From Zophobihabitans entericus (lineage in GTDB: Bacteria; Pseudomonadota; Gammaproteobacteria; Enterobacterales; Orbaceae): a DNA stretch of 64,000 nt. Shown here one piece after another: positions 1 to 64,000 of this stretch. The stretch lies in the NCBI RefSeq assembly GCF_011745665.1, contig NZ_CP050253.1:781418-845417 (forward strand), read 5' to 3'. How positions within the stretch are numbered: position 1 is the first letter of the stretch; each line of letters begins with the position of its first letter. The notes under the pieces are model-generated. The model was not told where the DNA came from. It ran no database searches and was given only the letters and a program-made list of their open reading frames with translations. The translations under genes were made by a program, and so were the position numbers.

Positions 1-1201
1 CAAAGTGAGTTTTTGCACTACGAAATTGTTCCAAAGCAACCAGTAATGAAACCGTCTCAGGGAAGATTAACGGCTGCTTTATTAGTGATCGAATATTATG
101 GACTTCTTTATCTAATAACAACTGTTTTAGCAAATCATTGACATAGATGATACCAATAGGTTCATCACCGGCACTATTATCTGTTATGATCAGACGGGTG
201 TGCTGGTTGTCATTCAGTGCTTGTAAAATATCTTCCCGGCTATCATCAAGGTTGATTTGATCGATATCGTGACGAGACGTCATAATACTACTGACTGAAC
301 GCTGAGCGAGTCCAAGTACACGTTCAATCATGCTTAATTCTTGTTGGTTGAAAACAGCATCTTTTTTACCGGAGTCAGCGATCATATCTGCTGTTTTACT
401 GTCGAGCTCTTCGTCTTCAACATCACCTCTTAGCATATGTAAAATAGCATCAGCAGTACGCTGGCGCAGAGGTTTACTTGATGTTAAGAATCGACGACGA
501 TTAAAACTGGCAACCTGATTAAACATCTCAATTAAAATTGAGAAACCAATAGCAGCATATAAATACCCTTTTGGAATATAGAAATTAAAGCCTTCTGCAA
601 CAAGACTAAAACCGATCATTAATAAAAAGCTTAAACATAAAATAACAATCGTTGGATGTTCATTCACGAACTGAGTTAATGGCTTGCTGGCCAAAATCAT
701 TAGTGTCATGGCAATACACACAGCAGCGATCATCACCGGAATATGTTCAACCATGCCGACTGCTGTAATTACCGCATCAAGTGAAAATACCGCATCAAGG
801 ACTACGATTTGGGCAACAACTGTCCAGAAATGAGCTGTTTTCTTTTGCTTATTGTTATCATGGGATTTACCCTCTAAGCGCTCATTCAATTCCATTGTGG
901 CTTTAAATAACAAGAACAGACCACCTGCAAGCATGATTAATTGTCGTCCACTGAAGGACATATCAAACACAGAAAATAGCGGTGTTTTTAGCGTGACCAG
1001 CCATCCGGTGACAAGCAGCAATAAGATACGCATGATAAGAGCAAGACTCAGCCCCACGACGCGCGCTTTATCACTTTTTTCTTTAGGGAGTTTTTCCGCC
1101 AGAATGGCTATAAAGACAAGATTATCAATCCCGAGTACGATCTCTAGTACAACAAGTGTTGCTAAGCCCGCCCAGATTGTTGGATCCATGATCCATTCCA
1201 T
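1..1201 (-). CDS. yoaE: TerC-family membrane protein with CBS pair, YoaE/YegH-like (partial, C-terminus beyond window)
   Basis: The minus-strand reading frame opens at an ATG at 1201 and runs off the left edge after 400 codons without a stop. It begins [20 protein letters not shown] and continues with [14 protein letters not shown] and [16 protein letters not shown], the paired acidic motifs of the TerC integral-membrane domain, giving about seven membrane segments in residues 1-240. A CBS-domain region follows ([16 protein letters not shown] onward, ending near [11 protein letters not shown]). The order TerC, CBS pair, CorC/HlyC-like tail matches E. coli YoaE and YegH; the tail is outside the window. 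Its substrate is not known; metal-ion efflux is suggested for the TerC family. It is transcribed in the same direction as fabI, about 190 bp downstream of it. Confidence 0.88.
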
Positions 1202-1326
1202 AAGTCAGGTGGTTACCTTTATTTAGATAGCACATGCTACAAGGATCAATTTTCTACATAATTAATCTAATGATCAATGAGAAATTTTAATTTTGTTTAA
1301 AAAACAGACGAAAAATTTTGATTTAA

Positions 1327-1348
1327 GTCACTTTCACTAAAAAGTGAC
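1327..1348 (-). terminator. hairpin between fabI and the TerC gene
   Basis: An 8-bp perfect stem (GTCACTTT at 1327-1334 with AAAGTGAC at 1341-1348) lies just past the fabI stop codon. In the fabI direction the following T-tract is weak and interrupted, so termination efficiency is uncertain. Confidence 0.4.
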
Positions 1349-1390
1349 CTTATTTAATTATTACTCACTGAGATAATTGAAAAAGATCAA

Positions 1391-2179
1391 TTAATCAAGA
1401 TCCAGTTCACTCATAGCAGCAATATTAAAGCCACCATCAACATGTACAATTTCACCTGTTATACCGGCCGCCAGATTTGATGTTAAAAAGGCAGCAACAT
1501 TACCAACATCTTCAATAGTGACTGTACGACGAATTGGTGTTACTGCTTCACAGTGAGCTAACATCTTTTTAAAGTCTTTAATGCCTGAAGCGGCAAGGGT
1601 ACGAATTGGACCAGCAGAAACAGCATTCACCCGGATGCCCTGTGGGCCCAGTGCATTTGCCATATACCGAACATTAGCTTCTAAAGAGGCTTTTGCCAGT
1701 CCCATCACATTATAATTGGGAATCGCTCGCTCTGCGCCTAAATAGGTGAGGGTAATCAGACCGGCTCCCGGATTTAACATTGAGCGACACGCCTTTGCCA
1801 GTGCGACAAAACTATATGCACTAATATCATGAGCGATAGCAAAACCTTCACGGGTTACCGCATCCACATAGTCACCATCTAGCTGATCTGCTGGTGCATA
1901 GGCTATCGCATGAATAAAACCATCGAACTTATCCCACTTTTTAGCCAATGCATTGAAAAGATTAGTAATGCTCTCATCTTTGGCAACATCACAAGGAAAG
2001 GTTAATTCTGAATTGAATTCAGCAGCAAACTCTTCAACCCGGGACTTTAATTTATCATTTTGGTAAGTAAACGCTAACTCAGCACCTTCTCTGTGCATCG
2101 CCTGAGCGATACCATAAGCAATGGAACGATTGCTTGCAACACCAGTAATTAAGATGCGTTTACCTGTTAAAAAACCCAT
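1391..2179 (-). CDS. fabI: Enoyl-[acyl-carrier-protein] reductase (NADH)
   Basis: FabI carries out the last reduction of each fatty-acid elongation cycle in the cytosol, turning trans-2-enoyl-ACP into acyl-ACP with NADH. The 262-residue product (same length as E. coli FabI) starts [16 protein letters not shown]. It has the Rossmann nucleotide-binding start, the SDR-like pair Tyr-x6-Lys in [11 protein letters not shown] (about residues 156-163) and [16 protein letters not shown] chose ATG 2179 over the longer frame from 2275 because it matches the family start and follows AGGAG at a proper distance. Residue 93 is Ala (HAIAYAP) where E. coli has Gly, the site of G93V triclosan resistance. The sap genes lie immediately upstream on the same strand, as in E. 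coli. Confidence 0.97.
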
Positions 2180-2331
2180 AAATGATTTCTCCTGACTAAG
2201 ATTTGGCAAAGAAGTAATAGTGGCTGAAAATGACAGAAAAAGTATAACATGAAATAAATTGTGAAAATGCAACAATTTTACAGTAAAACTGTTGAATTAT
2301 ATAGGAATTGTGATCGCGTTATCACATCAAA

Positions 2332-3144
2332 TTAAAATGCGCGGGTATCTTTACGCCACGTGTCGGCTGTTAAAGCTTCACCAAAATAACTTTGGACTAA
2401 TTTTTTAGTGACATCACTGAGTGGTGAGGCGAGTACTTCAGCGGTATTGCCATTTTCAACCACTTCACCATCCTGCATAACCAGAATTTGATCACTGATA
2501 TGCTTCATCATGCCGATGTCTTGTGTGACATATACGTAAGAGATATTTTGTTCTTCCTGTAAAGAGAGCATCAGATTAATAATTTGTGAACGCATAGAAA
2601 TATCCAGTGCCGCTAAGGCTTCATCAGCAATAATCACCTTAGGTTTTAAAATCAATGCTCTTGCCAGTGCCACGCGTTGCTTTTGACCGGCGGCCATCAC
2701 AGATGGATAGTATTGTGCATGATCAGGCAATAATCCTACCTGCTTTAATACTTCATAAATCAGTTTCTCACGTTCATTGGCATCTAAGTCAGTATTTTGC
2801 TTTAACGGCATTTCCAGCAATTGTCCAATACGTAACCGCGGATCAAATGAGCTATCTGGATTCTGGAAAATCATTCGCACTAGCTGACAACGAGTCTGAT
2901 AATCACCATATTCCAGTTTATTATCCTCTACCCAAATTTCACCAGACGTTGGCTCAATCATACCTACCAGCATTTTAGCCAGCGTTGACTTGCCTGAACC
3001 ATTTTGCCCGATGATTGCCAGTGTTTTTCCTTCATTGAGAGAAAAAGACACCGGTTTTACCGCCTGAATTTCGGTATGTCTAAACATACTTCTGGAGAGC
3101 GAAAATGTTTTTGAGAGATTACGGACTTTTAGTACTGGGCTCAT
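2332..3144 (-). CDS. sapF: SapF, ATPase of the Sap peptide/polyamine ABC transporter
   Basis: This 270-residue cytosolic ABC ATPase energises the SapBC permease together with SapD. The Walker A motif is GQNGSGKST (about residues 47-55), Walker B is VIIADEALAALD, and the Q-loop is MIFQNPDSSFDPRLR. The signature loop is degenerate (MAAGQKQRVALARAL instead of LSGGQ), as it is in E. coli SapF (APGQKQR), which favours SapF over DppF. It starts two bases after the sapD stop, so the two are translationally coupled. Known roles of the Sap system are resistance to antimicrobial peptides and, for E. coli SapBCDF, putrescine export. Confidence 0.93.
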   Translation of the reverse strand: MSPVLKVRNLSKTFSLSRSMFRHTEIQAVKPVSFSLNEGKTLAIIGQNGSGKSTLAKMLVGMIEPTSGEIWVEDNKLEYGDYQTRCQLVRMIFQNPDSSFDPRLRIGQLLEMPLKQNTDLDANEREKLIYEVLKQVGLLPDHAQYYPSVMAAGQKQRVALARALILKPKVIIADEALAALDISMRSQIINLMLSLQEEQNISYVYVTQDIGMMKHISDQILVMQDGEVVENGNTAEVLASPLSDVTKKLVQSYFGEALTADTWRKDTRAF

Positions 3145-3146
3145 CG

Positions 3147-4136
3147 TTAATCCTCAATATTTAATGGATAATGGCAGGCAACACTACGGTCTTTGATGTC
3201 AGTCATCATCGGTGTTTCGATACATTTACGTTGTGCATAAGGGCAACGGGGCCCTAAACGACAACCAATTGGCAAGCTTTCCAGTGAAGGAATTACTCCC
3301 TGTAAAGTATTCAGAGGGCTTTTATGTGGAATGGCTTTACCAAAATCAGGGATTGCATGAATAAGAGCCTGAGTATATGGGTGGTAAGGTGCTTCAACCA
3401 ACTTTTCACTACCAGCAATCTCTACCATTTGCCCACAATAGAGCACATTAATTCGGTCAGTCCAACGTGTTACCATCTGTAAATCATGGCTGATAAGTAA
3501 AATTGTGGTACCACTGTTTTGGTTCATACTTGCCAGTAGACGGAAGATCTGTGCCTCGGTGGTGGCTTCCATAGCATTAGTCGGTTCATCGGCAATCAAA
3601 AGTTTTGGCTGATTGGCGAGCGCGATGGCAATCATCACTTTCTGACATTCGCCTTCGGTCAACTCATAAGGGTAACAACGCATAATTTCAGTATGTTCTT
3701 TGATTCCCACTCGATGTAGTAACTCTATGGCGCGATCTTTTTTCCAGAACAGACGCTGCCACCAGCGACCTTTAAAGGTTTTTCTTGGGATTGCCTGAAT
3801 TAGCTGTTCACCAATAGTCATGGACGGATCTAAACAGGACTGTGGCTCCTGAAAGATCATAGCAATGTTTTGGCTGATAATTTTACGGCGTTGTTTCAGG
3901 GATAATTTTAACAGATCAACGTTGTCAAATTTAAAGCGGTCTGCTGTAATTTTCCAGTTACTATTGGTGATGCCTAAAATGGCTTTAGCAATCAGACTTT
4001 TACCAGATCCTGATTCACCAACCAGACTACAAATTTCACCTTCGGAGAGTTTTATATTGACGCGATCAACCGCACGCAATAAGCCTGTTGGTGTAATAAA
4101 CTCGATGGTTAAATTGCGAATATCTAATAAAGCCAT
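3147..4136 (-). CDS. sapD: SapD, ATPase of the Sap ABC transporter
   Basis: SapD is the second nucleotide-binding subunit, 329 residues. It shows Walker A GESGSGKS (about residues 39-46), Q-loop [19 protein letters not shown], a degenerate signature [17 protein letters not shown] and Walker [19 protein letters not shown], all SapD-like. A cysteine-containing C-terminal oligopeptide-transporter domain ([14 protein letters not shown]) ends the protein. In E. coli SapD also supports K+ uptake by the Trk system. The start ATG follows the sapC stop by two bases, so sapC-sapD-sapF form a tightly packed operon. Confidence 0.93.
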
Positions 4137-4138
4137 AA

Positions 4139-5011
4139 CTACTCTCTACGGGAAAGCGATAAATTTAAGCCATAATCGAGAAAGTTCACCAAAACAATCA
4201 CGATAAGAATAGCCAGACCCGGTGCAATAAATGCCCAAGGGTTAATATCAATAATACTGACCATCTCTTTCATCATACTACCCAGCTCATTATAGCGAGA
4301 AGTTGTACCAAATTGTAAATATGAAAGTGTGGTAATACCAAGTAATGTATTAGAGAATAAGACAGTAATTTCAGATAGATAAGCTGCTCTGATATTAGGT
4401 AACACTGAATGATTTAAGATAACCCAGGGTGATAAACCATCCAGTTTAGCGACAGTTATATAGGTTTTATTCATCTCGTTAGACACCATCTGAGTCACGT
4501 TATAAATAAAACGTGGTAAACAGGTTAAGCCGATAACGATCATTAGGTTAAACAATGAATTACCCCAAAACAGTGCGATAACAATAGCGATCAGTAGCGG
4601 CGGAATAGATGAAATTATACGTAATACGGTTTTTATTAAAGTACGTAGTGATTTAAAAGAGAGTAACAGGTAACTGAATAGTCCACCTAAAATCGTCACG
4701 ACTAAGGTAACTTGTAGTGCTACTGACAGTGTGGTACGCATCGCCAGCAAGAGCTGAATAAAGATATCATATCCACCTTTATCTGTTCCTAAAATGTATT
4801 TTACATCACCGGCCTCATTCCAGGCAGGTAACATCAGACGGAATTTTTCACCCAGCGGACCGATTTCATGGACAAAGCGTAATGATAACAGGCAGAGGAA
4901 ACCAACGCTCACCAGTCCATAAAATCCGATAATCAAAAACAGATTATTATGAATATGTCTCTTAAAGCCGGAATAAGACCGGTAAATAGCTGCTAAAAAT
5001 TTATTTATCAT
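4139..5011 (-). CDS. sapC: SapC, permease subunit of the Sap ABC transporter
   Basis: SapC is an inner-membrane subunit of about six membrane segments (290 residues) in the DppC/OppC permease class, with the N-terminal extracytoplasmic loop [19 protein letters not shown] and the ATPase-coupling region [22 protein letters not shown] start at ATG 5011 rather than the longer frame at 5059: the shorter form has a clean AGGAG five bases upstream, agrees with the E. coli length (296) and overlaps the end of sapB by 11 bases, a usual coupling arrangement. Sequence conservation is lower than for the ATPases. Confidence 0.88.
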
Positions 5012-5948
5012 ACAACTCCTTATGTCTGAGAGGATGTATGACCAGTATAAATATCTCACTTAATAAATTAAACGCACCAATGAGTAAACCACAGACTAAA
5101 ATAGCAACAGCAATAATTACGCCATTTTTAGTTTCAAACCCATGCATTACCCATTTACCTAAACCATAACGGTCAAAGACGATCTCAACTACCATGGTTG
5201 AAAACAGCAAAATCGTAAAGCCATGAGTTAATTGTGGAATAACCGGCGGTAAAGCATTAGGTAACAAATGGCGCCATAAAATTTTAAGCTGTGATTGCTC
5301 ACGGATAATCGCCGTCTTGATATAGTTTTGTTTAGCGATCTTTTCAATATTTTGACTGAGCAGCTGAATAGCCAAAATACATGGCTGGATAGAAAGTATC
5401 ACAACAGGTAGTACCAGATAAGTAAACTCTTTCCAGAGCTCCTGAGCTGTATCGATCCCCGGTGTTAATAAAATATCAATTAACGGAAATCCGGTAATTG
5501 GGTTGGTTTGTTCAATAAACGAACCCTCATTAGGCAGATGCGGGAAGAAAATAAACAGACTTAAAACTGCAATCCAGACCAAAGGACTTGCACCAATAAT
5601 TAAACAGAACGACTGTAATGCTTTATTCTGCCATTTATTGGTATTGAGTCCACCGATAATCCCCAGCGGTACTCCAATGATTAATGAGAATAAAATGGTA
5701 AAAATACATAATTCAATGGTGATTGGCAGAATCTGTTTCAAAGTCTGAAGCAGAGATAAGCTGCTATGTGGCGACAAACGAATCGTGCCAGATAATAGTT
5801 CATTGAAAAATGTGAAATAAGCGTGGAAAAAGGTTAAATTATAAAAGGCAGTACCTGGCAGACAATAAACAATGGCAAAACTGATTTGAGCAAGGATCAG
5901 TAATATCAACAAGAATGTACATATTTTCCGTAAGATATAAACAATCAT
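5001..5948 (-). CDS. sapB: SapB, permease subunit of the Sap ABC transporter
   Basis: SapB (315 residues) is the DppB/OppB-type membrane subunit. Membrane segments are visible near residues 10-30, 90-115, 125-150, 180-200, 240-265 and 285-305. The EAA coupling loop corresponds to QNYIKTAIIREQSQLKILWRHLLPNALPP, and the C-terminus NPITGF...[11 protein letters not shown] resembles E. coli SapB. It is the first gene of the operon. No gene for the periplasmic binding protein SapA lies upstream: the next gene is rne, about 105 bp away. Confidence 0.9.
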   Translation of the reverse strand: MIVYILRKICTFLLILLILAQISFAIVYCLPGTAFYNLTFFHAYFTFFNELLSGTIRLSPHSSLSLLQTLKQILPITIELCIFTILFSLIIGVPLGIIGGLNTNKWQNKALQSFCLIIGASPLVWIAVLSLFIFFPHLPNEGSFIEQTNPITGFPLIDILLTPGIDTAQELWKEFTYLVLPVVILSIQPCILAIQLLSQNIEKIAKQNYIKTAIIREQSQLKILWRHLLPNALPPVIPQLTHGFTILLFSTMVVEIVFDRYGLGKWVMHGFETKNGVIIAVAILVCGLLIGAFNLLSEIFILVIHPLRHKELYDK

Positions 5949-6000
5949 TCTTATTCTCTGCCATTAATTATCAAAAAGTTCGGCCATCCAATTGCACTGA

Positions 6001-6036
6001 TGGCATTATAACCCCAATTGGGAATTATAATGCCAT
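6001..6036 (-). terminator. strong hairpin between rne and sapB
   Basis: A 10-bp perfect stem (GGCATTATAA at 6002-6011 with TTATAATGCC at 6025-6034) encloses a second palindrome, CCCAATTGGG. It lies just after the rne stop in the direction of transcription. A T-tract follows it only on the plus strand; on the rne transcript it is preceded by A residues. It may act as an mRNA 3' end or processing stem rather than a classic terminator. Confidence 0.5.
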
Positions 6037-6053
6037 TTTTTATGATCTATTAA

Positions 6054-8960
6054 TTACTCTGTTACTTGTGTTGGTTTGGTTGCTTGTGCAGAAGCCTGAT
6101 TGTTCGCACTATTACCACCCGCATGACCTTTACCGTTAAAACGGTAATGTTCATCATGGAACACAGCATAAGTGATAGAGAAGTCCGATGGAGCATAAGC
6201 CGGAGCTGGTGCTTTGGTCATACCTGATGATGAATGTTTAGTACGACTTTGGTAAGAAACATCTGTAGGTGCTAAAGCTTTTGTTGTCACTTTATCCCCA
6301 GTACACACTTGAGTTTCTTTAAGGACAGCCACAACGGTGTTAGTTGCTGGTGCCGTTGACGCAGGCGCTTCATTAACAGGTTGATTAGCAACAGACGGCT
6401 CCGTGGTAGTAACCGAAGTTGAAACGACTGGCTCAACAAATGGTAAATCTATTGTTTCAGTCATTGTTTTTTCAACAGTAACTACTGGTTCATGAGTAAC
6501 AGGCGCTACAACTACAGGAGTATTAGCGACTGACGCACTGTCAGAGGTATCATTATTATTTTCAGCATCATCTGACTTGTTGACTACTGGCGTAAGTAGT
6601 GAATAATCAATGCAGACTTTACCTGAAGCAAACTCAGGTGATACCACTGCCATACTTAGTGGCATTGGTGATTCTGATGGATAATTCTCTTTCTGACGTT
6701 TACGACGCTGGCCATTCATTCTTAAATGACGTGGTGTACGTCTGACCCGACGAGAAGAATCCTCGTTTGAGTTAATATTTTCTGAACTTTCACTTGTACT
6801 TTCCAGTGGTAATGCATCTTCTTCTGCTACAGGCTTTGGAATCACAACCGGTAGTGGGGCAACGTTAACTGGTTTTGTATCTGCTTTATTCTCACCATCA
6901 GTAACACGAACACTCTTAGTCAGATTACGCTGTGCTCTGCGTGGTTTTGGCTCACGTTTTTCTGGTGCAGCTGATTTGGTTTCTTCAACAACTGCTGCCA
7001 GAGCTTCATTTTTTACCGTTTCAACATTGGCTGCGTTGTTGTTTGCATTACCTTTGTTGTTATTACGTGAACGACGATTGTTTTTCGGCTCTTTAGTTTC
7101 AGGAGAGCTATTTTCAGTCTCTGTCTTATTGCTATTACGAGGCTTTCTATTTTGTTGTGGACGAGGTCTCTTCTCGTGACGAACGTGTTCAGTTTTCTTG
7201 GTTTCTTTTTTATCAGTACCAGGAACTTCTGAAGGTTTAAACAAGTTGCGTAGGCCTGAGAATAGTGAAGCGATAATACCTTTGTTTTCTTCAGGTTTTT
7301 TACTCTTTGGTTGTGCTTTGGGCTTACTAGCTGCTGAATTTGCCACAGCCGCTGCTGCCGCTGCCTGAATATCAACAGTTACACCAGAAAGTACGGCTTC
7401 TTCTTCAACCACTTCCGGTGTTGTGTCTTCTTCTTCCTCTTCGAGTTCACGAATGAGTTTTGGCAGAGCGTAACTTAGTACGTCCATTTCTTCGCCACGA
7501 CGCTTACGGATCACACGATATTGTGGTGTTTCCATCTCTTCATCAGCAGCAATAACAATTTTAATTTCCGGATGTTCTGCTTCAATTTTACTAATCGCGC
7601 GGCGTTTCTCATTCAATAAATAACTGGCGATTGGTACTGGAACGATAACATCAATTTGTGAAGTGTTGTCTTTTAACGCTTCTTCATTGATTAAGCGCAG
7701 GATAGACAGGGACAAGGAATTATTATCACGTACTGTACCTGTACCACTACAGCGTGGACAAATATGGTGTGTTGCTTCACGTAGTGACGGGCTTAAACGC
7801 TGACGAGACATCTCAAGTAAGCCAAAACGAGAAATACGTGTCGTTTGAATACGTGCACGATCGTTTTTCATTGCTTCTTTTAGGCAGTTTTCAACTTCAC
7901 GCTGGTTACGAATCGGGGTCATATCGATAAAGTCGATAACAATCAAACCCCCAAGGTCACGCAGACGTAACTGACGTGCGATCTCTTCTGCTGCTTCAAG
8001 GTTGGTTGTGAAGGCTGTTTCTTCGATATCACTACCACGGATTGATTTAGCAGAGTTAATATCGATAGCAGTTAGTGCTTCTGTGGTATCGATAACAATA
8101 GAACCACCTGATGGCAGGCGAACTTCACGCTGGAAAGCTGACTCAATTTGTGACTCGATTTGGTAATGGCTAAATAACGGTACATCATTGGTGTACAGTT
8201 TAATACGGTTAAGATATTCAGTACGACCAAGGCCTGCTAAGCGTTTCTTAGCAACTTCTAGCACCTGAACATTATCAACCAGAATTTCACCGACATCTGC
8301 ACGCAGGTAATCTCGAAATGCTCTGGTAATAATATCACTTTCTTTGTGGATCAGACTTGGCGCAGGATGGTTTTTCGCTTCAGTTTGAATGGCTTCCCAA
8401 TACACCATTAGTGCATTTAAGTCTTGTTGCAACTCTTCCTGACTTTTGCCAACACCTGCAGTACGAGCGATAACACCCATACCTTTTGGTTTTTCCAGTG
8501 AGTCAATAATGCGTTTTAGGTCAGCTCTGTCTTCACCTTCAATACGGCGTGACACACCACCAGCACGTGGGTCATTTGGCATAAGTACTAAATAACTACC
8601 GGCTAAGCTGATATAAGTTGTTAACGCAGCACCTTTTTTACCACGGATCTCTTTCTCAATCTGGACTAAAACTTCCTGACCTTCCTGAAGATGTTTAATA
8701 CTTTTACGTCCGGAGATATTAGAAGGGAAGTAGTTATCAGCGATCTCTTTGAGGGAGAGGAATCCGTCTCGTTCACCGCCATAGGAAACAAATGCGGCTT
8801 CTAAACTTGGATTGATTTTGGTGATGGTGCCTTTGTAAATATTCGCTTTTTTCTGTTCATGACCAGGGCTCTCGATATCTAAATCATAAAGCTTCTGACC
8901 GTCAACGAGTGCAACGCGCAGCTCTTCTTGCTGGGTCGCATTAATTAACATTCTTTTCAT
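6054..8960 (-). CDS. rne: Ribonuclease E, degradosome core endonuclease
   Basis: RNase E cleaves single-stranded AU-rich RNA, processes rRNA and tRNA precursors and scaffolds the degradosome at the inner membrane. The 968-residue protein starts MKRMLINATQQEELRVALVD, nearly identical to E. coli. An S1 domain occupies about residues 37-118. The DNase I-like catalytic domain has Asp residues in TAIDINSA (near 300) and GGLIVIDFIDM (near 343), and the zinc-link CPRCSGTGT lies near 400. From about residue 520 it becomes low-complexity, rich in Lys/Arg/Asn and then Thr/Val/Pro, the expected disordered scaffold (E. coli total 1061). An Arg/Lys-rich stretch around 590-700 would be the RNA-binding part. 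The final AKPTQVTE tail is where the PNPase site would be expected. Autoregulation through the 5' UTR is known in E. coli. Confidence 0.97.
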   Translation of the reverse strand: MKRMLINATQQEELRVALVDGQKLYDLDIESPGHEQKKANIYKGTITKINPSLEAAFVSYGGERDGFLSLKEIADNYFPSNISGRKSIKHLQEGQEVLVQIEKEIRGKKGAALTTYISLAGSYLVLMPNDPRAGGVSRRIEGEDRADLKRIIDSLEKPKGMGVIARTAGVGKSQEELQQDLNALMVYWEAIQTEAKNHPAPSLIHKESDIITRAFRDYLRADVGEILVDNVQVLEVAKKRLAGLGRTEYLNRIKLYTNDVPLFSHYQIESQIESAFQREVRLPSGGSIVIDTTEALTAIDINSAKSIRGSDIEETAFTTNLEAAEEIARQLRLRDLGGLIVIDFIDMTPIRNQREVENCLKEAMKNDRARIQTTRISRFGLLEMSRQRLSPSLREATHHICPRCSGTGTVRDNNSLSLSILRLINEEALKDNTSQIDVIVPVPIASYLLNEKRRAISKIEAEHPEIKIVIAADEEMETPQYRVIRKRRGEEMDVLSYALPKLIRELEEEEEDTTPEVVEEEAVLSGVTVDIQAAAAAAVANSAASKPKAQPKSKKPEENKGIIASLFSGLRNLFKPSEVPGTDKKETKKTEHVRHEKRPRPQQNRKPRNSNKTETENSSPETKEPKNNRRSRNNNKGNANNNAANVETVKNEALAAVVEETKSAAPEKREPKPRRAQRNLTKSVRVTDGENKADTKPVNVAPLPVVIPKPVAEEDALPLESTSESSENINSNEDSSRRVRRTPRHLRMNGQRRKRQKENYPSESPMPLSMAVVSPEFASGKVCIDYSLLTPVVNKSDDAENNNDTSDSASVANTPVVVAPVTHEPVVTVEKTMTETIDLPFVEPVVSTSVTTTEPSVANQPVNEAPASTAPATNTVVAVLKETQVCTGDKVTTKALAPTDVSYQSRTKHSSSGMTKAPAPAYAPSDFSITYAVFHDEHYRFNGKGHAGGNSANNQASAQATKPTQVTE

Positions 8961-9559
8961 TGATTTTCACTCATTTTCTTTAATTTTGAAAAGTAAGTAA
9001 TATCAACATAATTGGGTAGAACTATAGCCTATTTTAATAATGATTAAATTAATAGACGTTAATAAAAGTCTGTTTTAACATCACATACTCATTATTTAGT
9101 TAGTCTTTTATTATAATTGTATTATGTGAGTATGCTAATTTTATAGAGACTGACAAATTGTCAATCTACTTCATATTTTGTATTTAATATTTCAACAAAT
9201 TAAATACGACTAAATTAAATATTGTACAATTTATTGATACTAAAATAAGTTATTCATGCCAATTAAGTTATTTTACTTACTGCTATATTCTTGTTTTTAC
9301 AATGTCTGATGCCATTGCTGCACCGTAAAAACAAATAAATTTAGGGCTTATTTTCTGTGTATTTGCATAAAACAGTTTAATAAATAAATTTTATGCAAAT
9401 GCACTTGCCTATTATTCACTTTTCGGCTCCATATATCAAGAGCCATAACCTGATATTTAAAAACTTTTATTAACAATCTTTTATATATGATAGAATGATT
9501 CTGTGAAATAAAACTCTGAAGCCTTTAAACCTAAGTAAACGGTTGTTTAAACAATCACT
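8961..9559. promoter_or_regulatory. long AT-rich divergent intergenic region between rne and moaA
   Basis: About 600 bp contain no gene that I can support. Both rne (leftward) and moaA (rightward) must have promoters here. In E. coli the rne 5' UTR is 361 nt and binds RNase E for autoregulation, so a long leader is expected. I see one strong inverted repeat (9357-9404, listed separately) and a near-perfect palindrome at 9541-9556 (GGTTGTTTAAACAATC) just before the moaA leader. I cannot place promoters with confidence because the whole region is AT-rich. Confidence 0.5.
9357..9404. repeat. 16-bp inverted repeat in rne-moaA intergenic region
   Basis: The arms ATTTGCATAAAA (9361-9372) and TTTTATGCAAAT (9389-9400) are perfect, and extend outward by GTG/CAC with one G-T pair. 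The loop is 16 nt and AT-only apart from one C and one G. No T-tract follows on either strand, so a regulatory hairpin or protein-binding palindrome is more likely than a terminator. Confidence 0.6.
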
Positions 9560-9648
9560 TTATATGGATTAATGGCCGTGACATTAACAGGTGCCACCGG
9601 GTGTAACGCAGAAATGCTTATGCCTCCCGACTGGAAAGGTGTTTTTAC
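9560..9648 (+). promoter_or_regulatory. probable molybdenum cofactor (Moco) riboswitch upstream of moaA
   Basis: The leader between the upstream palindrome and moaA is GC-richer than its surroundings and highly structured. It has GCA-GAAA-TGC, a GNRA-capped stem at 9608-9617, and CACCGGGTG at 9595-9603. It ends TGCCTCCCGACTGGAAAGGT (9621-9640), where TCC/GGA and CCT/AGG can pair and occlude the Shine-Dalgarno-like AAAGGT. Conserved GNRA-capped helices and control of the ribosome-binding site are features of the Moco RNA motif found before moaA in gammaproteobacteria. The identification rests on motif recall, not on a covariance search. Confidence 0.7.
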
Positions 9649-9652
9649 TGAC

Positions 9653-10624
9653 ATGCAACTCATTGATAATTATCAACGAAGATTTCGTTATCTTCGCCTA
9701 TCTGTAACTGAACGCTGTAATTTTCAGTGTCAGTATTGCTTGCCTGATGGCTATCAGGCCGGTAATCAATCGTTTCTCTCTTTTAATGAACTGGAAAATG
9801 TGGTTAAAGGTTTTGTCGGACTGGGGATCAATAAACTTCGTTTAACAGGTGGTGAACCAACGTTACGCCGTGATTTTACTGATTTGGTTGCAATGGTAAG
9901 TGAACACTCACAAATTAAAACAGTGGCTGTCACAACTAATGGCTATCGGGTACTTTCTGATGTACATCACTGGCAAGCTGCAGGACTTAATGCGATTAAT
10001 ATTAGTGTGGATAGTTTATCAGCTAATAGCTTTGCATTAATCACCGGGCAGGATAAATTAAAAGAAACCTTAGCTGGGGTAGAAAGGGCGCTTGAAGTCG
10101 GGATTCCTTCCGTTAAAATTAATACGGTTTTGTTAAAAGGTTTAAGTGACAAATTAAGCGATTACCTGAACTGGATTAAAGATCGTAAAGTTTCACTCAG
10201 ATTTATTGAATTGATGGAAACCGGTGAAAGTGCTACGTTCTTTCAGCGCTATCACACCTCTGGTGCCGTTATTGAAAAACAACTTATCGAACAGGGTTGG
10301 CTACTGGAGTTGAAAGGTGAACTGGATGGGCCAGCTAAAGTCTATTCACATCCTGATTATCAGGGGAAAATCGGTCTGATTATGCCGTATTCAAAGAACT
10401 TTTGTCAGAGCTGTAATCGCCTGCGGGTTTCTTCATCCGGTAAGTTTCATTTTTGTCTATTTGGTAATGAGGGAATTGATATTCGTGATTTACTACAAAA
10501 TAGTAGTCAAAGCGATGATCTTAAAAATAGAATCTTACATGCGCTGGAGCGTAAACCAGAAAGCCATTTCTTGCAACAACACCAAACCGGGGTATTAAAA
10601 AACCTGTCACAAATTGGTGGTTAG
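9653..10624 (+). CDS. moaA: GTP 3',8-cyclase MoaA (molybdenum cofactor biosynthesis)
   Basis: MoaA is a radical-SAM enzyme that converts GTP to 3',8-cyclo-7,8-dihydro-GTP, the first step of molybdopterin synthesis. The N-terminal SAM cluster motif is CNFQCQYC (residues 18-25), followed by [10 protein letters not shown]. The C-terminal cluster is [18 protein letters not shown], and the protein ends in the essential double glycine (SQIGG). An upstream in-frame start at 9572 would add 27 residues unlike any MoaA and would lie in the riboswitch; ATG 9653 gives 323 residues against 329 in E. coli. The usual partners moaBCDE do not follow. The 3' end overlaps the convergent gluQRS by 18 bp. Confidence 0.95.
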
Positions 10625-11494
10625 ATATTGATCCTGTTTTGGTACACGAGTCAGATCCCAGTGCTTTATTGCCCAGTCAAGCAATTGTTCTTTTGTTCCG
10701 TCCTGCCAGTTTTCTGGTAGAGACTGGTTGAGAAATTCTAATACTCTACCCAGAGTTTGTACTACCGGTTGACCAGAGACCGGCAACGCGTGATTTTGTT
10801 TAGAGAGCTTACTACCATCACTGTTTAATGCTAAGGGTAGATGAATAAAGTCTGGGACTTTCCACTGAAAATGCCGGAAAAAAGCAATTTGTCTGACGGT
10901 AGGTTCAAGTAAGTCTGCCCCGCGCACAATTTCAGTCACTCCCTGATAATGATCATCCAGAACTACCGCTAAATTATAGGCAAACAGGCCATCGCGGCGT
11001 AAAATCACAAAATCTTCTTCTGCTAATTTTTTATTAACTTGTTGCAGACCTCTTAATTTATCACTGAATTGATAAACTGGATTATTTTGCAAGTAACGTA
11101 TGGCTAACGGTTGGGAGCTGGTATCTGGTGTTAAATGCAGGTTACGACAATGTTGATCGTAGAATCCGCCTAAAGACTGAATACGTTGTCGGGTACAATC
11201 ACAATAGTAGGCATGGTGGCTAGTTAGTAATTGATGGATGATTTCACGATAACGTTCATGGCAATCAGATTGGTATAAAACCTGATCGTCCCAGTACAAA
11301 CCAAAACTTTCTAAAACAGAGAGAATACGCTTACTTGCGCCAGCAATTTCACGCGGGGGATCGATATCTTCGATTCGAACCAGCCATGTGCCATGTTGAG
11401 ATTTAGCCTGAAGGTAACTGCCGATTGCGGTAACCAGTGACCCGAAATGCAGGTCACCAGAAGGAGATGGTGCAAAACGTCCAATGTAATGCAT
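10607..11494 (-). CDS. gluQRS: Glutamyl-Q tRNA(Asp) synthetase
   Basis: GluQRS activates glutamate and attaches it to queuosine at the wobble position of tRNA(Asp). The 295-residue protein is a truncated glutamyl-tRNA synthetase catalytic core without an anticodon-binding domain. It has the class I HIGH-like motif in [15 protein letters not shown] (residues 6-20), zinc ligands in [22 protein letters not shown] (about 97-118) and a KMSKS-like loop [10 protein letters not shown] (near 229). It follows dksA on the same strand with a 21-bp gap, as in E. coli. Confidence 0.95.
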
Positions 11495-11515
11495 CGTTAA
11501 GACTTACTGACTGTA

Positions 11516-11971
11516 TTAGTACCCCATTTGTTTTTCACGGAGTTCAGCTACAGTTTTACAATCAATACAAAGATCGGCTGTTGGTCTGGCTTCTAAACGG
11601 CGAATACCAATCTCAACACCACAAGAATCACAGAATCCAAAATCGTTGTCTTCAATTTTCTTTAATGTTTTTTCAATTTTTTTAATTAGTTTACGTTCAC
11701 GGTCGCGAGTACGTAGCTCTAAGCTAAATTCTTCTTCTTGTGTAGCGCGATCAGCGGGATCTGGGAAGTTGGCGGCTTCATCTTGCATATGTGTTACCGT
11801 CTTATCCATTTCACCACGTAACTGCTCTAACCAGGCTTCCAGAATTAGTTTAAAATGCTGAAGCTGCTTAGGATTCATGTACTCTTCACCTTTCTTTTCT
11901 TGGTATGGCGCAAGTCCGGCCATCGCTAAAATACTTAAAGATGATGAGGCTGCTTTTTGTTCCTTCTTCAC
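11516..11971 (-). CDS. dksA: RNA polymerase-binding transcription factor DksA
   Basis: DksA binds the secondary channel of RNA polymerase and, with ppGpp, mediates the stringent response. The protein has 151 residues, exactly the E. coli length. The coiled-coil tip carries the acidic pair in [14 protein letters not shown] (Asp near 71 and 74). The C-terminal four-cysteine zinc finger is [12 protein letters not shown]...LCIDC, and the end is EIREKQM-like (ELREKQMGY). Only the first ~15 residues differ noticeably from E. coli. The yceD promoter with its GC-rich discriminator in this same window would be a natural DksA/ppGpp target. Confidence 0.98.
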
Positions 11972-12159
11972 TGCAATCTCCTATATACAATTAATTTCAG
12001 TGTCTATTTTCTGAAAAATCAGGTCACCTAATAATCAGAAACGCTAAACTATAGCAATTATTTTTCAGTTCACAAGTTGTTTTTTTCGATTATTTGAAAT
12101 GGCTTTGTTTATATTCAGTTTTTTATCAAAAAATACTGATTATTTAAACAGCGTATTGT

Positions 12160-12639
12160 TTACCATTTAGTCATTCCGTTCATCGAAATGCGCTTCAATA
12201 ACGATTGTAATATGACACCGTCAGGCAGAATAAGTTCTGGTGCTAAATCAAATAATGGATAGAGCATAAACTCTCTGTTTTGCATATCGTAGTGAGGAAT
12301 AGTCAGACGAGGGGTTTGAATAGTTTGATTACCATAAAGGAGAATATCTAAGTCCAGAGTGCGCGGTCCCCAGCGGTGGGCTTTTCGCTCTCGACCTTGT
12401 TGTTGTTCAATCTTTTGTGTCTCGTCAAGGAGCTGTTCTGGCGACAACTCCGTTTGTATTTGCACAACAGCATTCAGATAGTCAGGCTGATCTTGCGGGC
12501 CAAGGGGCTTACTGCGATAAAAAGGAGAAACTGCGATAAAGGCCGTCTTAGGAATAAGGGATATTGCCTTAAGCGCATTATTAACTTGTTCTAGTGGATT
12601 TGCCAGATTACTGCCAAGTGCAATATAGACGGTGACCAC
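12160..12639 (-). CDS. folK: 2-amino-4-hydroxy-6-hydroxymethyldihydropteridine pyrophosphokinase (HPPK)
   Basis: FolK transfers pyrophosphate from ATP to 6-hydroxymethyl-7,8-dihydropterin in folate synthesis. Its 159 residues equal the E. coli length. Family motifs are VYIALGSNLANPLEQV at the start, PLGPQDQPDYLNAVVQI, and RWGPRTLDLDILLYG (about 89-103) with the Mg-binding Asp pair, then IPHYDMQNREFMLYPL. In E. coli pcnB lies between gluQ and folK; it is absent here. Confidence 0.97.
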   Translation of the reverse strand: MVTVYIALGSNLANPLEQVNNALKAISLIPKTAFIAVSPFYRSKPLGPQDQPDYLNAVVQIQTELSPEQLLDETQKIEQQQGRERKAHRWGPRTLDLDILLYGNQTIQTPRLTIPHYDMQNREFMLYPLFDLAPELILPDGVILQSLLKRISMNGMTKW

Positions 12640-12743
12640 AATTGTTCTCCTAATAAAACAGGCAAATAACCCTTAACAAACAAAATAACAGCCCATATAC
12701 TAACATAGTTAGTTATCTATTGAGTACTACTTGGGAGAATAAC

Positions 12744-13493
12744 ATGAGTGTGGTATTAGTTACCGGTGCCTCTGCTGGTTTTGGTAAAGCGATCTGTCAA
12801 AAACTTATCGCTGATGGATTTTCTGTTATTGGCACAGCAAGACGACTTGATAAGTTACAAGAACTGCAAAAAGAGTTGGGGGATAAGTTCCTGCCCCTGC
12901 AATTAGACGTTACCGATTTGACCGCCATTGAGGCTTTACCTGGTAAAATCCCTCCGTCATTCCAACCGATTGATATTTTGATCAATAATGCCGGACTTGC
13001 ACTTGGCCTCGAACCTGCTAATGAGGTGCCTTTTCAGTATTGGGATACGATGGTACACACTAATATTTTAGGACTGATTAAATTAACCCATACTCTGTTA
13101 CCTGAGATGGTTAAACGTAATCATGGCTATATTATTAATCTGGGTTCAATCGCTGGTACTTATCCATATAAAGGTGGCAATGTGTATGGGGCAACCAAAG
13201 CCTTTGTACGTCAGTTCAGCTTAAATTTACGTACTGATTTACTGGGTAAAAAGATTCGTGTGACAAATATTGAGCCCGGTCTGTGTGGCGGAACAGAGTT
13301 TTCTAATGTACGTTTTGGTGATGATAAAAAAGCAGCAGAAGTCTATACTGGCGTTGATTTTGTCACTGCGGGTGATATTGCTAATACTATTTCCTGGTTA
13401 ATCAGTATGCCTGAACATTTTAATGTTAATAGTATTGAGATTATGCCAACAGCACAGGCTCCAGCGGGAATGAGTGTTGCTAAAAATATGTAG
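12744..13493 (+). CDS. ydfG: NADP-dependent 3-hydroxy acid dehydrogenase / short-chain reductase YdfG
   Basis: This 249-residue short-chain dehydrogenase closely resembles E. coli YdfG, which oxidises serine, allo-threonine and 3-hydroxy acids and reduces malonic semialdehyde. The cofactor motif is TGASAGFGKAI (residues 7-17) with a following Arg-Arg for NADP. NNAGLALG, the catalytic Ser in NLGSIAGTYPY, and Tyr-x3-Lys in VYGATKAFVRQFSLNLRTDL are all present. ATG 12744 is preferred over an in-frame TTG at 12720 because GGGAG lies at the right distance and the product then starts as the family does. Confidence 0.95.
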   Translation: MSVVLVTGASAGFGKAICQKLIADGFSVIGTARRLDKLQELQKELGDKFLPLQLDVTDLTAIEALPGKIPPSFQPIDILINNAGLALGLEPANEVPFQYWDTMVHTNILGLIKLTHTLLPEMVKRNHGYIINLGSIAGTYPYKGGNVYGATKAFVRQFSLNLRTDLLGKKIRVTNIEPGLCGGTEFSNVRFGDDKKAAEVYTGVDFVTAGDIANTISWLISMPEHFNVNSIEIMPTAQAPAGMSVAKNM

Positions 13494-13507
13494 TTTTCAT
13501 TGAGAAT

Positions 13508-13566
13508 ATGCAAATAAATCAATAATTTAAATATTTTCAACCCCTTGATTTATTTGCATTTTTTTT
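13508..13566 (+). terminator. intrinsic terminator after ydfG
   Basis: A perfect 15-bp stem (ATGCAAATAAATCAA at 13508-13522 with its complement at 13545-13559) is followed by eight T residues. The 22-nt loop is long, but stem and T-tract are strong. Confidence 0.8.
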
Positions 13567-13682
13567 AATGCTTATATCTTACTTTGTTGTAGCAAATTAC
13601 TCATTTTCCTAAAATTACACTTGCACTTATTTTTTAGCGTTGCTATTCTTTTCCACTCTATTTTTTATTGAGGTTATAACAG

Positions 13683-14012
13683 ATGACATTTACGCAAGCA
13701 GTGACCAATTTTGCTAAAAGCTTGCCGGGTACAGATTCTTATGTAAACCTGCGTAACGCCATGCAAACCCTTATTAAGGATGATTCAGCTAATGCGGCTG
13801 TTTATTTTCTTATCTTTGGTTTTGCCCGTACTTACGTCATGTTATATGAAGATCAGGAAGTGTCGCCTCAATTTGCTGAAGATAACCAAAAGCTCATGCT
13901 CAGTTATCTGAATACTTTAAATGCTGCGTTGCAAAAGAGTAATGCAGCCGAACTTTATCAGGCGATGAATGATGTCGTCGTGAAGTACGAAGAAAGCAAA
14001 AAAGTATTTTAA
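13683..14012 (+). CDS. small alpha-helical protein of unknown function (109 aa)
   Basis: I do not recognise this family. A GAGG ribosome-binding site 9 bases upstream of the ATG, an own terminator downstream and normal codon use support a real gene. The product is 109 residues, soluble-looking and mostly helical, with one hydrophobic stretch (AAVYFLIFGFARTYVML, about 39-55). That stretch could be a buried helix rather than a membrane segment because Arg lies in the middle. There is no signal peptide, no cysteine and no obvious catalytic motif. It lies between ydfG and the thr operon and is probably monocistronic. Confidence 0.75.
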   Translation: MTFTQAVTNFAKSLPGTDSYVNLRNAMQTLIKDDSANAAVYFLIFGFARTYVMLYEDQEVSPQFAEDNQKLMLSYLNTLNAALQKSNAAELYQAMNDVVVKYEESKKVF

Positions 14013-14018
14013 TATTTT

Positions 14019-14052
14019 ATCAGCCCGGCTTATGTCGGGCTGATTTGTTTTT
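14019..14052 (+). terminator. intrinsic terminator after the 109-aa ORF
   Basis: A 9-bp GC-rich stem ATCAGCCCG / CGGGCTGAT (14019-14027 and 14036-14044) with an 8-nt loop is followed by TTGTTTTT. Confidence 0.88.
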
Positions 14053-14115
14053 AGGTTCCATTATTTTTTAAGCTGTAAATAAAACCGTACGATGTAAATA
14101 ATTTAAGATATTTTA

Positions 14116-14144
14116 TTGACAAGCGGATTGTTTTACTTTAAAAC
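14116..14144 (+). promoter_or_regulatory. candidate sigma-70 promoter of the thr operon
   Basis: TTGACA at 14116-14121 is a consensus -35 element. After a 17-bp spacer comes TAAAAC (14139-14144) as a fair -10. Transcription would begin about 40 bp before the leader peptide. Confidence 0.6.
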
Positions 14145-14188
14145 CTTACAGAATGTAGTTATATAGAATTAACGAAGAAGCTAAATTA

Positions 14189-14260
14189 ATGATACTAAAT
14201 ATTGTTCTTGGCACCATTATTATTACCACCTCTGGGACCACCGGTAGCAGAGCGGGTTGA
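14189..14260 (+). CDS. thrL: thr operon leader peptide
   Basis: This 23-codon ORF encodes MILNIVLGTIIITTSGTTGSRAG, with five Thr and five Ile codons clustered in the middle, and ends directly before an attenuator. In E. coli ThrL the same two amino acids control the operon: ribosome stalling when charged tRNA-Thr or tRNA-Ile is scarce favours the antiterminator. The sequence differs from E. coli ThrL, so conservation is of composition and layout only. GAAGAAG-like purines precede the ATG at a suitable distance. Confidence 0.88.
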   Translation: MILNIVLGTIIITTSGTTGSRAG

Positions 14261-14312
14261 TATTGCTGTTAAAAGATCAATATAAAACCCGCTAAAATTG
14301 GCGGGTTTTTTT
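14230..14312 (+). terminator. threonine/isoleucine attenuator with alternative hairpins
   Basis: The terminator stem is AAACCCGC (14285-14292) with GCGGGTTT (14301-14308), followed by T residues. A competing antiterminator pairs AGCGGGTT plus GATATTG (14251-14265) with CAATAT plus AACCCGCT (14278-14293). A pause hairpin CTCTG / CAGAG (14230-14234 and 14248-14252) covers the last Thr codons of the leader. This is the standard three-way arrangement of amino-acid operon attenuation. Confidence 0.88.
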
Positions 14313-14369
14313 ATGTCTGAAGATTATTTATTTACTGTGACCATCAACAAACAAGAGAAAGGGTGCAAT

Positions 14370-16826
14370 ATGAGAGTCTTAAAATTTGGAGGTACATCCG
14401 TTGCTAATGCCGAACGTTTTCTTCGGGTAGCAGATATTATCGAAAACAAATTAAAACAAGAACAGATTGCTACCGTACTCTCTGCACCGGCAAAAATTAC
14501 TAATCATCTGGTCGCGATGGTTGAAAAAACGGTCGCAGGGCAAGACATCCAAAGTAATATGTATGATGCAGAAAAAATCTTTGCTGACATATTAGAAGGC
14601 CTGAACAAGCAATTGCCGGGTTTTGCTTATGCAGAAATGAAAGAGTTTGTTGATAAAGAGATTGCTAACTTAAAACAGCTATTACATGGTGTGGCTCTGC
14701 TTGGACAATGTCCAGATAGTGTTAATGCGATGATTATCTGCCGTGGTGAAAAGCTCTCTATCGCCATTATGTCGGCAGTACTCAAAGCGCGCGGACATAA
14801 AGTGGCTGTTATCAATCCGGTGTCAATGCTTCTTGCCCATGGTGGTTATTTAGAATCAACTGTTGATATTAATGAATCAACTCGTCGTATTGCTCAGCTA
14901 AATATCGCTGATGATGAAGTGATTTTAATGGCGGGTTTCACTGCTGGTAATGATAAAGGTGAATTGGTTGTTTTAGGTCGTAATGGTTCTGATTATTCTG
15001 CAGCGGTATTGGCTGCCTGTCTGCGTGCCAGCTACTGTGAAATCTGGACTGACGTTGATGGTGCTTATACTTGTGACCCGCGTATTGTGGCTGATGCCAA
15101 GCTGCTTAAATCAATGTCATATCAGGAGGCGATGGAGCTTTCTTACTTCGGTGCTAAAGTGTTACACCCGCGTACTATCTCTCCTATCGCTCAGTTCCAG
15201 ATTCCTTGCTTAATTAAAAATACCAATAATCCTGATGCTCCGGGTACGATTATCGGGGTTGAAGATTTAGATATTAATTATCCGGTGAAAGGTATCACTA
15301 ATTTAAACAACATGGCGATGATTAACGTATCTGGCCCGGGTTTAAAAGGTATGGTTGGTATGTCGGCACGTGTTTTCTCTGCCATGTCTTATGCTGGCAT
15401 TTCGGTGGTATTAATCACTCAGTCTTCATCAGAATATAGTATCAGTTTCTGTGTGCCACAATCTGAGCTTTATCAGGCAGAAGAAGCATTGCATGAAGAG
15501 TTCTATTTAGAACTCAAAGATGGATTACTTGAACCTCTTGAAATCATTGAACGTTTAGCGATTATCTCAGTAGTAGGTGACGGAATGCGTACAATGAAAG
15601 GTCTGTCAGCAAGATTTTTTACCGCACTGGCACAGGCTAGTATTAATATTGTAGCTATTGCTCAGGGTTCATCAGAACGTTCGATCTCTGTTGTGGTCGA
15701 TAATGATATCGCTGTTATGGGTGTCAAAGTAGCACACCAAATGCTATTTGGCACTGACCAGATCTTAGACGTGTTTGTGGTTGGTGTTGGTGGCGTTGGT
15801 GGTGCGCTGATTGATCAAATTGAGCGTCAACAAGAGTGGCTGAAGAATAAACAGATTGATTTACGTGTCTGCGGTCTGGCTAACTCACGCCATGTGCTCT
15901 TAGATACCAATGGGATTAACTTAACTAACTGGCGTGAGAAAGTGAAGCAGAGCGAAACCGCTTTTGAACTCGAGCATCTGATTGCGTTTGCTAAAAATAA
16001 TCGCCTGCTTAATCCGATTTTAGTCGATTGTACTTCAAGTAGTGCAGTGGCTGATAAATATGCTGAGTTTTTAGAAAATGGTTTCCATGTAGTGACACCA
16101 AATAAGAAAGCTAACACCAGCTCTATGAGTTATTATCAGCGCCTGCGTCAGGCGGCGGCAAAAAGTAAACGTAAGTTCCAGTATGATACTAACGTGGGTG
16201 CCGGTTTACCGGTGATTGAAAACCTACAAAACCTATTAAATGCCGGTGATGAGCTGATTCGTTTCTCTGGTATCCTTTCTGGTTCTCTGTCCTTTATTTT
16301 CGGTAAGTTAGATGAAGGAATGTCGTTATCAGAAGCGACTTTACAAGCTAAAGAAAAGGGTTTCACTGAACCAGATCCGCGCGATGATTTATCTGGTATG
16401 GATATCGCCCGTAAATTACTGATTTTAGCCCGTGAATCAGGTCTACAATTGGAACTGGAGCAAATCAATGTCGAATCTGTACTTCCTGCTTCTTATTCAG
16501 AAGGTGATGTACATACATTCTTAAAACGTCTGCCTGATTTAGATGCTGAGTTTAAAGACAGGGTAGAGAAAGCTGCTAAGGAAGGTAAAGTATTACGTTA
16601 TGTCGGTAGTATTGATCACGGTCAGTGCTCAGTTAAAATTGAAGCTGTGGACAGCGATGATCCACTGTTTAAGATTAAAAATGGTGAAAATGCGCTGGCA
16701 TTTTATACCCGTTACTATCAACCTATACCTTTAGTACTAAGAGGTTATGGTGCAGGTAATGATGTAACAGCTGCCGGTGTCTTTGCCGATATACTCCGTA
16801 CGACATCAGCAAAATTAGGTGGATAA
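14370..16826 (+). CDS. thrA: Bifunctional aspartokinase I / homoserine dehydrogenase I
   Basis: ThrA phosphorylates aspartate and later reduces aspartate semialdehyde to homoserine, feeding threonine and methionine. The aspartokinase domain (about 1-300) begins [17 protein letters not shown] and has [16 protein letters not shown]. Two ACT-type regulatory units follow (about 315-460; [15 protein letters not shown] and [17 protein letters not shown]). The homoserine dehydrogenase domain has the NAD(P) motif [14 protein letters not shown] (near 472) and [16 protein letters not shown]. An apparent start at 14298 lies inside the attenuator and is rejected; ATG 14370 follows GAGAAAGGG and gives 818 residues (E. 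coli 820). Threonine feedback inhibition is expected from the ACT domains. Confidence 0.97.
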
Positions 16827-17774
16827 ATGACAACTAAACAAATAACTGTGTATGCGCCGGCTTCAATGGCTAATGTCAGTGTTGGTTTTGATATTTTAGG
16901 TGCAGCGGTCAGTCCAATCGACGGTCAGCATTTAGGAGATTGTATTACGGTTAAAGCCGCAGATACTTTCTCTTTAAAAAGTGAAGGACATTTTGTCAAA
17001 AAGCTACCAAGAAACCCTAAATACAATATTGTGTACCAATGTTGGGAACGCTTTTGTCAGGCGATGGGTAAAAAATTACCCGTTGAAATGACGCTGGCAA
17101 AAAATATGCCAATTGGTTCTGGTCTGGGCTCCAGTGCCTGTTCTGTAGTCGGTGCTTTTGTCGCATTAAATGAGTTTTTTGATCGCCCATTTGATGAAAT
17201 TCAAATGTTAACCATGATGGGTGAGCTGGAAGGCAGAATCTCCGGCAGTGTACATTATGATAATGTGGCGCCGTGTTATTTAGGTGGTATGCAACTTATC
17301 CTTAATGCAGGCGGCGTGATCAGCCAGTCATTACCGGTTTTTGATGACTGGTACTGGGTGATGGCTTATCCGGGTATCAAAGTCTCAACGGCTGAAGCGC
17401 GGGCAATTTTACCTGCACAATATAAGAAGCAGGATTGCGTTGATCATGGCCGTCATGCTGGTGGTTTTGTGCATGCTTGCTATACTAATCAGCCAAAACT
17501 TGCAGCGGCTTTAATGCAGGATGTCATTGCCGAGCCTTACCGTAAAGATTTATTACCTAACTTCGATAATGTCAGAGCTGGTGTAGCTGAGCTTGGCGCT
17601 CTGGCAAGTGGTATTTCTGGTTCCGGCCCGACAATGTTTGTGGTAGCAGAAAATAAACAGCAGGCAGAAGCCATATCACAGTGGTTACAGGTTCACTATT
17701 TACAAAACAGTGACGGATTTATTCATATCTGTAAGATTGATAAACAAGGCGCAAGAGTGATTCACCGCCAGTAG
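16827..17774 (+). CDS. thrB: Homoserine kinase
   Basis: ThrB (GHMP kinase family) phosphorylates homoserine at the gamma-hydroxyl. The product has 315 residues (E. coli 310). It starts with [20 protein letters not shown] and carries the glycine-rich ATP loop [17 protein letters not shown] (about 92-108) and the C-terminal [12 protein letters not shown] motif. The ATG directly abuts the thrA stop codon, so translation is coupled. Confidence 0.97.
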
Positions 17775-17794
17775 CAGAATAACGGAAAAAGACT

Positions 17795-19084
17795 ATGAAA
17801 CTATATAATTTAAAAGATCATTCAGAACAAGTAAGTTTTGCTCAGGCAGTGCGTCAGGGGCTTGGACGTGGACAGGGTTTATTCTTCCCGCAGGATTTAC
17901 CTAAGTTTTCAGCGACTGAAATTGAACAGTTATTACAACTGAATTTTGTCGATCGTAGCGCTAAGATTTTATCAGCATTTATTGGTGATGAAATTTCTGC
18001 AGAAGATGTTAAACGCTGTGTTGGTAACGCATTCCAGTTTCCGGCTCCGGTTAAATCAGTGGAAAGTGATATCGGCACATTAGAGCTTTTCCATGGCCCA
18101 ACACTGGCCTTTAAAGATTTTGGTGGCCGTTTTATGGCACAAGCTTTAGTACAGGTGGCTAAAGACAATAAAATTACAATTTTAACGGCAACATCAGGTG
18201 ATACTGGTGCGGCGGTGGCGCACGCCTTCTATCATCTGCCTAATATCCGTGTAGTTATCCTGTATCCAAATGGTAAAATTAGCCCTCTGCAGGAAAAACT
18301 GTTCTGCACACTGGGTGATAATATTCATACGATCGCTATCGATGGTGACTTTGATGCCTGTCAGGCACTGGTTAAAAATGCCTTTGACGATCAGGAGCTA
18401 AAATCTGCGATTGGTTTAAACTCTGCCAACTCAATTAATATCAGCCGTTTAATGGCGCAGATTTGTTATTATTTTGAAGCTTATGCTCAGTTAAATGCAC
18501 AGCAACGCAAAAACCTAGTCATTTCTGTTCCAAGTGGTAATTTTGGTGATTTAACCGCGGGTTTACTGGCTAAAACGATGGGGCTGCCAATTAAACGCTT
18601 TATCGCAGCCACTAATGCCAATGATACGGTACCTCGATATTTAGAAACAGGTGTGTGGGAACCTCATGCAACGGTAGCAACGCTTTCTAATGCGATGGAT
18701 GTCAGTCAGCCAAATAATTGGCCACGTATTGAAGAGATCTTTAAGCGCGAAAACTGGGCACTGAAGTCGCTCTCTCATGGTGCCGTAAATGATGAAGTTA
18801 CCAAAGAGACCATGCGTGAGCTTGATAGTAAAGGCTATCTATCTGAACCACATGGTGCCATTGCTTACCGGGTACTACGTGATCAGCTGCAAGCTGGTGA
18901 ATATGGCCTGTTCCTTGGTACTGCTCACCCGGCTAAGTTCCGTGAAGTGGTTGAAGAGACCTTAAAACATAAAATCGATTTACCAAAAGAGCTGGCGCAG
19001 CGTGCTGACTTACCGCTGTTATCACATTTTATGTCGGCAGATTTTGCGAAATTACGCCAGTTTTTAATGGCACTGGATTGGTAA
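17795..19084 (+). CDS. thrC: Threonine synthase
   Basis: ThrC is a PLP enzyme converting O-phosphohomoserine to threonine, completing the thrABC operon. It has 429 residues (E. coli 428). The PLP lysine lies in GPTLAFKDFGGRFMAQ (about residue 107), followed by TATSGDTGAAVAHAFY, which binds the cofactor phosphate region, and SVPSGNFGDLTAG. The gap from thrB is 20 bp with GGAAAAAG as ribosome-binding site. No clear intrinsic terminator is visible in the following 156 bp. Confidence 0.97.
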   Translation: MKLYNLKDHSEQVSFAQAVRQGLGRGQGLFFPQDLPKFSATEIEQLLQLNFVDRSAKILSAFIGDEISAEDVKRCVGNAFQFPAPVKSVESDIGTLELFHGPTLAFKDFGGRFMAQALVQVAKDNKITILTATSGDTGAAVAHAFYHLPNIRVVILYPNGKISPLQEKLFCTLGDNIHTIAIDGDFDACQALVKNAFDDQELKSAIGLNSANSINISRLMAQICYYFEAYAQLNAQQRKNLVISVPSGNFGDLTAGLLAKTMGLPIKRFIAATNANDTVPRYLETGVWEPHATVATLSNAMDVSQPNNWPRIEEIFKRENWALKSLSHGAVNDEVTKETMRELDSKGYLSEPHGAIAYRVLRDQLQAGEYGLFLGTAHPAKFREVVEETLKHKIDLPKELAQRADLPLLSHFMSADFAKLRQFLMALDW

Positions 19085-19240
19085 TTTTTTGATTTTATTT
19101 GAAATTTATAGCTATAAAAAGTCTGTTAGGCAATAGAGTAGAATTTGTGTATTATAAACTTGGTTGATTTTGCGTGGTGAAATCAGCCTCTGGATGTAAA
19201 CAGAATTCTACTATTAAACAAAAATAAGCAAGAGAAAATT

Positions 19241-20152
19241 ATGTCACTATATATTGTTATTGGTGTTTTGGTGCTGCTGGCACTGGTTACTGTATTTAAA
19301 GCAATTGCAATTGTACCGCAAGGTTTCCAATACACGATTGAGCGTTTTGGTAAATATACCCATACACTTGAGCCGGGTTTAAATATTATTATCCCATACA
19401 TGGATGGTATTGGTCGTAAAATTAATATGATGGAACAAGTTCTTGATATTCCGTCACAAGAAGTTATTTCTAAAGATAATGCGAACGTATCAATTGATGC
19501 AATTTGCTTTATTCAGGTGCAAGACGCGGCTAAAGCAGCATATCAGGTTAACAATCTTGAGCGTTCAGTAATTAATTTAACCATGACCAACTTCCGTACT
19601 GTTCTTGGTTCTATGGAGCTGGATGAAATGTTATCTCAACGTGACCATATCAACTCTCGTTTACTTGGTATTGTAGATGAAGCGACCAGCCCTTGGGGTG
19701 TAAAAATCACTCGTATCGAGATTCGTGACGTTCGTCCACCAACAGAACTTGTGGCAGCGATGAATGCGCAGATGAAAGCTGAGCGTAACAAACGTGCTGA
19801 TGTTCTTGAAGCAGAAGGTGTTCGTCAGGCGGCAATTTTACGTGCTGAAGGTCAAAAACAATCTGAAATCTTAAAAGCAGAAGGTGATCGCCAGGCAGCG
19901 TTCTTACAAGCAGAAGCGCGTGAACGTGCGGCAGAAGCGGAAGCAAAAGCAACACAAATGGTTTCTGACGCAATTGCCAGCGGTAATATCAATGCGATTA
20001 ACTACTTCGTGGCACAAAAATATACTGATGCATTACAACAAATTGGTTCAGCATCAAATAGTAAAGTTATTATGATGCCTCTTGATGCTTCAAGCCTGAT
20101 GGGCAGTATCGGTGGTATTACTGAATTAATCGGTGAAATTAAGAAAGGTTAA
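19241..20152 (+). CDS. qmcA: SPFH/stomatin-family membrane protease-associated protein QmcA
   Basis: QmcA is an inner-membrane SPFH (band 7) protein that, with HflKC, associates with FtsH and organises membrane microdomains. An N-terminal membrane anchor (residues 2-22) precedes the SPFH domain [31 protein letters not shown] long charged coiled coil follows (about 185-245; repeated [35 protein letters not shown]). Length is 303 (E. coli 305). It lies eight bases upstream of its usual NfeD-type partner. Confidence 0.95.
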
Positions 20153-20160
20153 TATATTCG

Positions 20161-20625
20161 ATGACTGATATATTCTCATCACTTTTAGCTGCACCACATT
20201 GGGTATTTATCTCCCTTGGTGGTGTGCTACTTATCGTTGAATTACTGGGTACTGGCGGGTATTCCCTCTGGAGCGGTATTTCTGCGGTTCTGGTTGGTGT
20301 AATTGCCTGGCTATTTCCTGCGTTTTCGTGGATCGTTTTATGGATTCTGTTTGCTGTTTTCACGTTAATCACTGCGTATGTCTGGTGGTTATGGATGAAG
20401 AAGCACGGCGATAAATCAGTTAAAAGCCAGTTAAACCAACCAAGAAATGAACTGATTGGCGTTAAAACAGTGGTTGTCAGCGCTATTATCAACGGTTCTG
20501 GTCGGGTTAAAATTAAAGATGGCAGCTGGTCTGCAACCAGTTCACACGATCTGTCTCTGGGTACTAAGGTTATCGTTACAGACGTTGATGGATTGATACT
20601 GACTGTTGAGAAAATCGAGCAGTAG
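20161..20625 (+). CDS. ybbK: NfeD-family membrane protein, YbbK-like partner of QmcA
   Basis: The 154-residue product has three predicted membrane segments (about residues 14-30, 33-53 and 55-79), then a soluble OB-fold NfeD domain (about 95-154, GVKTVVVSAIINGSGRVKIKDGSW...KVIVTDVDG). NfeD proteins are encoded with SPFH proteins and modulate membrane-protein quality control. The E. coli equivalent is YbbK (renamed NfeD-like in some annotations). A terminator follows. Confidence 0.92.
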   Translation: MTDIFSSLLAAPHWVFISLGGVLLIVELLGTGGYSLWSGISAVLVGVIAWLFPAFSWIVLWILFAVFTLITAYVWWLWMKKHGDKSVKSQLNQPRNELIGVKTVVVSAIINGSGRVKIKDGSWSATSSHDLSLGTKVIVTDVDGLILTVEKIEQ

Positions 20626-20627
20626 TA

Positions 20628-20653
20628 AAAAAAGGGCTGAATAAGCCCTTTTG
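20628..20653 (+). terminator. intrinsic terminator after qmcA-ybbK
   Basis: AAAAGGGCT and AGCCCTTTT form a 9-bp perfect stem with a GAATA loop at about 20631-20653, starting a few bases after the stop codon. It is symmetrical enough to work in both directions. Confidence 0.85.
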
Positions 20654-20796
20654 TATTTAAGTTGGTCTATTTTTTGCATATTTTTGTTGTTTCATGTGAG
20701 TATACGTTTAGTCGTATTACTTAGTTTAGTTGTCTTGGGTGGTACATAAAAGTTGTTCCCATTACTTAACTCACTTATAAATGGAGTCGAAAAGTT

Positions 20797-22404
20797 ATGA
20801 ATAGTCTGAAAAAGTACAAGCGCAAGATAATGCTTGGTGCAGGGTTACTGGGATTAGTTGCAACGACAAGCGTGTCAGCAAATACGCTTGTTTATTGTGC
20901 GGAGGCATCACCAGAAAATTTTAACCCGCAGGTTGTAACCAGCGGTATCTCAATGGATGCAGGTGCTGTACCGGTTTATAACCGTTTAGTTGAATTTAAA
21001 TTAGGTACCACTGAAATTGAGCCGGGTCTGGCACAATCCTGGGAAATCAGCGAAGATGGTAAACACTATACTTTCCATCTGCGTGATGGGGTAAAATGGC
21101 ATACCTCGCGTGATTTTAAACCAACACGTGACATGAATGCTGATGACGTGATTTTCTCGTTCATGCGTCAAAAAGATGAAAATCATCCTTACAATAAAGT
21201 CTCTGGTGGTAACTACGCTTACTTCACCAGTATGGGGATGGATAAGTTAATTGAGAGCATCGAAAAGATCGATGATAAAACCGTAAGATTTAACTTAATC
21301 CAGCCAGAAGCACCATTCCTTGCGAATATGGCGATGGCCTTTGCTTCAATCTTCTCCGCTGAATATGCTGATCAAATGTTAAAAGCAGGAACACCAGAGA
21401 AATTTGACCTGCAACCTATTGGTACTGGTCCGTTCCAGTTTATGCAATATCAAAAAGATTCCCGTATTTTATATCGTGCATTTACTGATTACTGGGGACC
21501 TAAAGCACAAATTGAGCGTTTAGTCTTCACTATCACACCTGACCCGGCAGTACGTTTTGCTAAGCTGCAAAAAGGTGAATGTCAGGCGATGCCTTATCCA
21601 AATCTTGCTGATGTACAACGCATGAAAGCGGATAACAATATCGATGTTCATGAAATGTCTGGTTTAAACATCGGTTACTTATCATTTAATATCGAAAAAC
21701 CACCTTTAGATAATTTAAAAGTGCGTGAAGCATTATCTGTCGCTGTGAATAAAGCTGCGATCATCGATGCAGTATTCCAGGGTGCAGCACAACCAGCAAC
21801 TAACTTTATTCCTCCATCAATGTGGGGCTATAACAACGATATCGTTGACCGTCCTTATGATGTAGAAAAAGCTAAGGAGCTATTAAAAGAAGCGGGCTTT
21901 GAAAAAGGCTTTACTATCGATTTATGGGCAATGCCAGTTCAACGTCCTTACAACCCAAATGCGCGTCGTATGGCTGAGATGATTCAGGCTGACTGGGCAA
22001 AAATTGGTGTAACAGCTAAGATCGTCAGCTATGAGTGGGGTGAGTATTTATCCCGTATCCGTCGTGGTGAGCACCAAACCGTGCTTATGGGCTGGTCAGG
22101 GGATAATGGTGACCCGGATAACTTCTACAGTATTTTAATGAGCTGCGATGCGATTACGGCAGGAACTAACTACTCTCGTTGGTGCTATGAGCCGTTTGAT
22201 AAACTACTACAACAAGCACGTGTCGAGTCAAATCATGATCGTCGTGTAGAGCTTTATAAACAAGCTCAGGTTGAGATGTTTAATCAGGCACCTGCGCTGA
22301 TGATTGCTCACTCAATGGTGTATATGCCAGTACGTAAAGATGTTCAGGGCTATATCATGGACCCATTAGCGTTACATAATTTCAATCGCGTTACGATGAA
22401 ATAA
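20797..22404 (+). CDS. dppA: Periplasmic dipeptide-binding protein
   Basis: DppA captures dipeptides (and in E. coli heme and 5-aminolevulinate) in the periplasm for the DppBCDF transporter. The 535-residue precursor has a Sec signal peptide with positive start KKYKRK, a hydrophobic core and likely cleavage after SVSA (before NTLVYCAEAS). Family-5 solute-binding features are FNPQVVTSGISMDAGAVPVYNRLVEFK, the conserved DLWAMPVQRPYNPNARRMAE, and GWSGDNGDPDNFYSILMSC. Similarity to E. coli DppA runs end to end. A strong hairpin downstream probably gives dppA more stable mRNA than the permease genes. Confidence 0.97.
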   Translation: MNSLKKYKRKIMLGAGLLGLVATTSVSANTLVYCAEASPENFNPQVVTSGISMDAGAVPVYNRLVEFKLGTTEIEPGLAQSWEISEDGKHYTFHLRDGVKWHTSRDFKPTRDMNADDVIFSFMRQKDENHPYNKVSGGNYAYFTSMGMDKLIESIEKIDDKTVRFNLIQPEAPFLANMAMAFASIFSAEYADQMLKAGTPEKFDLQPIGTGPFQFMQYQKDSRILYRAFTDYWGPKAQIERLVFTITPDPAVRFAKLQKGECQAMPYPNLADVQRMKADNNIDVHEMSGLNIGYLSFNIEKPPLDNLKVREALSVAVNKAAIIDAVFQGAAQPATNFIPPSMWGYNNDIVDRPYDVEKAKELLKEAGFEKGFTIDLWAMPVQRPYNPNARRMAEMIQADWAKIGVTAKIVSYEWGEYLSRIRRGEHQTVLMGWSGDNGDPDNFYSILMSCDAITAGTNYSRWCYEPFDKLLQQARVESNHDRRVELYKQAQVEMFNQAPALMIAHSMVYMPVRKDVQGYIMDPLALHNFNRVTMK

Positions 22405-22425
22405 CTGTGAATTAATCACTGACAT

Positions 22426-22458
22426 GGAAAGTTCTAAGCTAATCACTTAGAACTTTCC
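22426..22458 (+). terminator. 13-bp hairpin between dppA and dppB
   Basis: GGAAAGTTCTAAG (22426-22438) pairs perfectly with 22446-22458 around a 7-nt loop, and TGTATTTT follows. Such a stem after a binding-protein gene usually attenuates read-through or protects the upstream mRNA, setting a high ratio of binding protein to permease. Confidence 0.75.
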
Positions 22459-22547
22459 TGTATTTTACCAATTGTTGTTATTAAAAATTATAAAAAATCT
22501 CTAACCTGTTTTAAATAAATCGGTTAGCAATGATGAGATAAACGAGC

Positions 22548-23567
22548 ATGTTTCAATTTATTCTCAAACGGTTTGGTCTGATTATTCCTACGTTTATTGG
22601 AATTACTTTACTGACCTTTGCTTTTATACATCTGATTCCTGGTGATCCAATTTTGGTTCTCGTTGGCGAACGAGGAGTATCTCCAGAGCGTCATGCAATG
22701 CTTATGACGCAGCTTGGTTTAGATAAACCACTTTACGTACAATATTTTGACTATCTCTATAACGTACTACATGGCGATTTAGGGAAGTCTTTCAAAAGCC
22801 AGATCCCAGTGTGGGAAGAGTTTGTTCCACGTTTTAAAGCAACACTTGAACTGGGTGTTAGTGCAATGATCTTTGCTCTTTCGATCGGGATTCCAGTTGG
22901 CGTGCTGGCGGCAGTAAAACGTGGCTCTATTTTTGATCATACCGCAATTGGTATTTCACTGACTGGTTACTCCATGCCGATCTTCTGGTGGGGGATGATG
23001 CTGATTACTTTAGTTTCCGTTCATCTTAATTTAACGCCAGTTTCAGGTCGTATCAGTGATACCGTATTTTTGGATGACATGATGCCACTCACTGGTTTTA
23101 TGTTGATTGATACTTTTATCTGGGGTGAGCCGGGCGACTTTACCGATGCGGTGCAACACCTTATTTTGCCAGCCATTGTCCTTGGGACTATTCCGCTGGC
23201 GGTTATTGTGCGTATGACACGCTCCTCAATGCTTGAAGTGTTAAGTGAAGATTATATTCGTACCGCTCGTGCCAAAGGTTTAAGTCGTATTCGTATTATT
23301 GTGGTGCATGCGCTGCGTAATGCCATGATTCCTGTTGTGACAGTGATTGGTTTACAGGTCGGTTCACTGCTTGCTGGGGCGATTTTAACTGAGACGATTT
23401 TCTCATGGCCTGGCGTTGGTCGCTGGATGATTGAAGCACTACAAAGACGTGACTATCCGGTTGTACAGGGTGGTGTGCTCTTGATTGCTTCGTTGATTAT
23501 TTTGGTCAACTTAATCGTTGATTTACTGTATGGCGTGATTAATCCGCGTATTAGACATAAGAAATAA
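22548..23567 (+). CDS. dppB: Dipeptide ABC transporter permease DppB
   Basis: The 339-residue inner-membrane subunit begins MFQFILKRFGLIIPTFIGITLLTFAFIHLIPGDP, typical of DppB. About six membrane segments are visible. The ATPase-coupling loop is SEDYIRTARAKGLSRIRIIVVHALRNAMIP, and the end is LLYGVINPRIRHKK. Together with DppC it forms the translocation channel. Confidence 0.96.
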   Translation: MFQFILKRFGLIIPTFIGITLLTFAFIHLIPGDPILVLVGERGVSPERHAMLMTQLGLDKPLYVQYFDYLYNVLHGDLGKSFKSQIPVWEEFVPRFKATLELGVSAMIFALSIGIPVGVLAAVKRGSIFDHTAIGISLTGYSMPIFWWGMMLITLVSVHLNLTPVSGRISDTVFLDDMMPLTGFMLIDTFIWGEPGDFTDAVQHLILPAIVLGTIPLAVIVRMTRSSMLEVLSEDYIRTARAKGLSRIRIIVVHALRNAMIPVVTVIGLQVGSLLAGAILTETIFSWPGVGRWMIEALQRRDYPVVQGGVLLIASLIILVNLIVDLLYGVINPRIRHKK

Positions 23568-23579
23568 GAGAAATTTATC

Positions 23580-24473
23580 ATGTCTGAAGAAATAACTTTA
23601 GCTGCGCCAAAGCCACTGACACCACTGCAAGAGTTCTGGTTCTATTTTAAACAGAATAAAGGTGCAGTCGTTGGTTTGGTGTATATAATTTTTGTGTTAC
23701 TGATGGCACTGGGCGCTGATTTTGTAGCACCTCATTTACCATCAGAACAATTCCGTGATTCACTCCTTGCTCCACCGGTTTGGATGGACGGTGGTAGCTG
23801 GCAATTCATTTTAGGTACTGATGACGTTGGTCGCGATATTCTTTCCCGTTTAATTTACGGTGCTCGTTTATCGCTGCTGGTAGGTTGCTTAGTCGTTATT
23901 ATTTCACTCATTCTTGGTATTACACTAGGTTTGATTGCCGGTTATGTTGGTGGGGCTTTAGATGCACTCATTATGCGTCTGGTCGATATTATGCTGGCAT
24001 TACCAAGTTTGTTATTGGCGCTTGTTCTGGTCGCTATTTTTGGTCCGTCGATTGTCAATGCCTCTATGGCCTTGGCTTTTGTTGCATTACCTCACTATAT
24101 TCGTTTAACGCGTGCAGCGACATTATCCGAAGTCGGTCGTGATTATGTTGTTGCCTCCCGTGTTGCCGGGGCTGGCAAGTTCCGCCAAATGTTTATCAAT
24201 ATCTTACCTAACTGTTTAGCGCCGTTGATTGTTCAGGCGTCCTTAGGTTTTTCTAATGCGATTCTTGATATGGCAGCACTTGGCTTCTTAGGTATGGGGG
24301 CTCAGCCGCCAACACCTGAGTGGGGTACTATGCTGGCTGATGTGCTGCAATATGCGCAATCTGCCTGGTGGGTAGTTGCATTCCCGGGTATTGCCATTCT
24401 TCTGACGGTACTGGCATTTAACTTAATGGGTGATGGTTTGCGTGATGCGCTTGATCCTAAACTAAAACAATAA
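23580..24473 (+). CDS. dppC: Dipeptide ABC transporter permease DppC
   Basis: This 297-residue subunit has an N-terminal cytoplasmic stretch and first membrane helix (about 29-50), then LGTDDVGRDILSRLIYGARLSLLVG and the EAA loop GRDYVVASRVAGAGKFRQMFINILPNCLAP. The C-terminus FNLMGDGLRDALDPKLKQ is standard for DppC. It lies 12 bp after dppB. Confidence 0.96.
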   Translation: MSEEITLAAPKPLTPLQEFWFYFKQNKGAVVGLVYIIFVLLMALGADFVAPHLPSEQFRDSLLAPPVWMDGGSWQFILGTDDVGRDILSRLIYGARLSLLVGCLVVIISLILGITLGLIAGYVGGALDALIMRLVDIMLALPSLLLALVLVAIFGPSIVNASMALAFVALPHYIRLTRAATLSEVGRDYVVASRVAGAGKFRQMFINILPNCLAPLIVQASLGFSNAILDMAALGFLGMGAQPPTPEWGTMLADVLQYAQSAWWVVAFPGIAILLTVLAFNLMGDGLRDALDPKLKQ

Positions 24474-24488
24474 TGGGGGGAGAGCATA

Positions 24489-25472
24489 ATGGCATTATTA
24501 AATGTGAATGAACTCTCTGTTCATTTTGGTTCCGGAGCACATCCGTTCCGTGCGGTTGATCGGATTAGTTATCAGGTTAATCAGGGTGAAGTGGTTGGTA
24601 TTGTTGGTGAATCAGGTTCTGGTAAATCAGTCAGTTCACTGGCGATTATGGGACTTATCGATTATCCGGGTAAAGTGATGGCGCAAGGTCTCTATTTTAA
24701 TGATAAAGATCTACAGAAGATTTCTGAAAAAGAACGTCGTCGCTTAGTGGGGTCAGAAGTGGCGATGATCTTTCAGGATCCAATGACCAGCTTAAATCCT
24801 TGTTACACCGTTGAATTCCAGATTATGGAAGCGTTAAAAGTGCACCAGGGGGGCAGTAAAAAAGCCTTACGTGCACGCACTATTGAGCTACTTGAGCAGG
24901 TTGGTATTCCTGACCCAGAATCTCGTTTAAAAGTTTATCCGCACCAGTTATCTGGTGGTATGAGTCAACGCGTAATGATTGCAATGGCGATTGCCTGTAA
25001 GCCAAAACTGCTGATTGCTGATGAACCAACGACAGCGCTGGATGTAACCATTCAGGGACAAATTATCGAACTACTTCTGGCACTACAAAAACAAGAGAAT
25101 ATGGGGTTAATTCTGATTACCCATGATCTGGCTCTTGTTGCTGAAGCGGCCCAAAAAATTATCGTGATGTATGCAGGACAAGTGGTTGAGACGGGTGATG
25201 CGTCAGAAATTTTTAAATTCCCTCGTCATCCTTATACTCAGGCACTGCTGCGTTCTCTGCCTGAATTCACTCAGGATAAAGAGCGTTTAGCGTCACTGCC
25301 GGGTGTGGTGCCAGGTAAATATGACCGTCCACAAGGTTGTTTGCTCAATCCTCGTTGTCCGTATGCGACAGAACATTGTCGCAAGGAAGAGCCACCACTC
25401 AAAGGTGAAATTGGACGTCAGGTAAAATGTCATACACCATTAGATGATGAAGGGAGACCAGTGCATGAGTAA
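24489..25472 (+). CDS. dppD: Dipeptide ABC transporter ATPase DppD
   Basis: DppD is one of the two cytosolic ATPases (327 residues). It has Walker A GESGSGKS (about 38-45), Q-loop [18 protein letters not shown], signature [16 protein letters not shown], Walker [15 protein letters not shown] and the C-terminal cysteine cluster [14 protein letters not shown] found in peptide-transporter ATPases. The last codons overlap the start of dppF. Confidence 0.96.
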
Positions 25473-26454
25473 CAAGCAAACCTCAGATATCTTGCTTGAT
25501 GCACGAGATCTGAAAAAATATTATCAGGCGAAGTCCGGACTATTTGCTCCCAAGAAATTTGTTAAAGCGGTGGATGGCGTTTCGTTTACCTTAGAAAAGG
25601 GTAAAACGCTGGCGATTGTGGGTGAATCAGGTTGTGGTAAATCGACTCTTGGTCGTTTGCTGACCATGATTGAAACACCGACCGAAGGACAAATTTACTA
25701 CAAAGGCGAGGACTTACTCACCCATACGGCAGAGCAGCAAAAGCTACGTCGCCAAAAGATTCAGATTGTATTTCAAAATCCATATTCTTCGCTTAATCCA
25801 AGAAAGAAAGTCGGTACGATTTTAGAAGAGCCACTGCTCATCAATACTGATTTAACCAAAGATGAACGTAAAGCCAAAGTGTTGTCGATGATGGCGAAAG
25901 TAGGCCTGAAAGAGGAATTCTACAGCCGCTATCCCCATATGTTCTCTGGTGGTCAGCGTCAGCGTATTGCGATTGCACGTGGACTAATGCTTGATCCTGA
26001 TATTGTGGTGGCCGATGAACCGGTTTCTGCACTGGATGTTTCTGTGCGTGCTCAGGTGCTAAACCTGATGATGGATCTGCAGGAAGAGATGGGACTGTCT
26101 TATGTCTTCATCTCTCATGATTTATCAGTCGTTGAACATTTAGCTGATGATGTGATGGTGATGTATTTAGGCCGCTGCGTTGAATACGGTACAAAAGAAA
26201 TGATCTTTAATAATCCACTGCATCCGTATACTCAGGCACTCTTGTCAGCAACACCAAGGCTAACGCCAGAGCTGCGCCGTGAACGCATTAAGCTGGAAGG
26301 AGAACTACCAAGCCCGCTGAATCCTCCTGTTGGTTGTGCGTTTAATGCGCGTTGTCGTTTTGCTTTTGATCGCTGCTGTAAAGAGCAACCACATCTTATC
26401 AATTATGATAAACATGATGTAGCGTGTTTTTATGTGGATGAGAAAAAAGGTTAA
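25465..26454 (+). CDS. dppF: Dipeptide ABC transporter ATPase DppF
   Basis: DppF is the second ATPase, 329 residues from ATG 25465. I prefer this over the in-frame ATG at 25444 because AGGGAG sits at the right distance and the ATG lies inside the dppD stop region, an 8-bp overlap typical of coupled genes. Motifs are Walker [10 protein letters not shown] (about 52-60), [15 protein letters not shown], signature [15 protein letters not shown], Walker [15 protein letters not shown] and the terminal cysteine-rich motif [15 protein letters not shown]. It closes the dpp operon. Confidence 0.96.
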
Positions 26455-26468
26455 TAGGCTATAAAATA

Positions 26469-26505
26469 CAAAGCCCTGATTATTAAACATAATCAGGGCT
26501 TTTTG
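26469..26505. terminator. bidirectional terminator between convergent dppF and yajQ
   Basis: AAGCCCTGATTAT and ATAATCAGGGCTT form a 13-bp perfect stem (26471-26502) with a 5-6 nt loop, flanked by T residues on the right and A residues on the left, so it can serve both convergent genes. Confidence 0.9.
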
Positions 26506-26525
26506 TTATTAATTAACTTTGTAAA

Positions 26526-27017
26526 TTAATCGCGGAAGTTATTAAACTGGAAAGGCTGACCAAGTTCACCGTTTTTGACGAGCGCCATCACCGCCTGTAA
26601 ATCATCTCTGGATTTACCCGTTACGCGCACTTGTTCGCCCTGAATTTGAGCCTGAACTTTAAGTTTGCTGTCTTTGATCAGTTTAACGATTTTCTTTGAT
26701 AACTCTTTATCAATTCCTTGTTTTAGTTTGACCACAACACTATAAGTTTTACCACTATGCTCAAAGTTTTCTGGAATTTCTAGTGCTCCGCCATCAATCC
26801 CACGTTTAGCCAGTTTTTCTCTTAGCATATCCAGTAATTGGTTGAGCTGAAAGTCAGAAATTGTGGTCGCTTTAATCGTTTCTTCTTTTTCGTTAAGTTC
26901 AAAGCTGGCTTCAATGTTACGAAAGTCAAAACGTGTTGAAAGTTCACGTGTCGCGTTTTCAACGCCATTACGTACTTCCGGCATATTAATTTCAGAGACA
27001 ATATCAAAAGATGGCAT
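26526..27017 (-). CDS. yajQ: YajQ-family nucleotide-binding protein
   Basis: YajQ is a small two-domain RNP-fold protein that binds nucleotides; homologues in Xanthomonas and Pseudomonas bind cyclic di-GMP. From ATG 27017 the product is 163 residues, exactly the E. coli length. It begins [20 protein letters not shown] and ends [28 protein letters not shown], both strongly conserved. The ATG at 27047 is rejected: the family starts at MPSFD and GGGGA lies 7 bases before that codon. Confidence 0.95.
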
Positions 27018-27118
27018 GGTATTCCCCTTATTTACAGATAAAAACAAACTTCATCAAACAGTGTCTGATGAAGTCTTTAACAGATAATTGCGATAATTAT
27101 TGAATATGATAGTCGATT

Positions 27119-27946
27119 TTACTCGTCAATGGTACGTAATAATTCATTGATGCCTACTTTTCCGCGTGTTTTAGCATCTACTTTTTTCACGATTACTGCG
27201 CAATATAAGCTGTATGAACCATCTTTGGACGGAAGATTACCAGAAACGACCACCGATCCGGCTGGTACGCGTCCGTAATGAATTTCACCAGTTGTACGAT
27301 CATAAATACGAGTACTTTGACCAATAAAGACACCCATGGAAATCACTGAGCCTTCTTCCACAATCACACCTTCAACCACTTCTGAACGTGCGCCGATGAA
27401 GCAGTTATCTTCAATAATGGTTGGATTGGCTTGTAATGGTTCAAGTACGCCACCGATACCAACGCCACCTGATAAGTGCACGTTTTTACCAATTTGAGCA
27501 CAAGAACCAACAGTCACCCAGGTATCAACCATTGTGCCTTCATCAACGTAAGCGCCAATATTGACATAAGAGGGCATCAGTACGGTATTGCGGGCAACAT
27601 AGGCACCCTGACGGGCGATGGCTGATGGAACTACGCGGAAGCCTTCACGCTGAAAACGTGCTTCATCATAGTCAGCAAATTTTAATGGTACTTTATCGTA
27701 GTAATTAGTTTCACAACCGTCGATCAGTTTGTTCTCATTAATTCTAAAAGAGAGTAACACAGCCTTTTTAAGCCATTGATGGGTGATCCATTCTCCATTA
27801 ATTTTTTCTGCAACCCGTTTCTTACCACTGTCCAGTAACATAACAGCTTGTTGTACAGCGTCGCGAGTAGCTGCATCAACATTGTTTGGGGTAATTTCGG
27901 CACGGCGTTCAAATGCCGCTTCAATGATTGCTTGTAAGTGTTGCAT
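27119..27946 (-). CDS. dapD: 2,3,4,5-tetrahydropyridine-2,6-dicarboxylate N-succinyltransferase
   Basis: DapD succinylates tetrahydrodipicolinate in the succinylase branch of lysine and diaminopimelate synthesis, thus feeding peptidoglycan. The 275-residue protein (E. coli 274) has an N-terminal helical domain and a left-handed beta-helix of hexapeptide repeats (about 105-235; [40 protein letters not shown]). [22 protein letters not shown] is also present. It diverges from prmB. Confidence 0.97.
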
Positions 27947-28107
27947 GATATGGCCTTATAACTATTAACTAGGGTTTATCAGTATAGTCTAAAGTTTTTT
28001 GGTTTTTAAGGATTTATTCCGGTTCTGTCATTGTTTTCTCTAATCAATGCCCCTAGAATATAAAATTATTTTATTATTAATCTACTCATATATTGGCTGA
28101 GGTTTTT

Positions 28108-29016
28108 GTGGATAAATCGTCGATTTCACAAATTGTGACTGAATTGAGAACGATTCAGGATTTTGTTCGTTGGACTGTTTCTGAATTTAATCAATCAGAT
28201 ATTTATTATGGACATGGCACAGATAACGCGTGGGATGAAGCGGTTCAGTTGGTACTTCCAACCATCTATTTACCCATTGAAGTGCCTCAGGAAATCTATG
28301 GAGCAGCACTCACTACACCTGAAAAACATCTGATTATTAAACGTGTTATCGCACGTATTGAACATCACACGCCAACACCATATTTAACCAATAAAGCATG
28401 GTTTTGTGGCCATGAGTTTTATGTTGATGAACGAGTTCTGATTCCTCGTTCACCAATTGGTGAACTGATTAATCAGCATTTTGAAGGTCTGATTGACGCT
28501 GAACCAAAGCATATTTTAGATCTCTGTACCGGTAGCGGTTGTATCGGTATTGCCTGTGCGCATGAGTTCCCGATGGCTGAAGTTGATGTGGTTGATATCT
28601 CTGAAGAAGCACTTGAAGTGGCAGAAATTAATATCAATGCTCATCAATTGCAACACCGCGTGATCCCAATTCGTTCCGATCTGTTTAATGATATGCCGGC
28701 AGTGAAATATGATGTTATCGTATGTAATCCGCCTTATGTCGATCAGGAAGATATGAGCGATCTGCCAGCAGAATTTGCATCAGAACCAAAACTGGCGCTG
28801 GAAGCAGGGATCGATGGTCTGGATTTAGTACGCCGTATTTTAGCCCATGCTGCTGATTATCTGTCAGACGAAGGTATTTTAATTTGTGAAGTGGGTAATA
28901 GCGCTATTGCACTTGAACACGAATATCCAAATATTCCGTTCCTGTGGATCGAGTTTGAGAACGGTGGTGATGGCGTATTTGTATTGACAAAACAACAACT
29001 TAGCGAATATTGTTAA
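28108..29016 (+). CDS. prmB: 50S ribosomal protein L3 N5-glutamine methyltransferase
   Basis: PrmB methylates a glutamine of ribosomal protein L3. The catalytic NPPY motif is [18 protein letters not shown]. The SAM motif is [15 protein letters not shown], and [18 protein letters not shown] precedes it. I choose GTG 28108 rather than the in-frame TTG at 28093: GAGG lies five bases before the GTG, and the resulting [18 protein letters not shown] aligns with E. coli MDKIFVDEAVNELQTIQD at the same spacing. The product is 302 residues. aroC follows after 46 bp as in E. coli. Confidence 0.93.
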
Positions 29017-29062
29017 ATTTATAACTAATTGATTTATTTGAAGAAATTTTATAGGTGGAGAC

Positions 29063-30148
29063 ATGGCAGGAAATAGCATCGGCAAACTTTTCAAAGTCAC
29101 AACATTTGGTGAATCTCATGGTGTGGCGCTTGGTTGCATTGTAGATGGTGTTCCGCCGGGACTCACTCTGTCAGAACAAGATTTACAACATGATCTTGAT
29201 CGCCGTCGTCCGGGTTCTTCCCGTTATACAACGCAGCGCCGTGAACCTGATGAAGTGAAGATTTTATCAGGCGTATTTGAAGGTAAAACGACCGGAACAA
29301 GTATTGGTTTGTTGATTGAAAACACTGATCAGCGTTCTCAGGATTATAGCCACGTTAAGGATCTGTTTCGTCCAAGTCATGCCGATTATACCTATCAGCA
29401 AAAATACGGTATTCGGGATTATCGTGGTGGTGGTCGCTCTTCCGCTCGTGAAACAGCGATGCGTGTTGCCGCAGGTGCGATTGCTAAAGCCTATTTACGT
29501 GAGCATTCAGGTATTACGGTACGTGCTTATCTGGCGCAAATGGGGTCGATCGTTTGTGAACTCAAAGACTGGCAGCAAGTAGAGCAAAATCCGTTCTTCT
29601 GCCCGGATGAAAGTAAGCTGGAAGCCTTAGATGCTTTAATCCGAGATCTGAAAAAAGCCGGCGATTCGGTCGGTGCTAAAATTGTGGTGGTAGCAGAAAA
29701 CGTTCCGGTTGGTCTTGGTGAGCCGGTGTTTGATCGCTTAGATGCTGATTTAGCTCATGCACTGATGAGTATTAATGCAGTAAAAGGCGTAGAAATTGGT
29801 GATGGTTTTGCTGTCGTGAGTAAACGCGGTAGTGAAAATCGTGACGAGATGACATCGCAAGGTTTTAAATCTAATCATGCCGGCGGGATTTTAGGTGGTA
29901 TTAGTTCCGGGCAAACGATTATTGCCAGCATCGCCTTGAAGCCAACGCCAAGTATTGCCACAGCTGGTCAGACAATTAATACTGCTGGTGAAACGATCGA
30001 AGTTGAAACTCACGGTCGTCACGATCCTTGTGTTGGACTACGTGCTGTTCCTATTGCCGAAGCGATGACTGCGATTGTGCTTATGGATCATCTGCTGCGT
30101 CAACGCGCGCAGTGTGGTGAACAACAGCCTCATGCCTACTTTAAGTAA
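29063..30148 (+). CDS. aroC: Chorismate synthase
   Basis: AroC makes chorismate from 5-enolpyruvylshikimate-3-phosphate using reduced FMN, the last step of the shikimate pathway. The 361-residue product (same as E. coli) has the three family signatures [18 protein letters not shown] (about 13-30), the Arg/Ser-rich [21 protein letters not shown] (about 124-144) and the C-terminal [23 protein letters not shown] ribosome-binding site precedes the ATG. Confidence 0.98.
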
Positions 30149-30150
30149 CG

Positions 30151-30366
30151 ATGATGAACGCAGCGAGATATGACGGTTTATTTGTTGCGATATTTCTTAT
30201 CGTACTAATCTATGTGATGGTGATCGTCGATAGAAAATATCTGAATCGCAGCATTAGCCGTTTGTTTGGTAATCAGAAGTTTAGGATTATACTGGCTGCT
30301 ATTATTCTGATTTGTATGTTCTTTTTTGCTAAAGGGCGCTATTCAGGCGTATTCTTTCTCATTTAG
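30151..30366 (+). CDS. small two-helix membrane protein of unknown function
   Basis: This 71-codon frame begins two bases after the aroC stop. It encodes two hydrophobic segments (about residues 9-27 and 46-62) separated by a positively charged loop RKYLNRSISRLFGNQKFR. There is no convincing Shine-Dalgarno sequence, so translation would depend on coupling to aroC. ATG 30154 is an equally good start. In E. coli this place, between aroC and yfcA, is occupied by mepA, to which it bears no resemblance. I do not recognise a family, and a spurious frame cannot be fully excluded. Confidence 0.6.
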   Translation: MMNAARYDGLFVAIFLIVLIYVMVIVDRKYLNRSISRLFGNQKFRIILAAIILICMFFFAKGRYSGVFFLI

Positions 30367-30422
30367 GCGTGTTTTTAAAATCGTTAATTCTAAAATTATT
30401 GAGTTCAATAAGCAGGTAGTCC

Positions 30423-31187
30423 ATGGATATGGCCATTGGTTATGAATTAGTTGCGATCCTCTTTTGTGTGGCTATTTTAGCCGGTTTTATCGATGCTATC
30501 GCGGGCGGCGGCGGACTGTTAACTCTACCAGTGCTGCTGGCTGTTGGACTTCCTCCTGCACAGGCACTGGCGACGAATAAATTACAAAGTTGTGGTGGTT
30601 CATTTTCTGCCAGTCTGTACTTTGTACAAAAACGTGCGGTAAGCCTTAAAGAACAACGACTCTCTATTTTATTAACCTTTCTTGGTGCTAGTGCCGGTAC
30701 GCTGTTAATTCTTTTCCTGCAGGCTGATTTTCTGCGCTTGCTATTACCTGTGTTAACCATTTGTGTTGGTCTCTATTTTTTATTAACCCCAACTTTGGGT
30801 GAGAAAGATAAACATCGTCGTTTGTCAGAAACGCATTTTGCGATTTTCTGCGCCATGCTGATTGGTTTTTATGATGGCTTTTTTGGCCCCGGTGCAGGCT
30901 CTTTCTATGCACTGGCTTATGTAACTATTGCCGGGTTTAACCTGGCTAAAGCAACTGCTCACGCTAAAGTACTTAACTTTACGTCCAATCTGGCAGCGCT
31001 GCTGTTTTTTATCGTTGGTGGTAAAGTGCTTTGGACGGTTGGTCTGGTTATGCTGACCGGGCAGTTTATCGGTGCCAGACTAGGGGCTAAAATGGTCTTG
31101 TCAAAAGGTAAAAAACTGATTCGCCCGATGCTGATTATTGTATCTACTATTATGAGTATTAAGCTCATTTATGAGAACTACTTCTGA
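30423..31187 (+). CDS. yfcA: TSUP-family membrane transporter YfcA
   Basis: The TSUP (sulfite exporter TauE/SafE) family handles sulfur-containing organic anions. The 254-residue product (E. coli YfcA 269) has about eight membrane segments in two homologous halves. The motif GFIDAIAGGGGLLTLPVLLAVGLPPAQALATNKLQS lies in the first half and GFYDGFFGPGAGSFYALAYV plus NFTSNLAALLFF in the second. Both are family signatures. The substrate is unknown. The position after aroC is as in E. coli apart from the intervening small ORF. Confidence 0.93.
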   Translation: MDMAIGYELVAILFCVAILAGFIDAIAGGGGLLTLPVLLAVGLPPAQALATNKLQSCGGSFSASLYFVQKRAVSLKEQRLSILLTFLGASAGTLLILFLQADFLRLLLPVLTICVGLYFLLTPTLGEKDKHRRLSETHFAIFCAMLIGFYDGFFGPGAGSFYALAYVTIAGFNLAKATAHAKVLNFTSNLAALLFFIVGGKVLWTVGLVMLTGQFIGARLGAKMVLSKGKKLIRPMLIIVSTIMSIKLIYENYF

Positions 31188-31373
31188 CAGTTCTCATCGT
31201 TTACTCAATATCTTATTATTGCTAGTTAGTATTAATATTGCTTATTTTCTGAAAATATTAATAGATATCTTTATCTATATTAAATTGAATATTATGTATA
31301 AAGTAATGAATTATAGGCTGTTATTATTTTAGATTAAATATTATATAGATATCGCTTGAAATAACTGACTAAT

Positions 31374-31382
31374 TTAGTAGGA
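31374..31382 (+). promoter_or_regulatory. candidate glyA promoter region (-10)
   Basis: A TTGAAA element near 31355 is followed, after about 16 bp, by TAGGAT as a possible -10. This is a moderate match in AT-rich sequence. Upstream, the 243-bp gap also holds an imperfect stem (TTAATAGATA with TATCTATATTAA) that may end yfcA transcription. Confidence 0.35.
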
Positions 31383-31430
31383 TATAAAGCGGTTAAATTC
31401 GATAATAATGTGTGTGCATGAGGAGCAAAA

Positions 31431-32684
31431 ATGTTTAAAAAAGATATGAGTATTGCCGATTATGATGTTGATTTATGGAATGCAATTGAAGGTGAAGCAA
31501 AGCGTCAGGAAGAACATATTGAATTGATTGCTTCAGAAAACTATACCAGCCCTCGCGTTATGCAAGCACAAGGTTCCCAACTTACCAATAAATATGCAGA
31601 AGGTTATCCGGGTAAACGTTACTACGGCGGTTGTGAATACGTTGATATCGTAGAACAACTGGCGATTGACCGCGCTAAAGAATTATTCGGTGCAGATTAT
31701 GCTAACGTGCAACCGCACTCAGGTTCTCAGGCAAACTTCGCTGTTTACACTGCATTATTACAACCAGGTGATACCGTTCTTGGCATGAATCTGGCACAAG
31801 GTGGACACTTAACTCATGGCTCTCCGGTTAACTTTTCGGGTAAACTTTATAATATCGTTCCTTATGGTTTAGATGATCGTGGTCATATTGACTATAACGA
31901 TATTGCGCAGCAAGCTAAAAAACATCAACCAAAAATGATTATCGGTGGTTTCTCCGCTTATTCTGGTGTAGTTGACTGGGCGAAGATGCGTGAAATTGCT
32001 GACAGCATTGGTGCTTATCTATTTGTGGATATGGCGCACGTGGCTGGTCTTGTCGCTGCTGGTGTGTATCCAAACCCGGTTCCTCATGCGCATGTTGTAA
32101 CAACGACGACACATAAAACTTTAGGTGGTCCACGTGGTGGTATCATCCTCGCTAAAGGCGGCAGTGAAGAGTTATATAAGAAGTTTAACTCAGCAGTCTT
32201 CCCGGGTGCACAAGGTGGACCATTAATGCACGTTATTGCGGGTAAAGCTGTCGCACTAAAAGAAGCGATGGAACCCGCTTATAAAACTTACCAACAACAA
32301 GTGGTTAAAAACGCTAAAGCGATGGTAGAAGTGCTTATTCAGCGCGGTTATAAAATTGTGTCTGGTGGTACAGATAACCATTTATTTTTAGTGAATTTAG
32401 TTGATAAAGGGATTACCGGTAAAGAAGCTGATGCAGCACTTGGTCGTGCTAATATCACCGTCAACAAAAATAGCGTACCAAATGATCCACAAAGTCCGTT
32501 CATTACCTCTGGTGTGCGTATTGGTTCACCGGCTATCACTCGTCGTGGCTTTAAAGAAGCTGAAGCGAAAGAATTGGCAGGCTGGATTTGTGACGTGCTT
32601 GACCATATCAAAGATGAATCAGTGATTGATGCAACTAAGAAAAAGGTGCTGGATATCTGTCGTCGTTTCCCGGTTTATGGTTAA
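31431..32684 (+). CDS. glyA: Serine hydroxymethyltransferase
   Basis: GlyA interconverts serine and glycine with tetrahydrofolate and is the main source of one-carbon units. Its 417 residues equal the E. coli length. It is a PLP fold-type I enzyme, with the Schiff-base lysine in [16 protein letters not shown] (about residue 229) and [32 protein letters not shown] and [16 protein letters not shown] near the N-terminus. The ribosome-binding site GAGGAG is strong. Confidence 0.98.
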
Positions 32685-32702
32685 TAGCATTTAAATTGAT
32701 AA

Positions 32703-32728
32703 GATGGCGGTTAATCCGCCATTTTTTA
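32703..32728 (+). terminator. intrinsic terminator after glyA
   Basis: ATGGCGG / CCGCCAT (32704-32710 and 32716-32722) form a 7-bp stem with a 5-nt loop, followed by TTTTTT. Confidence 0.92.
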
Positions 32729-32847
32729 TGTCTGAAATATACCTCCACCTGATATTTTCTGATCTTGAGACAGGTGATTTGTAACGATGACTAGCACTTT
32801 TATGATGTGCTATAGTATGTGTAATTAACCTTATTACGAGACAGAAC

Positions 32848-33816
32848 ATGTCGGTTGAAATCGAACTCAAATTTAGTGTTACTGATGCCGTTATTCACAA
32901 GTTACCTGCTTTTTTTGCTCAGTATCCGGTCAAACAAGAACAATCCCTCTATCTGCTAAATACCTATTATGAGACGAAAGATCTCTATTTACGCTCTCAC
33001 GGTTGTGGTTTACGTTTAAGAGGATTCGGTGAAAGTACGAACAAGCTCAGCTATGAAATCACTATGAAGCGGGAAGGGCAGTCTATTGGTGGTTTGCATC
33101 AACGGCAAGAATTTAATGCAGTTTCAACCAGTGAGTTAGATATTTCCCGTTTGCCTATGGCGGCCTTTCCTGATGGTACTGATTTAGTAAAATTACAGCA
33201 GGCTCTGACTGCGTTATTTACCACACATTTTCAGCGTCATATCTGGCTGGTGCAGTTTAATGATAGTGAAATAGAAGTGGCACTGGATAGAGGGGAGGTG
33301 GCAACAGCTCATAACGCGATGCCAATCAAAGAACTTGAGCTGGAACTTAAATATGGCAATGAACAGGATCTGTTTGAGTTCGCAATTCAGCTTTGTCCAC
33401 TGGGTGTTCGCCTTGCTGCACAAAGTAAAGCTGCCAGAGGTTATCGTTTAGTCGCCAATAAAGTGTTAACTATGCAGGTACTGCCTCAGCTACCATCGTT
33501 TATCCCGACTAGCCAACAATGGCTCAGTCATCTGCAAACTATTGTGGCTGTCTGGCAAAATAATGAAGAGTTTGCTCTGGAAAATAATCAACTTTCATTA
33601 TTGTCACAAACCTTGCTAGAACTGGTTGCTCAATTACAAACAATAGTTCCTCAGCTTAGTCATTTGAATCCAGCAGTACAGTGTGTGCCGCTAATCTCTG
33701 CAATTGACTGGATTGAGCAAGCTGAGAGTGTGGAGCAACTGGCTTATTCACCAAACAGTTCTGCGCTTAAACTTTATCTGACTAAATCAGTGTTTGATTT
33801 ATCAAAAGCGTCATAG
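32848..33816 (+). CDS. ygiF: Inorganic triphosphatase YgiF (CYTH domain; shortened C-terminal half)
   Basis: E. coli YgiF hydrolyses inorganic triphosphate through its CYTH tunnel domain. The N-terminal two thirds keeps the CYTH hallmark ExExK in VEIELKFSV (residues 3-11), LNTYYETKDLYLRSHGCGLRLRGFG, YEITMKREG and AAQSKAARGYRLV. The protein is 322 residues against 433 in E. coli, so most of the C-terminal CHAD domain is missing. The remaining tail (about 210-322) is Leu/Gln-rich with a possible CHAD remnant. It precedes glnE as in E. coli. Confidence 0.9.
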   Translation: MSVEIELKFSVTDAVIHKLPAFFAQYPVKQEQSLYLLNTYYETKDLYLRSHGCGLRLRGFGESTNKLSYEITMKREGQSIGGLHQRQEFNAVSTSELDISRLPMAAFPDGTDLVKLQQALTALFTTHFQRHIWLVQFNDSEIEVALDRGEVATAHNAMPIKELELELKYGNEQDLFEFAIQLCPLGVRLAAQSKAARGYRLVANKVLTMQVLPQLPSFIPTSQQWLSHLQTIVAVWQNNEEFALENNQLSLLSQTLLELVAQLQTIVPQLSHLNPAVQCVPLISAIDWIEQAESVEQLAYSPNSSALKLYLTKSVFDLSKAS

Positions 33817-33894
33817 CTGGTCAGTCATCCCTTTGTTATAATCGCCAGAATTTGCCAGATATTTTGTTGTAATATTTTATTAAAAGAGGTTTTT

Positions 33895-36711
33895 ATGTCT
33901 TTGATAGATAATAAGAAAGAACTTATTCTTAATCAATTTCAACCATTAGGTATTAGGCCTGACAACACCTCTTTAACGATTCTGGCACAAAGTGATTTTA
34001 TTACTGACTCGATAAAGTTGTTCCCTGGCTGGCTGAATGAGTTGCAAAGCTCAGGTGTTGAACCTGATGAGTGGCAACATTATTCACTCTGGCTGACAGA
34101 AATAATGTCAGATATTTTTGATGAACAGAAACTTATGCAGGTGCTGCGTCAGTTTCGTCGTAAAATACTGGTACGTATTGGCTGGTCACAGATTACTAAT
34201 ACAAGTTCGGCAGAACAAACACTGAAGCAACTAAGTGTGCTGGCAGAAGTGTTAATTATTGCCGCCAGAAACTGGCTATATGATCAATGTTGCCGCGATT
34301 TTGGTACGCCTTATGACAGTAAAGGCCAAAAGCAGCCTTTGCTTATCCTAGGTATGGGGAAACTGGGGGGTGGTGAGCTGAATTTCTCCTCTGATATCGA
34401 TCTGATTTTTACCTTTCCTGAACATGGCTCAACCCTAGGTGGGCGCAGAGAGCTGGATAATGCTATGTTCTTTACAAGGCTTGGACAGCGTTTGATTAAA
34501 GCCTTAGATCAAATTACCGTAGATGGTTTTGTCTATCGGGTGGACATGCGACTGCGTCCTTTAGGTGATGGTGGTCCTTTAGTACTGAGCTTTTCGGCGA
34601 TAGAAGATTATTATCAGGAACAGGGTCGTGACTGGGAACGTTACGCGATGGTTAAAGCCAGAGTGCTAGGTGATGATAAAAGTGCTTATGCTCAGGCGTT
34701 GTATAAGATGCTGCGTCCATTTGTGTTCCGTCGTTATATAGATTTTAGTGTGTTGCAGTCACTTCGTAATATGAAAGGCATGATCGAGCGGGAAGTACGT
34801 CGCCGGGGTTTAAAAAATAATATTAAGCTTGGTGCCGGTGGTATTCGTGAAATTGAGTTTATTGTACAAGTCTTTCAGCTTATCCGCGGTGGGAGGGAAA
34901 AAGCTTTACAAACCCGTTCTCTGTTAACTGCTCTGGCAGTTATTCGTGATTTAGAGCTGCTATCAGCAGAAGATGTAAAAACTCTGCAGGATAACTATCT
35001 GTTCCTGCGTCGTCTGGAAAATCTATTGCAAGCTATTAACGATGAGCAAACTCAGACTCTGCCAGAAGATCCTTTGAATCAGGAGCGTTTGGCACTTGGT
35101 ATGGGATTTACTGACTGGACAGCGCTATTTGCCGAGCTGCAACAAAAAATGCAGGATAATCGTGTTATCTTTAATGAACTGATTGGTGAAAATGACGCTA
35201 CCGATGAGCAGCAGGAAGCCTGTAAAAAATTTGATGACCTGTGGGTTGATCATATTACTGTGGCAGATGTACAAAGTATATTGCCTGATATGCCAGAAGA
35301 AGTAGCAGATAAACTTTGTCAGCTACTCATGCAATTTAGATCTGATATTGGTAAACGAACAATCGGTGTGAGAGGGCGGGATGTTCTTGATCAGTTAATG
35401 CCATATCTATTGGCTAATGTTTGCCAGCATTATGATGTGGCTGTGGTCTTACCGCGATTGATTTCATTACTGCTGCGCATTGTCAGCCGTACTACTTATT
35501 TAGAGCTGTTGGTGGAATATCCGGTAGCATTAAAACAGCTGGTCAGGTTATGTGCTGCGTCACCGATGATCAGTGAACAAATTGCCCGCCATCCTTTACT
35601 GCTTGATGAATTAATCGATATTAATGGTAATTATAATATCGGTACGTTGGACAGTTATAAAAGCGAGCTATACCAATATTTGCTGAGAATCCAGACTGAT
35701 GATGAAGAACAGCAGCTGGAAGCACTGCGCCAGTTTAAACAGATGAAGTTGCTGCATATTTCTGCTGCCGATATTGCCGGTGTTCTGCCGATTATGAAAG
35801 TGAGTGATCAGCTCACTTATCTTGGGGAGGCCATGATCGATTCTGTGGTACAACTGGCGTGGAATCAAATGTTACAACGCTATGGTCGTCCTGATTATTT
35901 ACCCGATGATGAGAGTAAAGGTTTTGTGGTGATTGGCTATGGTAAGCTCGGTGGCTGGGAGCTGGGTTATAGTTCTGATTTAGATTTAGTCTTTTTACAT
36001 AATTGCCCGGCTAATAGTGTTACCAAAGGCGAACGATCAATTGACAGCCGGCAGTTTTATCAACGTTTAGTGCAGCGGATTATTCACTTGTTTAGCTTAA
36101 ATACCAATTCAGGTGTGCTATATGAAGTTGATGTACGCTTACGTCCTCAGGGCGATTCCGGTTTGCTGGCCTGTTCGCTGGAAGCATTTGCCGATTACCA
36201 GCGCAGTGAAGCATGGACATGGGAACATCAGGCCCTTGTTCGGGCCAGAGCAGTTTATGGCGAACCCGTTCTTAAACAGCAATTTGAGCAGGTTCGTCAT
36301 GAAGTGTTATGCCAGCAAAGGGATGAGTCAGCTTTAAAAACAGAAGTAAAAAATATGCGTGAGAAGATGCGCTCTCATTTAGGCAGTAAAACAGAACAGC
36401 AGTTTGATATTAAAGTGGATTCTGGTGGTATTGGTGATATTGAGTTTATCTCTCAGTATCTGGTACTTAATTATGCTCATCAGCAACCAAAACTTACTTT
36501 CTGGTCGGATAATGTGCGTATTTTAGAACTGATGGCCAAATATCGGATTATGTCAGAGCAGGAAGCTCAAGAACTCACAAGTGCCTATATTGAAATGCGG
36601 GATGAGATTCACCGTCAATCGTTGCAACTCCATTCAAGTGTCGTTTCAGAGCAGTTATTTGCTAATCAGCGACAGATCGTACAAAACAGCTGGCAAAAAT
36701 GGTTGTCTTAA
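33895..36711 (+). CDS. glnE: Bifunctional glutamine synthetase adenylyltransferase/deadenylase
   Basis: GlnE attaches AMP to and removes it from glutamine synthetase under control of PII, tuning nitrogen assimilation. The 938-residue protein (E. coli 946) has two nucleotidyltransferase domains. The N-terminal deadenylase domain has [20 protein letters not shown] near residue 152, and the C-terminal adenylyltransferase domain has [20 protein letters not shown] near 680. [11 protein letters not shown] and the [19 protein letters not shown] linker motif are present. Both domains look catalytically intact. Confidence 0.97.
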
Positions 36712-36857
36712 CAGACACCATTTTTCTCGTTCATCACTATTTTCAAGGTATATACCAATTAAAGTAGTGCTATTAATATCTAATAATTATTAATCCCTAT
36801 TATTTTTAGGTTTATTGTGTATATCGCTTCACTTTTATTTGCCGTTACCATAGAATT

Positions 36858-36876
36858 GATAACTATTATCATTACT
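36858..36876 (+). promoter_or_regulatory. Fur box upstream of feoA
   Basis: GATAACTATTATCATTACT matches 15 of 19 positions of the Fur consensus (reverse-complement form GATAATGATTATCATTATC). It lies 34-52 bp before feoA, where bound Fur would block the promoter under iron-replete conditions. Confidence 0.75.
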
Positions 36877-36909
36877 ATTCTTACTCCGCTAGCCTGAGGT
36901 ATATCAATT

Positions 36910-37152
36910 ATGTCTGCGTTAACTCTGGACAAGCTACCATTTGGACAGGAAGCTGTTATTACTAAGCTAATGCCTGAATCACGTCCTTTTCGTCGTAAAT
37001 TATTAGCGATGGGTATTACTCCCGGTTGTAAAGTTTCGGTTATTCGTGTCGCGCCACTTGGTGATCCGCTGGAGATCAAAACTCGTGGCTTTAATTTATG
37101 CTTACGTCGTAATGAAGCTGCAGCGATTGGGGTGATGGAGGTGAAAGAATGA
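36910..37152 (+). CDS. feoA: Ferrous iron transport accessory protein FeoA
   Basis: FeoA is a small SH3-like cytosolic protein needed for FeoB-dependent Fe(II) uptake. The 80-residue product has the family core RPFRRKLLAMGITPGCKVSVIRVAPLGDPLEIKTRGFNLCLRR. The stop overlaps the feoB start as ATGA. Confidence 0.95.
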   Translation: MSALTLDKLPFGQEAVITKLMPESRPFRRKLLAMGITPGCKVSVIRVAPLGDPLEIKTRGFNLCLRRNEAAAIGVMEVKE

Positions 37153-39491
37153 ATATTTCACTCATTGGTAACCCAAATAGTGGTAAAACTACATTATTTA
37201 ATGCCTTAACGGGTTCGCACCAGCGTGTGGGTAACTGGCCAGGTGTGACAGTTGAGAAGAAGACCGGGATATTAGTTCACAATGGCCGTGAGTACGATAT
37301 TGTTGATTTACCTGGTACTTATGCGATTGAAAGTCTGGATACCAATGTCTCTCAGGACGAAATGATTGCCAGAGAGTTTGCTGTCAGTGATGAGAATCAT
37401 ATTATTGTTAATATTTTGGATGCAACTAACCTGCAACGCAGTTTATATCTGACTTTCCAGTTACTTGATTTGAATCGCCCGATGATCGTAGTCTTAAACA
37501 TGATCGATGCTGTACAGGATATGGGGGAAACGATCAATATTGATGCCTTATCTGAACAGTTAGGTTGTCCGGTAGTCAGTATTTCTGCCGTTAAAAAAGT
37601 AGGTTTAAACGAGCTTTATCAGGCAATTGAAGAGATGGCCGCAAATCCGGTTACTCCTCAGCCAAAAATATCAACTCTTGGTGAACAACAAGAAGTGACT
37701 TTACAAAATATGTTGAGTCAGGCTGCAACAGATAGTTTGCTGCATAAGCTTAGCCGTTGGGAGTTAATTGAAGCTTTACTGGATGATTCAGGTTTATCCC
37801 TGACTGTTGAAGATGTGAAAATTTTGACGAGGTGTCGGGCAGAGCTTGCTGGCTGGTGCGATAATGAGATGGACGTGGCTATTGCCAGTGCTCGTTATGA
37901 TGCAATAGATCAGGTGACTAAACTGGTTATTGAAAAGCCAAGAGAAGCAAGTGCCTCTTTATCTGACAAGTTAGATAAACTGGCTCTTGGTCGTATTACC
38001 GGAATCCCGTTCTTCTTGTTTGTAATGTACCTGATGTTTATTGTAGCAGTAAACTTTGGTTCAGTATTTATTGATTTCTTTGATGTCTTGTTTGCCACTA
38101 TCTTTGTTGATGGTGTAGCTCATGTGCTTGAAAACGTAGGTGCACCGGACTGGTTAATTGTTATTTTAGCTGACGGTATTGGTTCGGGTATTCAAACTGT
38201 TGCAACCTTTATTCCGGTTATTGCTGCAATGTTCTTTTGTCTGTCATTCCTTGAGGACTCTGGTTACCTTGCTCGTGCGGCGATGGTGGTTGACCGTGCC
38301 ATGAGAACAATTGGTCTGCCGGGCAAAGCATTTGTACCGATGTTGGTTGGTTTTGGTTGCGGTGTACCGGCTATTATGGGAACCCGTACGCTTGATACGG
38401 CACGTGATCGATTAATGTCGATCTGTATGATTCCGTTTATGTCATGTGGTGCACGTTTACCGGTTTATGCTTTATTTGCAGTGATTTTCTTCTCTGATAA
38501 TCCGTCTTCTGTGGTGTTTATTCTGTATTTACTTGGTATTGCAGCAGCAATTTTAACCGGTTTAGTCCTGAAGTTTACTCTACTTCCGGGTAAAGCAACG
38601 CCATTTATTATGGAGATGCCGTCTTATCGTATTCCAACGATTCGTAGTATGTTGCATTTAACCTGGTCACGTTTAAAAAGCTTTATTTTCAGAGCAGGTA
38701 AAGCGATCGTTATCATGGTAACCGTTTTAAGTGTACTTAATTCATTGGGTACTGATGGTTCATTTGGTAATAGTGATTCCGAAGGCTCTGTACTTTCTGT
38801 TGCCAGCCAAAAAATTACTCCGGTATTTGAACCGATGGGTGTGACTGAAAACAACTGGCCGGCAACTGTTGGTATCTTCACTGGTATCTTTGCTAAAGAA
38901 GCGGTTATTGCAACGCTTAACTCTTTATATTCAATGGAAGAAGAGGGAGCTGAAGTCGATGAAAATGGTAATGTTATTGAAGCAGAATTTGACTTCTGGG
39001 CGGGTGTGACTGAAGCATTTGAGACTATTCCGGAAAATCTTTTAGGTTTAACAGAAGCCTTTGGTGACCCGCTTGGACTTGGTGCAGTTGATGAAGATAT
39101 TGATACGCTAACTGAAGACTTAGAAGTGAGCTCAAGTGCTGTAACAAAAATTGAAGAATCATTTGGGACTTCAACTGCTGCGATGGCCTACTTAATCTTT
39201 ATTTTACTCTATACTCCATGTGCAGCTGCACTTGGTTCAGTATACCGTGAAGCAGGATTAAAATGGACTGTCTTTGTGGCGCTTTGGACGTTTGCTTTAG
39301 GCTGGTTATTTGCCACCGCTTATTATCAGTATACGCTCCTTGGTACTTCAAGTGCAGCGACTAGTTGGTTAATTATTGTAGCGGTTATTTCAGTGGTGAT
39401 ATTTGCGGTATTAAAAGTGATGGGGCGCTCATCATCATTTAATATTCAAATGAAGAAACCTGCTGATTGTGGTAAAGATTGTTGCAGTTAA
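37149..39491 (+). CDS. feoB: Ferrous iron transporter FeoB
   Basis: FeoB is the inner-membrane Fe(II) permease with a cytosolic GTPase. The G domain (about 1-165) shows G1 GNPNSGKTT, G3 DLPGTYAI and the G4 position as NMID. A helical GDI-like spacer follows to about 270. The membrane part has two Gate repeats, with GFGCGVPAIMGTRTL (Cys) in the first and GIFAKEAVIATLNSLY in the second. The C-terminus ends KDCCS. Length is 780 (E. coli 773). Confidence 0.97.
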   Translation: MNISLIGNPNSGKTTLFNALTGSHQRVGNWPGVTVEKKTGILVHNGREYDIVDLPGTYAIESLDTNVSQDEMIAREFAVSDENHIIVNILDATNLQRSLYLTFQLLDLNRPMIVVLNMIDAVQDMGETINIDALSEQLGCPVVSISAVKKVGLNELYQAIEEMAANPVTPQPKISTLGEQQEVTLQNMLSQAATDSLLHKLSRWELIEALLDDSGLSLTVEDVKILTRCRAELAGWCDNEMDVAIASARYDAIDQVTKLVIEKPREASASLSDKLDKLALGRITGIPFFLFVMYLMFIVAVNFGSVFIDFFDVLFATIFVDGVAHVLENVGAPDWLIVILADGIGSGIQTVATFIPVIAAMFFCLSFLEDSGYLARAAMVVDRAMRTIGLPGKAFVPMLVGFGCGVPAIMGTRTLDTARDRLMSICMIPFMSCGARLPVYALFAVIFFSDNPSSVVFILYLLGIAAAILTGLVLKFTLLPGKATPFIMEMPSYRIPTIRSMLHLTWSRLKSFIFRAGKAIVIMVTVLSVLNSLGTDGSFGNSDSEGSVLSVASQKITPVFEPMGVTENNWPATVGIFTGIFAKEAVIATLNSLYSMEEEGAEVDENGNVIEAEFDFWAGVTEAFETIPENLLGLTEAFGDPLGLGAVDEDIDTLTEDLEVSSSAVTKIEESFGTSTAAMAYLIFILLYTPCAAALGSVYREAGLKWTVFVALWTFALGWLFATAYYQYTLLGTSSAATSWLIIVAVISVVIFAVLKVMGRSSSFNIQMKKPADCGKDCCS

Positions 39492-39524
39492 CGATTTGAT
39501 TTATAATTAGAACATCTGATATTA

Positions 39525-39558
39525 AAGGTTCACTATTGATGTCTAAATAGTGAACCTT
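39525..39558 (+). terminator. intercistronic hairpin between feoB and feoC
   Basis: AAGGTTCACTAT (39525-39536) pairs perfectly with 39547-39558 around a 10-nt loop. No T-tract follows, and the feoC ribosome-binding site lies directly downstream, so this is more likely an mRNA-stabilising or partial-attenuation stem. Confidence 0.55.
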
Positions 39559-39581
39559 ATTACCTCGCAGGAGGTGGTAAT

Positions 39582-39818
39582 ATGTTAATGACCGATGTAC
39601 GTGATTACGTACAACTTGTTGGACGAGCAACACTACAGGATCTCTCTCGTCATTTCAAAATACAAGAAAGTGCTATGCAGCATATGATGGAGTTTTGGGT
39701 GAAAAAGGGACGTGTCTCTTTAGTTGTTCTGGATCAAACGTCTTGCAGTACTGGTAAATGTAGTGATTGTTTTGAATGTGATGACAGTACAAAACAGCTC
39801 TATATCTGGCAATCTTAA
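39582..39818 (+). CDS. feoC: Fe-S-dependent transcriptional repressor/FeoB regulator FeoC
   Basis: FeoC is a small winged-helix protein with a cysteine cluster; in Klebsiella and Salmonella it binds FeoB and protects it from FtsH. The 78-residue product has the helical core [20 protein letters not shown] and the cluster motif [12 protein letters not shown] (four Cys, residues 55-66). AGGAGG before ATG 39582 is a strong ribosome-binding site. Sequence similarity is modest but position and cysteines fit. Confidence 0.88.
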
Positions 39819-39945
39819 TTTTTATCAGCAAAACAAATTTTCTGCAATAAGCAACATCTTCTTTTCTTCTCTGAAATATCCCGTTAAACTGGTCTTTTGC
39901 TGGGTTAAGCAGCTAAAATCAGAATTTTCACGTTATGGAGATATT

Positions 39946-40395
39946 ATGCACTGTCCATTTTGCCATGCTGATGATACCAAGGTGATCGATTCCCGTTTAG
40001 TCGGTGATGGATTACAAGTGCGTCGTCGTCGTCAATGTACTGAGTGTAACGAACGATTCACGACATTTGAAGTTGCAGAACTTATTATGCCTGGCGTGAT
40101 CAAAAGCAGTAATATCCGGGAGCCTTTTAATGAAGAGAAGCTCCGCCATGGGATGCAAAAAGCACTGGAAAAACGTCCGGTGAGTACAGATGATATTGAA
40201 GCATCTATCAGTTATATCAAATCTAAGATTCGTGCTACTGGCGAGCGTGAGATTCCTGCCAAACAAATTGGTAATTTTGTGATGGAAGAGCTGAAACGTT
40301 TAGATAAAATTGCCTATATTCGTTTTGCTTCTGTCTACTTCAGTTTTGATGATATCGAACAATTTAGTAAGGAAATTGCTAAATTACAGGATTAA
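39946..40395 (+). CDS. nrdR: Transcriptional repressor NrdR
   Basis: NrdR represses ribonucleotide reductase genes and senses ATP/dATP through its ATP-cone. From ATG 39946 the product is 149 residues, exactly the E. coli length. The zinc ribbon is [17 protein letters not shown]...[16 protein letters not shown] (1-40) and the ATP-cone is [28 protein letters not shown] (about 50-135). Upstream in-frame starts run back into feoC and are rejected; TATGGAG precedes the chosen ATG. ribD follows as in E. coli. Confidence 0.97.
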
Positions 40396-40419
40396 TTTCT
40401 GTAGAGTGATGAGTTTAAG

Positions 40420-41550
40420 GTGAACAGATTGGATCAACACGCTCTTGATCTGGCATTTATGCGCAGAGCCATCGAAGTTGCAAAACAAGGTAGTTTTACG
40501 ACCACGCCTAACCCGAACGTCGGCTGCGTGATTGTAAATAAAAACAATCAAATTATTGGTGAAGGCTTTCATCACCAGGCAGGTAGCCCGCACGCAGAAG
40601 TCCATGCTCTTAAAATGGTGGGTAAAGCAGCCAGAGGAACTACTGTTTATGTGACGCTTGAGCCTTGCAGCCACTTTGGACGTACGCCTCCTTGTGCCAA
40701 TGCTCTGGTAGAGGCTAACGTAAAACGTGTTGTGATTGCGATGCAAGATCCCAATCCTCAGGTTGCCGGTAAAGGTATCGCCATTTTACAAGCTGCAGGT
40801 ATTGAGGTGGTATGTGGGGTGCTTGAGAATGAAGCAGAAAAAATTAATACCGGTTTTTTAAAGCGTATGCGCACCGGATTACCTTATGTACAGCTAAAAA
40901 TGGCTGCTTCACTGGATGGTAAAACGGCTATGGCTTCAGGTGAAAGTAAGTGGATTACTTCTGCCGTTGCCAGACAAGATGTACAGGTGCTGCGTGCCCA
41001 AAGCTCAGTTATTTTAAGTACCAGTGCAACAGTACTTGCTGATGATCCCAGTCTGACTGTCCGTCTTGATGATTTCCCGCAGATGTTAAAAGCGACTTAT
41101 CCGCTGGGCGAAGTTCGTCAGCCAGTACGTGTAATTCTTGATAGTCAAAATCGTTTAACGCTGAATGAGAAAGTCTTTAAACAAGACGGCGAGACCTGGC
41201 TGGTGCGCAAATCTGCTGCTAATTTAACACTTCCGGATAATGTAAAGCTGATTGTAGAAGATTCCCCTGATACACAAATTAATCTATCTCACTTAATGCA
41301 GATACTAGCTGAAAAGCAGATTAACACAGTATTTGTAGAGGCGGGTGCCAGTTTAGCCGGTGCTTTGGTTGAACAGAATCTTGTTGATGAACTGATTGTG
41401 TATCTGGCACCAAAGCTACTTGGTCATAATGCCCGGGATCTCTGTTTATTACCTCATCTCACACAGCTTAGTCAGGCGCCACAGTTCTCTTTTACTGACT
41501 TAAAACAGATTGGAGACGATGTTCGCCTGACATTAACACGAAAGGGATAA
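40420..41550 (+). CDS. ribD: Bifunctional riboflavin biosynthesis deaminase/reductase RibD
   Basis: RibD deaminates and then reduces the pyrimidine intermediate of riboflavin synthesis. The deaminase domain (1-145) has the zinc motif HAEVHAL and PCSHFGRTPPC. The reductase domain (about 150-376) begins YVQLKMAASLDGKTAMASGESKWIT. The start is uncertain: GTG 40420 gives 376 residues, while TTG 40429 has AAGG at a better distance and would give 373. ATG 40459 would cut into the first helix. E. coli RibD has 367 residues. The gap from nrdR is short (24 bp). The downstream ribE/nusB seen in E. coli are absent. Confidence 0.94.
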   Translation: MNRLDQHALDLAFMRRAIEVAKQGSFTTTPNPNVGCVIVNKNNQIIGEGFHHQAGSPHAEVHALKMVGKAARGTTVYVTLEPCSHFGRTPPCANALVEANVKRVVIAMQDPNPQVAGKGIAILQAAGIEVVCGVLENEAEKINTGFLKRMRTGLPYVQLKMAASLDGKTAMASGESKWITSAVARQDVQVLRAQSSVILSTSATVLADDPSLTVRLDDFPQMLKATYPLGEVRQPVRVILDSQNRLTLNEKVFKQDGETWLVRKSAANLTLPDNVKLIVEDSPDTQINLSHLMQILAEKQINTVFVEAGASLAGALVEQNLVDELIVYLAPKLLGHNARDLCLLPHLTQLSQAPQFSFTDLKQIGDDVRLTLTRKG

Positions 41551-41580
41551 CAGGTTTATTTACTCATAAAAATTTTAAAT

Positions 41581-41630
41581 AAATCAATGGGTTATATTTT
41601 TTTGTGGTTATAGGGCTAACTCATTGATTT
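41581..41630 (+). terminator. large inverted repeat after ribD
   Basis: AAATCAATGGGTTA (41581-41594) pairs with TAACTCATTGATTT (41617-41630) with one G-T position; the 22-nt loop contains seven T residues. It is a probable transcription end of ribD, although no T-run directly follows the stem. Confidence 0.5.
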
Positions 41631-41733
41631 TATAAGAAATTATCTTTTTTTTGTCATTCAAATCGAGATAACCTATTTTTATCGGTAAAACCTATTCTTT
41701 TTTATCTTTCTAATACTCTGTTGCAATTAATTT

Positions 41734-41749
41734 TGTGATCCAGTTCGCA
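41734..41749 (+). promoter_or_regulatory. candidate CRP site upstream of the DUF4310-4312 operon
   Basis: TGTGATCCAGTTCGCA matches the CRP consensus TGTGA-N6-TCACA in nine of ten defined positions. It lies about 190-210 bp before the first gene, in a 390-bp gap (41551-41940) that has no ORF I can support. Catabolite control would fit a carbohydrate operon. Confidence 0.45.
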
Positions 41750-41833
41750 ATTTCTGTCTGTTATTTTTTTCGTTAAAAATACTTTTTCATTTATTTTGTT
41801 TTTAATAATCAAAAAGTTAATCTTAATATTTAT

Positions 41834-41875
41834 TTTTTCCACTTTCATCTGGAAAAAGTCCGACTACACATAGTC
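41834..41875 (+). promoter_or_regulatory. two adjacent inverted repeats, candidate operator of the operon regulator
   Basis: TTTTTCCA (41834-41841) pairs with TGGAAAAA (41850-41857), and GACTA (41862-41866) with TAGTC (41871-41875). Together they sit 65-107 bp before the first gene. The partner regulator encoded downstream has a DNA-binding HTH rather than an RNA-binding CAT domain, so a DNA operator is more likely than a ribonucleic antiterminator. Confidence 0.4.
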
Positions 41876-41940
41876 AGTCAAATATTTTAGGGTTACGCTA
41901 TCGGAAGAGTAATTCTAATTATGGAGTTTAAAATTCAATC

Positions 41941-42276
41941 ATGAGTCAGGCCAAATTCAAAATGATTGCTGATGATTTAAATCCGGAAGTTGTGACTGAT
42001 CAGACGATCGAGATCATTAACGAATGGTTTAAAGAAGCCGGCGTTACCCAAAACGAAGTACAAAAAGCAATGTTACTTTCTCACGTTAAAGCTATGGTTA
42101 GTCGTGCTAAGACACTTGAGAAATTACCAGAAGTAGATCCAGAGATGTTTGATGAATTATCGGAAGAGTCAATGGCACTTGCTCGTAAAACAGTTGAGTT
42201 ATTTGATACCTTACCGGTAGAAGAAGCATATTTACTTGCCGTGCATTATGAAGTCGCGCGCGCAAATGAAGAATAA
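41941..42276 (+). CDS. small stand-alone PRD-domain protein
   Basis: This 111-residue acidic, all-helical protein looks like a single PTS regulation domain (PRD). It contains LLSHVKAMVSRA (near 47) and LLAVHYEVA (near 100), the two histidine-containing helices expected in a PRD. It has no DNA-binding part. It opens the operon, with SFCGS, DUF4312, DUF4311 and DUF4310 genes immediately after it. I infer a phosphorylation-sensing or accessory role for the membrane system. The family appears next to these DUFs in other bacteria, but I know of no assigned function. Confidence 0.7.
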   Translation: MSQAKFKMIADDLNPEVVTDQTIEIINEWFKEAGVTQNEVQKAMLLSHVKAMVSRAKTLEKLPEVDPEMFDELSEESMALARKTVELFDTLPVEEAYLLAVHYEVARANEE

Positions 42277-42306
42277 TTTGTTGTTTGATTTAGAGGGGTC
42301 AAAATT

Positions 42307-42675
42307 ATGAAAGAAATCGTTATTGTTATTGGTGACCGTATGGGTAAAGGCCAAAAAGTAGCTGCAGGTATTGAGTCTGTTGCTGGCTGTAAGGCTGTTG
42401 TTGTTCCGGGTATGGCTGCTGATATGAAACTTGGCGATGTAATGCAAAAAGAAAACGCTGATTTAGGTATTTCTTTCTGTGGTAGTGGCGGTGCGGGTGC
42501 ATTAACTGCAAAAAACAAATATGGTTATGAAGTCCGTTACGGTATGCGTTCTGTTGAAGAAGGCGAAACTGCGATCGCTGAAGGCTGTAAAGTTCTTGGC
42601 TTTGGTTTTATGGATACTGAAGAACTGGGTCGTCGTATTGCAACAGCTTACGTTAAAAAATACGGTAATCAATAA
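42307..42675 (+). CDS. glycine-rich SFCGS-family protein (DUF2620/YhfU-like)
   Basis: The 122-residue soluble protein starts MKEIVIVIGDRMGKGQKVAAGI and carries the family tag LGISFCGSGGAGALTAKNKYGY (about 57-78), with a single conserved Cys in a glycine-rich loop. The alpha/beta layout with a phosphate-loop-like cysteine recalls a PTS EIIB domain and E. coli YhfU (DUF2620). Whether the Cys is phosphorylated is unknown. Its stop codon overlaps the start of the next gene (TAATGA). Confidence 0.78.
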   Translation: MKEIVIVIGDRMGKGQKVAAGIESVAGCKAVVVPGMAADMKLGDVMQKENADLGISFCGSGGAGALTAKNKYGYEVRYGMRSVEEGETAIAEGCKVLGFGFMDTEELGRRIATAYVKKYGNQ

Positions 42676-42974
42676 TGAAAGAAAATCAACAGCTAACAGT
42701 AAGAGTACAAGGTACGGGTAATTCACGTGCGCGTGCTTTTGCCGCTGCACTTAGTTCAATTCAAAGAGAAATATTGAAAAGTAATAGCAATATGATTTTG
42801 CGTCTTGAACCACTTAATGTGGAAGTAGTTTCTGCGACAGAAAAGATCACCACAGAGAAGTTTCTTTTCTTCTTTTTACCAAGAGAAAAAGCACTGTGCA
42901 CGGTTATCTTAGATGTCACTGTTGATGTGTGTTTTGTTGATATGGGCAAAGTTAGTTTTACATCTATTAAGTAA
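42675..42974 (+). CDS. DUF4312-family small protein
   Basis: This 99-residue product has a start overlapping the SFCGS stop by one base, so the two are coupled. It begins MKENQQLTVRVQGTGNSRARAFAAALSSIQREIL, is mainly beta/alpha, and contains a basic FFFLPREKALCTVILDV segment. I recognise it as DUF4312 by context and sequence. The family is always found with DUF4310 and DUF4311 and is probably a cytoplasmic component of that membrane system. No catalytic motif is visible. Confidence 0.72.
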   Translation: MKENQQLTVRVQGTGNSRARAFAAALSSIQREILKSNSNMILRLEPLNVEVVSATEKITTEKFLFFFLPREKALCTVILDVTVDVCFVDMGKVSFTSIK

Positions 42975-42983
42975 GGATAACAC

Positions 42984-43745
42984 ATGGAAATATTAATTAT
43001 CGCATTTAAGTCTATCATTATTGGTGGGCTATGTGGATTTGGTGTAGGGGCAGGCGCAGCGCGTATGTTCCACGCACCAACTTATCAAGGTATGGGTGCG
43101 TTTCGTACTCTGGGCGAGTTAAACTCTTGTGAAGGTGACCCTGCGGCTCACTTCTCTTTAGGTTTAGGCTTCTTCTTCAATGCGTGGGCATCATCTGTTG
43201 CTGCGGGTTCTTTCACCCAGGACGTTGACCACCGTATCATCCCTAACTGGGGTGCAGCGTTACTACTAGTAAAAAATAAAAACGTCGCTGAAACATTACA
43301 TGATCCACGTAAAATGGCTATTGCCAGTACTATCGTGGGTATCTTAGTTGTTTTATTCTTAAATACGACAACTTCTGCAATTCCTGACACGTTAAAAGTG
43401 ACAGCAACAAATGTACTTGTTCCTGCTGCTAACCTACTTGTAGCGACAGTGATGCCAGTAATCTTCTGGTTAGCTGCTATCGATGCTGGTCGTCGTTCAG
43501 GCTTCTGGGGAACATTATTTGGTGGTCTTGCTCAATTAATCATGGGTAATGCTGTTCCGGGACTTGTTCTTGGTATCTTAATCGGTAAAGGCGTGGATGA
43601 TAGTGGCTGGAACCGAGTAATGAAAATGATGTTAGCTGCGGTAATTATTTTGTTTGTTCTGAGTGGGTACTTCCGTGGATTTGATGCGAAATTAATCAAA
43701 TCGTTCCAGGATAGCCTTTCATACTGGTTTACTGCCAGAGCGTAA
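42984..43745 (+). CDS. DUF4311-family multi-spanning membrane protein
   Basis: The 253-residue protein has about six hydrophobic segments. It has an N-terminal glycine-rich GGLCGFGVGAGAARMFHAP, then MGAFRTLGELNSCEGDPAAHFSLGLGFFFNAWASSVAAGSF (a conserved polar re-entrant-looking stretch, about 33-75). Later segments span about 110-130, 140-160, 175-200 and 210-230. This pattern of amphipathic hairpin loops is compatible with a transporter core. Together with DUF4310 it would form the channel. It resembles the N-terminal half of the larger E. coli YhfT only in gross layout. Confidence 0.72.
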   Translation: MEILIIAFKSIIIGGLCGFGVGAGAARMFHAPTYQGMGAFRTLGELNSCEGDPAAHFSLGLGFFFNAWASSVAAGSFTQDVDHRIIPNWGAALLLVKNKNVAETLHDPRKMAIASTIVGILVVLFLNTTTSAIPDTLKVTATNVLVPAANLLVATVMPVIFWLAAIDAGRRSGFWGTLFGGLAQLIMGNAVPGLVLGILIGKGVDDSGWNRVMKMMLAAVIILFVLSGYFRGFDAKLIKSFQDSLSYWFTARA

Positions 43746-43783
43746 TTTAGGCATAACAAACATTATTATTTAGGAAGGTTATT

Positions 43784-44431
43784 ATGACAGAAGTAAGAAA
43801 CAATAGTTTTTGGTATGCTGACTGGGCATTCCCAATTCTTTGCGGTATTTTATCTGCAGGTATTTTTGCCGGTACTCATACATTTTATGTATATGGTATT
43901 GGTGCATTCAATGAAATCGCATTCGTTGCGATGTTAAAATCTGGTATGACAACAGGTGATTACGGTGCAGTTGCTGCATTTGGTGCGAGCTTCTTATTTG
44001 CTCGTGTTATCGAGGGTTCTTTAGTTGGTATTCTTGATATCGGTGGCTCACTACAAACAGGTATCGGCCTTGGTGTTCCTGCTTTACTATTAAGTGCTGG
44101 TATTGTTCTGCCAATTGAGAACTTTGCTGTATCTTTAGTAACAGGTGGTGGACTGGGTGTTGCTGTTGGTTTGGTTATCATCTTAATCCGTAAAGTAACG
44201 ATTAATCAGGAAGGTGGTTCTACCTTTGGTGCTGACGTAATGATGGGTGCAGGTAACGCATCTGGTCGTTTCTTAGGCCCTATGATCATTTTATCAGCGA
44301 TGGTAGCGTCTATTCCAATTGGTTTAGGTTCACTACTTGGCGCATTACTATTCTACGTGTGGAAAAAACCAATTACTGGTGGTGCTATTTTAGGTGCGAT
44401 GGTATTTGGTGGTATCTTCCCAATGATGTAA
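43784..44431 (+). CDS. DUF4310-family multi-spanning membrane protein
   Basis: A 215-residue, very hydrophobic protein with six or so membrane segments and many glycine-rich turns (VTGGGLGVAVGL, GGSLQTGIGLGVPALLLSAG). It starts after a 38-bp gap with AGGAAGG as ribosome-binding site. The family is known only by association with DUF4311 and DUF4312. I infer the second half of a two-subunit permease. It is the last gene before an internal hairpin that separates transport from catabolic genes. Confidence 0.72.
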   Translation: MTEVRNNSFWYADWAFPILCGILSAGIFAGTHTFYVYGIGAFNEIAFVAMLKSGMTTGDYGAVAAFGASFLFARVIEGSLVGILDIGGSLQTGIGLGVPALLLSAGIVLPIENFAVSLVTGGGLGVAVGLVIILIRKVTINQEGGSTFGADVMMGAGNASGRFLGPMIILSAMVASIPIGLGSLLGALLFYVWKKPITGGAILGAMVFGGIFPMM

Positions 44432-44436
44432 CAAAA

Positions 44437-44465
44437 AAGAAGTCCTGCTCAGGCAGGGCTTCTTG
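44437..44465 (+). terminator. hairpin inside the operon between DUF4310 and amidohydrolase genes
   Basis: AAGAAGTCCTGC and GCAGGGCTTCTT (44437-44448 and 44453-44464) form a 12-bp stem with a TCAG loop, followed by GACCTTTT. The T-tract is short, so partial termination or mRNA processing is likely, giving more transporter than enzyme mRNA. Confidence 0.65.
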
Positions 44466-44531
44466 ACCTTTTCAATATAATTGAATCTTTTATATAAGTA
44501 CTTTTATATAAATAACAAAGCGAGCGTAACT

Positions 44532-45659
44532 ATGTATGATTTAATTCTAAAACAGGCAAAGCTTATTGATGGTAAAGTCGTTGATATTGCGGTTGCAAAC
44601 GGCAAGATTGCAGAAATTGGATCAGTTAGTTTACCGGCGAAAAAGAGTATAGATTTAGCTGGCAAACATTTTGTGAGTGCTGGTTGGATTGATGCTCATG
44701 CTCACGTATTTGAACTATCACCAATCTATCATGATGAACCTGATTTAGCGGGTGTTGCTGCAGGGGTTACTACTGTGATCGACGCAGGTAGTGTTGGTGC
44801 TGATGAGATTGATCGTTTCTATCAAATTACCCGTAATGTAAAGACTAACGTTTATGCATTCTTAAATATCTCCAGAATCGGTGTGATTCGTCAAAATGAA
44901 CTGGCAGATATGGCTGATATCGATCAGAAATTATTTGATGAAGCGATGGCTAAACATCCTGACTTTATTGTCGGACTTAAGGCCAGAATGAGTAAAAGCG
45001 TCGTTGGTGAGAATGGAATAACACCACTTGTTCGCGCTAAAGAGATGCAGAAGAAAACCGGATTACCACTGATGATTCATATTGGTAACAATCCGCCGGA
45101 TTTAGATGATATTGCCGATTTATTAACAAAAGGCGATATTATCACTCATTGCTTTAATGGTAAGCCAAACCGTATTTTAAATCAGGAAAATACCATTCGT
45201 GATTCAATCATGAAAGCACTGTCACGTGGAGTGGTGCTTGATGTTGGACATGGTGGCGAGAGCTTTAGCTTTAAAGTCGCAGAGCGTGCTAAAGAACTGG
45301 GTATTTACCCGATGACAATCAGTTCTGATATTTACTCTAAGAATCGTCTAAATGGCCCGGTTTATAGCCTAGCTAATGTTATGACGAAGTTCTTATGTAT
45401 TGACTATACTAAACAGCAAATTTTAGATTGCGTAACTTCTCATGCAGCAGAAATGCTACATCTGAAAAATAAAGGGCAAATCAAAGTTGGATTTGATGCG
45501 GACTTTACGATTTTTGATATTCTACCTGAAACTATCACACTATCGGACTCCGAAGGGACGAAACGAGAAAGCAAAGAAAAATTTGTGCCACTAGCAGCAA
45601 TTGTTGCTGGTGAAACTATTGTAACTAAAGAAGGTGAAGAAAATGGCCTCAGTTTATGA
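44532..45659 (+). CDS. COG3964-type metal-dependent amidohydrolase/deacetylase
   Basis: The 375-residue enzyme belongs to the amidohydrolase superfamily: small N-terminal beta domain, then HAHVFE metal ligands (about 57-62). The putative carbamylated or metal-bridging lysine is in VGLKARMSKS, and further ligands are in MIHIGNNPP, ITHCFNG and the catalytic Asp in MTISSDIYS. The closest recalled relatives are Enterococcus EF0837 and Agrobacterium Atu3266, often misnamed dihydroorotase or adenine deaminase and shown to hydrolyse N-acetyl or O-acetyl substrates. Here a deacetylase acting before the ammonia-lyase is the natural reading. ATG 44532 is preferred to 44481, since the family starts at MYDLILKQAKLIDG. 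It overlaps the next gene by 17 bp. Confidence 0.88.
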   Translation: MYDLILKQAKLIDGKVVDIAVANGKIAEIGSVSLPAKKSIDLAGKHFVSAGWIDAHAHVFELSPIYHDEPDLAGVAAGVTTVIDAGSVGADEIDRFYQITRNVKTNVYAFLNISRIGVIRQNELADMADIDQKLFDEAMAKHPDFIVGLKARMSKSVVGENGITPLVRAKEMQKKTGLPLMIHIGNNPPDLDDIADLLTKGDIITHCFNGKPNRILNQENTIRDSIMKALSRGVVLDVGHGGESFSFKVAERAKELGIYPMTISSDIYSKNRLNGPVYSLANVMTKFLCIDYTKQQILDCVTSHAAEMLHLKNKGQIKVGFDADFTIFDILPETITLSDSEGTKRESKEKFVPLAAIVAGETIVTKEGEENGLSL

Positions 45660-46758
45660 AAAATACGGTTTAAAGAAAGTTATTAACGCCTCTGGTCGTA
45701 TGACTATTCTTGGTGTATCAACACCTCGTCCGGAAGTGGTTGATACAGTTGCTCATGGCTTAAATGAGTATTTTGAAATGAAGGATCTGGTTGATAAAAC
45801 CGGTGAATATATTGCTAAGCTATTAAAAGTTGAGAATGCAGTGGTTGTGTCATGTGCATCTGCGGGTATTGCTCAATCTGTTGCTGCATTTATCGTTAAA
45901 GATGATATGGAGTTACTTTATAATCTACATTCATCTGAAAAATATGTGCCAAGAGAGATCATTGTTCCTAAAGGACATAACGTAAACTTTGGTGCTCCAG
46001 TGAGTACAATGGTTGAGCTTGGTGGTGGTATCGTGGTTGAAGCGGGTTATGCTAACGAGTGTAAACCTGAGCATATCGAAGCATTAATTAATCCAGATAC
46101 AGCAGCGATTTTATATATTAAATCTCACCACAGTGTACAAAAAAGTATGTTATCTGTAGCAGAAGCTGCAGCGATTGCTAAAAAACATGGTATTCCTTTT
46201 ATTGTTGACGCAGCGGCAGAAGAAGATCTGAATGCTTACTACAATACTGGTGCTGACCTTGTGATTTACAGCGGTGCTAAAGCGATTGAAGGCCCTACTA
46301 GTGGCTTAGTGATTGGCCGTAAGCAAGCAGTTGAATGGGTTAAAATGCAATCCAATGGTATTGGCCGTCCTATGAAAGTAGGTAAAGAAGGTATTCTTGG
46401 TTTTACCAAAGCTATTGAGCTTTATGTTCTTGATCCGAAAAAAGAAAGTGGTAAAGAAATGGTTGAGAAAATGACACCATTTATGGACAAGCTAAATAAA
46501 CTGAATGGTATTTCAGCTAAAGCGGTATGGGACGGTGCTGGTCGTGATATCGCACGTACTGAAATCTCTTTTGATGAGAAAGTCATTGGTAAAACAGCCA
46601 TTGAGATGGTTAAGTTGATGAAGCAGGGTGATACCGCTGTTTATTTCCGTGAATATAAAGCGAACGACGGTAAAGTCGATGCTGACGTAAGAAGCGTTTC
46701 TGCGGAACAACTTGATGTCATTTACAACAAAATTAAAAGTATTATTGAAGGAGCTTAA
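45643..46758 (+). CDS. dgaE: DgaE-like PLP-dependent ammonia-lyase
   Basis: This 371-residue, fold-type I PLP enzyme belongs to the SelA-like group (COG1921), whose studied member DgaE eliminates ammonia from D-glucosaminate-6-phosphate in Salmonella. Motifs are YGLKKVINASGRMTILGVSTPRPEV, the cofactor region VVVSCASAGIAQSVAAFI and IPFIVDAAAEEDLNAY, and the Schiff-base lysine in DLVIYSGAKAIEGPTSGLVIG (about residue 211). I start at ATG 45643, since AAGG precedes it, rather than the GTG at 45634. The symbol is by family; the true substrate may differ because the associated transporter and deacetylase are not those of the dga operon. Confidence 0.85.
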   Translation: MASVYEKYGLKKVINASGRMTILGVSTPRPEVVDTVAHGLNEYFEMKDLVDKTGEYIAKLLKVENAVVVSCASAGIAQSVAAFIVKDDMELLYNLHSSEKYVPREIIVPKGHNVNFGAPVSTMVELGGGIVVEAGYANECKPEHIEALINPDTAAILYIKSHHSVQKSMLSVAEAAAIAKKHGIPFIVDAAAEEDLNAYYNTGADLVIYSGAKAIEGPTSGLVIGRKQAVEWVKMQSNGIGRPMKVGKEGILGFTKAIELYVLDPKKESGKEMVEKMTPFMDKLNKLNGISAKAVWDGAGRDIARTEISFDEKVIGKTAIEMVKLMKQGDTAVYFREYKANDGKVDADVRSVSAEQLDVIYNKIKSIIEGA

Positions 46759-46763
46759 AAATA

Positions 46764-47504
46764 ATGCAACTTAGTCCAAAATATTATAAAGACAGAGTCT
46801 GTCTAAACGTACTAGCAAATTCAGTTGAAAATGCAAAAGAAATTTATGATGCTGCAGAAGGTTATGTGGTGGTTGGCGTGTTATCTAAAAATTACCCAGA
46901 TAATGCTTCAGCGATTGAAGATATGAAGAAATATGCTGCTGCAATCAACAATGCTATTTCTGTTGGTCTTGGTGCTGGTGATCCAAATCAGTCTAAAATG
47001 GTATCTGAAATTTCTGCTAAGTTACAACCACAGCATATCAATCAGGTCTTTACCGGAGTGGCAACAAGCCGTGCGCTAGTGGGTCAAAATGAAACTGTTA
47101 TCAACGGCTTAATTTCTCCAACGGGTAAAGTGGGTTTAGTTAAAGTATCAACGGGTCCACTGAGTTCAAAACGTCCGGATGGTGTGGTACCGACTGAAAC
47201 TGCCATTGCGATGCTAAAAGATATGGGCTGTAGCTCAGCTAAATTCTTCTCTATGGACGGTCTAAAATATCAGGCTGAATATGAGCATTTAGCAAAAGCA
47301 TGTTTTGAACAAGACTTCTATCTTGAACCAACGGGTGGTATTGATTTGAATAACTATGAGACTATTTTAAAAATTGGTCTTGATGCTGGTGTTAAGAAAA
47401 TCATTCCTCATATTTATAGTTCAATTATCGATAAAGCAACAGGTAAAACACGTCCGGAAGATGTACGTAAATTACTTGAAATCACTAAGAAATTAGTCGG
47501 TTAA
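46764..47504 (+). CDS. dgaF: DgaF-like 2-dehydro-3-deoxy-phosphogluconate (KDGP) aldolase
   Basis: The 246-residue product is a TIM-barrel aldolase like DgaF, which cleaves the keto-deoxy sugar acid phosphate made by DgaE to pyruvate and glyceraldehyde-3-phosphate. Conserved stretches are KDRVCLNVLANSVENAKEI, VGLGAGDPNQSKMV, GVATSRALVGQNETVINGLISPTGKVGLVKVSTGP and FYLEPTGGIDLNNYETILKIGLDAGVKKIIPHIYSSIID. A Schiff-base lysine would be in GLVKVSTGP or VKKIIPH. It lies five bases after dgaE and ends before a strong terminator. Confidence 0.85.
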   Translation: MQLSPKYYKDRVCLNVLANSVENAKEIYDAAEGYVVVGVLSKNYPDNASAIEDMKKYAAAINNAISVGLGAGDPNQSKMVSEISAKLQPQHINQVFTGVATSRALVGQNETVINGLISPTGKVGLVKVSTGPLSSKRPDGVVPTETAIAMLKDMGCSSAKFFSMDGLKYQAEYEHLAKACFEQDFYLEPTGGIDLNNYETILKIGLDAGVKKIIPHIYSSIIDKATGKTRPEDVRKLLEITKKLVG

Positions 47505-47508
47505 TCGA

Positions 47509-47546
47509 TAAAATAGGCGATATTGGGTATATATCGCCTATTTTTT
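47509..47546 (+). terminator. intrinsic terminator after dgaF
   Basis: AAATAGGCGATAT (47511-47523) pairs with ATATCGCCTATTT (47531-47543), a 13-bp stem with a 7-nt loop, followed by further T residues. It ends the catabolic operon before the regulator. Confidence 0.9.
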
Positions 47547-47589
47547 GTGTTTTAATGGTTCTGTCTGTCATTTAGCCAAGAGGTAACTA

Positions 47590-49524
47590 ATGGTTCTGTT
47601 TCCTTATCAGCGATTAGCTTACTTATTTGATACGATTCGGGCTGAAGTTCTTCCGCAGGAGGAGTTGGCTAAGCGGTTTTCTGTGTCCACCCGTACGATT
47701 CGTACCGATATTTTAGCGCTAAGTGAGATCCTACAACGCTATGGTGCTCAGATTCAGTATGAGCGCGGTGTTGGTTATCAGTTAATCATTTCTGATGAAG
47801 CCTTATTTAAAACACTACCGCATCAACAAGAACAATTAAAAGTTATCCCAAGAACGAGTAAAGAGCGAGTGCTTGCTTTACTGGTTCACTTCTTAACTCA
47901 CCCTCAGTCGATTAAATTAGATGATATTGCCGATGAATGGTTTATCAGCCGCAGTACATTACAAGCGGATATGGCTGAGGTCAGAGAGTATTTAGAAAAA
48001 TATCATCTCTCTTTTGATAAGCGTCCTCATTATGGGATGAAACTACTTGGTGCTGAAACATCAATTCGTGCCTGTTTAACCGATATTTTCTGGCAGATGT
48101 ACTCAGCCGAAGATGAACGAGCGATCAGCCAGTTACAACAAGATGTGTTAAACGATATTGATTTAACTTTCCTTGAAAAAATTCTACAAAATCGTTTTGA
48201 ACGATTTGATATTAAAATCACACCGGAAGGCCAGCGTTATTTGCTTTATAGTTGTGCTATTTCAATTGTTCGTATTACTACCGGACAAGAGCTACTTGAA
48301 TTTGAAGCTAACGATGTTGATGAGGTGGTAAAGAAGGCTGCGATTGAAATTGCTGAAGGATTTACTTATTTCCTTGGTACAGAAGTTTCGCAAGCAGAGA
48401 GTAATTATTTAAGCGTGCAAATTGCGGCGCGCTGTATTACTGATCACTCTAATGTTATGAGTGGTATGCAGCAAAATAGCGATGTGCTTGTCAGCCATCT
48501 GCTGGATTATATTAACAGTACCTACAACTATGATTTACGCCGTGATGAAAAACTCAAAAGTGATCTCTCTATTCATTTAGCTTCTATGCTGGCGAGAATT
48601 AAGTATCAGATTCGCTCATCTAATCCACTGCTTGATGAAATTAAGCAGTACTATCCATTTGCCTATGATATTACGCTCTCAGCCATTACAAATACTGATT
48701 TGTATATCGACCACAAATTGAGTGAAGATGAGATTGGCTATTTAACAGTACATATCGGTGTGGCACTGGAACGTAATTATAATGTGGGTTATGAACGTCA
48801 TCCGCATGCACTATTGGTGAGCGATTCGGGTAATGCTACTTTACGTATGATAGAAGCCAAAATTAAACGTGATTTCCCGCAGATTCAAATTGTGAATACA
48901 CTATCACTGCGTGAATATGAGTTGTTGTCAACAATTGAAGAAGATTTTGTTATTACTACGGTAAGATTATCAGAAAAAAATAAACCGATTGTAAAAATTG
49001 CACCATTCCCGACACCTTATCAGTTAGAGCAATTAGGGCGTCTGGCGATGATCGATCGTACGCGTCCTTATATTTTAGAGAAATTCTTTAGTGAAAAATT
49101 CTTTATGGTATTAAAAGAAGAGACGACACAAGAAGAATTATTTAAAATGGTCAGTCAAAAACTGGCTGATGAAGAATATATTGATGAAGAGTTTTATCCG
49201 TCTCTGGTAGAGCGGGAATCAATCGTTCCAACAATGCTTGGTGAAGGCATTGCTATTCCACACACTGTTGGCTTATTAGCCAAAAAAACAACCGTTGTCA
49301 CAATACTTGCTCCTAAAGGTATTGCCTGGGGACATGATAAAAATGAGATGGCTTATGTCATTTTCTTACTTGCGATCTGCAAAGAGGAATATGAAGAAGC
49401 AATGGCAATTTATAGTCTGTTTGTTAACTTTGTAAAAGAGAAAGCGACCAAACGATTATTAAATAGCCAGTCATTTAATGATTTTCAGGCCATTGCGAAA
49501 GATAGTTTAGGGCGAATTGCTTAA
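47590..49524 (+). CDS. PRD-containing transcriptional regulator (HTH-HTH-PRD-PRD-EIIB-EIIA)
   Basis: The 644-residue protein has the MtlR/ManR-type architecture. A DeoR-like HTH (LPQEELAKRFSVSTRTIRTDI, about 21-41) comes first, then a second HTH (LDDIADEWFISRSTLQADM, about 117-135). PRD1 (about 200-290) and PRD2 (about 295-395) follow, with His in DLSIHLASMLARI and YLTVHIGVALER. Then come an EIIB-like domain (ALLVSDSGNATLRMIE) and a fructose-type EIIA domain with phospho-His in EGIAIPHT (about 550). The EIIB loop has Ser where an active cysteine would be expected. There is no CAT RNA-binding domain, so it should be a DNA-binding activator tuned by HPr/EII phosphorylation. It has its own terminator-separated unit directly after the operon it probably controls. 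Confidence 0.88.
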   Translation: MVLFPYQRLAYLFDTIRAEVLPQEELAKRFSVSTRTIRTDILALSEILQRYGAQIQYERGVGYQLIISDEALFKTLPHQQEQLKVIPRTSKERVLALLVHFLTHPQSIKLDDIADEWFISRSTLQADMAEVREYLEKYHLSFDKRPHYGMKLLGAETSIRACLTDIFWQMYSAEDERAISQLQQDVLNDIDLTFLEKILQNRFERFDIKITPEGQRYLLYSCAISIVRITTGQELLEFEANDVDEVVKKAAIEIAEGFTYFLGTEVSQAESNYLSVQIAARCITDHSNVMSGMQQNSDVLVSHLLDYINSTYNYDLRRDEKLKSDLSIHLASMLARIKYQIRSSNPLLDEIKQYYPFAYDITLSAITNTDLYIDHKLSEDEIGYLTVHIGVALERNYNVGYERHPHALLVSDSGNATLRMIEAKIKRDFPQIQIVNTLSLREYELLSTIEEDFVITTVRLSEKNKPIVKIAPFPTPYQLEQLGRLAMIDRTRPYILEKFFSEKFFMVLKEETTQEELFKMVSQKLADEEYIDEEFYPSLVERESIVPTMLGEGIAIPHTVGLLAKKTTVVTILAPKGIAWGHDKNEMAYVIFLLAICKEEYEEAMAIYSLFVNFVKEKATKRLLNSQSFNDFQAIAKDSLGRIA

Positions 49525-49549
49525 TTTACTATACGAGTAGAGTGAAAAT

Positions 49550-50143
49550 ATGAAAAAAAGAATACTATATTTAGCTGCCGTTATTTTTATTGCTATCGGC
49601 GTGATGTTTGCTCTGTTATCAGAGAAAGTTCAGTATGAGCCAGTAGGGCAACCAAATGCTCCAGTTATTGAGTCCGGTTCCACCCAACCAACGATTGATT
49701 CTGATGTTATTCCATCGCGATCGACTGGTACTTCTTCTCAGAGAAGTTCATCTCAGGTTTTGGTTCCTGGTGGGGGTTTATTGGTACATGAGCAAGCGGG
49801 TGGGCACCTGATTGAGCGCCATGTTGGTAGAACAGAGCAGGAGCTCAAAGAGCGTGTCAATTCTGATGGTGTGAGAACGGCCTCCAGTTTTTATGATTTA
49901 GTGACTGCAGAACAAGCGGTTAGCCAGGCGATTACTTATAATAAAGCCAGAATTGATAACTACCTGAAAAATAAACAAAGAGAATATTTAGCGATCAATT
50001 ATCGTTCGCCAACAGCGGTAGGTTATAGTTATTCCCGTGGTTGGCCATCCATCAAAGAAGTCTATGGTGTTAAAGTGATTATTGGGCAAGATAACAGAAT
50101 GCCTATTGGTTATAAAATTATTACCGGATATCCAGAGCAATGA
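49550..50143 (+). CDS. membrane-anchored or secreted RNase A-type toxin (CdiA-CT-like domain)
   Basis: The 197-residue protein has an N-terminal signal-anchor (KKR then hydrophobic residues 5-23, no lipobox) and a Ser/Pro/Thr-rich linker (about 30-72). The C-terminal domain (73-197) resembles the RNase A-fold toxin domain found at CdiA C-termini. Matching features are LLVHEQAGGHLIERHVGR, ELKERV, ASSFYDLVTAEQAV, IDNYLKN and the end VKVIIGQDNRMPIGYKIITGYP. By recall of the Yersinia kristensenii toxin (catalytic His, Arg 11 residues later, and Thr-x-Tyr near the end), His91, Arg102 and Thr192/Tyr194 are the likely active residues here. It overlaps the downstream immunity-like gene by four bases (ATGA). 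No CdiA or CdiB is nearby. Confidence 0.8.
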   Translation: MKKRILYLAAVIFIAIGVMFALLSEKVQYEPVGQPNAPVIESGSTQPTIDSDVIPSRSTGTSSQRSSSQVLVPGGGLLVHEQAGGHLIERHVGRTEQELKERVNSDGVRTASSFYDLVTAEQAVSQAITYNKARIDNYLKNKQREYLAINYRSPTAVGYSYSRGWPSIKEVYGVKVIIGQDNRMPIGYKIITGYPEQ

Positions 50144-50433
50144 GAAAACAATTCCCAGCACTAGCCTATTTTACTGAATGTTATCTGCATCAGGATTTTG
50201 ATTTACTCTTTGGTGGCTTTCCTGGTGTATTAGCGGCTTATCTTGACCAAGAGACATCAGAAGAACAGAAACAATTGATTCAGGATATTGAAGATATACT
50301 GACAAGTGATATGTCAGAAGTGGAACTGGAACATCTGTTTTTTGAAAAGTTTGATTGTAATTATGACTACCTACAACATTTTACAGATAGTCGGGCATGG
50401 CTAAGTTCCATTTTAGAGCAAATAAAGCCATAG
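50140..50433 (+). CDS. CdiI-like immunity protein for the RNase toxin
   Basis: This 97-residue acidic cytosolic protein starts inside the toxin stop (ATGA overlap), the usual coupling of toxin and immunity genes. The N-terminal FPALAYFTECYLHQDFDLLFGGFPGVLAAYL resembles the CdiI_2 group of contact-dependent-inhibition immunity proteins (YLHQDWD-type motif). The remainder is helical and rich in Glu/Asp, suited to covering a basic RNase active site. Function is inferred from sequence pattern and position. Confidence 0.78.
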   Translation: MRKQFPALAYFTECYLHQDFDLLFGGFPGVLAAYLDQETSEEQKQLIQDIEDILTSDMSEVELEHLFFEKFDCNYDYLQHFTDSRAWLSSILEQIKP

Positions 50434-50486
50434 CATTTATGTGGCGAATTAGTCAGCGAATTGATCGCTAAAGCGTGATTTCCTAA

Positions 50487-50523
50487 TTGACTAAATAGGT
50501 ATTTAAGGGTAATATGCGCGCCT
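50487..50523 (+). promoter_or_regulatory. strong sigma-70 promoter of yceD-rpmF with GC-rich discriminator
   Basis: TTGACT (50487-50492), a 17-bp spacer and TAATAT (50510-50515) form a near-consensus promoter. It is followed directly by GCGCGCC, a GC-rich discriminator typical of ppGpp/DksA-inhibited rRNA and ribosomal-protein promoters. The predicted start (about 50522) leaves only two or three bases before the yceD ATG. Confidence 0.75.
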
Positions 50524-50524
50524 T

Positions 50525-51043
50525 ATGCAAAATAGATTACCCTTAACAATTGACCCGGTCAAAACAGCGCAAAAACGGTTGGATTATGTAGGTATATATC
50601 CAAGAAATGTAGCTGTGCGCCTTATTGAGTCAGTTGCGAGTGTGGATAGTGATATCAAGGCAGAGATTTCATTTGCGATTGATTCACAAAAGTTATGTGG
50701 CATTCATATTAAAGCTGATGCAGAAGTGAGTCTGACGTGTCAGCGTTGTGGTAAGCCATTTAAACATACTATCCACATAAAGAATGATTTCAGTCCTGTG
50801 AAAACTGATGTACAGGCGGAAGCATTACCAGAGCGCTACGAGCCCGCTGAACTTAATGAGTTTGGTGAGATTGATTTAGTGGCAATGATTGAAGACGAAA
50901 TGATTCTGTCATTACCAATAGCGCCGGTTCATGATATAAAACACTGTGAAGTGTCAGAAGCGGACATGGTGTTTGGTGAAATTCCTGAAGAGGAAGCAAA
51001 ACCAAATCCCTTTGCCGTATTAGCAAGTTTAAAGAACAAGTAA
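50525..51043 (+). CDS. yceD: 23S rRNA accumulation protein YceD (DUF177)
   Basis: YceD is needed for normal 23S rRNA levels and is nearly always encoded before rpmF. The 172-residue product (E. coli 173) has a CxxC pair in [10 protein letters not shown] (about 73-76) and the strongly conserved [34 protein letters not shown] and [10 protein letters not shown] ending. The family start [22 protein letters not shown] fixes ATG 50525. This start has no Shine-Dalgarno because the promoter lies directly before it. Confidence 0.95.
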
Positions 51044-51062
51044 AGAGTGAGGAGTAAAACCC

Positions 51063-51230
51063 ATGGCTGTTCAACAGAATCGTAAAACTCGTGCAAAACG
51101 TGGTATGCGTCGTTCACATGATGCACTAACTGTAGCAAATATTTCAGTAGATGAGTCAGGTAAAACTCATTTACGTCACCATGTGACCGCTGATGGTTAC
51201 TATCGTGGCCGTAAGGTTATTGCTAAATAA
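51063..51230 (+). CDS. rpmF: 50S ribosomal protein L32
   Basis: The 55-codon gene encodes [20 protein letters not shown] followed by [10 protein letters not shown] and a C-terminus [20 protein letters not shown], clearly L32 (E. coli 57 residues; here two residues shorter in the middle). GAGGAG precedes the ATG. It lies 19 bp after yceD and before plsX, the standard order linking ribosome and lipid synthesis. Confidence 0.97.
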
Positions 51231-51242
51231 TTAGGTGATCGT

Positions 51243-52289
51243 TTGGACAATCTAACGGTTGCGTTAGATGCTATGAGCGGGGATTTTGGTCCTCGCGTAG
51301 CCGTTCCTGCTGCTCTACAAGCACTGACCCAACATCCTAATCTGCATATTCTTCTCGTTGGTAATCCAACCGAGATAGAATCTCTTTTATCTCAAAAAGA
51401 GAACTCAAAGTCATCTGATATCTTATCCCGCTTAACCATTATTGAATCCACTTCTGTTATTACTCATGATGCGAAACTTTCTGTTGCTATTCGGCATAGT
51501 CAGGGGAGCTCAATGCGAATTGCTCTGGAACTGGTTAAAAGTAAGAAAGCTCAAGCTTGTGTGAGTGCCGGTAATACTGGTGCTTTAATGGGACTAGCGA
51601 AATTATTAATCAAACCTTTACCTGATATTGATCGTCCTGCACTTATGGCGGTATTGCCTGCTCTCAATCAAGGGAAAACAGTGATCCTTGATTTAGGTGC
51701 TAATGCTGAGTGTGATAGCAATATGCTGGTGCAATTTGCCGTCATGGGATCAATTATGGCGGAAAATATTTTAGGTATTGAAAGCCCACGCGTTGCACTG
51801 CTTAATATTGGTGAAGAGGAAGTCAAAGGATTAGACAGTATCAGAGCTGCAGCTGCAACTCTCAGAGCTCATCACAAGATTAATTATATTGGTTATCTGG
51901 AAGGTAATGAATTACTGACTGGAAAAACTGATGTTTTGGTTTGTGATGGTTTTGTAGGCAATGTGACGCTAAAAACAGTAGAAGGTTTAATTGAGATATT
52001 CTTATCGTCACTCAGGTTAACGATTACGCGTAAATCCTGGTGGATGAGAATCCTTGGTATTTGGTTACAACGCCGGGTATCAAAAAACTTTGGTCATTTA
52101 GATCCACAGCAGTATAATGGGGCATGTTTGCTCGGGCTTCAGGGTACAGTAATTAAAAGTCATGGCTCAGCAAATCAAAAAGCGTTTGTAGCGGCGATTG
52201 AACAGGCGATACAATCGATCGAAAAAAATATTCCTGACAGGATAGCGATGAGTCTCTCATTAGCATTACCAAAGAGTGATAATAGTTAA
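51243..52289 (+). CDS. plsX: Phosphate acyltransferase PlsX
   Basis: PlsX makes acyl-phosphate from acyl-ACP for phospholipid synthesis. The 348-residue product reads [28 protein letters not shown] from a TTG start at 51243 with AGGTGA upstream. Family motifs are [52 protein letters not shown] and [24 protein letters not shown]. Its stop overlaps the fabH start by one base (TAATG). Confidence 0.96.
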
Positions 52290-53242
52290 TGTATACAAAA
52301 ATATTAGGTACAGGAAGTTATCTTCCGGCACAAATTCGTACAAATGCTGATCTTGAAAAAATGGTTGATACCAGCGATGAATGGATCGTTACCCGAACAG
52401 GTATTCAGGAAAGACGTATTGCCGCACCAGATGAATGTGTCGTTTCTATGGCTTTTGAAGCCTCTAAACCAGCAATTGAAATGGCTGGAATCGATAGAGA
52501 TCAAATAGGTTTGATTGTGGTGGGGACTGCATCAACTCAAAATGCTTTTCCTAGTGCTGCGGTTGAATTACAAAATTTACTCGGCATCAAAGACGCCATT
52601 GCTTTTGATGTCTCAGCTGCTTGTTCTGGTTATGTTTATGCATTAAGTGTGGCTGATCAGTTTATTAAAAACGGTACAGTAAAATACGCATTAGTTGTTG
52701 GTTCTGATGTATTAAGCCGTACACTTGATCCGGAAGATCGTGGAACTATTATCCTGTTTGGTGATGGTGCGGGTGCAACTGTTGTTGGTGCTTCTGAACA
52801 GCCGGGAGTGATTTCAACTCATCTACATGCAGATGGTAGCTACAGCGAATTACTTAAACTGCCTTATATTGATCGTCAACATTTAAAAGATCCTAGTTAT
52901 TTAACGATGCAGGGTAATGATGTGTTTAAAGTGGCTGTCAGAGAACTTGCTCACTTAGTTGATGAAACACTTGAAGCCAACAACTTAGATAAATCTGAAC
53001 TTGACTGGCTGGTTCCTCATCAGGCTAACTTACGTATTATTTCTGCAACAGCTAAAAAACTGGGTATGGAAATGGATAAAGTCATTGTTACTTTAGATAA
53101 GCAGGGTAATACTTCTGCAGCTTCTGTACCATGTGCTTTAGATCAGGGCGTTCGTGATGGACGTATTCAGCGCGGCCAACTGATTCTGCTTGAAGCCTTT
53201 GGTGGTGGATTTGTCTGGGGCGCGGCACTGGTTCGTTTCTAA
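52289..53242 (+). CDS. fabH: 3-oxoacyl-ACP synthase III
   Basis: FabH condenses acetyl-CoA with malonyl-ACP to start fatty-acid synthesis. The 317-residue product (E. coli 317) carries the Cys-His-Asn triad in [10 protein letters not shown] (Cys112), [11 protein letters not shown] (His244) and [13 protein letters not shown] (Asn274). A terminator follows, so fabDG may have a separate promoter. Confidence 0.97.
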
Positions 53243-53255
53243 GTAAAATTTTTTG

Positions 53256-53277
53256 AGGGAGAGTTATCTCCCTTTTT
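53256..53277 (+). terminator. intrinsic terminator after fabH
   Basis: GGGAGA / TCTCCC (53257-53262 and 53267-53272) with a GTTA loop is followed by TTTTT. The stem is short but GC-containing, so partial termination within the cluster is likely. Confidence 0.75.
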
Positions 53278-53394
53278 CGTTTAAATTGATCTGTTTTTCT
53301 ATCGTTTGCTTAAATAAATTCCAATATGAAAAGTGATTTAAACAGACAGTCAGGTTAAGCAGATAACAGTAAATAAACATTAAGGAAAATCACA

Positions 53395-54330
53395 ATGACC
53401 AAATTTGCAATGGTGTTTCCTGGACAAGGTTCACAAACTGTTGGGATGCTGGCAACTCTGGCTGAAAAATATTCAATCGTAAAAGAGACTTATGCAGAAG
53501 CATCACAGGTTCTTGGTTATGATCTATGGGCACTGGTTCAAAATGGCCCGGCAGAAGAATTAAATAAAACCTGGCAAACTCAACCGGCACTGTTAGCGGC
53601 TTCTGTTGCTACATTTCGTGTATGGCAGGCAGAAAACGGAGCTAAGCCGGCGGTTATGGCAGGACATAGTTTAGGGGAATATTCTGCACTGGTTTGTGCT
53701 GGAGTGATCAACTTTCAAGATGCGATTAAACTGGTTGAACTACGTGGTAAATTAATGCAACAGGCTGTTCCGGAAGGAACAGGTGCAATGTATGCCATTA
53801 TCGGTCTGGATAATGAGTCAATAGCTAAGGCTTGTGAACAAGCAGCGCAAGGGCAAGTAGTTTCTCCAGTGAACTTTAACTCACCGGGTCAGGTCGTTAT
53901 TGCTGGTAATAAAGAAGCGGTAGAAAGAGCAGGTGTTTTATGTAAAGAAGCGGGGGCTAAACGTGCTCTTCCTTTACCTGTAAGTGTTCCTTCTCATTGT
54001 GCATTGATGAAACCAGCCGCTGATAAATTAGCTGAAGCATTAAAAAATCTTACTTTTAGTGCTCCACAATATCCAGTGATTAATAACGTTGATGTTAAAG
54101 TTGAAACATCAGCAGATGCGATTAAATCTGCACTTGTGCAACAACTTTACAGCCCGGTACGCTGGACTGAATCTGTGGAAGAAATGGCAAAACAAGGTGT
54201 TGAATTGTTAGTTGAAGTTGGGCCAGGTAAAGTACTAACCGGGCTAGCAAAACGTATTGTTGACTCATTATCAGCGTGTGCTGTGAATGATCCAGAATCA
54301 TTAGCCGTTGCACTGGACAATACGAAATAG
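53395..54330 (+). CDS. fabD: Malonyl-CoA:ACP transacylase
   Basis: FabD loads malonate onto ACP. The 311-residue product (E. coli 309) has FVFPGQGSQ-like MVFPGQGSQTVGML, the active serine in AGHSLGEYSALVCAG (Ser92), the arginine of KLVELRGKLMQ and the histidine in SVPSHCALM (about 201). The preceding 150-bp gap holds the fabH terminator and probably a promoter. A ribosome-binding site AAGGAAA precedes the ATG. Confidence 0.97.
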   Translation: MTKFAMVFPGQGSQTVGMLATLAEKYSIVKETYAEASQVLGYDLWALVQNGPAEELNKTWQTQPALLAASVATFRVWQAENGAKPAVMAGHSLGEYSALVCAGVINFQDAIKLVELRGKLMQQAVPEGTGAMYAIIGLDNESIAKACEQAAQGQVVSPVNFNSPGQVVIAGNKEAVERAGVLCKEAGAKRALPLPVSVPSHCALMKPAADKLAEALKNLTFSAPQYPVINNVDVKVETSADAIKSALVQQLYSPVRWTESVEEMAKQGVELLVEVGPGKVLTGLAKRIVDSLSACAVNDPESLAVALDNTK

Positions 54331-54349
54331 TTTATTAAAAGGGGAACTT

Positions 54350-55084
54350 ATGAACTTAAGTGGAAAAATTGCACTGGTTACCGGAGCAAGCCGTGGTATT
54401 GGTCGTGCGATCGCAGAAAAATTAGTGGCTTGTGGTGCAACAGTTATTGGTACTGCAACGACTGAAAAAGGTGCAGAAGCAATCAGCCAATATCTTGGTG
54501 ATAAAGGTAAAGGTTTAGCACTAAACGTTACTGATTCAGCCTCTATTGAAGCTGTACTTGACACGATTAAAGCTCAATATGGTGATGTTGATATTCTGGT
54601 GAATAATGCAGGTATCACGCGCGATAATCTTTTAATGCGTATGAAAGATGATGAGTGGCAGGATATTATTGATACTAACTTAACTTCTGTATTCCGTCTG
54701 TCTAAAGCTCTGATGCGTACTATGATGAAGAAACGTTATGGACGTATTGTGACCATCGGTTCTGTCGTTGGTACTATGGGTAATGCAGGTCAGGCGAACT
54801 ATGCAGCAGCAAAAGCCGGTTTAATTGGTTTCAGTAAGTCTTTAGCACGTGAAGTGGCTTCTCGTGGGATTACTGTGAACGTTGTTGCTCCGGGTTTCAT
54901 TGAAACAGATATGACTAAAGCACTGTCTGATGATCAACGTACAGCAATTTTATCGCAGGTTCCGGCAAATCGTCTTGGCGATGCTAAAGAGATTGCGAAC
55001 GCTGTTGCTTTCTTGGTTTCTGACGATGCAGCATATATCACAGGCGAAACTTTACATGTCAATGGCGGCATGTATATGGTGTAA
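54350..55084 (+). CDS. fabG: 3-oxoacyl-ACP reductase
   Basis: FabG is the NADPH-dependent SDR that reduces 3-oxoacyl-ACP. From ATG 54350 it is 244 residues, the E. coli length, with GASRGIGRAIAE, NNAGITRDNLLMRMKDDEW, Ser in TIGSVVGTMGNAGQANYAAAKAG and Tyr151-x3-Lys155 in NYAAAK. The frame start at 54308 lies inside fabD and is rejected; AAAAGGGGAA precedes the chosen ATG. Confidence 0.97.
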   Translation: MNLSGKIALVTGASRGIGRAIAEKLVACGATVIGTATTEKGAEAISQYLGDKGKGLALNVTDSASIEAVLDTIKAQYGDVDILVNNAGITRDNLLMRMKDDEWQDIIDTNLTSVFRLSKALMRTMMKKRYGRIVTIGSVVGTMGNAGQANYAAAKAGLIGFSKSLAREVASRGITVNVVAPGFIETDMTKALSDDQRTAILSQVPANRLGDAKEIANAVAFLVSDDAAYITGETLHVNGGMYMV

Positions 55085-55144
55085 TCTCTCAAAATAGTGT
55101 AATATAAGCAAGCATATTGTGAGAGTGACCAAAATATATACAAT

Positions 55145-55178
55145 ATGTTGAAAAATATGTTGGCATCTTTTTCAACAT
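55145..55178 (+). promoter_or_regulatory. 11-bp inverted repeat in the acpP upstream region
   Basis: ATGTTGAAAAA (55145-55155) and TTTTTCAACAT (55168-55178) are perfect complements around a 12-nt loop, 56-89 bp before acpP. It overlaps the zone where the acpP promoter is expected, and could be an operator or a leader stem. TCGC-GTAA-GCGA (about 55199-55210), a small tetraloop stem, lies closer to the gene. Confidence 0.45.
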
Positions 55179-55233
55179 TTTATAAACTACATCTACCGTC
55201 GCGTAAGCGAGTTTTTATAGGAAAAAAAAGAGT

Positions 55234-55467
55234 ATGAGCACTATTGAAGAGCGCGTTAAGAAAATTATTGTTGAACAATTAGGCGTTAAAGAAGATGAAG
55301 TTAAAAACGAATCATCTTTCGTTGAAGATTTAGGCGCCGATTCTCTTGATACAGTTGAATTAGTTATGGCTTTAGAAGAAGAATTCGATACAGAGATTCC
55401 TGACGAAGAAGCTGAAAAAATCACTACTGTTCAAGCTGCAATTGATTACGTTACTGCGAATCAATAA
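55234..55467 (+). CDS. acpP: Acyl carrier protein
   Basis: ACP carries growing acyl chains on a 4'-phosphopantetheine. The 77-residue product (E. coli 78) has the attachment serine in [22 protein letters not shown] (Ser near 36). It is strongly acidic as expected. It has its own upstream region of 149 bp and a downstream terminator, consistent with its very high expression in other bacteria. Confidence 0.98.
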
Positions 55468-55487
55468 GGTTAGCAGAGTTTTTCTCA

Positions 55488-55515
55488 TAGGCGATCACTC
55501 GATCGCCTAGTTTAT
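55488..55515 (+). terminator. intrinsic terminator after acpP
   Basis: TAGGCGATC / GATCGCCTA (55488-55496 and 55501-55509) with an ACTC loop is followed by GTTTATTTAT, an imperfect T-tract. Confidence 0.75.
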
Positions 55516-55590
55516 TTATACATATTATGTTCAATCGAATCTTACTCAAAATAAAGAACATAATCATTTCATCCTTTTCAGGAGGGCAAC

Positions 55591-56835
55591 GTGTCTAAAC
55601 GCAGAGTTGTTGTAACTGGAATGGGTCTACTATCTCCTGTTGGTAATACTGTTGAATCTACTTGGCAAGCACTGTTAGCCGGACAGAGTGGTATTGAACT
55701 CATCGAACATTTTGATACGACCCCATTTGCTACAAAATTCGCAGGAATGGTCAAAGACTTTAACTGTGAAGACTACAATATTTCTCGTAAAGATGCTCGC
55801 AAAATGGATTATTTTATCCAGTATGGTATTGCAGCAGGCATGCAGGCGATGCAGGATGCGGGAATTGAAGTTACGGAAGAAAATGCAACCCGTATTGGTA
55901 CAGCAATTGGTTCAGGTATTGGTGGTTTAGGTTTAATCGAAGAAAATCATAGTGCACTTGTACATGGTGGTCCTCGTAAAATCAGTCCGTTCTTTGTACC
56001 GTCAACCATTGTGAATATGATTTCTGGTCATCTTTCTATTATTTATGGATTAAGAGGTCCGAGTATTACAATTGCAACAGCTTGTTCATCCGGCGTACAT
56101 AATATTGGTCATGCTGCGCGTATGATTACTTATGGTGATGCTGATGTGATGCTGGCAGGCGGTGGCGAAAAAGCGAGTACTCCACTTGGTATTGGTGGCT
56201 TTGGTGCTGCTCGTGCATTATCAACACGTAATGATGATCCTAAAGGTGCAAGTCGCCCGTGGGATAAAGATCGTGATGGTTTCGTACTTGGTGATGGTGC
56301 CGGTATTATGGTACTTGAAGAGTATGAACACGCTAAAAAACGTGGTGCTAAGATCTACGCCGAAGTTGTTGGCTTTGGTATGAGTAGTGATGCATATCAT
56401 ATGACTTCACCTCCGGAAGACGGGGCAGGTGCTGCACTATCAATGGCAAATGCGATTAAAGACGCAGGTATTACACCGGCAGATGTTGGTTATGTGAATG
56501 CACATGGTACATCAACACCAGCAGGTGATAAGGCTGAAGCTCAGGCAGTTAAATCGGTATTTAAAGAAGATGCTCATAAAGTCATGGTTAGCTCAACTAA
56601 GTCGATGATTGGTCACTTACTTGGTGCGGCAGGTGCTGTAGAGTCAATCTTTACTGTTTTAGCACTACGCGATCAGGTTGTTCCGCCAACGATTAACTTA
56701 GATAACCCGGATGAAGGTTGCGATTTGGACTTTGTTCCACACACAGCGCGTCAGGTAAAAAATATGGAATATGCTCTTTGTAACTCATTTGGTTTTGGTG
56801 GTACAAACGGTTCTGTATTATTTAAGAAAATCTAA
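55591..56835 (+). CDS. fabF: 3-oxoacyl-ACP synthase II
   Basis: FabF elongates acyl-ACP and governs temperature-dependent unsaturated fatty-acid content. The 414-residue product (E. coli 413) starts at GTG 55591 behind an excellent AGGAGGG. The catalytic triad is Cys in [18 protein letters not shown] (about 164), His in [15 protein letters not shown] (about 304) and His in [13 protein letters not shown] (about 341). It closes the fab cluster. Confidence 0.97.
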
Positions 56836-56854
56836 GTAATTTTAGAAATTTGAG

Positions 56855-56890
56855 AAAAGGATACATAGTGATATGTGTCCTTTTTTGTTT
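56855..56890 (+). terminator. intrinsic terminator after fabF
   Basis: AAAAGGATACATA / TATGTGTCCTTTT (56855-56867 and 56872-56884) form a 13-bp stem with one G-T pair and GTGA loop, continuing into a T-tract. Confidence 0.85.
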
Positions 56891-56904
56891 TTAGGGTATT
56901 AGCA

Positions 56905-57215
56905 AGGTTCTGGGCGGGGCTCACGCCCCGCTTGGCATAATTCCTGGTATTGTTGTTTGTTATTAGCATTGGGAGTGGGGCGGACTGCGCCGCCCTGGCG
57001 CAATATTATTGGTGATGTTGAATAGTCTGTGGGTTTGATGGCCTAGCGCACACCATAGGCGCCCGCTCGAGGGCTCGCTAAGACCTATGGAATACGCTCT
57101 CCATCAAATTCATCGTTCTAAAGAACTGATAGCACGACTACACCGTACAACATACAAAGGCTAATGATTTCACTGCTCTAAGATCTATAAAGCGCGGCTG
57201 TGCCGCGCAACTCAA
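56905..57215. repeat. cluster of GC-rich palindromes and a diverged 60-bp tandem repeat
   Basis: This roughly 310-bp gap between fabF and the next gene holds no gene that I can support but is full of symmetry. Three GC-rich hairpins occur: GCGGGGC-TCAC-GCCCCGC (56914-56931), GGGCGG-ACTGCG-CCGCCC (56978-56995) and GCGCGGC-TGT-GCCGCGC (57192-57208). A nested long stem spans 57034-57108. The blocks at about 57111-57151 and 57171-57211 are diverged copies at exactly 60-bp offset, the first being a G-to-A/C-to-T-rich version of the second. They look like dispersed REP-like elements. GC content is far above the surroundings. Confidence 0.65.
57034..57108. repeat. nested long imperfect hairpin within the repeat cluster
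   Basis: TTTGATGG (57034-57041) pairs with CCATCAAA (57101-57108), AGCG with CGCT, and CCATAGG (57053-57059) with CCTATGG (57084-57090), all around a central CGCTCGAGGGCTCGC. Pairing is in register, so a single 75-nt structured stem can form on either strand. Confidence 0.6.
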
Positions 57216-57237
57216 TGCTGATGTTTAAAGCAACAAA

Positions 57238-57621
57238 TTATTTATCTTTATTTTGATAAAACACCTGCGTTGGCCTCGTTGTTGGTATCTTTACTTGCCA
57301 GTCTTTGTAATTCTCATCAACAGTCTTATCACAAGAAATCTGAATATACCAAAATCGATTTACCGGGTGACCGGCAAGCCTGAACCATTTGGCCTGTAAG
57401 GGGACTGTACATTTTGGAACAACGATTTTAGCATTGGGTTCAGAAGTTACCCAGCTAGTGTTATTTTTAAGATTATATTGATCCATAAATTGCACTGCTT
57501 TTTCATTAATAAATTTTAAGCCGTGAATTGTTTCATTGCCTTCATCCATTTGCGAATAAGTTGGCTGCGAAGCCGTCAAATACAAGGGGAAAAGCAGTAT
57601 CACTAAAGGAAAATATTTCAT
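57238..57621 (-). CDS. small secreted protein of unknown function (127 aa)
   Basis: I do not recognise this family. The product has a clear Sec signal peptide (MKYFPLVILLFPLYLTAS, cleavage around residues 17-19) and a mature part of about 108 residues. Two cysteines (VPKCTVPL and QISCDKT) could form a disulfide in the periplasm. The mature part is mixed in composition with several Trp/Tyr (WFRLAGHPVNRFWYIQ). It is transcribed toward the repeat cluster, away from recC. It has normal low GC, unlike the neighbouring repeats. Confidence 0.65.
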   Translation of the reverse strand: MKYFPLVILLFPLYLTASQPTYSQMDEGNETIHGLKFINEKAVQFMDQYNLKNNTSWVTSEPNAKIVVPKCTVPLQAKWFRLAGHPVNRFWYIQISCDKTVDENYKDWQVKIPTTRPTQVFYQNKDK

Positions 57622-57838
57622 GGGATTCGTCTTATTATTTTATTTTTCTGTATGTATAACCTATTTATCAGGGTAAAACCAGATTAATTTTCTGCTCTTA
57701 CAATATTCTGTTACTGTCAGGAGAGCTCAACAGCTCTTGATTACTCGTTCTACACACCAGACAAGACTAAACTCAGGTGTGCATTCCTTACTGACCTGTT
57801 TTTGGTTATAATCACATCATATTAACCCGGTGCCTTAT

Positions 57839-60800
57839 ATGTTTACTATTTACCACTCTAATCAGCTAGAACTCTTAAAATCACTGACAGCGGCGCTGAT
57901 TGAGCGCGATCCGCTTGAGTCGGTATTTACTAAAGAAGTGGTTCTGGTACAGAGTAAAGGTATGGCGCAATGGTTACAGATACAACTGGCCGAAGAGTTT
58001 GGTATTTCTGCTAATATCGATTTTATCTTACCGGCTAATTTCATCTGGCATACCTACACGTGTGTGTTACCTGACATTCCGGAAAATAACCCATTTGATA
58101 AAGATGCGATGAGCTGGAAGCTCATGCAGATTCTTCCTGAGTTAATTGAACATGCTGAATTCCGGATTTTAAAAAAATATATCTCTAAGGATAATCGGGA
58201 ACGTAAGTTCTATCAGCTGGCAACTCGTATTGCCGATTTATTTGACCAGTATTTAGTCTATCGTCCGGAATGGATTGCAACATGGGAAAAGGGAGAACAT
58301 GTCAGTGGACTCGAGTCTTCTCAGGAATGGCAGGCTCCACTTTGGCAGGCTCTGGTTGAATATAATAAATCTTTAGGGTTACCTCATTCTCATCGGGCTA
58401 ATATTTATCAACGCTTTATTGAGTCTCTGTCCGCCAGTCATTTAGAGGAGTCAATCAGAGCGAAATTACCTAAGCGAATATTTATCTTTGGTATCGCGTC
58501 ACTGCCACCTATGTATTTGCGCTCTCTATACGCGCTCAGTCAACATGTTGAAGTCCATCTGATGTTTACTAATCCTTGTCGTTGGTACTGGGGTGATATC
58601 CCCGATCAGCGATGGCTGAATAAGTTGCTACAAACCCAGTGGCGTCATTATCAGGATAAAACTGAACGTGGGCTGCTCAAAGGAGATATGCAGCAGTTTG
58701 ACTTCTTTATGCCGGTCACTCAATCAAATCCACTCTTAGCCTCATGGGGTAAGCTCGGGCGTGATAACCTGTTTTTATTGCAAGAATTTGAAGACAAAAA
58801 TGATATTGAAGGCTTTGTCGATCCAGGTACGGATACGCTCTTACACGCTTTACAGCAAAATATGTTAGATTTAGATGATAAGAGTGTTGTTGGTCATGAT
58901 GAAAAGTCTTTTAATCAAAGCCAGAAAAAACAGAAAATCCAGCGTCAGGACTTTTCTGTCTCTTTCCACGCCTGCCACAGTGAGCAGCGTGAGGTGGAAG
59001 TTCTGTATGATTATTTATTATCGCTACTTGATTCTCAGCCAGATTTACAACCACGTGAAATTGTTGTGATGGTGGCAGATATTGATCGTTACGCGCCTTA
59101 CATTCAGGCGGTATTTGGTAATGCACCTAAGTCACGTTATCTACCTTATACCATCTCTGACCAGAAGGTTCGTACTGTTCACCCTATTGTGCAGGCGTTT
59201 TTTACCTTACTAAATATTCCACAAAGCCGGTTTACCACCGAAGATCTGTTTGATTTGCTGGAGGTCCCGGCACTAGCTAGCCAATTTGATATTGATGAAA
59301 CGCAGCTAAAACAACTGCGTTATTGGGTGGTTGAGTCTGGTATTCGCTGGGGTCTGGATGATGAGATGATCGAGTCCTTTAATCTGCCAGCAACAGGACA
59401 ACACACCTGGCAGTTTGGCTTAACCAGATTACTGCTTGGTTATGTGATGAAAGGGCAAAATGGTAGCTGGCAAAATATATTACCTTATGATGGTGCGACA
59501 GGCCTTGCTGCTGAGCTGGTTGGTAAATTAGCTGACTTTTTAATGAGCTTAACCTTGTGGCGCAAACGTCTGTCATCAACGTTAACACTGAGTGAATGGC
59601 GACCACTCTGTAATGAACTGCTGGACACCTTTTTTACTCGCGATCAGGAGAGTGAAGTACTACTGATGCTGATAGAACAACAGTGGCAATCTCTGATTGA
59701 TTTAGGTATTGATTCCGGTTACCAGCAACCAATGACAATCACTATTTTGCATGACGCCTTACAGATGAAGCTGGAAAAAACACAGATAGATCAAAGGTTC
59801 CTGGCCGGTAAAATTAGTTTCTGTACCATGATGCCAATGCGTTCAATTCCCTTTAACGTCGTCTGTTTACTCGGGATGAATGATGGCGTGTATCCACGCA
59901 CTTCGGTTCCTTTAGGTTTTGACTTACTGGCACATCATGCGCAGCGCGGTGATCGTAGTCGTCGTGATGATGATCGTTATCTGTTTTTAGAAGCGATTCT
60001 GTCAGCCCAAAGACAGCTTTATATTAGTTATATTGGTCGTTCAATTGAAGATAATAGCGAACGCTATCCTTCGGTCTTAGTTGATGAACTGCGAGAATAT
60101 CTGACTCAAAGTTATGTGCTAAAAGGGGATGAAAAACTCAATATTGATGAGAGCGCAGCGTCATTACTGAAACATTTAACCACACAACATGCCAGAACAC
60201 CATTTAGTGAACAAAATTATCTTAGTGATAAGCAGCATTATCATATTCAAAGCTATGCTGATGAATGGCTGGCTGCTGCACAGTCCCAAGGTCAGCTGCA
60301 GGAGTTTGCTACAGAGATTACGCCAGTCACCATTGAAACAGTAACCGTTGATGAACTAAAACAGTTTTATCGTCATTCTGTCAGAACACTTCTGCAGCAG
60401 CGTTTTAACATCTATTTTGAGCATAGGGAAGAATCTTTGCCGCAAACAGAAGTCTTTGATTTGGATAATCTGGAGCGCTATCAGCTTAATCAGGAACTGC
60501 TGAATAGTTTAATCAAAGATAAAGATCTTAATCAAACATTTGAACAGATTAAAATCGAAGGTCTGCTGCCTTATGGTGTATTTGGTGATTTACTGTTAAA
60601 ACAGCAATATCAGGATATGCAGCAACTTGCTCTGCGCGTGCAGAGTGAAAAGCAGCCGACAGAGACCCAAGAGGTTAATTTAACGATTTATCGTTATCAA
60701 CTACAAGGCTGGCTGAATGATGTGCAGGTTGATGGACTGTTGCGCTGGCGCCCGGGTAATCTCTCTATTTATGATGGTATGGCGCTTTGGATTGAGCATC

Positions 60801-61225
60801 TGATTTATTGCTGTCAGAGTAATAATGTACAAGCAAAAAGCAGAATATATGGCAGAAACGATACACAGTGGTGTTTTGAATTTATTGATTCTGTTATGGC
60901 TAAAACGTATTTGCAGACCTTAATTGATGGTTATCAACAGGGAATGAATCAACCACTGGTGTTACCATTAAAAAGTGCCTGGTCATGGCTAGAAAGCTGC
61001 TTTGATACCAAAAAAGGTGAGGTTGATTTCTCTGAATCAGCTCAGCAAAAAGCACTGGATAAATTTATGCAGAGCTGGCTTGGTCAATATCAGTTTAATG
61101 GCGAGTTTGATGATTACTATCGCCGAGTTACACCGGAACTTACACCAGAATTAATAGAACAAATACTCTCGACGGCACAGAGATATCTGTTACCCGTTAT
61201 GCTGCATCGTCAGGAGGAAGAGTAA
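57839..61225 (+). CDS. recC: Exodeoxyribonuclease V gamma chain RecC
   Basis: RecC is the structural and Chi-scanning subunit of RecBCD, the double-strand-break repair and foreign-DNA degrading enzyme. From ATG 57839 the product is 1128 residues (E. coli 1122) and aligns end to end: MFTIYHSNQLELLKSL, VQSKGMAQWLQIQLAEEFGI, HLMFTNPCRWYWGDIPDQRW, NPLLASWGKLGRDNLFLL, VVMVADIDRYAPYIQAVFG and the MRSIPFNVVCLLGMNDGVYPR to RSRRDDDRYLFLEA helicase-like region. A GTG at 57830 in frame is rejected since the family starts at MxxxYHSN. ptrA, recB and recD do not follow; yjjV does, overlapping by one base. Confidence 0.96.
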   Translation: MFTIYHSNQLELLKSLTAALIERDPLESVFTKEVVLVQSKGMAQWLQIQLAEEFGISANIDFILPANFIWHTYTCVLPDIPENNPFDKDAMSWKLMQILPELIEHAEFRILKKYISKDNRERKFYQLATRIADLFDQYLVYRPEWIATWEKGEHVSGLESSQEWQAPLWQALVEYNKSLGLPHSHRANIYQRFIESLSASHLEESIRAKLPKRIFIFGIASLPPMYLRSLYALSQHVEVHLMFTNPCRWYWGDIPDQRWLNKLLQTQWRHYQDKTERGLLKGDMQQFDFFMPVTQSNPLLASWGKLGRDNLFLLQEFEDKNDIEGFVDPGTDTLLHALQQNMLDLDDKSVVGHDEKSFNQSQKKQKIQRQDFSVSFHACHSEQREVEVLYDYLLSLLDSQPDLQPREIVVMVADIDRYAPYIQAVFGNAPKSRYLPYTISDQKVRTVHPIVQAFFTLLNIPQSRFTTEDLFDLLEVPALASQFDIDETQLKQLRYWVVESGIRWGLDDEMIESFNLPATGQHTWQFGLTRLLLGYVMKGQNGSWQNILPYDGATGLAAELVGKLADFLMSLTLWRKRLSSTLTLSEWRPLCNELLDTFFTRDQESEVLLMLIEQQWQSLIDLGIDSGYQQPMTITILHDALQMKLEKTQIDQRFLAGKISFCTMMPMRSIPFNVVCLLGMNDGVYPRTSVPLGFDLLAHHAQRGDRSRRDDDRYLFLEAILSAQRQLYISYIGRSIEDNSERYPSVLVDELREYLTQSYVLKGDEKLNIDESAASLLKHLTTQHARTPFSEQNYLSDKQHYHIQSYADEWLAAAQSQGQLQEFATEITPVTIETVTVDELKQFYRHSVRTLLQQRFNIYFEHREESLPQTEVFDLDNLERYQLNQELLNSLIKDKDLNQTFEQIKIEGLLPYGVFGDLLLKQQYQDMQQLALRVQSEKQPTETQEVNLTIYRYQLQGWLNDVQVDGLLRWRPGNLSIYDGMALWIEHLIYCCQSNNVQAKSRIYGRNDTQWCFEFIDSVMAKTYLQTLIDGYQQGMNQPLVLPLKSAWSWLESCFDTKKGEVDFSESAQQKALDKFMQSWLGQYQFNGEFDDYYRRVTPELTPELIEQILSTAQRYLLPVMLHRQEEE

Positions 61226-62013
61226 TGTTTATTGATACACATTGCCATTTTGATTTCCCTCCTTTTGTGGAGCAGGCTGATTTAGCTTTACAGCAAGCAG
61301 AACAGGCAGGTTTAAGGGGAATTATTGTACCAACGGTGACAGCTGACCGTTTTGATTTGGTAATGAACCTTTCAAAACAGCATGCTTTACTCTATGCAGC
61401 GATAGGGCTTCATCCTATCTATCATCATCAGCAACAAGACCTTGAGTATTTAGCGATTTTATTAAAAGCAAATCGTGAGAATCCTAAACTGGTCGCATTG
61501 GGTGAAATCGGTCTGGATAATTATGTTACGCAACCTGAACTAAATGAACAATATGAGTATTTCAGGGCACAATTAACTCTGGCTAAAGAATATGAACTTC
61601 CGGCTCTGCTGCATTCCCGCCAGACACATGATTTATTGTATAAAGAGTTAAAGCGGGCGAATTTACCTTGCACTGGTGTAGTACATGGTTTTTCCGGCAG
61701 TCTGGAACAGGCGAAGCAATTTATTCGTCTGGGCTACGCTATTGGAGTGGGGGGTGTCATCACTTATGAGCGAGCCAATAAAACACGTTCAGCCATAGCA
61801 CAGTTGCCTCTAAGTAGCTTGATTTTAGAAACCGATGCACCTGATATGCCGCTATCAGGTTATCAGGGGCAACCAAATAGACCAGAAAGAGTTGCTGAAG
61901 TATTTAACGTTCTTTGTGCACTCAGAGCTGAGTCACCGGACGTTATCAAACAAACTATTTTTGAAAATACTTTGCAGCTATTTCCTCGTCTGAAAGAGAC
62001 TATCTCATATTAA
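61225..62013 (+). CDS. yjjV: TatD-family metal-dependent hydrolase YjjV
   Basis: TatD-family proteins are metal-dependent DNases/hydrolases of the amidohydrolase superfamily. The 262-residue product has metal ligands FIDTHCHFDFPPF (His6, His8), GEIGLDNY (Glu), LHSRQTHD (His), GVVHGFSGS (His) and ILETDAPDMP (Asp). The phrase QGQPNRPERVAEVFNVLC is specific for the YjjV subgroup. The start shares one base with the recC stop (TAATG), so the two are probably co-transcribed, unlike in E. coli. Confidence 0.95.
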   Translation: MFIDTHCHFDFPPFVEQADLALQQAEQAGLRGIIVPTVTADRFDLVMNLSKQHALLYAAIGLHPIYHHQQQDLEYLAILLKANRENPKLVALGEIGLDNYVTQPELNEQYEYFRAQLTLAKEYELPALLHSRQTHDLLYKELKRANLPCTGVVHGFSGSLEQAKQFIRLGYAIGVGGVITYERANKTRSAIAQLPLSSLILETDAPDMPLSGYQGQPNRPERVAEVFNVLCALRAESPDVIKQTIFENTLQLFPRLKETISY

Positions 62014-62266
62014 GAGAAAGATTAAATAACCGACGGTTATATTTTTTTCAAGAAAAACAATTTTACTTATAAGGTAAGTGAAATCAGTTAATCAGGCTTT
62101 CTAATCAGCTGTTTTTTGTTATCATCTGCTCATGCCTTATCTTGTAACGTCTGATTTTATAGTTATCTCTCATTACAACCTAAGTAATTATTTAAGCAAT
62201 GATCCAAACAGCGATCCCAAAAATTTAAACAACAATTAAAGTAACATTTAAAAATAGAGAACGATT

Positions 62267-63190
62267 ATGTTAGCTAAAATCACACGATTATTTCCGTTAT
62301 GGGCAATTTTATTTGCTGCTGTAGCCTATTTTGCACCGGCGACGTTTTCGCCAGTCAGAGCATATACCGCAGAACTCCTGATGTTTGTTATGTTTACTAT
62401 GGGTGTAACGCTCAGTTTTGGCGATTTTAAACGAGTATTTTTACGCCCTAAAGCCGTTATTTTCTGTACTGTACTGCACTATATTTTAATGCCGGTCATC
62501 GCTCTGGTTTTAGCTAAAGTTTTTGCCATGCCAATGGATTTGGTAGTAGGTATGGTACTGGTTGGGAGTGTGGCGAGTGGGACAGCGTCAAACGTGATGA
62601 TCTATCTGGCTCGTGGTGATGTGGCGTTGTCTGTGACGATGTCAGCTGTATCAACGCTGGTTGGTGTGGTGGCAACACCTTTGTTAACACTGCTTTATGT
62701 TGGTACTCAGGTCCATGTTGATGCGATGAGTATGTTTATGTCGATCATCAAAATCGTCTTGATTCCAATTGGTTTAGGTTTAATTATTCACCACTTAGCA
62801 CAAGCACTGGTGAAAAAGATTGAACGTTACTTCCCACTTATTTCTATGCTGTGTGTATTAATTATTATCGGTATTGTAGTAGCAGGTAGCCGTGATCAGC
62901 TGGCTCAGGTTGGCTTTACGGTAATTATTGCTGTAATGTTACACAATATTTTAGGTCTGATTGGTGGTTACTGGGGAGCACGCTTAGTTGGTTTTGATGA
63001 ATCAACTTGTCGTACCATGTCAATTGAAGTAGGAATGCAAAACTCAGCGTTAGCCGCGACACTAGGTTCAACTTACTTCTCTGCTTTAGCTGCACTACCA
63101 GGAGCTATCTTTTCGGTCTGGCACAATATTTCTGGCTCTTTACTGGCAGGTTACTGGCAAGGTAAACCAGTTAAAGATAAAGCCAAATAA
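62267..63190 (+). CDS. panS: Bile acid:sodium symporter family transporter, PanS-like
   Basis: The 307-residue protein has nine or ten membrane segments of the BASS family. Signature stretches are [25 protein letters not shown] (about 38-62), [28 protein letters not shown] (about 103-130), with unwound-helix crossover motifs, and [21 protein letters not shown] (about 251-271). Salmonella PanS takes up ketopantoate and similar acids; the substrate here is assigned by resemblance only. A 250-bp upstream gap shows no other gene. Confidence 0.85.
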
Positions 63191-63212
63191 TCTTATGGAT
63201 TACAGTAAATAG

Positions 63213-63254
63213 TGAAAGACCTGTTACGTATTATTCGTAACAGGTCTTTTTATT
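63213..63254 (+). terminator. intrinsic terminator after panS
   Basis: AAAGACCTGTTACG (63215-63228) pairs perfectly with 63236-63249, a 14-bp stem with a 7-nt loop, followed by TTTATTT. Confidence 0.92.
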
Positions 63255-63375
63255 TAAGTACTGAAAGTGTAAGCATTTAAATTAATATTTATTAACTGTC
63301 TATGTACTGAGTAAAGATTGATTTTGCCTGATTCGCTCCTATAATATTTATAACAACTACGCGAATTGAATAATT

Positions 63376-64000
63376 ATGACCAATTCTACCGAAATTACGC
63401 CTGTCATGTATCGCATGATGCCATGGATTGCAGCAATGGCGTTTTTTATGCAAACTCTGGACACGTCGATACTTAATACAGCGTTGCCGTCAATGGCTGT
63501 CTATCTCAACGAATCGCCACTGAATATGCAATCCGCTGTAATCAGCTATGCCTTAACTTTAGCCTTGTTTATTCCGGTCAGTGGTTTTTTAGCTGATCGC
63601 TTTGGTACTCAACGGGTTTTTACCTTCTCAGTATTTTTGTTTACTTTGGGTTCACTATTTTGTGCCTTGTCTAATACTTTATTTATGTTAGATGTCTCAA
63701 GGGTTGTACAGGGGGTTGGCGGGGCAATGATGATGCCAGTTTCCCGTTTAACTTTGATTAAGTCGTTTAAGCGGAGTGAGTTCTTAGCAGCTTTAAATGC
63801 TTCAACCATGCCTGGATTAATTGGGCCCGTGGTTGGACCGGTACTGGGTGGATATCTGGTGGAGGTTGCGACATGGCACTGGATCTTTTTGATTAATATT
63901 CCGATCGGAATCATCGGTATTATCATGGGTATAAAATATATGCCCAATATTAAAGGTAATATCAAACCGTTTGATGGCTTAGGCTTTGGTTTTATTGCAT
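63376..64000 (+). CDS. hsrA: MFS multidrug efflux transporter of the DHA2 group, HsrA-like (partial, C-terminus beyond window)
   Basis: The frame opens at ATG 63376 and is still open at the window end (208 codons). It begins [20 protein letters not shown] and continues [20 protein letters not shown], with [16 protein letters not shown] (the MFS loop 2-3 motif), [30 protein letters not shown] (motif C of drug:H+ antiporters) and [14 protein letters not shown]. The [11 protein letters not shown] start and [11 protein letters not shown] are closest to E. coli HsrA (YieO) rather than MdtD. Five to six of the expected 14 membrane segments are in view. Confidence 0.9.

Follow-up and report, generated by a model that had tools for sequence, protein, structure and literature searches.

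The utilisation of D-glucosaminate by Salmonella depends on the dgaABCDEF operon (Miller et al. 2013, as cited in PMC9529869 and PMC4987338). It combines a mannose-type EIIABCD with an ammonia lyase and a KDG-6-P aldolase, and its regulator DgaR is of the sigma-54 LevR type. A second described relative is the set of NCBIfam hypothetical equivalogs TIGR03577-03583 ('EF_08xx/AHA_39xx'), represented by EF_0829-EF_0839 of Enterococcus faecalis and AHA_3910-3917 of Aeromonas hydrophila. In E. coli, the yhfSTUWXYZ-php operon encodes a lone PRD (YhfY), a small Cys-x-[TS]-G protein (YhfU) and a hydrophobic protein (YhfT). PLP enzymes and the putative hydrolase Php lie nearby, and the annotation of this stretch lists no regulator of the EIIA type.

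The locus studied here lies in the window, that is, the whole 64-kb stretch of DNA that was analysed, where eight closely spaced plus-strand genes (41941-47504) follow in the order PRD-SFCGS-DUF4312-DUF4311-DUF4310-amidohydrolase-DgaE-like-DgaF (Table 1). Profile searches and coordinates bore out the genes, strand, positions and family calls of the initial annotation, and all eight proteins scored above the curated cut-offs of their families (TIGR03582, 03577, 03578, 03580, 03579, 03583, 01437 and 03581). From the PRD gene to the regulator, the intergenic gaps are +30, -1, +9, +38, +100, -26, +5 and +85 bases. The +100 before the amidohydrolase holds for an ATG start at 44532 and becomes +49 with the TTG at 44481; the ATG is most likely the start, because the matches to PDB 8wzy and TIGR03583 begin at residues 18-19 of the longer reading. 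The set had been called uncharacterised, which is true of its five transport-type proteins, as these are hypothetical in the databases and without assigned function in NCBIfam. The set itself, however, is already catalogued: the cluster is a member of the EF_0829-EF_0839 group, from which it shows no structural difference.

Table 1. Features of the locus, with coordinates in the window
Feature	Coordinates	Strand	Evidence or remark
CRP-like palindrome TGTGATCCAGTTCGCA	41734..41749	+	Upstream of operon, predicted
Lone PRD protein (EF_0829 family), 111 aa	41941..42276	+	TIGR03582 108.5 bits, cut-off 69.4; PF00874 E 1.6e-4
SFCGS protein (EF_0830 family), 122 aa	42307..42675	+	PF14272 E 4e-57
DUF4312 protein, 99 aa	42675..42974	+	PF14189 E 2.4e-29
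DUF4311 membrane protein, 253 aa	42984..43745	+	PF14188 E 6e-116; hydropathy
DUF4310 membrane protein, 215 aa	43784..44431	+	PF14187 E 6e-100; hydropathy
COG3964 amidohydrolase/deacylase (EF_0837 family)	44532..45659	+	TIGR03583 529 bits, cut-off 432
DgaE-like PLP-dependent ammonia lyase (EF_0838 family)	45634..46758	+	TIGR01437 568.6 bits; aligns with DGL 7lc0
DgaF-type KDG-6-phosphate aldolase (EF_0839 family)	46764..47504	+	NF047796 390.4 bits, cut-off 300; PF07071 E 1.5e-106
Intrinsic-terminator-like stem-loop	47510..47544	+	14 pairs, T tail; ends eight-gene operon
MtlR/LicR-type transcriptional regulator	47590..49524	+	Pfam: HTH_11, Mga, PRD, C-terminal EIIA_2

The comparison of gene neighbourhoods covered Gammaproteobacteria, Chromobacterium/Iodobacter-type bacteria and Firmicutes. 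The order PRD-SFCGS-DUF4312-DUF4311-DUF4310 (hereafter, the module) was kept in nearly all loci compared, from Enterobacterales to Chromobacterium/Iodobacter and Firmicutes, a recurrence that is far beyond chance. One Providencia assembly (L039) has SFCGS fused to DUF4312; a frameshift or an assembly error may explain this fusion, which was given no weight.

The CRP-like palindrome upstream of the operon is the sole one-mismatch match to TGTGA-N6-TCACA within the window, and most of the Gilliamella loci tested have a site with one mismatch at about -145 to -207. Across the whole set of loci, such sites occurred in 23% of cases vs. 1.2% in shuffles, the loci being related rather than independent. 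No RNA element was found by Rfam in 40000-51500, and a promoter scan gave a count equal to that in shuffled sequence. The PRD regulator reported after the cluster is indeed present; it proved to be a multi-domain protein of the MtlR/LicR type, unlike DgaR, and it is probably a separate transcription unit, because the predicted terminator stands between it and the DgaF gene. A PRD-type regulator is found close by in nearly all loci compared.

The window's cluster resembles Salmonella dga in its lyase, its aldolase and its control by a PTS-type regulator. It differs in having an additional COG3964 deacylase, and it bears the module in place of the mannose-type EII, just as had been proposed. The deacylase aligns with PDB 8wzy, 2ics and 2ogj, and its predicted metal ligands are H73, H75, K167, H200, H223 and D283 (numbered from TTG 44481). 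In the lyase, the His-His pair, the Lys, the carboxylate Arg and the triple-Arg phosphate cluster, which have been placed around DGA-6-P (PMC9529869), are all kept as H165, H166, K216, R229, R308, R339 and R353 in the alignment to 7lc0; R229 is a Lys in some relatives. The lyase reached 361.9 bits against the DgaE equivalog NF047797, i.e., below the cut-off of 600, and so its substrate may differ, for instance as a stereoisomer of the DgaE substrate. The aldolase exceeds its equivalog cut-off and matches PDB 3m0z (E 3e-119). The conserved active-site residues and the score of the aldolase support the suggested route of deacylation, ammonia elimination and aldol cleavage. Moreover, ten Enterobacterales loci carry a lactonase-family protein inside the cluster (PF10282 where tested), which points to an aldonolactone or aldonate as the substrate.

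As to the module, the PRD is normally a regulatory domain. Its two histidines in the lone PRD protein, H48 and H102, were kept in 82 of 82 homologues. HPr, which is only permissive evidence, was found in all 10 module-bearing genomes checked, and in one locus (L117) ptsH-ptsI lie just downstream of the module. Together with the PTS-type regulator, these findings uphold the PTS connection seen in the initial annotation. A search of the set for an EIIA-like carrier found no stand-alone EIIA gene, the only EIIA_2 domain being that of the regulator. A natural fusion joins the PRD to SFCGS in L116. The PRD is joined to the regulator in Vagococcus, with fusion to the regulator's C-terminus recorded for L085.

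The SFCGS protein had been regarded as EIIB-like. Its AF2 model is confident (pLDDT 91.4), and, on the evidence of this model, the protein is of the RpiB/LacAB-type Rossmann-like fold across the whole chain. RpiB gave the best Foldseek matches and, in the top rows of the structure comparison, Z scores of about 9-12.6 with 112-119 residues aligned at an rmsd of 2.7-3.1, whereas lactose IIB (3nbm) ranked only 35th (Z 7.4), among background rows, and an EIIB fold was rejected. One SFCGS homologue matches PF02502 just below the cut-off (E 3.5e-5, 24.2 vs. 24.7 bits). In EIIB proteins, the loop that carries the phospho-Cys comes directly after beta-strand 1, whereas in the model C58 follows the third strand (E53-56). 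C58 belongs to a CGSGGAG motif and was kept in 80 of 80 homologues. As enzymes, RpiB proteins rely on a base Cys in CG[ST]G, a ring-opening His/Asn and C-terminal phosphate-binding Args. SFCGS keeps the Cys and Ser/Gly of this active-site loop, but its 122-aa chain lacks the C-terminal segment and has A91-E92 at the His-Asn positions (ungapped alignment of the window's SFCGS with L121), so that the RpiB/LacAB enzyme residue set is incomplete; a transport-type operon likewise sets it apart from these isomerases. A profile alignment with YhfU (DUF2620) scored 29-33 over 109 columns vs. at most 17.9 in 20 shuffles, which indicates that SFCGS is homologous to this E. coli protein, and YhfY matched the PRD family at P 4.9e-6 (hhalign). 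The enzymes of the yhf operon are different from ours, and YhfT gave no significant alignment with DUF4310 or DUF4311.

DUF4312 has no hydrophobic segment above the threshold, being soluble by hydropathy, and conserves an E61..FLFFFLPR motif. In DUF4311, the polar loop R27-H83 is near-invariant and includes Cys49; C49, E45, D52, H56, D80 and H83 are invariant across 86 sequences, as are H32, E77, D85 and N158 of DUF4310 across 87. Compared by hhalign with few sequences, the two membrane proteins gave nothing above noise against each other, mannose EIIC/EIID, lactose EIIC, KdgT, DcuC or YhfT, and their profiles found only chance matches among PDB sequences. The AF2 model of DUF4311 (pLDDT 52.8) was too poor for a fold comparison. 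Weak E. coli-type matches to PF14188 were traced to a helix rich in glycine within a DjlA-like protein and were dropped.

The reading that we favour, with a likelihood a little short of even, is that of a catabolic operon under CRP and PTS control, whose substrate is an N-acylated 2-amino-2-deoxy aldonate (N-acetyl-D-glucosaminate-like) taken up by means of the module. DUF4311 and DUF4310 would form the membrane permease, with DUF4312 as an accessory soluble subunit. The lone PRD would take phosphate from HPr and would drive or gate uptake together with SFCGS, whose Cys58 lies in a CGSG loop resembling the active-site loop of RpiB. In this way the module would do the job of DgaABCD of Salmonella, though without an EIIB fold in SFCGS. 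The substrate would enter as the 6-phosphate or be converted to it at once. The enzyme steps are shown by homology: the metal-dependent deacylase strips the acyl group, the lyase turns the 6-phosphorylated amino sugar acid into 2-keto-3-deoxygluconate-6-phosphate and ammonia, and DgaF cleaves the former to pyruvate and glyceraldehyde-3-phosphate. In favour of this reading are the conservation of the operon in Proteobacteria and Firmicutes, the kept residues of the lyase, PRD and SFCGS, the DgaF score, HPr and the ptsH-ptsI neighbours, the PRD-SFCGS fusion, the lactonase-family protein and the CRP-like site. Against it stand the fold of SFCGS, the lack of sequence similarity between DUF4310/4311 and the EIIC and EIID sequences compared, the usual regulatory role of PRDs and the fusion in Vagococcus, and the low score of the lyase against the DgaE equivalog. 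Two Lactobacillales (L085, L115) whose module has no such enzymes beside it also count against it. A bolder version is somewhat unlikely: a PTS permease class unlike the known EII families, with SFCGS/YhfU as EIIB, the lone PRD as EIIA and DUF4310-DUF4311 as the membrane pair, shared by E. coli K-12 yhf with YhfT as a different hydrophobic protein.

The alternative that survives best, although we consider it somewhat unlikely, is that DUF4310/4311(/4312) work as a secondary transporter of the usual kind. The role of the lone PRD would then be limited to tuning the regulator for induction control, and the substrate would be phosphorylated in the cell by a kinase encoded elsewhere, e.g., KdgK. 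No kinase gene was present in the module operons examined, but the window's genome has a KdgK orthologue (62% identity) that could supply the phosphate after uptake; the absence of KdgK was therefore rejected, for this genome, as a proof of phosphorylation on transport. KdgK orthologues also occur in three others (G405, G833, G834). The PRD-regulator fusion of L085 and the PRD-type regulators near nearly all loci fit this alternative as well, as do two Lactobacillales operons (L118, L149). In these, a lactose-type EIIC, a 6-phosphoglycosidase of the MupG type and a dedicated PfkB kinase stand in for the module beside the same deacylase, lyase and aldolase; set against the module operons without a kinase, this counts for the favoured reading too. 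On the other hand, four drafts with module and enzymes have no PfkB match (G564) or distant ones only (G827, G828, G460). The PRD-SFCGS fusion in L116, the phosphate-binding Arg cluster of the lyase, and the yhf operon, where a lone PRD and a homologue of SFCGS occur together and no PRD-EIIA regulator is annotated beside them, likewise argue against an ordinary transporter.

It is less probable still that SFCGS is a pathway enzyme rather than part of a transporter, i.e., an isomerase or epimerase derived from RpiB/LacAB that acts on the imported sugar acid phosphate (e.g., a C2 epimer) with Cys58 as the base. The fold and the conserved Cys-Gly-Ser-Gly loop would suit such a role, and an open-chain aldonate would do without the ring-opening His; the Ala91-Glu92 pair and the shortened C-terminus speak against it. 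Moreover, SFCGS stays with the other four transport-type genes in two Lactobacillales (L085, L115) where the enzymes are not beside the module, and the alternative amidohydrolase-DgaE-DgaF operons lack it. It is very improbable that the module is instead a complex in the membrane that serves as sensor or enzyme for a metabolite, with another permease feeding the pathway enzymes. DUF4310 and DUF4311 showed no link to known transporters in the hhalign and PDB sequence searches, but the module takes the place of EII permeases in otherwise equivalent operons, and both of its polytopic proteins are strongly conserved, with polar residues that do not vary.

The literature searched yielded no paper naming the DUFs or the SFCGS protein. 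The RpiB/LacAB fold of SFCGS and its homologue YhfU link the set to another orphan operon, in the genetically tractable E. coli K-12, and make a question testable, namely whether a lone PRD and a cysteine protein of isomerase fold can serve as PTS phosphocarriers. According to a genomic survey (PMC11325843), none of the Gilliamella genomes was found to have genes that would metabolise glucosaminate further. The DgaE-like/DgaF pair, present in the window's assembly and in fifteen Gilliamella assemblies, is, judged by homology, a plausible route for glucosaminate that this survey overlooked. Taken together, the nine-gene cluster probably serves the uptake and breakdown of an amino-sugar acid via a five-protein system.

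The eight plus-strand genes and the downstream PRD regulator of the initial annotation were all present with the expected families; the eight genes form an operon, and the stretch is flanked by what we take, by eye, to be ribD-like genes on one side and yceD/plsX/fabH-like genes on the other. A terminator separates DgaF from the regulator, so the latter is probably its own transcription unit. The CRP-like palindrome is the sole one-mismatch site within the 64-kb window; most Gilliamella loci carry a comparable site between about −145 and −207, and sites with at most one mismatch occur in 23% of all loci, which are related and not independent, vs. 1.2% in shuffles. Gilliamella also provides the nearest named loci by DUF4311 (87–91% identity, best among the matches listed); the window's own genome is 2.67 Mb.

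Features of the operon and of the loci compared with it
Feature	Position	Strand	Basis or context
CRP-like palindrome	41734-41749		one mismatch
Lone PRD	41941-42276	+	Pfam/NCBIfam match
SFCGS	42307-42675	+	Pfam/NCBIfam match
DUF4312	42675-42974	+	Pfam/NCBIfam match
DUF4311	42984-43745	+	Pfam/NCBIfam match
DUF4310	43784-44431	+	Pfam/NCBIfam match
COG3964 amidohydrolase	44532-45659	+	Pfam/NCBIfam match
DgaE-like lyase	45634-46758	+	Pfam/NCBIfam match
DgaF	46764-47504	+	Pfam/NCBIfam match
Terminator, 14 pairs + T tail	47510-47544	+	3′ of DgaF
Regulator HTH-Mga-PRD-EIIA_2	47590-49524	+	Pfam
yhfU	L133:7349-7702		E. coli K-12, SFCGS homologue
yhfY	L133:11061-11423		E. coli K-12, lone-PRD homologue
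PTS EIIC-MupG-type-amidohydrolase-DgaE-DgaF-PfkB operon	L118:8760-15534; L149:4228-10881		two Lactobacillales

The operon is conserved. At least 80 loci emerged from scanning 84,980 species genomes, and the proposed neighbourhood comparison revealed the order PRD-SFCGS-DUF4312-DUF4311-DUF4310-amidohydrolase-DgaE-DgaF almost everywhere among the loci listed, with the regulator upstream or downstream depending on the locus; in several Firmicutes, the amidohydrolase lies 5′ of the PRD, with a HAD hydrolase 3′ of DgaF. Of 398 genomes sampled evenly in each phylum, 12 carried DUF4311 in the window's phylum, and 7 had it above cut-off in that of Vagococcus. In two Firmicutes loci (L112:1831-5188 and L114:15377-18731), the module adjoins what we read by eye as a KdgT-like permease, a DUF1537-like kinase and a PdxA-like dehydrogenase, probably another sugar-acid pathway. 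The Xenorhabdus loci, including L040, L052 and L082, retain the cluster without DgaF, which is absent from the whole genome too in the three searched (G400-G402); the pathway there must either finish elsewhere or be decaying. The broken fragments in two Arsenophonus endosymbionts (L063, L087) are a sign of ongoing loss. Since every family has a matching model in NCBIfam's EF_0829-EF_0839/AHA_3910-3917 set, the genes are already catalogued, though unexplained. Neither the DUFs nor the SFCGS protein are named in any paper of the literature searched; EF0839 was assigned, as speculation, to amino-sugar import and processing (mBio 2020, PMC7701990).

At the level of sequence, the deacetylase, lyase and aldolase assignments held up. 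DgaF exceeds its equivalog cut-off (390 vs. 300 bits); the lyase, a DgaE family member by TIGR01437, falls under its own (362 vs. 600). Aligned to the Salmonella enzyme 7lc0, the lyase conserves the His-His pair, the PLP lysine and the carboxylate Arg, and this and the family alignment show that it also retains three Args matching those that surround the substrate phosphate in Salmonella (PMC9529869). The amidohydrolase, whose close relatives are PDB 8wzy and 2ics, conserves its metal ligands. Enzymes of COG3964 reportedly (Ornelas et al. 2013) hydrolyse acyl groups of 2-hydroxy/2-amino D-acids. As for the substrate, we infer its identity: this specificity would fit an N-acyl 2-amino aldonate, and a lactonase-family protein inserted between DgaF and the regulator in ten Enterobacterales loci (L059, L072, L074, L078, L086, L089, L091, L092, L093, L095; PF10282 in 4/4 tested, most with a signal-peptide-like N-terminus) likewise suggests an aldonate or the corresponding lactone. 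No Gilliamella genome was said to carry genes for further glucosaminate metabolism (PMC11325843); the DgaE-like/DgaF pair at 45634-47504, found in other Gilliamella as well, contradicts this statement.

We tentatively propose that an N-acyl amino-sugar acid is taken up in a PTS-driven way, such that phosphate would pass from HPr to the PRD and then to SFCGS, and DUF4310/4311 would carry out transport; that the five-protein set has no transport role seems very improbable. The putative PTS-type residues are invariant: both PRD histidines in 82/82 homologues and SFCGS Cys58 in 80/80. HPr was found in all 10 module-bearing genomes tested. In one locus (L117:4283-6397), the module and its HAD hydrolase are directly followed on the same strand by ptsH and ptsI, the gaps being about 249 and 72 bases; since a PTS_EIIC is also nearby, they may serve several systems. 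L116 has a PRD-SFCGS fusion, and in L085 the PRD is joined to the regulator. A secondary transporter with a regulatory PRD is the next reading, and a rather unlikely one. A KdgK orthologue is present in the window's genome. PfkB matches were absent from G564 and only distant in G827, G828 and G460, so that KdgK is not obviously the phosphate source in these four draft genomes at least.

The SFCGS protein had been taken for EIIB-like, which its predicted structure did not bear out. The confident AF2 model (pLDDT 91.4; five strands and five helices) groups with RpiB/LacAB along the entire chain (Foldseek, VIA-align; Z up to 12.6), whereas lactose IIB, at Z 7.4, is among the background. The profile comparison with RpiB/LacAB scored 33, with reversed or shuffled controls reaching no more than 17.3, and one homologue matches PF02502 (E 3.5e-5). 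The Cys-Gly-Ser-Gly loop is the counterpart of the RpiB catalytic loop. Because Ala91-Glu92 occupy the ring-opening His/Asn positions and the C-terminal segment of RpiB is absent, SFCGS is, on this model, an RpiB-fold protein without the full residue set of the enzyme. A role as an enzyme is improbable.

SFCGS is also a homologue of E. coli YhfU (DUF2620), with 109 columns aligned at a score of 29-33 (shuffles at most 17.9), and the lone PRD of the yhfU operon, YhfY, matches the PRD studied here. In sequence comparison, YhfT did not match DUF4310/4311; the yhf operon looks like a sister module carrying a different hydrophobic protein, YhfT.

Furthermore, in Vagococcus (L085, genome G398) and in genome G649 (L115), the five-protein module lacks the amidohydrolase-DgaE-DgaF genes beside it; in both genomes these adjoin a PTS_EIIC permease, a MupG-type 6-phosphoglycosidase and a PfkB kinase (L118, L149), where the substrate is perhaps a glycoside of an amino-sugar acid. 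The kinase would join the operon in the version where phosphorylation by the PTS would fall on a different sugar of the glycoside taken up. A further DgaE-DgaF pair in G398 (L119) adjoins genes that we read by eye as mannose-type EIIA/B/C/D. Since the five-protein module, the PTS_EIIC with MupG and the mannose-type-like EII each accompany such enzymes, the enzyme set partners three transport modules.

Follow-up and report, generated by a model that had tools for sequence, protein, structure and literature searches.

Polymorphic toxins are usually viewed as exchangeable tips of large delivery proteins. What, then, is such a toxin domain doing in a protein of only 197 residues that carries a membrane segment of its own and is followed directly by its antidote gene? 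The pair that raises this question lies in the window, by which we mean the whole 64,000-nucleotide stretch of the Zophobihabitans entericus genome (2.67 Mb, 91.7% complete) that was analysed.

The toxin, its antidote and the membrane segment

The features of the locus are collected in Table 1. The sequence-only reading from which we started had the coordinates and frames of both genes and their ATGA overlap exactly right, and its assignment of the two proteins to an RNase A-type toxin and a CdiI-like immunity protein holds. PF18431 matches the toxin at residues 85–195 (E 2.1e-28; 99.8 bits against a cut-off of 27) and is covered over its full length (profile positions 1–113 of 113), while PF18593 (CdiI_2) matches the 97-aa protein at residues 4–94 (E 5e-18; 66.1 bits against a cut-off of 26.7). 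In the PDB, both proteins find the same structure, the CdiA-CT/CdiI complex of Yersinia kristensenii (5E3E), the toxin through chain B (E 2.2e-32) and the antidote through chain A (E 8.4e-18). According to a review of 5E3E, the active site of CdiA-CT Ykris consists of His175, Arg186, Thr276 and Tyr278 (PMC9086364). All four are in register in the window toxin, as His91, Arg102, Thr192 and Tyr194, which are the residues that the sequence-only reading had pointed out.

Structure prediction agrees. In an AlphaFold model built from the window toxin and fifteen relatives, a helix spans residues 2–24, pLDDT falls below 50 in the linker (residues 41–66), and the domain is well predicted (residues 77–196). 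Foldseek aligns the modelled domain with 5E3E chain B at E 9e-14, with a TM score of 0.95 by target length and an rmsd of 1.3 Å. By sequence and model, the toxin domain is confirmed as a bacterial RNase A type with an intact active site, and sequence likewise confirms the 97-aa protein as a member of the CdiI_2 immunity family.

Table 1. Features of the toxin–antidote locus, in window coordinates.
Feature	Position	Strand	Basis
Transcriptional regulator, ending 25 bases upstream of the toxin gene	47590..49524	+	ORF list
Toxin gene, 197 aa: anchor, linker and bacterial RNase A domain	49550..50143	+	ORF, profile and structure matches
Residues 1–24: hydrophobic helix behind KKR, predicted to be a membrane anchor or a signal that stays uncleaved	49550..49621	+	Hydropathy, no lipobox, modelled helix 2–24
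Residues 25–76: low-complexity Pro/Ser/Thr/Gly/Gln linker	49622..49777	+	Low pLDDT through residue ~66
Residues 77–197: RNase A-type domain (PF18431)	49778..50140	+	Pfam; Foldseek on 5e3e_B
His91 codon, equivalent of CdiA-CT Ykris His175	49820..49822	+	5E3E alignment; invariant in 14-row alignment
Arg102 codon, equivalent of CdiA-CT Ykris Arg186	49853..49855	+	5E3E alignment and 14-row alignment
Thr192-Gly-Tyr194, equivalents of CdiA-CT Ykris Thr276 and Tyr278	50123..50131	+	Same alignments
Immunity gene, 97 aa, CdiI_2 family	50140..50433	+	Pfam and PDB; ATGA overlap with toxin at 50140
Likely yceD promoter, TTGACT-17-TAATAT	50487..50515	+	Similar sequence conserved in relatives, whether or not they have the pair
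yceD-type gene, right border of the site	50525..51043	+	ORF and gene order in relatives

What distinguishes this toxin from the tip of a CdiA protein is its N-terminal part. Behind a KKR start, residues 5–23 reach a mean Kyte–Doolittle hydropathy of 2.87; the toxin N-terminus has no lipobox and, judged by eye, no obvious signal-peptidase site. We call this segment an anchor on the strength of its hydropathy and the model. A 50-residue linker follows (residues 27–76, 64% Pro/Ser/Thr/Gly/Gln/Asn), ending in a VPGGGLLVHE-type pre-toxin motif that runs on into the domain, and this VPGGGL..HE lead-in is common to the window toxin and its CdiA-CT relatives. The 197 residues contain neither a TPS domain nor VENN. 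In the antidote we saw no hydrophobic helix, nor, by eye, a signal sequence. The proposal that the toxin is compact, stands alone and brings its own membrane segment is borne out, and the form recurs in relatives. The accompanying proposal of export by an unrecognised route is unsupported, since a Sec-type signal or anchor suffices to explain export; no delivery gene was found in the neighbourhood of the toxin. Nor did we find anything pointing to a role in defence, which had been offered as another possibility.

The same genome holds a CDI locus at 2256000–2272000, with CdiB, a CdiC-like acyltransferase and a 2237-aa CdiA with VENN; no TPS protein was found in the genome other than the one at 2.26 Mb. 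After this CdiA comes a displaced cdiA 3' fragment (12773–14347 of the locus) with an ATENN motif and no anchor. We considered assigning the window pair to CDI proper (CdiB/CdiA/CdiI) and found no TPS, VENN or adjacent cdiB. An orphan CdiA-CT was rejected as well: unlike the displaced fragment, the window toxin has no ENN motif and does have its own anchor. A T6SS cargo or effector was also rejected, as the sheath gene VipB had no match in the window genome (at its 91.7% completeness), though relatives have it, and no T6SS genes were recognised among the window ORFs.

One chromosomal site in two genera

The pair fills most of the gap between the regulator and yceD-(rpmF)-plsX-fabH. Among 44 genomes of the window's family, Orbaceae to judge by gene content and relatives, nine carry PF18431, and the stand-alone form was seen in only two of these: the window genome and one from a sister genus (G043). 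The sister pair encodes proteins of 173 and 106 aa, again with an ATGA overlap and with a hydrophobic stretch at the toxin N-terminus. It lies at the same junction, in the shared gene order of a sugar-type operon, the regulator and yceD-plsX-fabH; the operon comprises DUF4311/4310, amidohydrolase and DgaE/F-like genes. In 14 genomes of a third genus, regulator and yceD are 223–301 bases apart with nothing recognisable between them: these genomes have the site but lack the pair.

The two toxins are sisters in the tree (support 99/95), and a single clade points to one acquisition followed by vertical descent. Between the two genomes, identity is 50% for the toxin domain and 40% for the antidote, compared with 72–74% for the flanking genes. 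For the pair, dN is well below dS, with dS close to saturation. The much faster divergence of toxin and antidote than of their flanks would also fit an arms race between competitors. A recent foreign island was rejected, given the ordinary GC content and the site shared with the sister genus. We rejected prophage or plasmid cargo too: the toxin had no match in the phage records searched, and the plasmid matches are distant forms from Pantoea, Rhizobium, Methylobacterium and Streptomyces. Matches on viral contigs are likewise distant, of LXG/WXG, T6SS-type or MuF-like form (types named by eye).

Two further observations concern the family at large. Several relatives carry broken or truncated pieces of RNase A CdiA-CTs, some with internal stop codons, which suggests that toxin decay is frequent. 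In genome G040, a CdiI_2 gene (1480–1779 of locus L034, minus strand) sits amid CdiA remnants with no detectable RNase A partner and is likely an orphan immunity gene.

Anchored RNases in other lineages

The layout was looked for in other genomes and found in two lineages besides the sister genus. In one cyanobacterial genome, a 180-aa toxin with a signal peptide ending in AVSA (by eye) has a CdiI_2 partner. In a gammaproteobacterial genus, g61, an RNase A lipoprotein of 163–205 aa is followed by a partner of 93–106 aa, syntenic in 9 of 9 genomes, the ninth of which shows a lipobox only if a start further downstream is used (by eye); in that family, none of the 53 genomes outside the genus has a pair of this type. 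In the closest pair of g61 genomes, the RNase has a dN/dS of 0.06 and the partner one of 0.07. The partner is weakly CdiI_2-like (Pfam E 0.006–0.09; hhalign E 1.6e-4, probability 51). VipB had no match in the four g61 genomes searched. Across the whole genus, this partner of ~95 aa is seen to diverge fast beside its syntenic lipoprotein RNase A.

Elsewhere, the PF18431 domain occurs at CdiA C-termini, in an Rhs protein, in LXG/WXG-type proteins of viral-contig bins and in T6SS-linked proteins, for example between hcp and vgrG in Rhizobium. In the tree, the toxins of the window and its sister genus branch with CdiA-CTs of their own family and of Yersinia, and the lipoprotein clade stands apart. 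A tree holding every anchored form in one clade was rejected (p-AU 0.005), as was one uniting the window and sister toxins with the lipoproteins (p 0.008); a clade uniting them with the cyanobacterial form alone was borderline (p 0.048). Rejection of a single origin implies that the conversion of a CDI-type toxin into an anchored RNase standing on its own happened more than once. The anchored layout appears to have at least two and possibly three independent origins, in a tree with long branches. As the tree reads, the change would have run from CDI tip to simple toxin/antidote pair. Zhang et al. considered that simple barnase–barstar pairs may be an incipient toxin–immunity order (PMC3482391); for the window pair, the direction looks reversed.

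What the pair may do, and its known counterparts

We lean towards the view that the window pair is a tethered extracytoplasmic RNase with a cytosolic antidote, barnase/barstar-like in its arrangement and derived from a captured CDI cassette. What favours it is a site fixed in two genera and, in parallel, throughout g61, together with purifying selection and the absence of delivery parts. A carrier consisting of a single gene, with a membrane anchor of its own, would have captured a CDI-type cassette of RNase A domain and CdiI_2, and the result would then have become a fixed pair of chromosomal genes. The KKR and hydrophobic N-terminus would be inserted N-in/C-out by the Sec/YidC route, leaving the RNase on the periplasmic face at the end of a tether of roughly 50 residues. 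The antidote would stay in the cytosol and occlude the active site of non-exported toxin, as barstar does for barnase. Once exported, the enzyme could cut RNA that reaches the envelope, or the RNA of neighbours after being shed by proteolysis, vesicles or lysis.

The main rival is an interbacterial weapon, for which the anchor would be a temporary store: the toxin would be released into neighbours and the cytosolic CdiI_2 would protect kin. An antidote gene kept next to the toxin and the fast divergence of both are in keeping with this, most of the other PF18431 carriers encountered in our searches resemble CDI, Rhs, T7SS (LXG/WXG) or T6SS effectors, and SitA sets a precedent for exchangeable lipoprotein toxins (PMC5562445). 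However, the 197 residues hold no receptor-binding, entry or delivery domain, no delivery gene adjoins the pair, no T6SS sheath gene was found in the genome, and the site has kept the same toxin type across genera instead of swapping it. We regard a released weapon as rather unlikely. It is improbable that the toxin is an intracellular or stress-released RNase resembling a toxin–antitoxin system, its active form produced by cleavage or translated from a start inside the gene, and its target being the cell's own RNA. While the overlapping genes and an in-frame ATG at Met19, within the hydrophobic segment, could serve such a system, the sister genus has kept the hydrophobic N-terminus, the parallel lineages have a lipobox or signal peptide in its stead, and the toxin gene comes before the antidote gene.

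A role as the general RNase of the periplasm, in place of RNase I, would make sense of one family trait, in that none of the 44 genomes has an RNase T2/RNase I gene (PF00445; the E. coli control was positive). Yet most of those 44 are also without the pair, so that there is no trade-off between the two, and we consider this role very improbable. Broken RNase A pieces in Gilliamella-like relatives, and the position of the toxin near CdiA-CTs in the tree, raise the question of whether it could be a functionless piece of a CdiA-CT, displaced or in decay. Against this stand the intact active site, the toxin's own start and anchor, the lack of ENN, and the persistence of the pair in two genera, where dN is well under a dS near saturation; we give this explanation hardly any credence.

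Returning to the tethered RNase, it is tempting to speculate beyond the window. In several bacterial lineages, an RNase A toxin of contact killing may independently have become a fixed extracytoplasmic RNase, tethered to the membrane and matched by an inhibitor in the cytosol, its role now a resident one instead of that of a polymorphic weapon. They would then hold a bacterial counterpart of the secreted RNase A of vertebrates and its cytosolic ribonuclease inhibitor; we put this forward tentatively, as a possibility somewhat short of an even case. Here, the carrier of a toxin–antidote cassette is minimal and anchored, its chromosomal place is kept from one genus to the next, and the layout appears to have arisen more than once. 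A two-gene system of this kind makes the domestication of a weapon directly testable, and the RNase A-fold enzyme it would provide is small and tractable, with a predicted natural cytosolic inhibitor.

Among known systems, the Y. kristensenii CdiA-CT/CdiI pair (5E3E; PF18431/PF18593) shares the fold, the four active-site residues, the immunity family and the gene order with the window pair. That toxin forms the end of a giant CdiA for which CdiB is the exporter, whereas the window toxin is 197 aa long with its own anchor. The lipoprotein of g61 and its ~95-aa partner also combine an anchored stand-alone RNase A, a small downstream gene and a fixed site, but they differ in having a lipobox in place of the membrane helix, a separate branch in the tree, Phe for Tyr in T-x-Y and a weak CdiI_2 match. 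The NCBIfam entry NF041883, 'RNase A-like domain-containing lipoprotein', likewise describes short lipoproteins that carry an RNase A domain by itself; window toxin residues 83–197 match it, but the toxin is not a member (75.5 against a cut-off of 200) and has no lipobox.

If our inference holds, the pair is like barnase/barstar in joining an exported RNase to a cytosolic inhibitor (PMC8625414). Enzyme and inhibitor belong to other families by Pfam (the matches of the pair are RNAse_A_bac, CdiI_2 and a sub-cut-off DUF6384 only, with neither barnase nor barstar), and barnase is released, whereas the window toxin would be tethered. SitA/SitI of myxobacteria also pair an anchored toxin with an immunity gene, without a secretion machine; SitA, however, is a lipoprotein moved by TraA outer-membrane exchange and carries other nuclease domains (PMC5562445). 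Ribocin of Pseudomonas aeruginosa is an RNase of the RNase A fold that stands alone and has a signal peptide; it is reported to have no annotated domains and 15% identity to CdiA-CT Ykris, it acts on eukaryotic ribosomes, and the accessible part of the report mentions no immunity partner (PMC13189344). Among the papers searched by Pfam name, none dealt with the anchored form that stands alone. Its parts and a lipoprotein version are already known from NF041883, SitA and Ribocin, and the layout is not unprecedented.

Follow-up and report, generated by a model that had tools for sequence, protein, structure and literature searches.

A BIME-1-like family of composite palindromic repeats in Zophobihabitans entericus and its putative role as a two-way terminator

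A cluster of GC-rich palindromes lies between fabF and a small open reading frame (ORF) in Zophobihabitans entericus, whose genome is 2.7 Mb with 39.5% GC (table 1 of PMC13372188). The locus raises the question of whether such a cluster is a local peculiarity or one copy of a mobile or structural repeat family and, if the latter, what kind of family this is and what it may do. It was found in a stretch of 64,000 nucleotides, referred to here as the window.

The fabF copy and its surroundings

The element spans window positions 56897 to 57211 (Table 1). The three perfect GC palindromes and the 75-nt nested stem of the original prediction are all present, and folding of the region beats that of shuffled sequences on both strands (z of -4.32 and -4.29; 0 of 100 shuffles as good). 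The setting, described as low in GC, is moderate rather than very low, with the window at 40.5%. The long hairpin B, often present on the A side of other copies, has no match here, and the center, 62 bp long, contains one match to the integration host factor (IHF) consensus. The fabF locus carries a composite repeat that is truncated on the A/B side in this copy.

Table 1. Parts of the window copy and neighboring features, in window positions
Feature	Position	Strand	Remarks
fabF	55591-56835	+	
fabF intrinsic terminator	56855-56889	+	13-nt arms, 92% paired, then T-run; outside the element
E unit, outermost on fabF side	56897-56933	-	nhmmer 29 bits; GC hairpin/perfect palindrome at 56914-56931
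D unit	56958-57004	-	53 bits; small GC hairpin/perfect palindrome at 56978-56995
C unit, subtype C1, long imperfect hairpin	57029-57107	-	86 bits; compensatory changes across the family
Nested outer stem of C unit	57034-57108		75 nt
A', diverged A-type unit	57117-57151	-	28.9 bits; variant shared with genome 2183092-2183125
A unit, outermost on small-ORF side	57170-57211	-	46.5 bits; GC hairpin/perfect palindrome at 57192-57208
127-aa ORF	57238-57621	-	Convergent with fabF; upstream of recC

The two A-type units had been described as a tandem duplication of a ~40-bp unit at 60-bp spacing, looking as if an older copy had decayed by transitions. The spacing between the 21-mers at 57131 and 57191 is indeed exactly 60 bp, and their 7 differences in 21 positions are all transitions. 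The ~40-bp unit is recognizable in these 21-mers and not over its full length, as the 40-base frames from 57121 and 57181 agree at only 18 of 40 positions, and decay explains the divergence in part at most: a nearly identical derived variant lies beside a C1 hairpin at genome 2183092-2183125, so that A' represents, in part or in full, an old subvariant that both loci share.

The two relatives with the most similar RecC (63% and 62% identity) have fabF and recC side by side, with neither the element nor the 127-aa ORF between them; the sole named RecC match is that of Candidatus Schmidhempelia bombi (61%), also of the Orbaceae. The 127-aa ORF has no NCBIfam match.

A composite family with unlike inner ends

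The units are not unique to this locus, and the REP/BIME-like, genome-wide family suspected at the outset is borne out by many copies, a mosaic arrangement, and a position at gene 3' ends. The fabF copy matches at least 84 pieces of its own genome at E ≤ 10, the weakest being at chance level, and the catalogue comprises at least 71 clusters with 313 units in 67 merged stretches around such hits; the clusters make up 29,948 bp of the 2.67-Mb genome. It is pooled from several searches in which the best 40 of 81, 40 of 63, and 47 of 481 candidates were scored, and clusters may be missed. No unit is found at E ≤ 1 in the 300 kb of the organism's own DNA picked as a hit-free control.

There are five unit types. 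A, D, and E (68, 71, and 77 copies; 216 small units together) are small GC hairpins, and B and C (27 and 70 copies) are long imperfect hairpins of ~80 nt. The usual order is small hairpins, a long hairpin, an AT-rich center, and then the mirror image, commonly as A-A-B-center-C-D-E or E-D-C-center-C-D-E, and clusters reach 1,017 bp. Copies are mosaic and often truncated, with outer ends that differ in the number and type of units. The polarity string is LR in 52 of the 71 clusters, left only in 8, right only in 4, and other in 7, a count that is partly built in, because layout and likeness by eye also served to assign polarity to the unit types. Many D (34 of 60) and E units (45 of 69) carry a TTAGC head ahead of the palindrome, but only 3 of 56 A units do.

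Both long hairpins have covarying stems. The C alignment takes in 58 of 59 near-full-length copies (the copy at L006:1615-1681, with an apical deletion, is omitted, and copies found later, to a total of 70, are not added). Over its 52 distinct rows, 8 of 22 pairs have changed on both sides and pairing extends to 98.3% of cells, compared to 26 to 43% when the pairing is slid. Compensatory changes are present in 5 of 22 pairs of the B hairpin, and for B and C together 98% of cells are paired versus 15 to 43% with pairing slid. Out of 500 column shuffles for each hairpin, 4 reach the 8 pairs of C and none reaches the 5 of B. The modeled strand of C has 134 G.T-type and 7 A.C-type cells (52 distinct rows), an excess of G.T cells which suggests that this is the strand that folds; B has no strand bias (10 versus 8 cells). 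Median pairwise identity among C copies is 84%.

The C units split into stem subtypes (C1, C1p, C2, C3, and C4), and the long hairpins that face each other across a center are consistently unlike. Among the 31 elements, out of 71 clusters, that can be counted in this way, none has a same-subtype pair where 6.4 are expected (P = 0.0004; 100,000 shuffles), a probability limited by the nonindependence of elements copied from one another. Each pair consists of one of C1/C2 (or a variant) and one of B/C1p/C3/C4 (or a variant); these two classes were drawn after seeing the pairs, and the subtype shuffle is independent of them. Three atypical C copies (33483, 694928, and 2347592) were subtyped by eye. 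Exceptions to this pairing rule are clusters 486583 and 708709, which join C1p or C4 to A units without B, and cluster 2616355, which has two C2 hairpins in the same orientation. The 31 centers have 181 mutual matches at E ≤ 1e-3, 143 of them in the same orientation, and because the centers are homologous and the end subtypes always unlike, the composites have most likely been copied as whole units. A complete element consists of two nonequivalent mirror halves around an AT-rich center with IHF-type motifs. Whole composites would have been copied around the chromosome, and they now lie mostly between convergent gene 3' ends.

The IHF-type sites of the centers are of the AATCAANNNNTTA type. The IHF consensus has 23 matches in the 31 centers (6,741 bp), with 15 centers containing a match and 16 none; the matches are not independent, the centers being related by descent. 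Each of 11 permuted motifs has at most 3 matches in the same centers, and a first count over 46 spacers gave 20 IHF matches, whereas 200 shuffles averaged 2.4 and never exceeded 9. The outer flanks, with 31 matches over 17.0 kb, have a density of 1.8 per kb (3.4 in the centers), and 47 matches lie in 66.5 kb of the organism's own control intergenic DNA; the motif is thus common across the intergenic DNA of this genome. A gene for IHF-alpha is present, and IHF may bind and bend the center, as judged from these motifs.

A separate dispersed palindrome, AT-rich and of the AATAAAATCAA...TTGATTTTATT type, carries two inverted IHF-type motifs and is responsible for part of the background of IHF matches. 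It is present in 12 of the 31 centers and also alone in intergenic regions, with sites (±1 base) at window 13512-13555 and 41577-41634 and at L178:6847-6888, L182:15541-15583, and L184:14443-14484; loose matches number 19 in 300 kb of the organism's own control DNA (shuffle mean, 4.4), and a relative has 12 in 400 kb.

Position between convergent genes and terminator likeness

Clusters are concentrated where genes converge. For the 68 clusters with both flanks called (genes are from our own codon-usage ORF caller, and three clusters with an uncalled flank fall outside this number), 43 are between convergent genes, 13 are '++', 10 are '--', and 2 are divergent; the window copy is tallied as '++' though it appears convergent, because the caller missed the 127-aa ORF. 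By comparison, 24 of 194 gene pairs in the 300-kb own control and 36 of 273 pairs in 400 kb of a relative are convergent (Fisher P = 3e-15 and 5e-16, respectively). The choice of an own control without hits lowers its convergent count; in the relative, samples were taken every 100 kb. Gaps between divergent genes are underrepresented among the cluster sites (2 of 68 versus 25 of 194; P = 0.02).

Neutral, decayed repeats could come to lie in this way if they were tolerated between convergent genes and insertions elsewhere were purged by selection. The depletion of divergent gaps is as expected under such purifying selection, and the divergence of the copies, as seen in C, their mosaic build, and their frequent truncation agree with decay. 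Compensatory changes and the one-sided terminator likeness described below are unexpected from decay alone, although both could date from past activity, and we consider this explanation somewhat unlikely.

Among cluster ends of the usual polarity, 51 of 62 on the left and 46 of 60 on the right are faced by a gene 3' end; the end unit faces a gene start at the other 25 of 122. In a T-run terminator test, 91 of the 216 small units pass and 125 fail when read inward, from the flanking gene, and only 2 of 216 pass when read outward. The terminator-like units are only mildly enriched in the outermost positions (48 of 95 versus 41 of 121 inner units; P = 0.018). Of the 112 gene 3' ends that face a cluster, 47 lie so close that the stop codon is within 40 bp of the first unit, and these lack a separate terminator. 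Facing gene ends at 40 to 250 bp from the cluster have a separate terminator in 42 of 60 cases, compared to 12 of 36 control ends, for which gap lengths differ. The small units thus look, as far as sequence can tell, like terminators for incoming transcription, which may be the sole ones at some genes and a backup elsewhere; with a terminator of its own at fabF and at those 42 of 60 ends, termination by the element would often be redundant.

An alternative is that the units are 3'-untranslated-region hairpins that stabilize mRNAs and owe their position to selection rather than to mobility. Both the 3' position and the proximity of the first unit to the stop codon at 47 of the 112 facing ends fit this reading, as does the strong folding of the region as RNA. 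However, a terminator precedes the cluster at most of the more distant facing ends (the same 42 of 60), and the better-pairing strand of C is not the one transcribed from the nearest gene, as inferred from layout. We consider a stabilizing role unlikely.

The reading that we favor is of a two-way terminator or insulator block, whose polar small units would act on transcription entering from the flanking gene and not on that leaving, thus halting read-through between convergent genes while IHF bends the center. The 25 of 68 clusters that are not between convergent genes and the 19 of 71 that are not LR count against this.

Relation to known elements and to a mobilizer

The closest likeness in plan is to BIME-1, also named RIB or RIP: in all 31 elements two oppositely oriented palindromic units of unlike type are paired. 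The BIME-1 of E. coli has one Y and one Z1 unit (PMC1187871), and its center interacts with IHF (PMC2817692); REPs are frequent between convergent genes (PMC1525189). The present family differs in its ~80-nt hairpins, its outer arrays of polar terminator-like hairpins, its clusters of up to 1,017 bp, and the lack of a Y1 transposase match, and its unit consensus is, by eye, unlike the E. coli sequences listed in PMC2817692.

REPs and REPINs are similarly short extragenic palindromes at high copy number, here represented by the 216 small units. REPINs, too, form mosaic clusters and seem to be copied as pairs of inverted palindromes (PMC3116915). REPs and BIMEs are commonly ascribed to RAYT transposases (PMC2817692, PMC3116915), and the original prediction had pointed to such a gene. 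This link finds no support here. There is no Y1 transposase (TnpA/RAYT; PF01797) match at E ≤ 1 in this genome, of which the assembly is scored as 91.69% complete, with a search that gives matches in control genomes such as E. coli, and GTAG is found within 10 nt before the palindrome at only 2 of the 185 located palindromes (among the 216 small units). The centers of 63 to 336 bp between long hairpins are a further difference from REPINs. With these two defining features undetected (a RAYT) or nearly absent (GTAG heads), we do not class the family with the REP/RAYT elements.

It could still be a true REP/REPIN-BIME system, moved by a since-lost RAYT that recognized the units as single-stranded hairpins. 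Such an origin would agree with the inverted palindrome pairs, the mosaic clusters, the extragenic 3' position, and the compensatory changes, and the strand bias of C is as expected of single-stranded folding. Against it are the rarity of Y1 matches in the family (2 of 44 genomes, and not this one), the near absence of GTAG, the length of the ~80-nt hairpins, which exceeds the ~20- to 60-bp range of REPs (PMC3116915), and the lack of strand bias in B. We regard a lost RAYT as unlikely.

Correia/NEMIS miniature inverted-repeat transposable elements (MITEs) are also small, noncoding, and dispersed, with an IHF motif (PMC2229807), but the present elements have variable mosaic outer ends instead of fixed terminal inverted repeats, and two unlike inner ends. 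A known structured RNA was rejected, as the window element has no Rfam match at gathering level. At E ≤ 1, seven element loci gave six Rfam matches; the one above gathering is an RpsF leader (L010:2867-2951) outside the cluster, and a subthreshold match that overlaps a cluster (L026:1609-1903) has 26 bits against a gathering score of 245. For group II introns, attC sites, and retrons, coverage is that of these Rfam scans. A plasmid, phage, or viral origin was likewise rejected, with no match to the window element, a 631-base element, or the exact C and B cores.

The family is probably lineage-specific at the sensitivity of the C-model, whole-element, and exact C-core searches, at which remote relatives could be missed. 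The C model matches in its own genome and in none of 98 relatives (under strict filters, with at most the best 47 candidates per genome), and a 621-base element is found by BLAST in its own genome and in none of 295 relatives (best two candidates per genome). The exact C core has 0 matches in genome_contigs, where own or near-identical records may be left out, and blastn of the 621-base element with 20,395 E. coli records gave no match at E ≤ 1e-5, a search that short units could escape. In 400 kb of a sister genus (G002), there is no large intergenic family, with 9 of 183 intergenic regions cross-matching, at most three each, and there is one weak B-like match (9.2 bits; E = 0.72). In the open-access library searched, no paper joins Orbaceae with "repetitive extragenic palindromic" or Zophobihabitans with "palindrom".

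Taken together, these elements probably constitute a lineage-specific BIME-1-like composite family, with a putative two-way terminator or insulator role and a probable origin as non-autonomous mobile elements. Their mobilizer may have been lost or be of another kind, and does not seem to be a Y1 transposase encoded here. Mobility is a prediction, the comparison being of one genome with diverged relatives. More tentatively, the family may be a mobile, RAYT-independent counterpart of BIME-1 with terminator arrays in mirror orientation and a center bent by IHF, which installs or keeps two-way terminators between convergent genes and whose plan evolved convergently from unrelated sequence in one Orbaceae lineage. 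The BIME-1 plan without a detected Y1 gene or sequence kinship offers a natural test of function versus transposase by-product, with two-way termination and the handling of supercoils between convergent genes as candidate functions for which the plan would be kept, and the one-sided terminator likeness makes function directly testable.

Three other features were noted in passing. The region L183 7819-19535 (genome ~1.508 to 1.520 Mb) has long gene-free stretches and internal repeats of 67 to 94% identity and may represent a repetitive gene region in decay. A 105-bp intergenic sequence occurs in two identical copies at L179 6109-6213 and 7006-7110, and the window carries a molybdenum cofactor riboswitch (Rfam RF01055) at 9502-9657 (+ strand; 63 bits).
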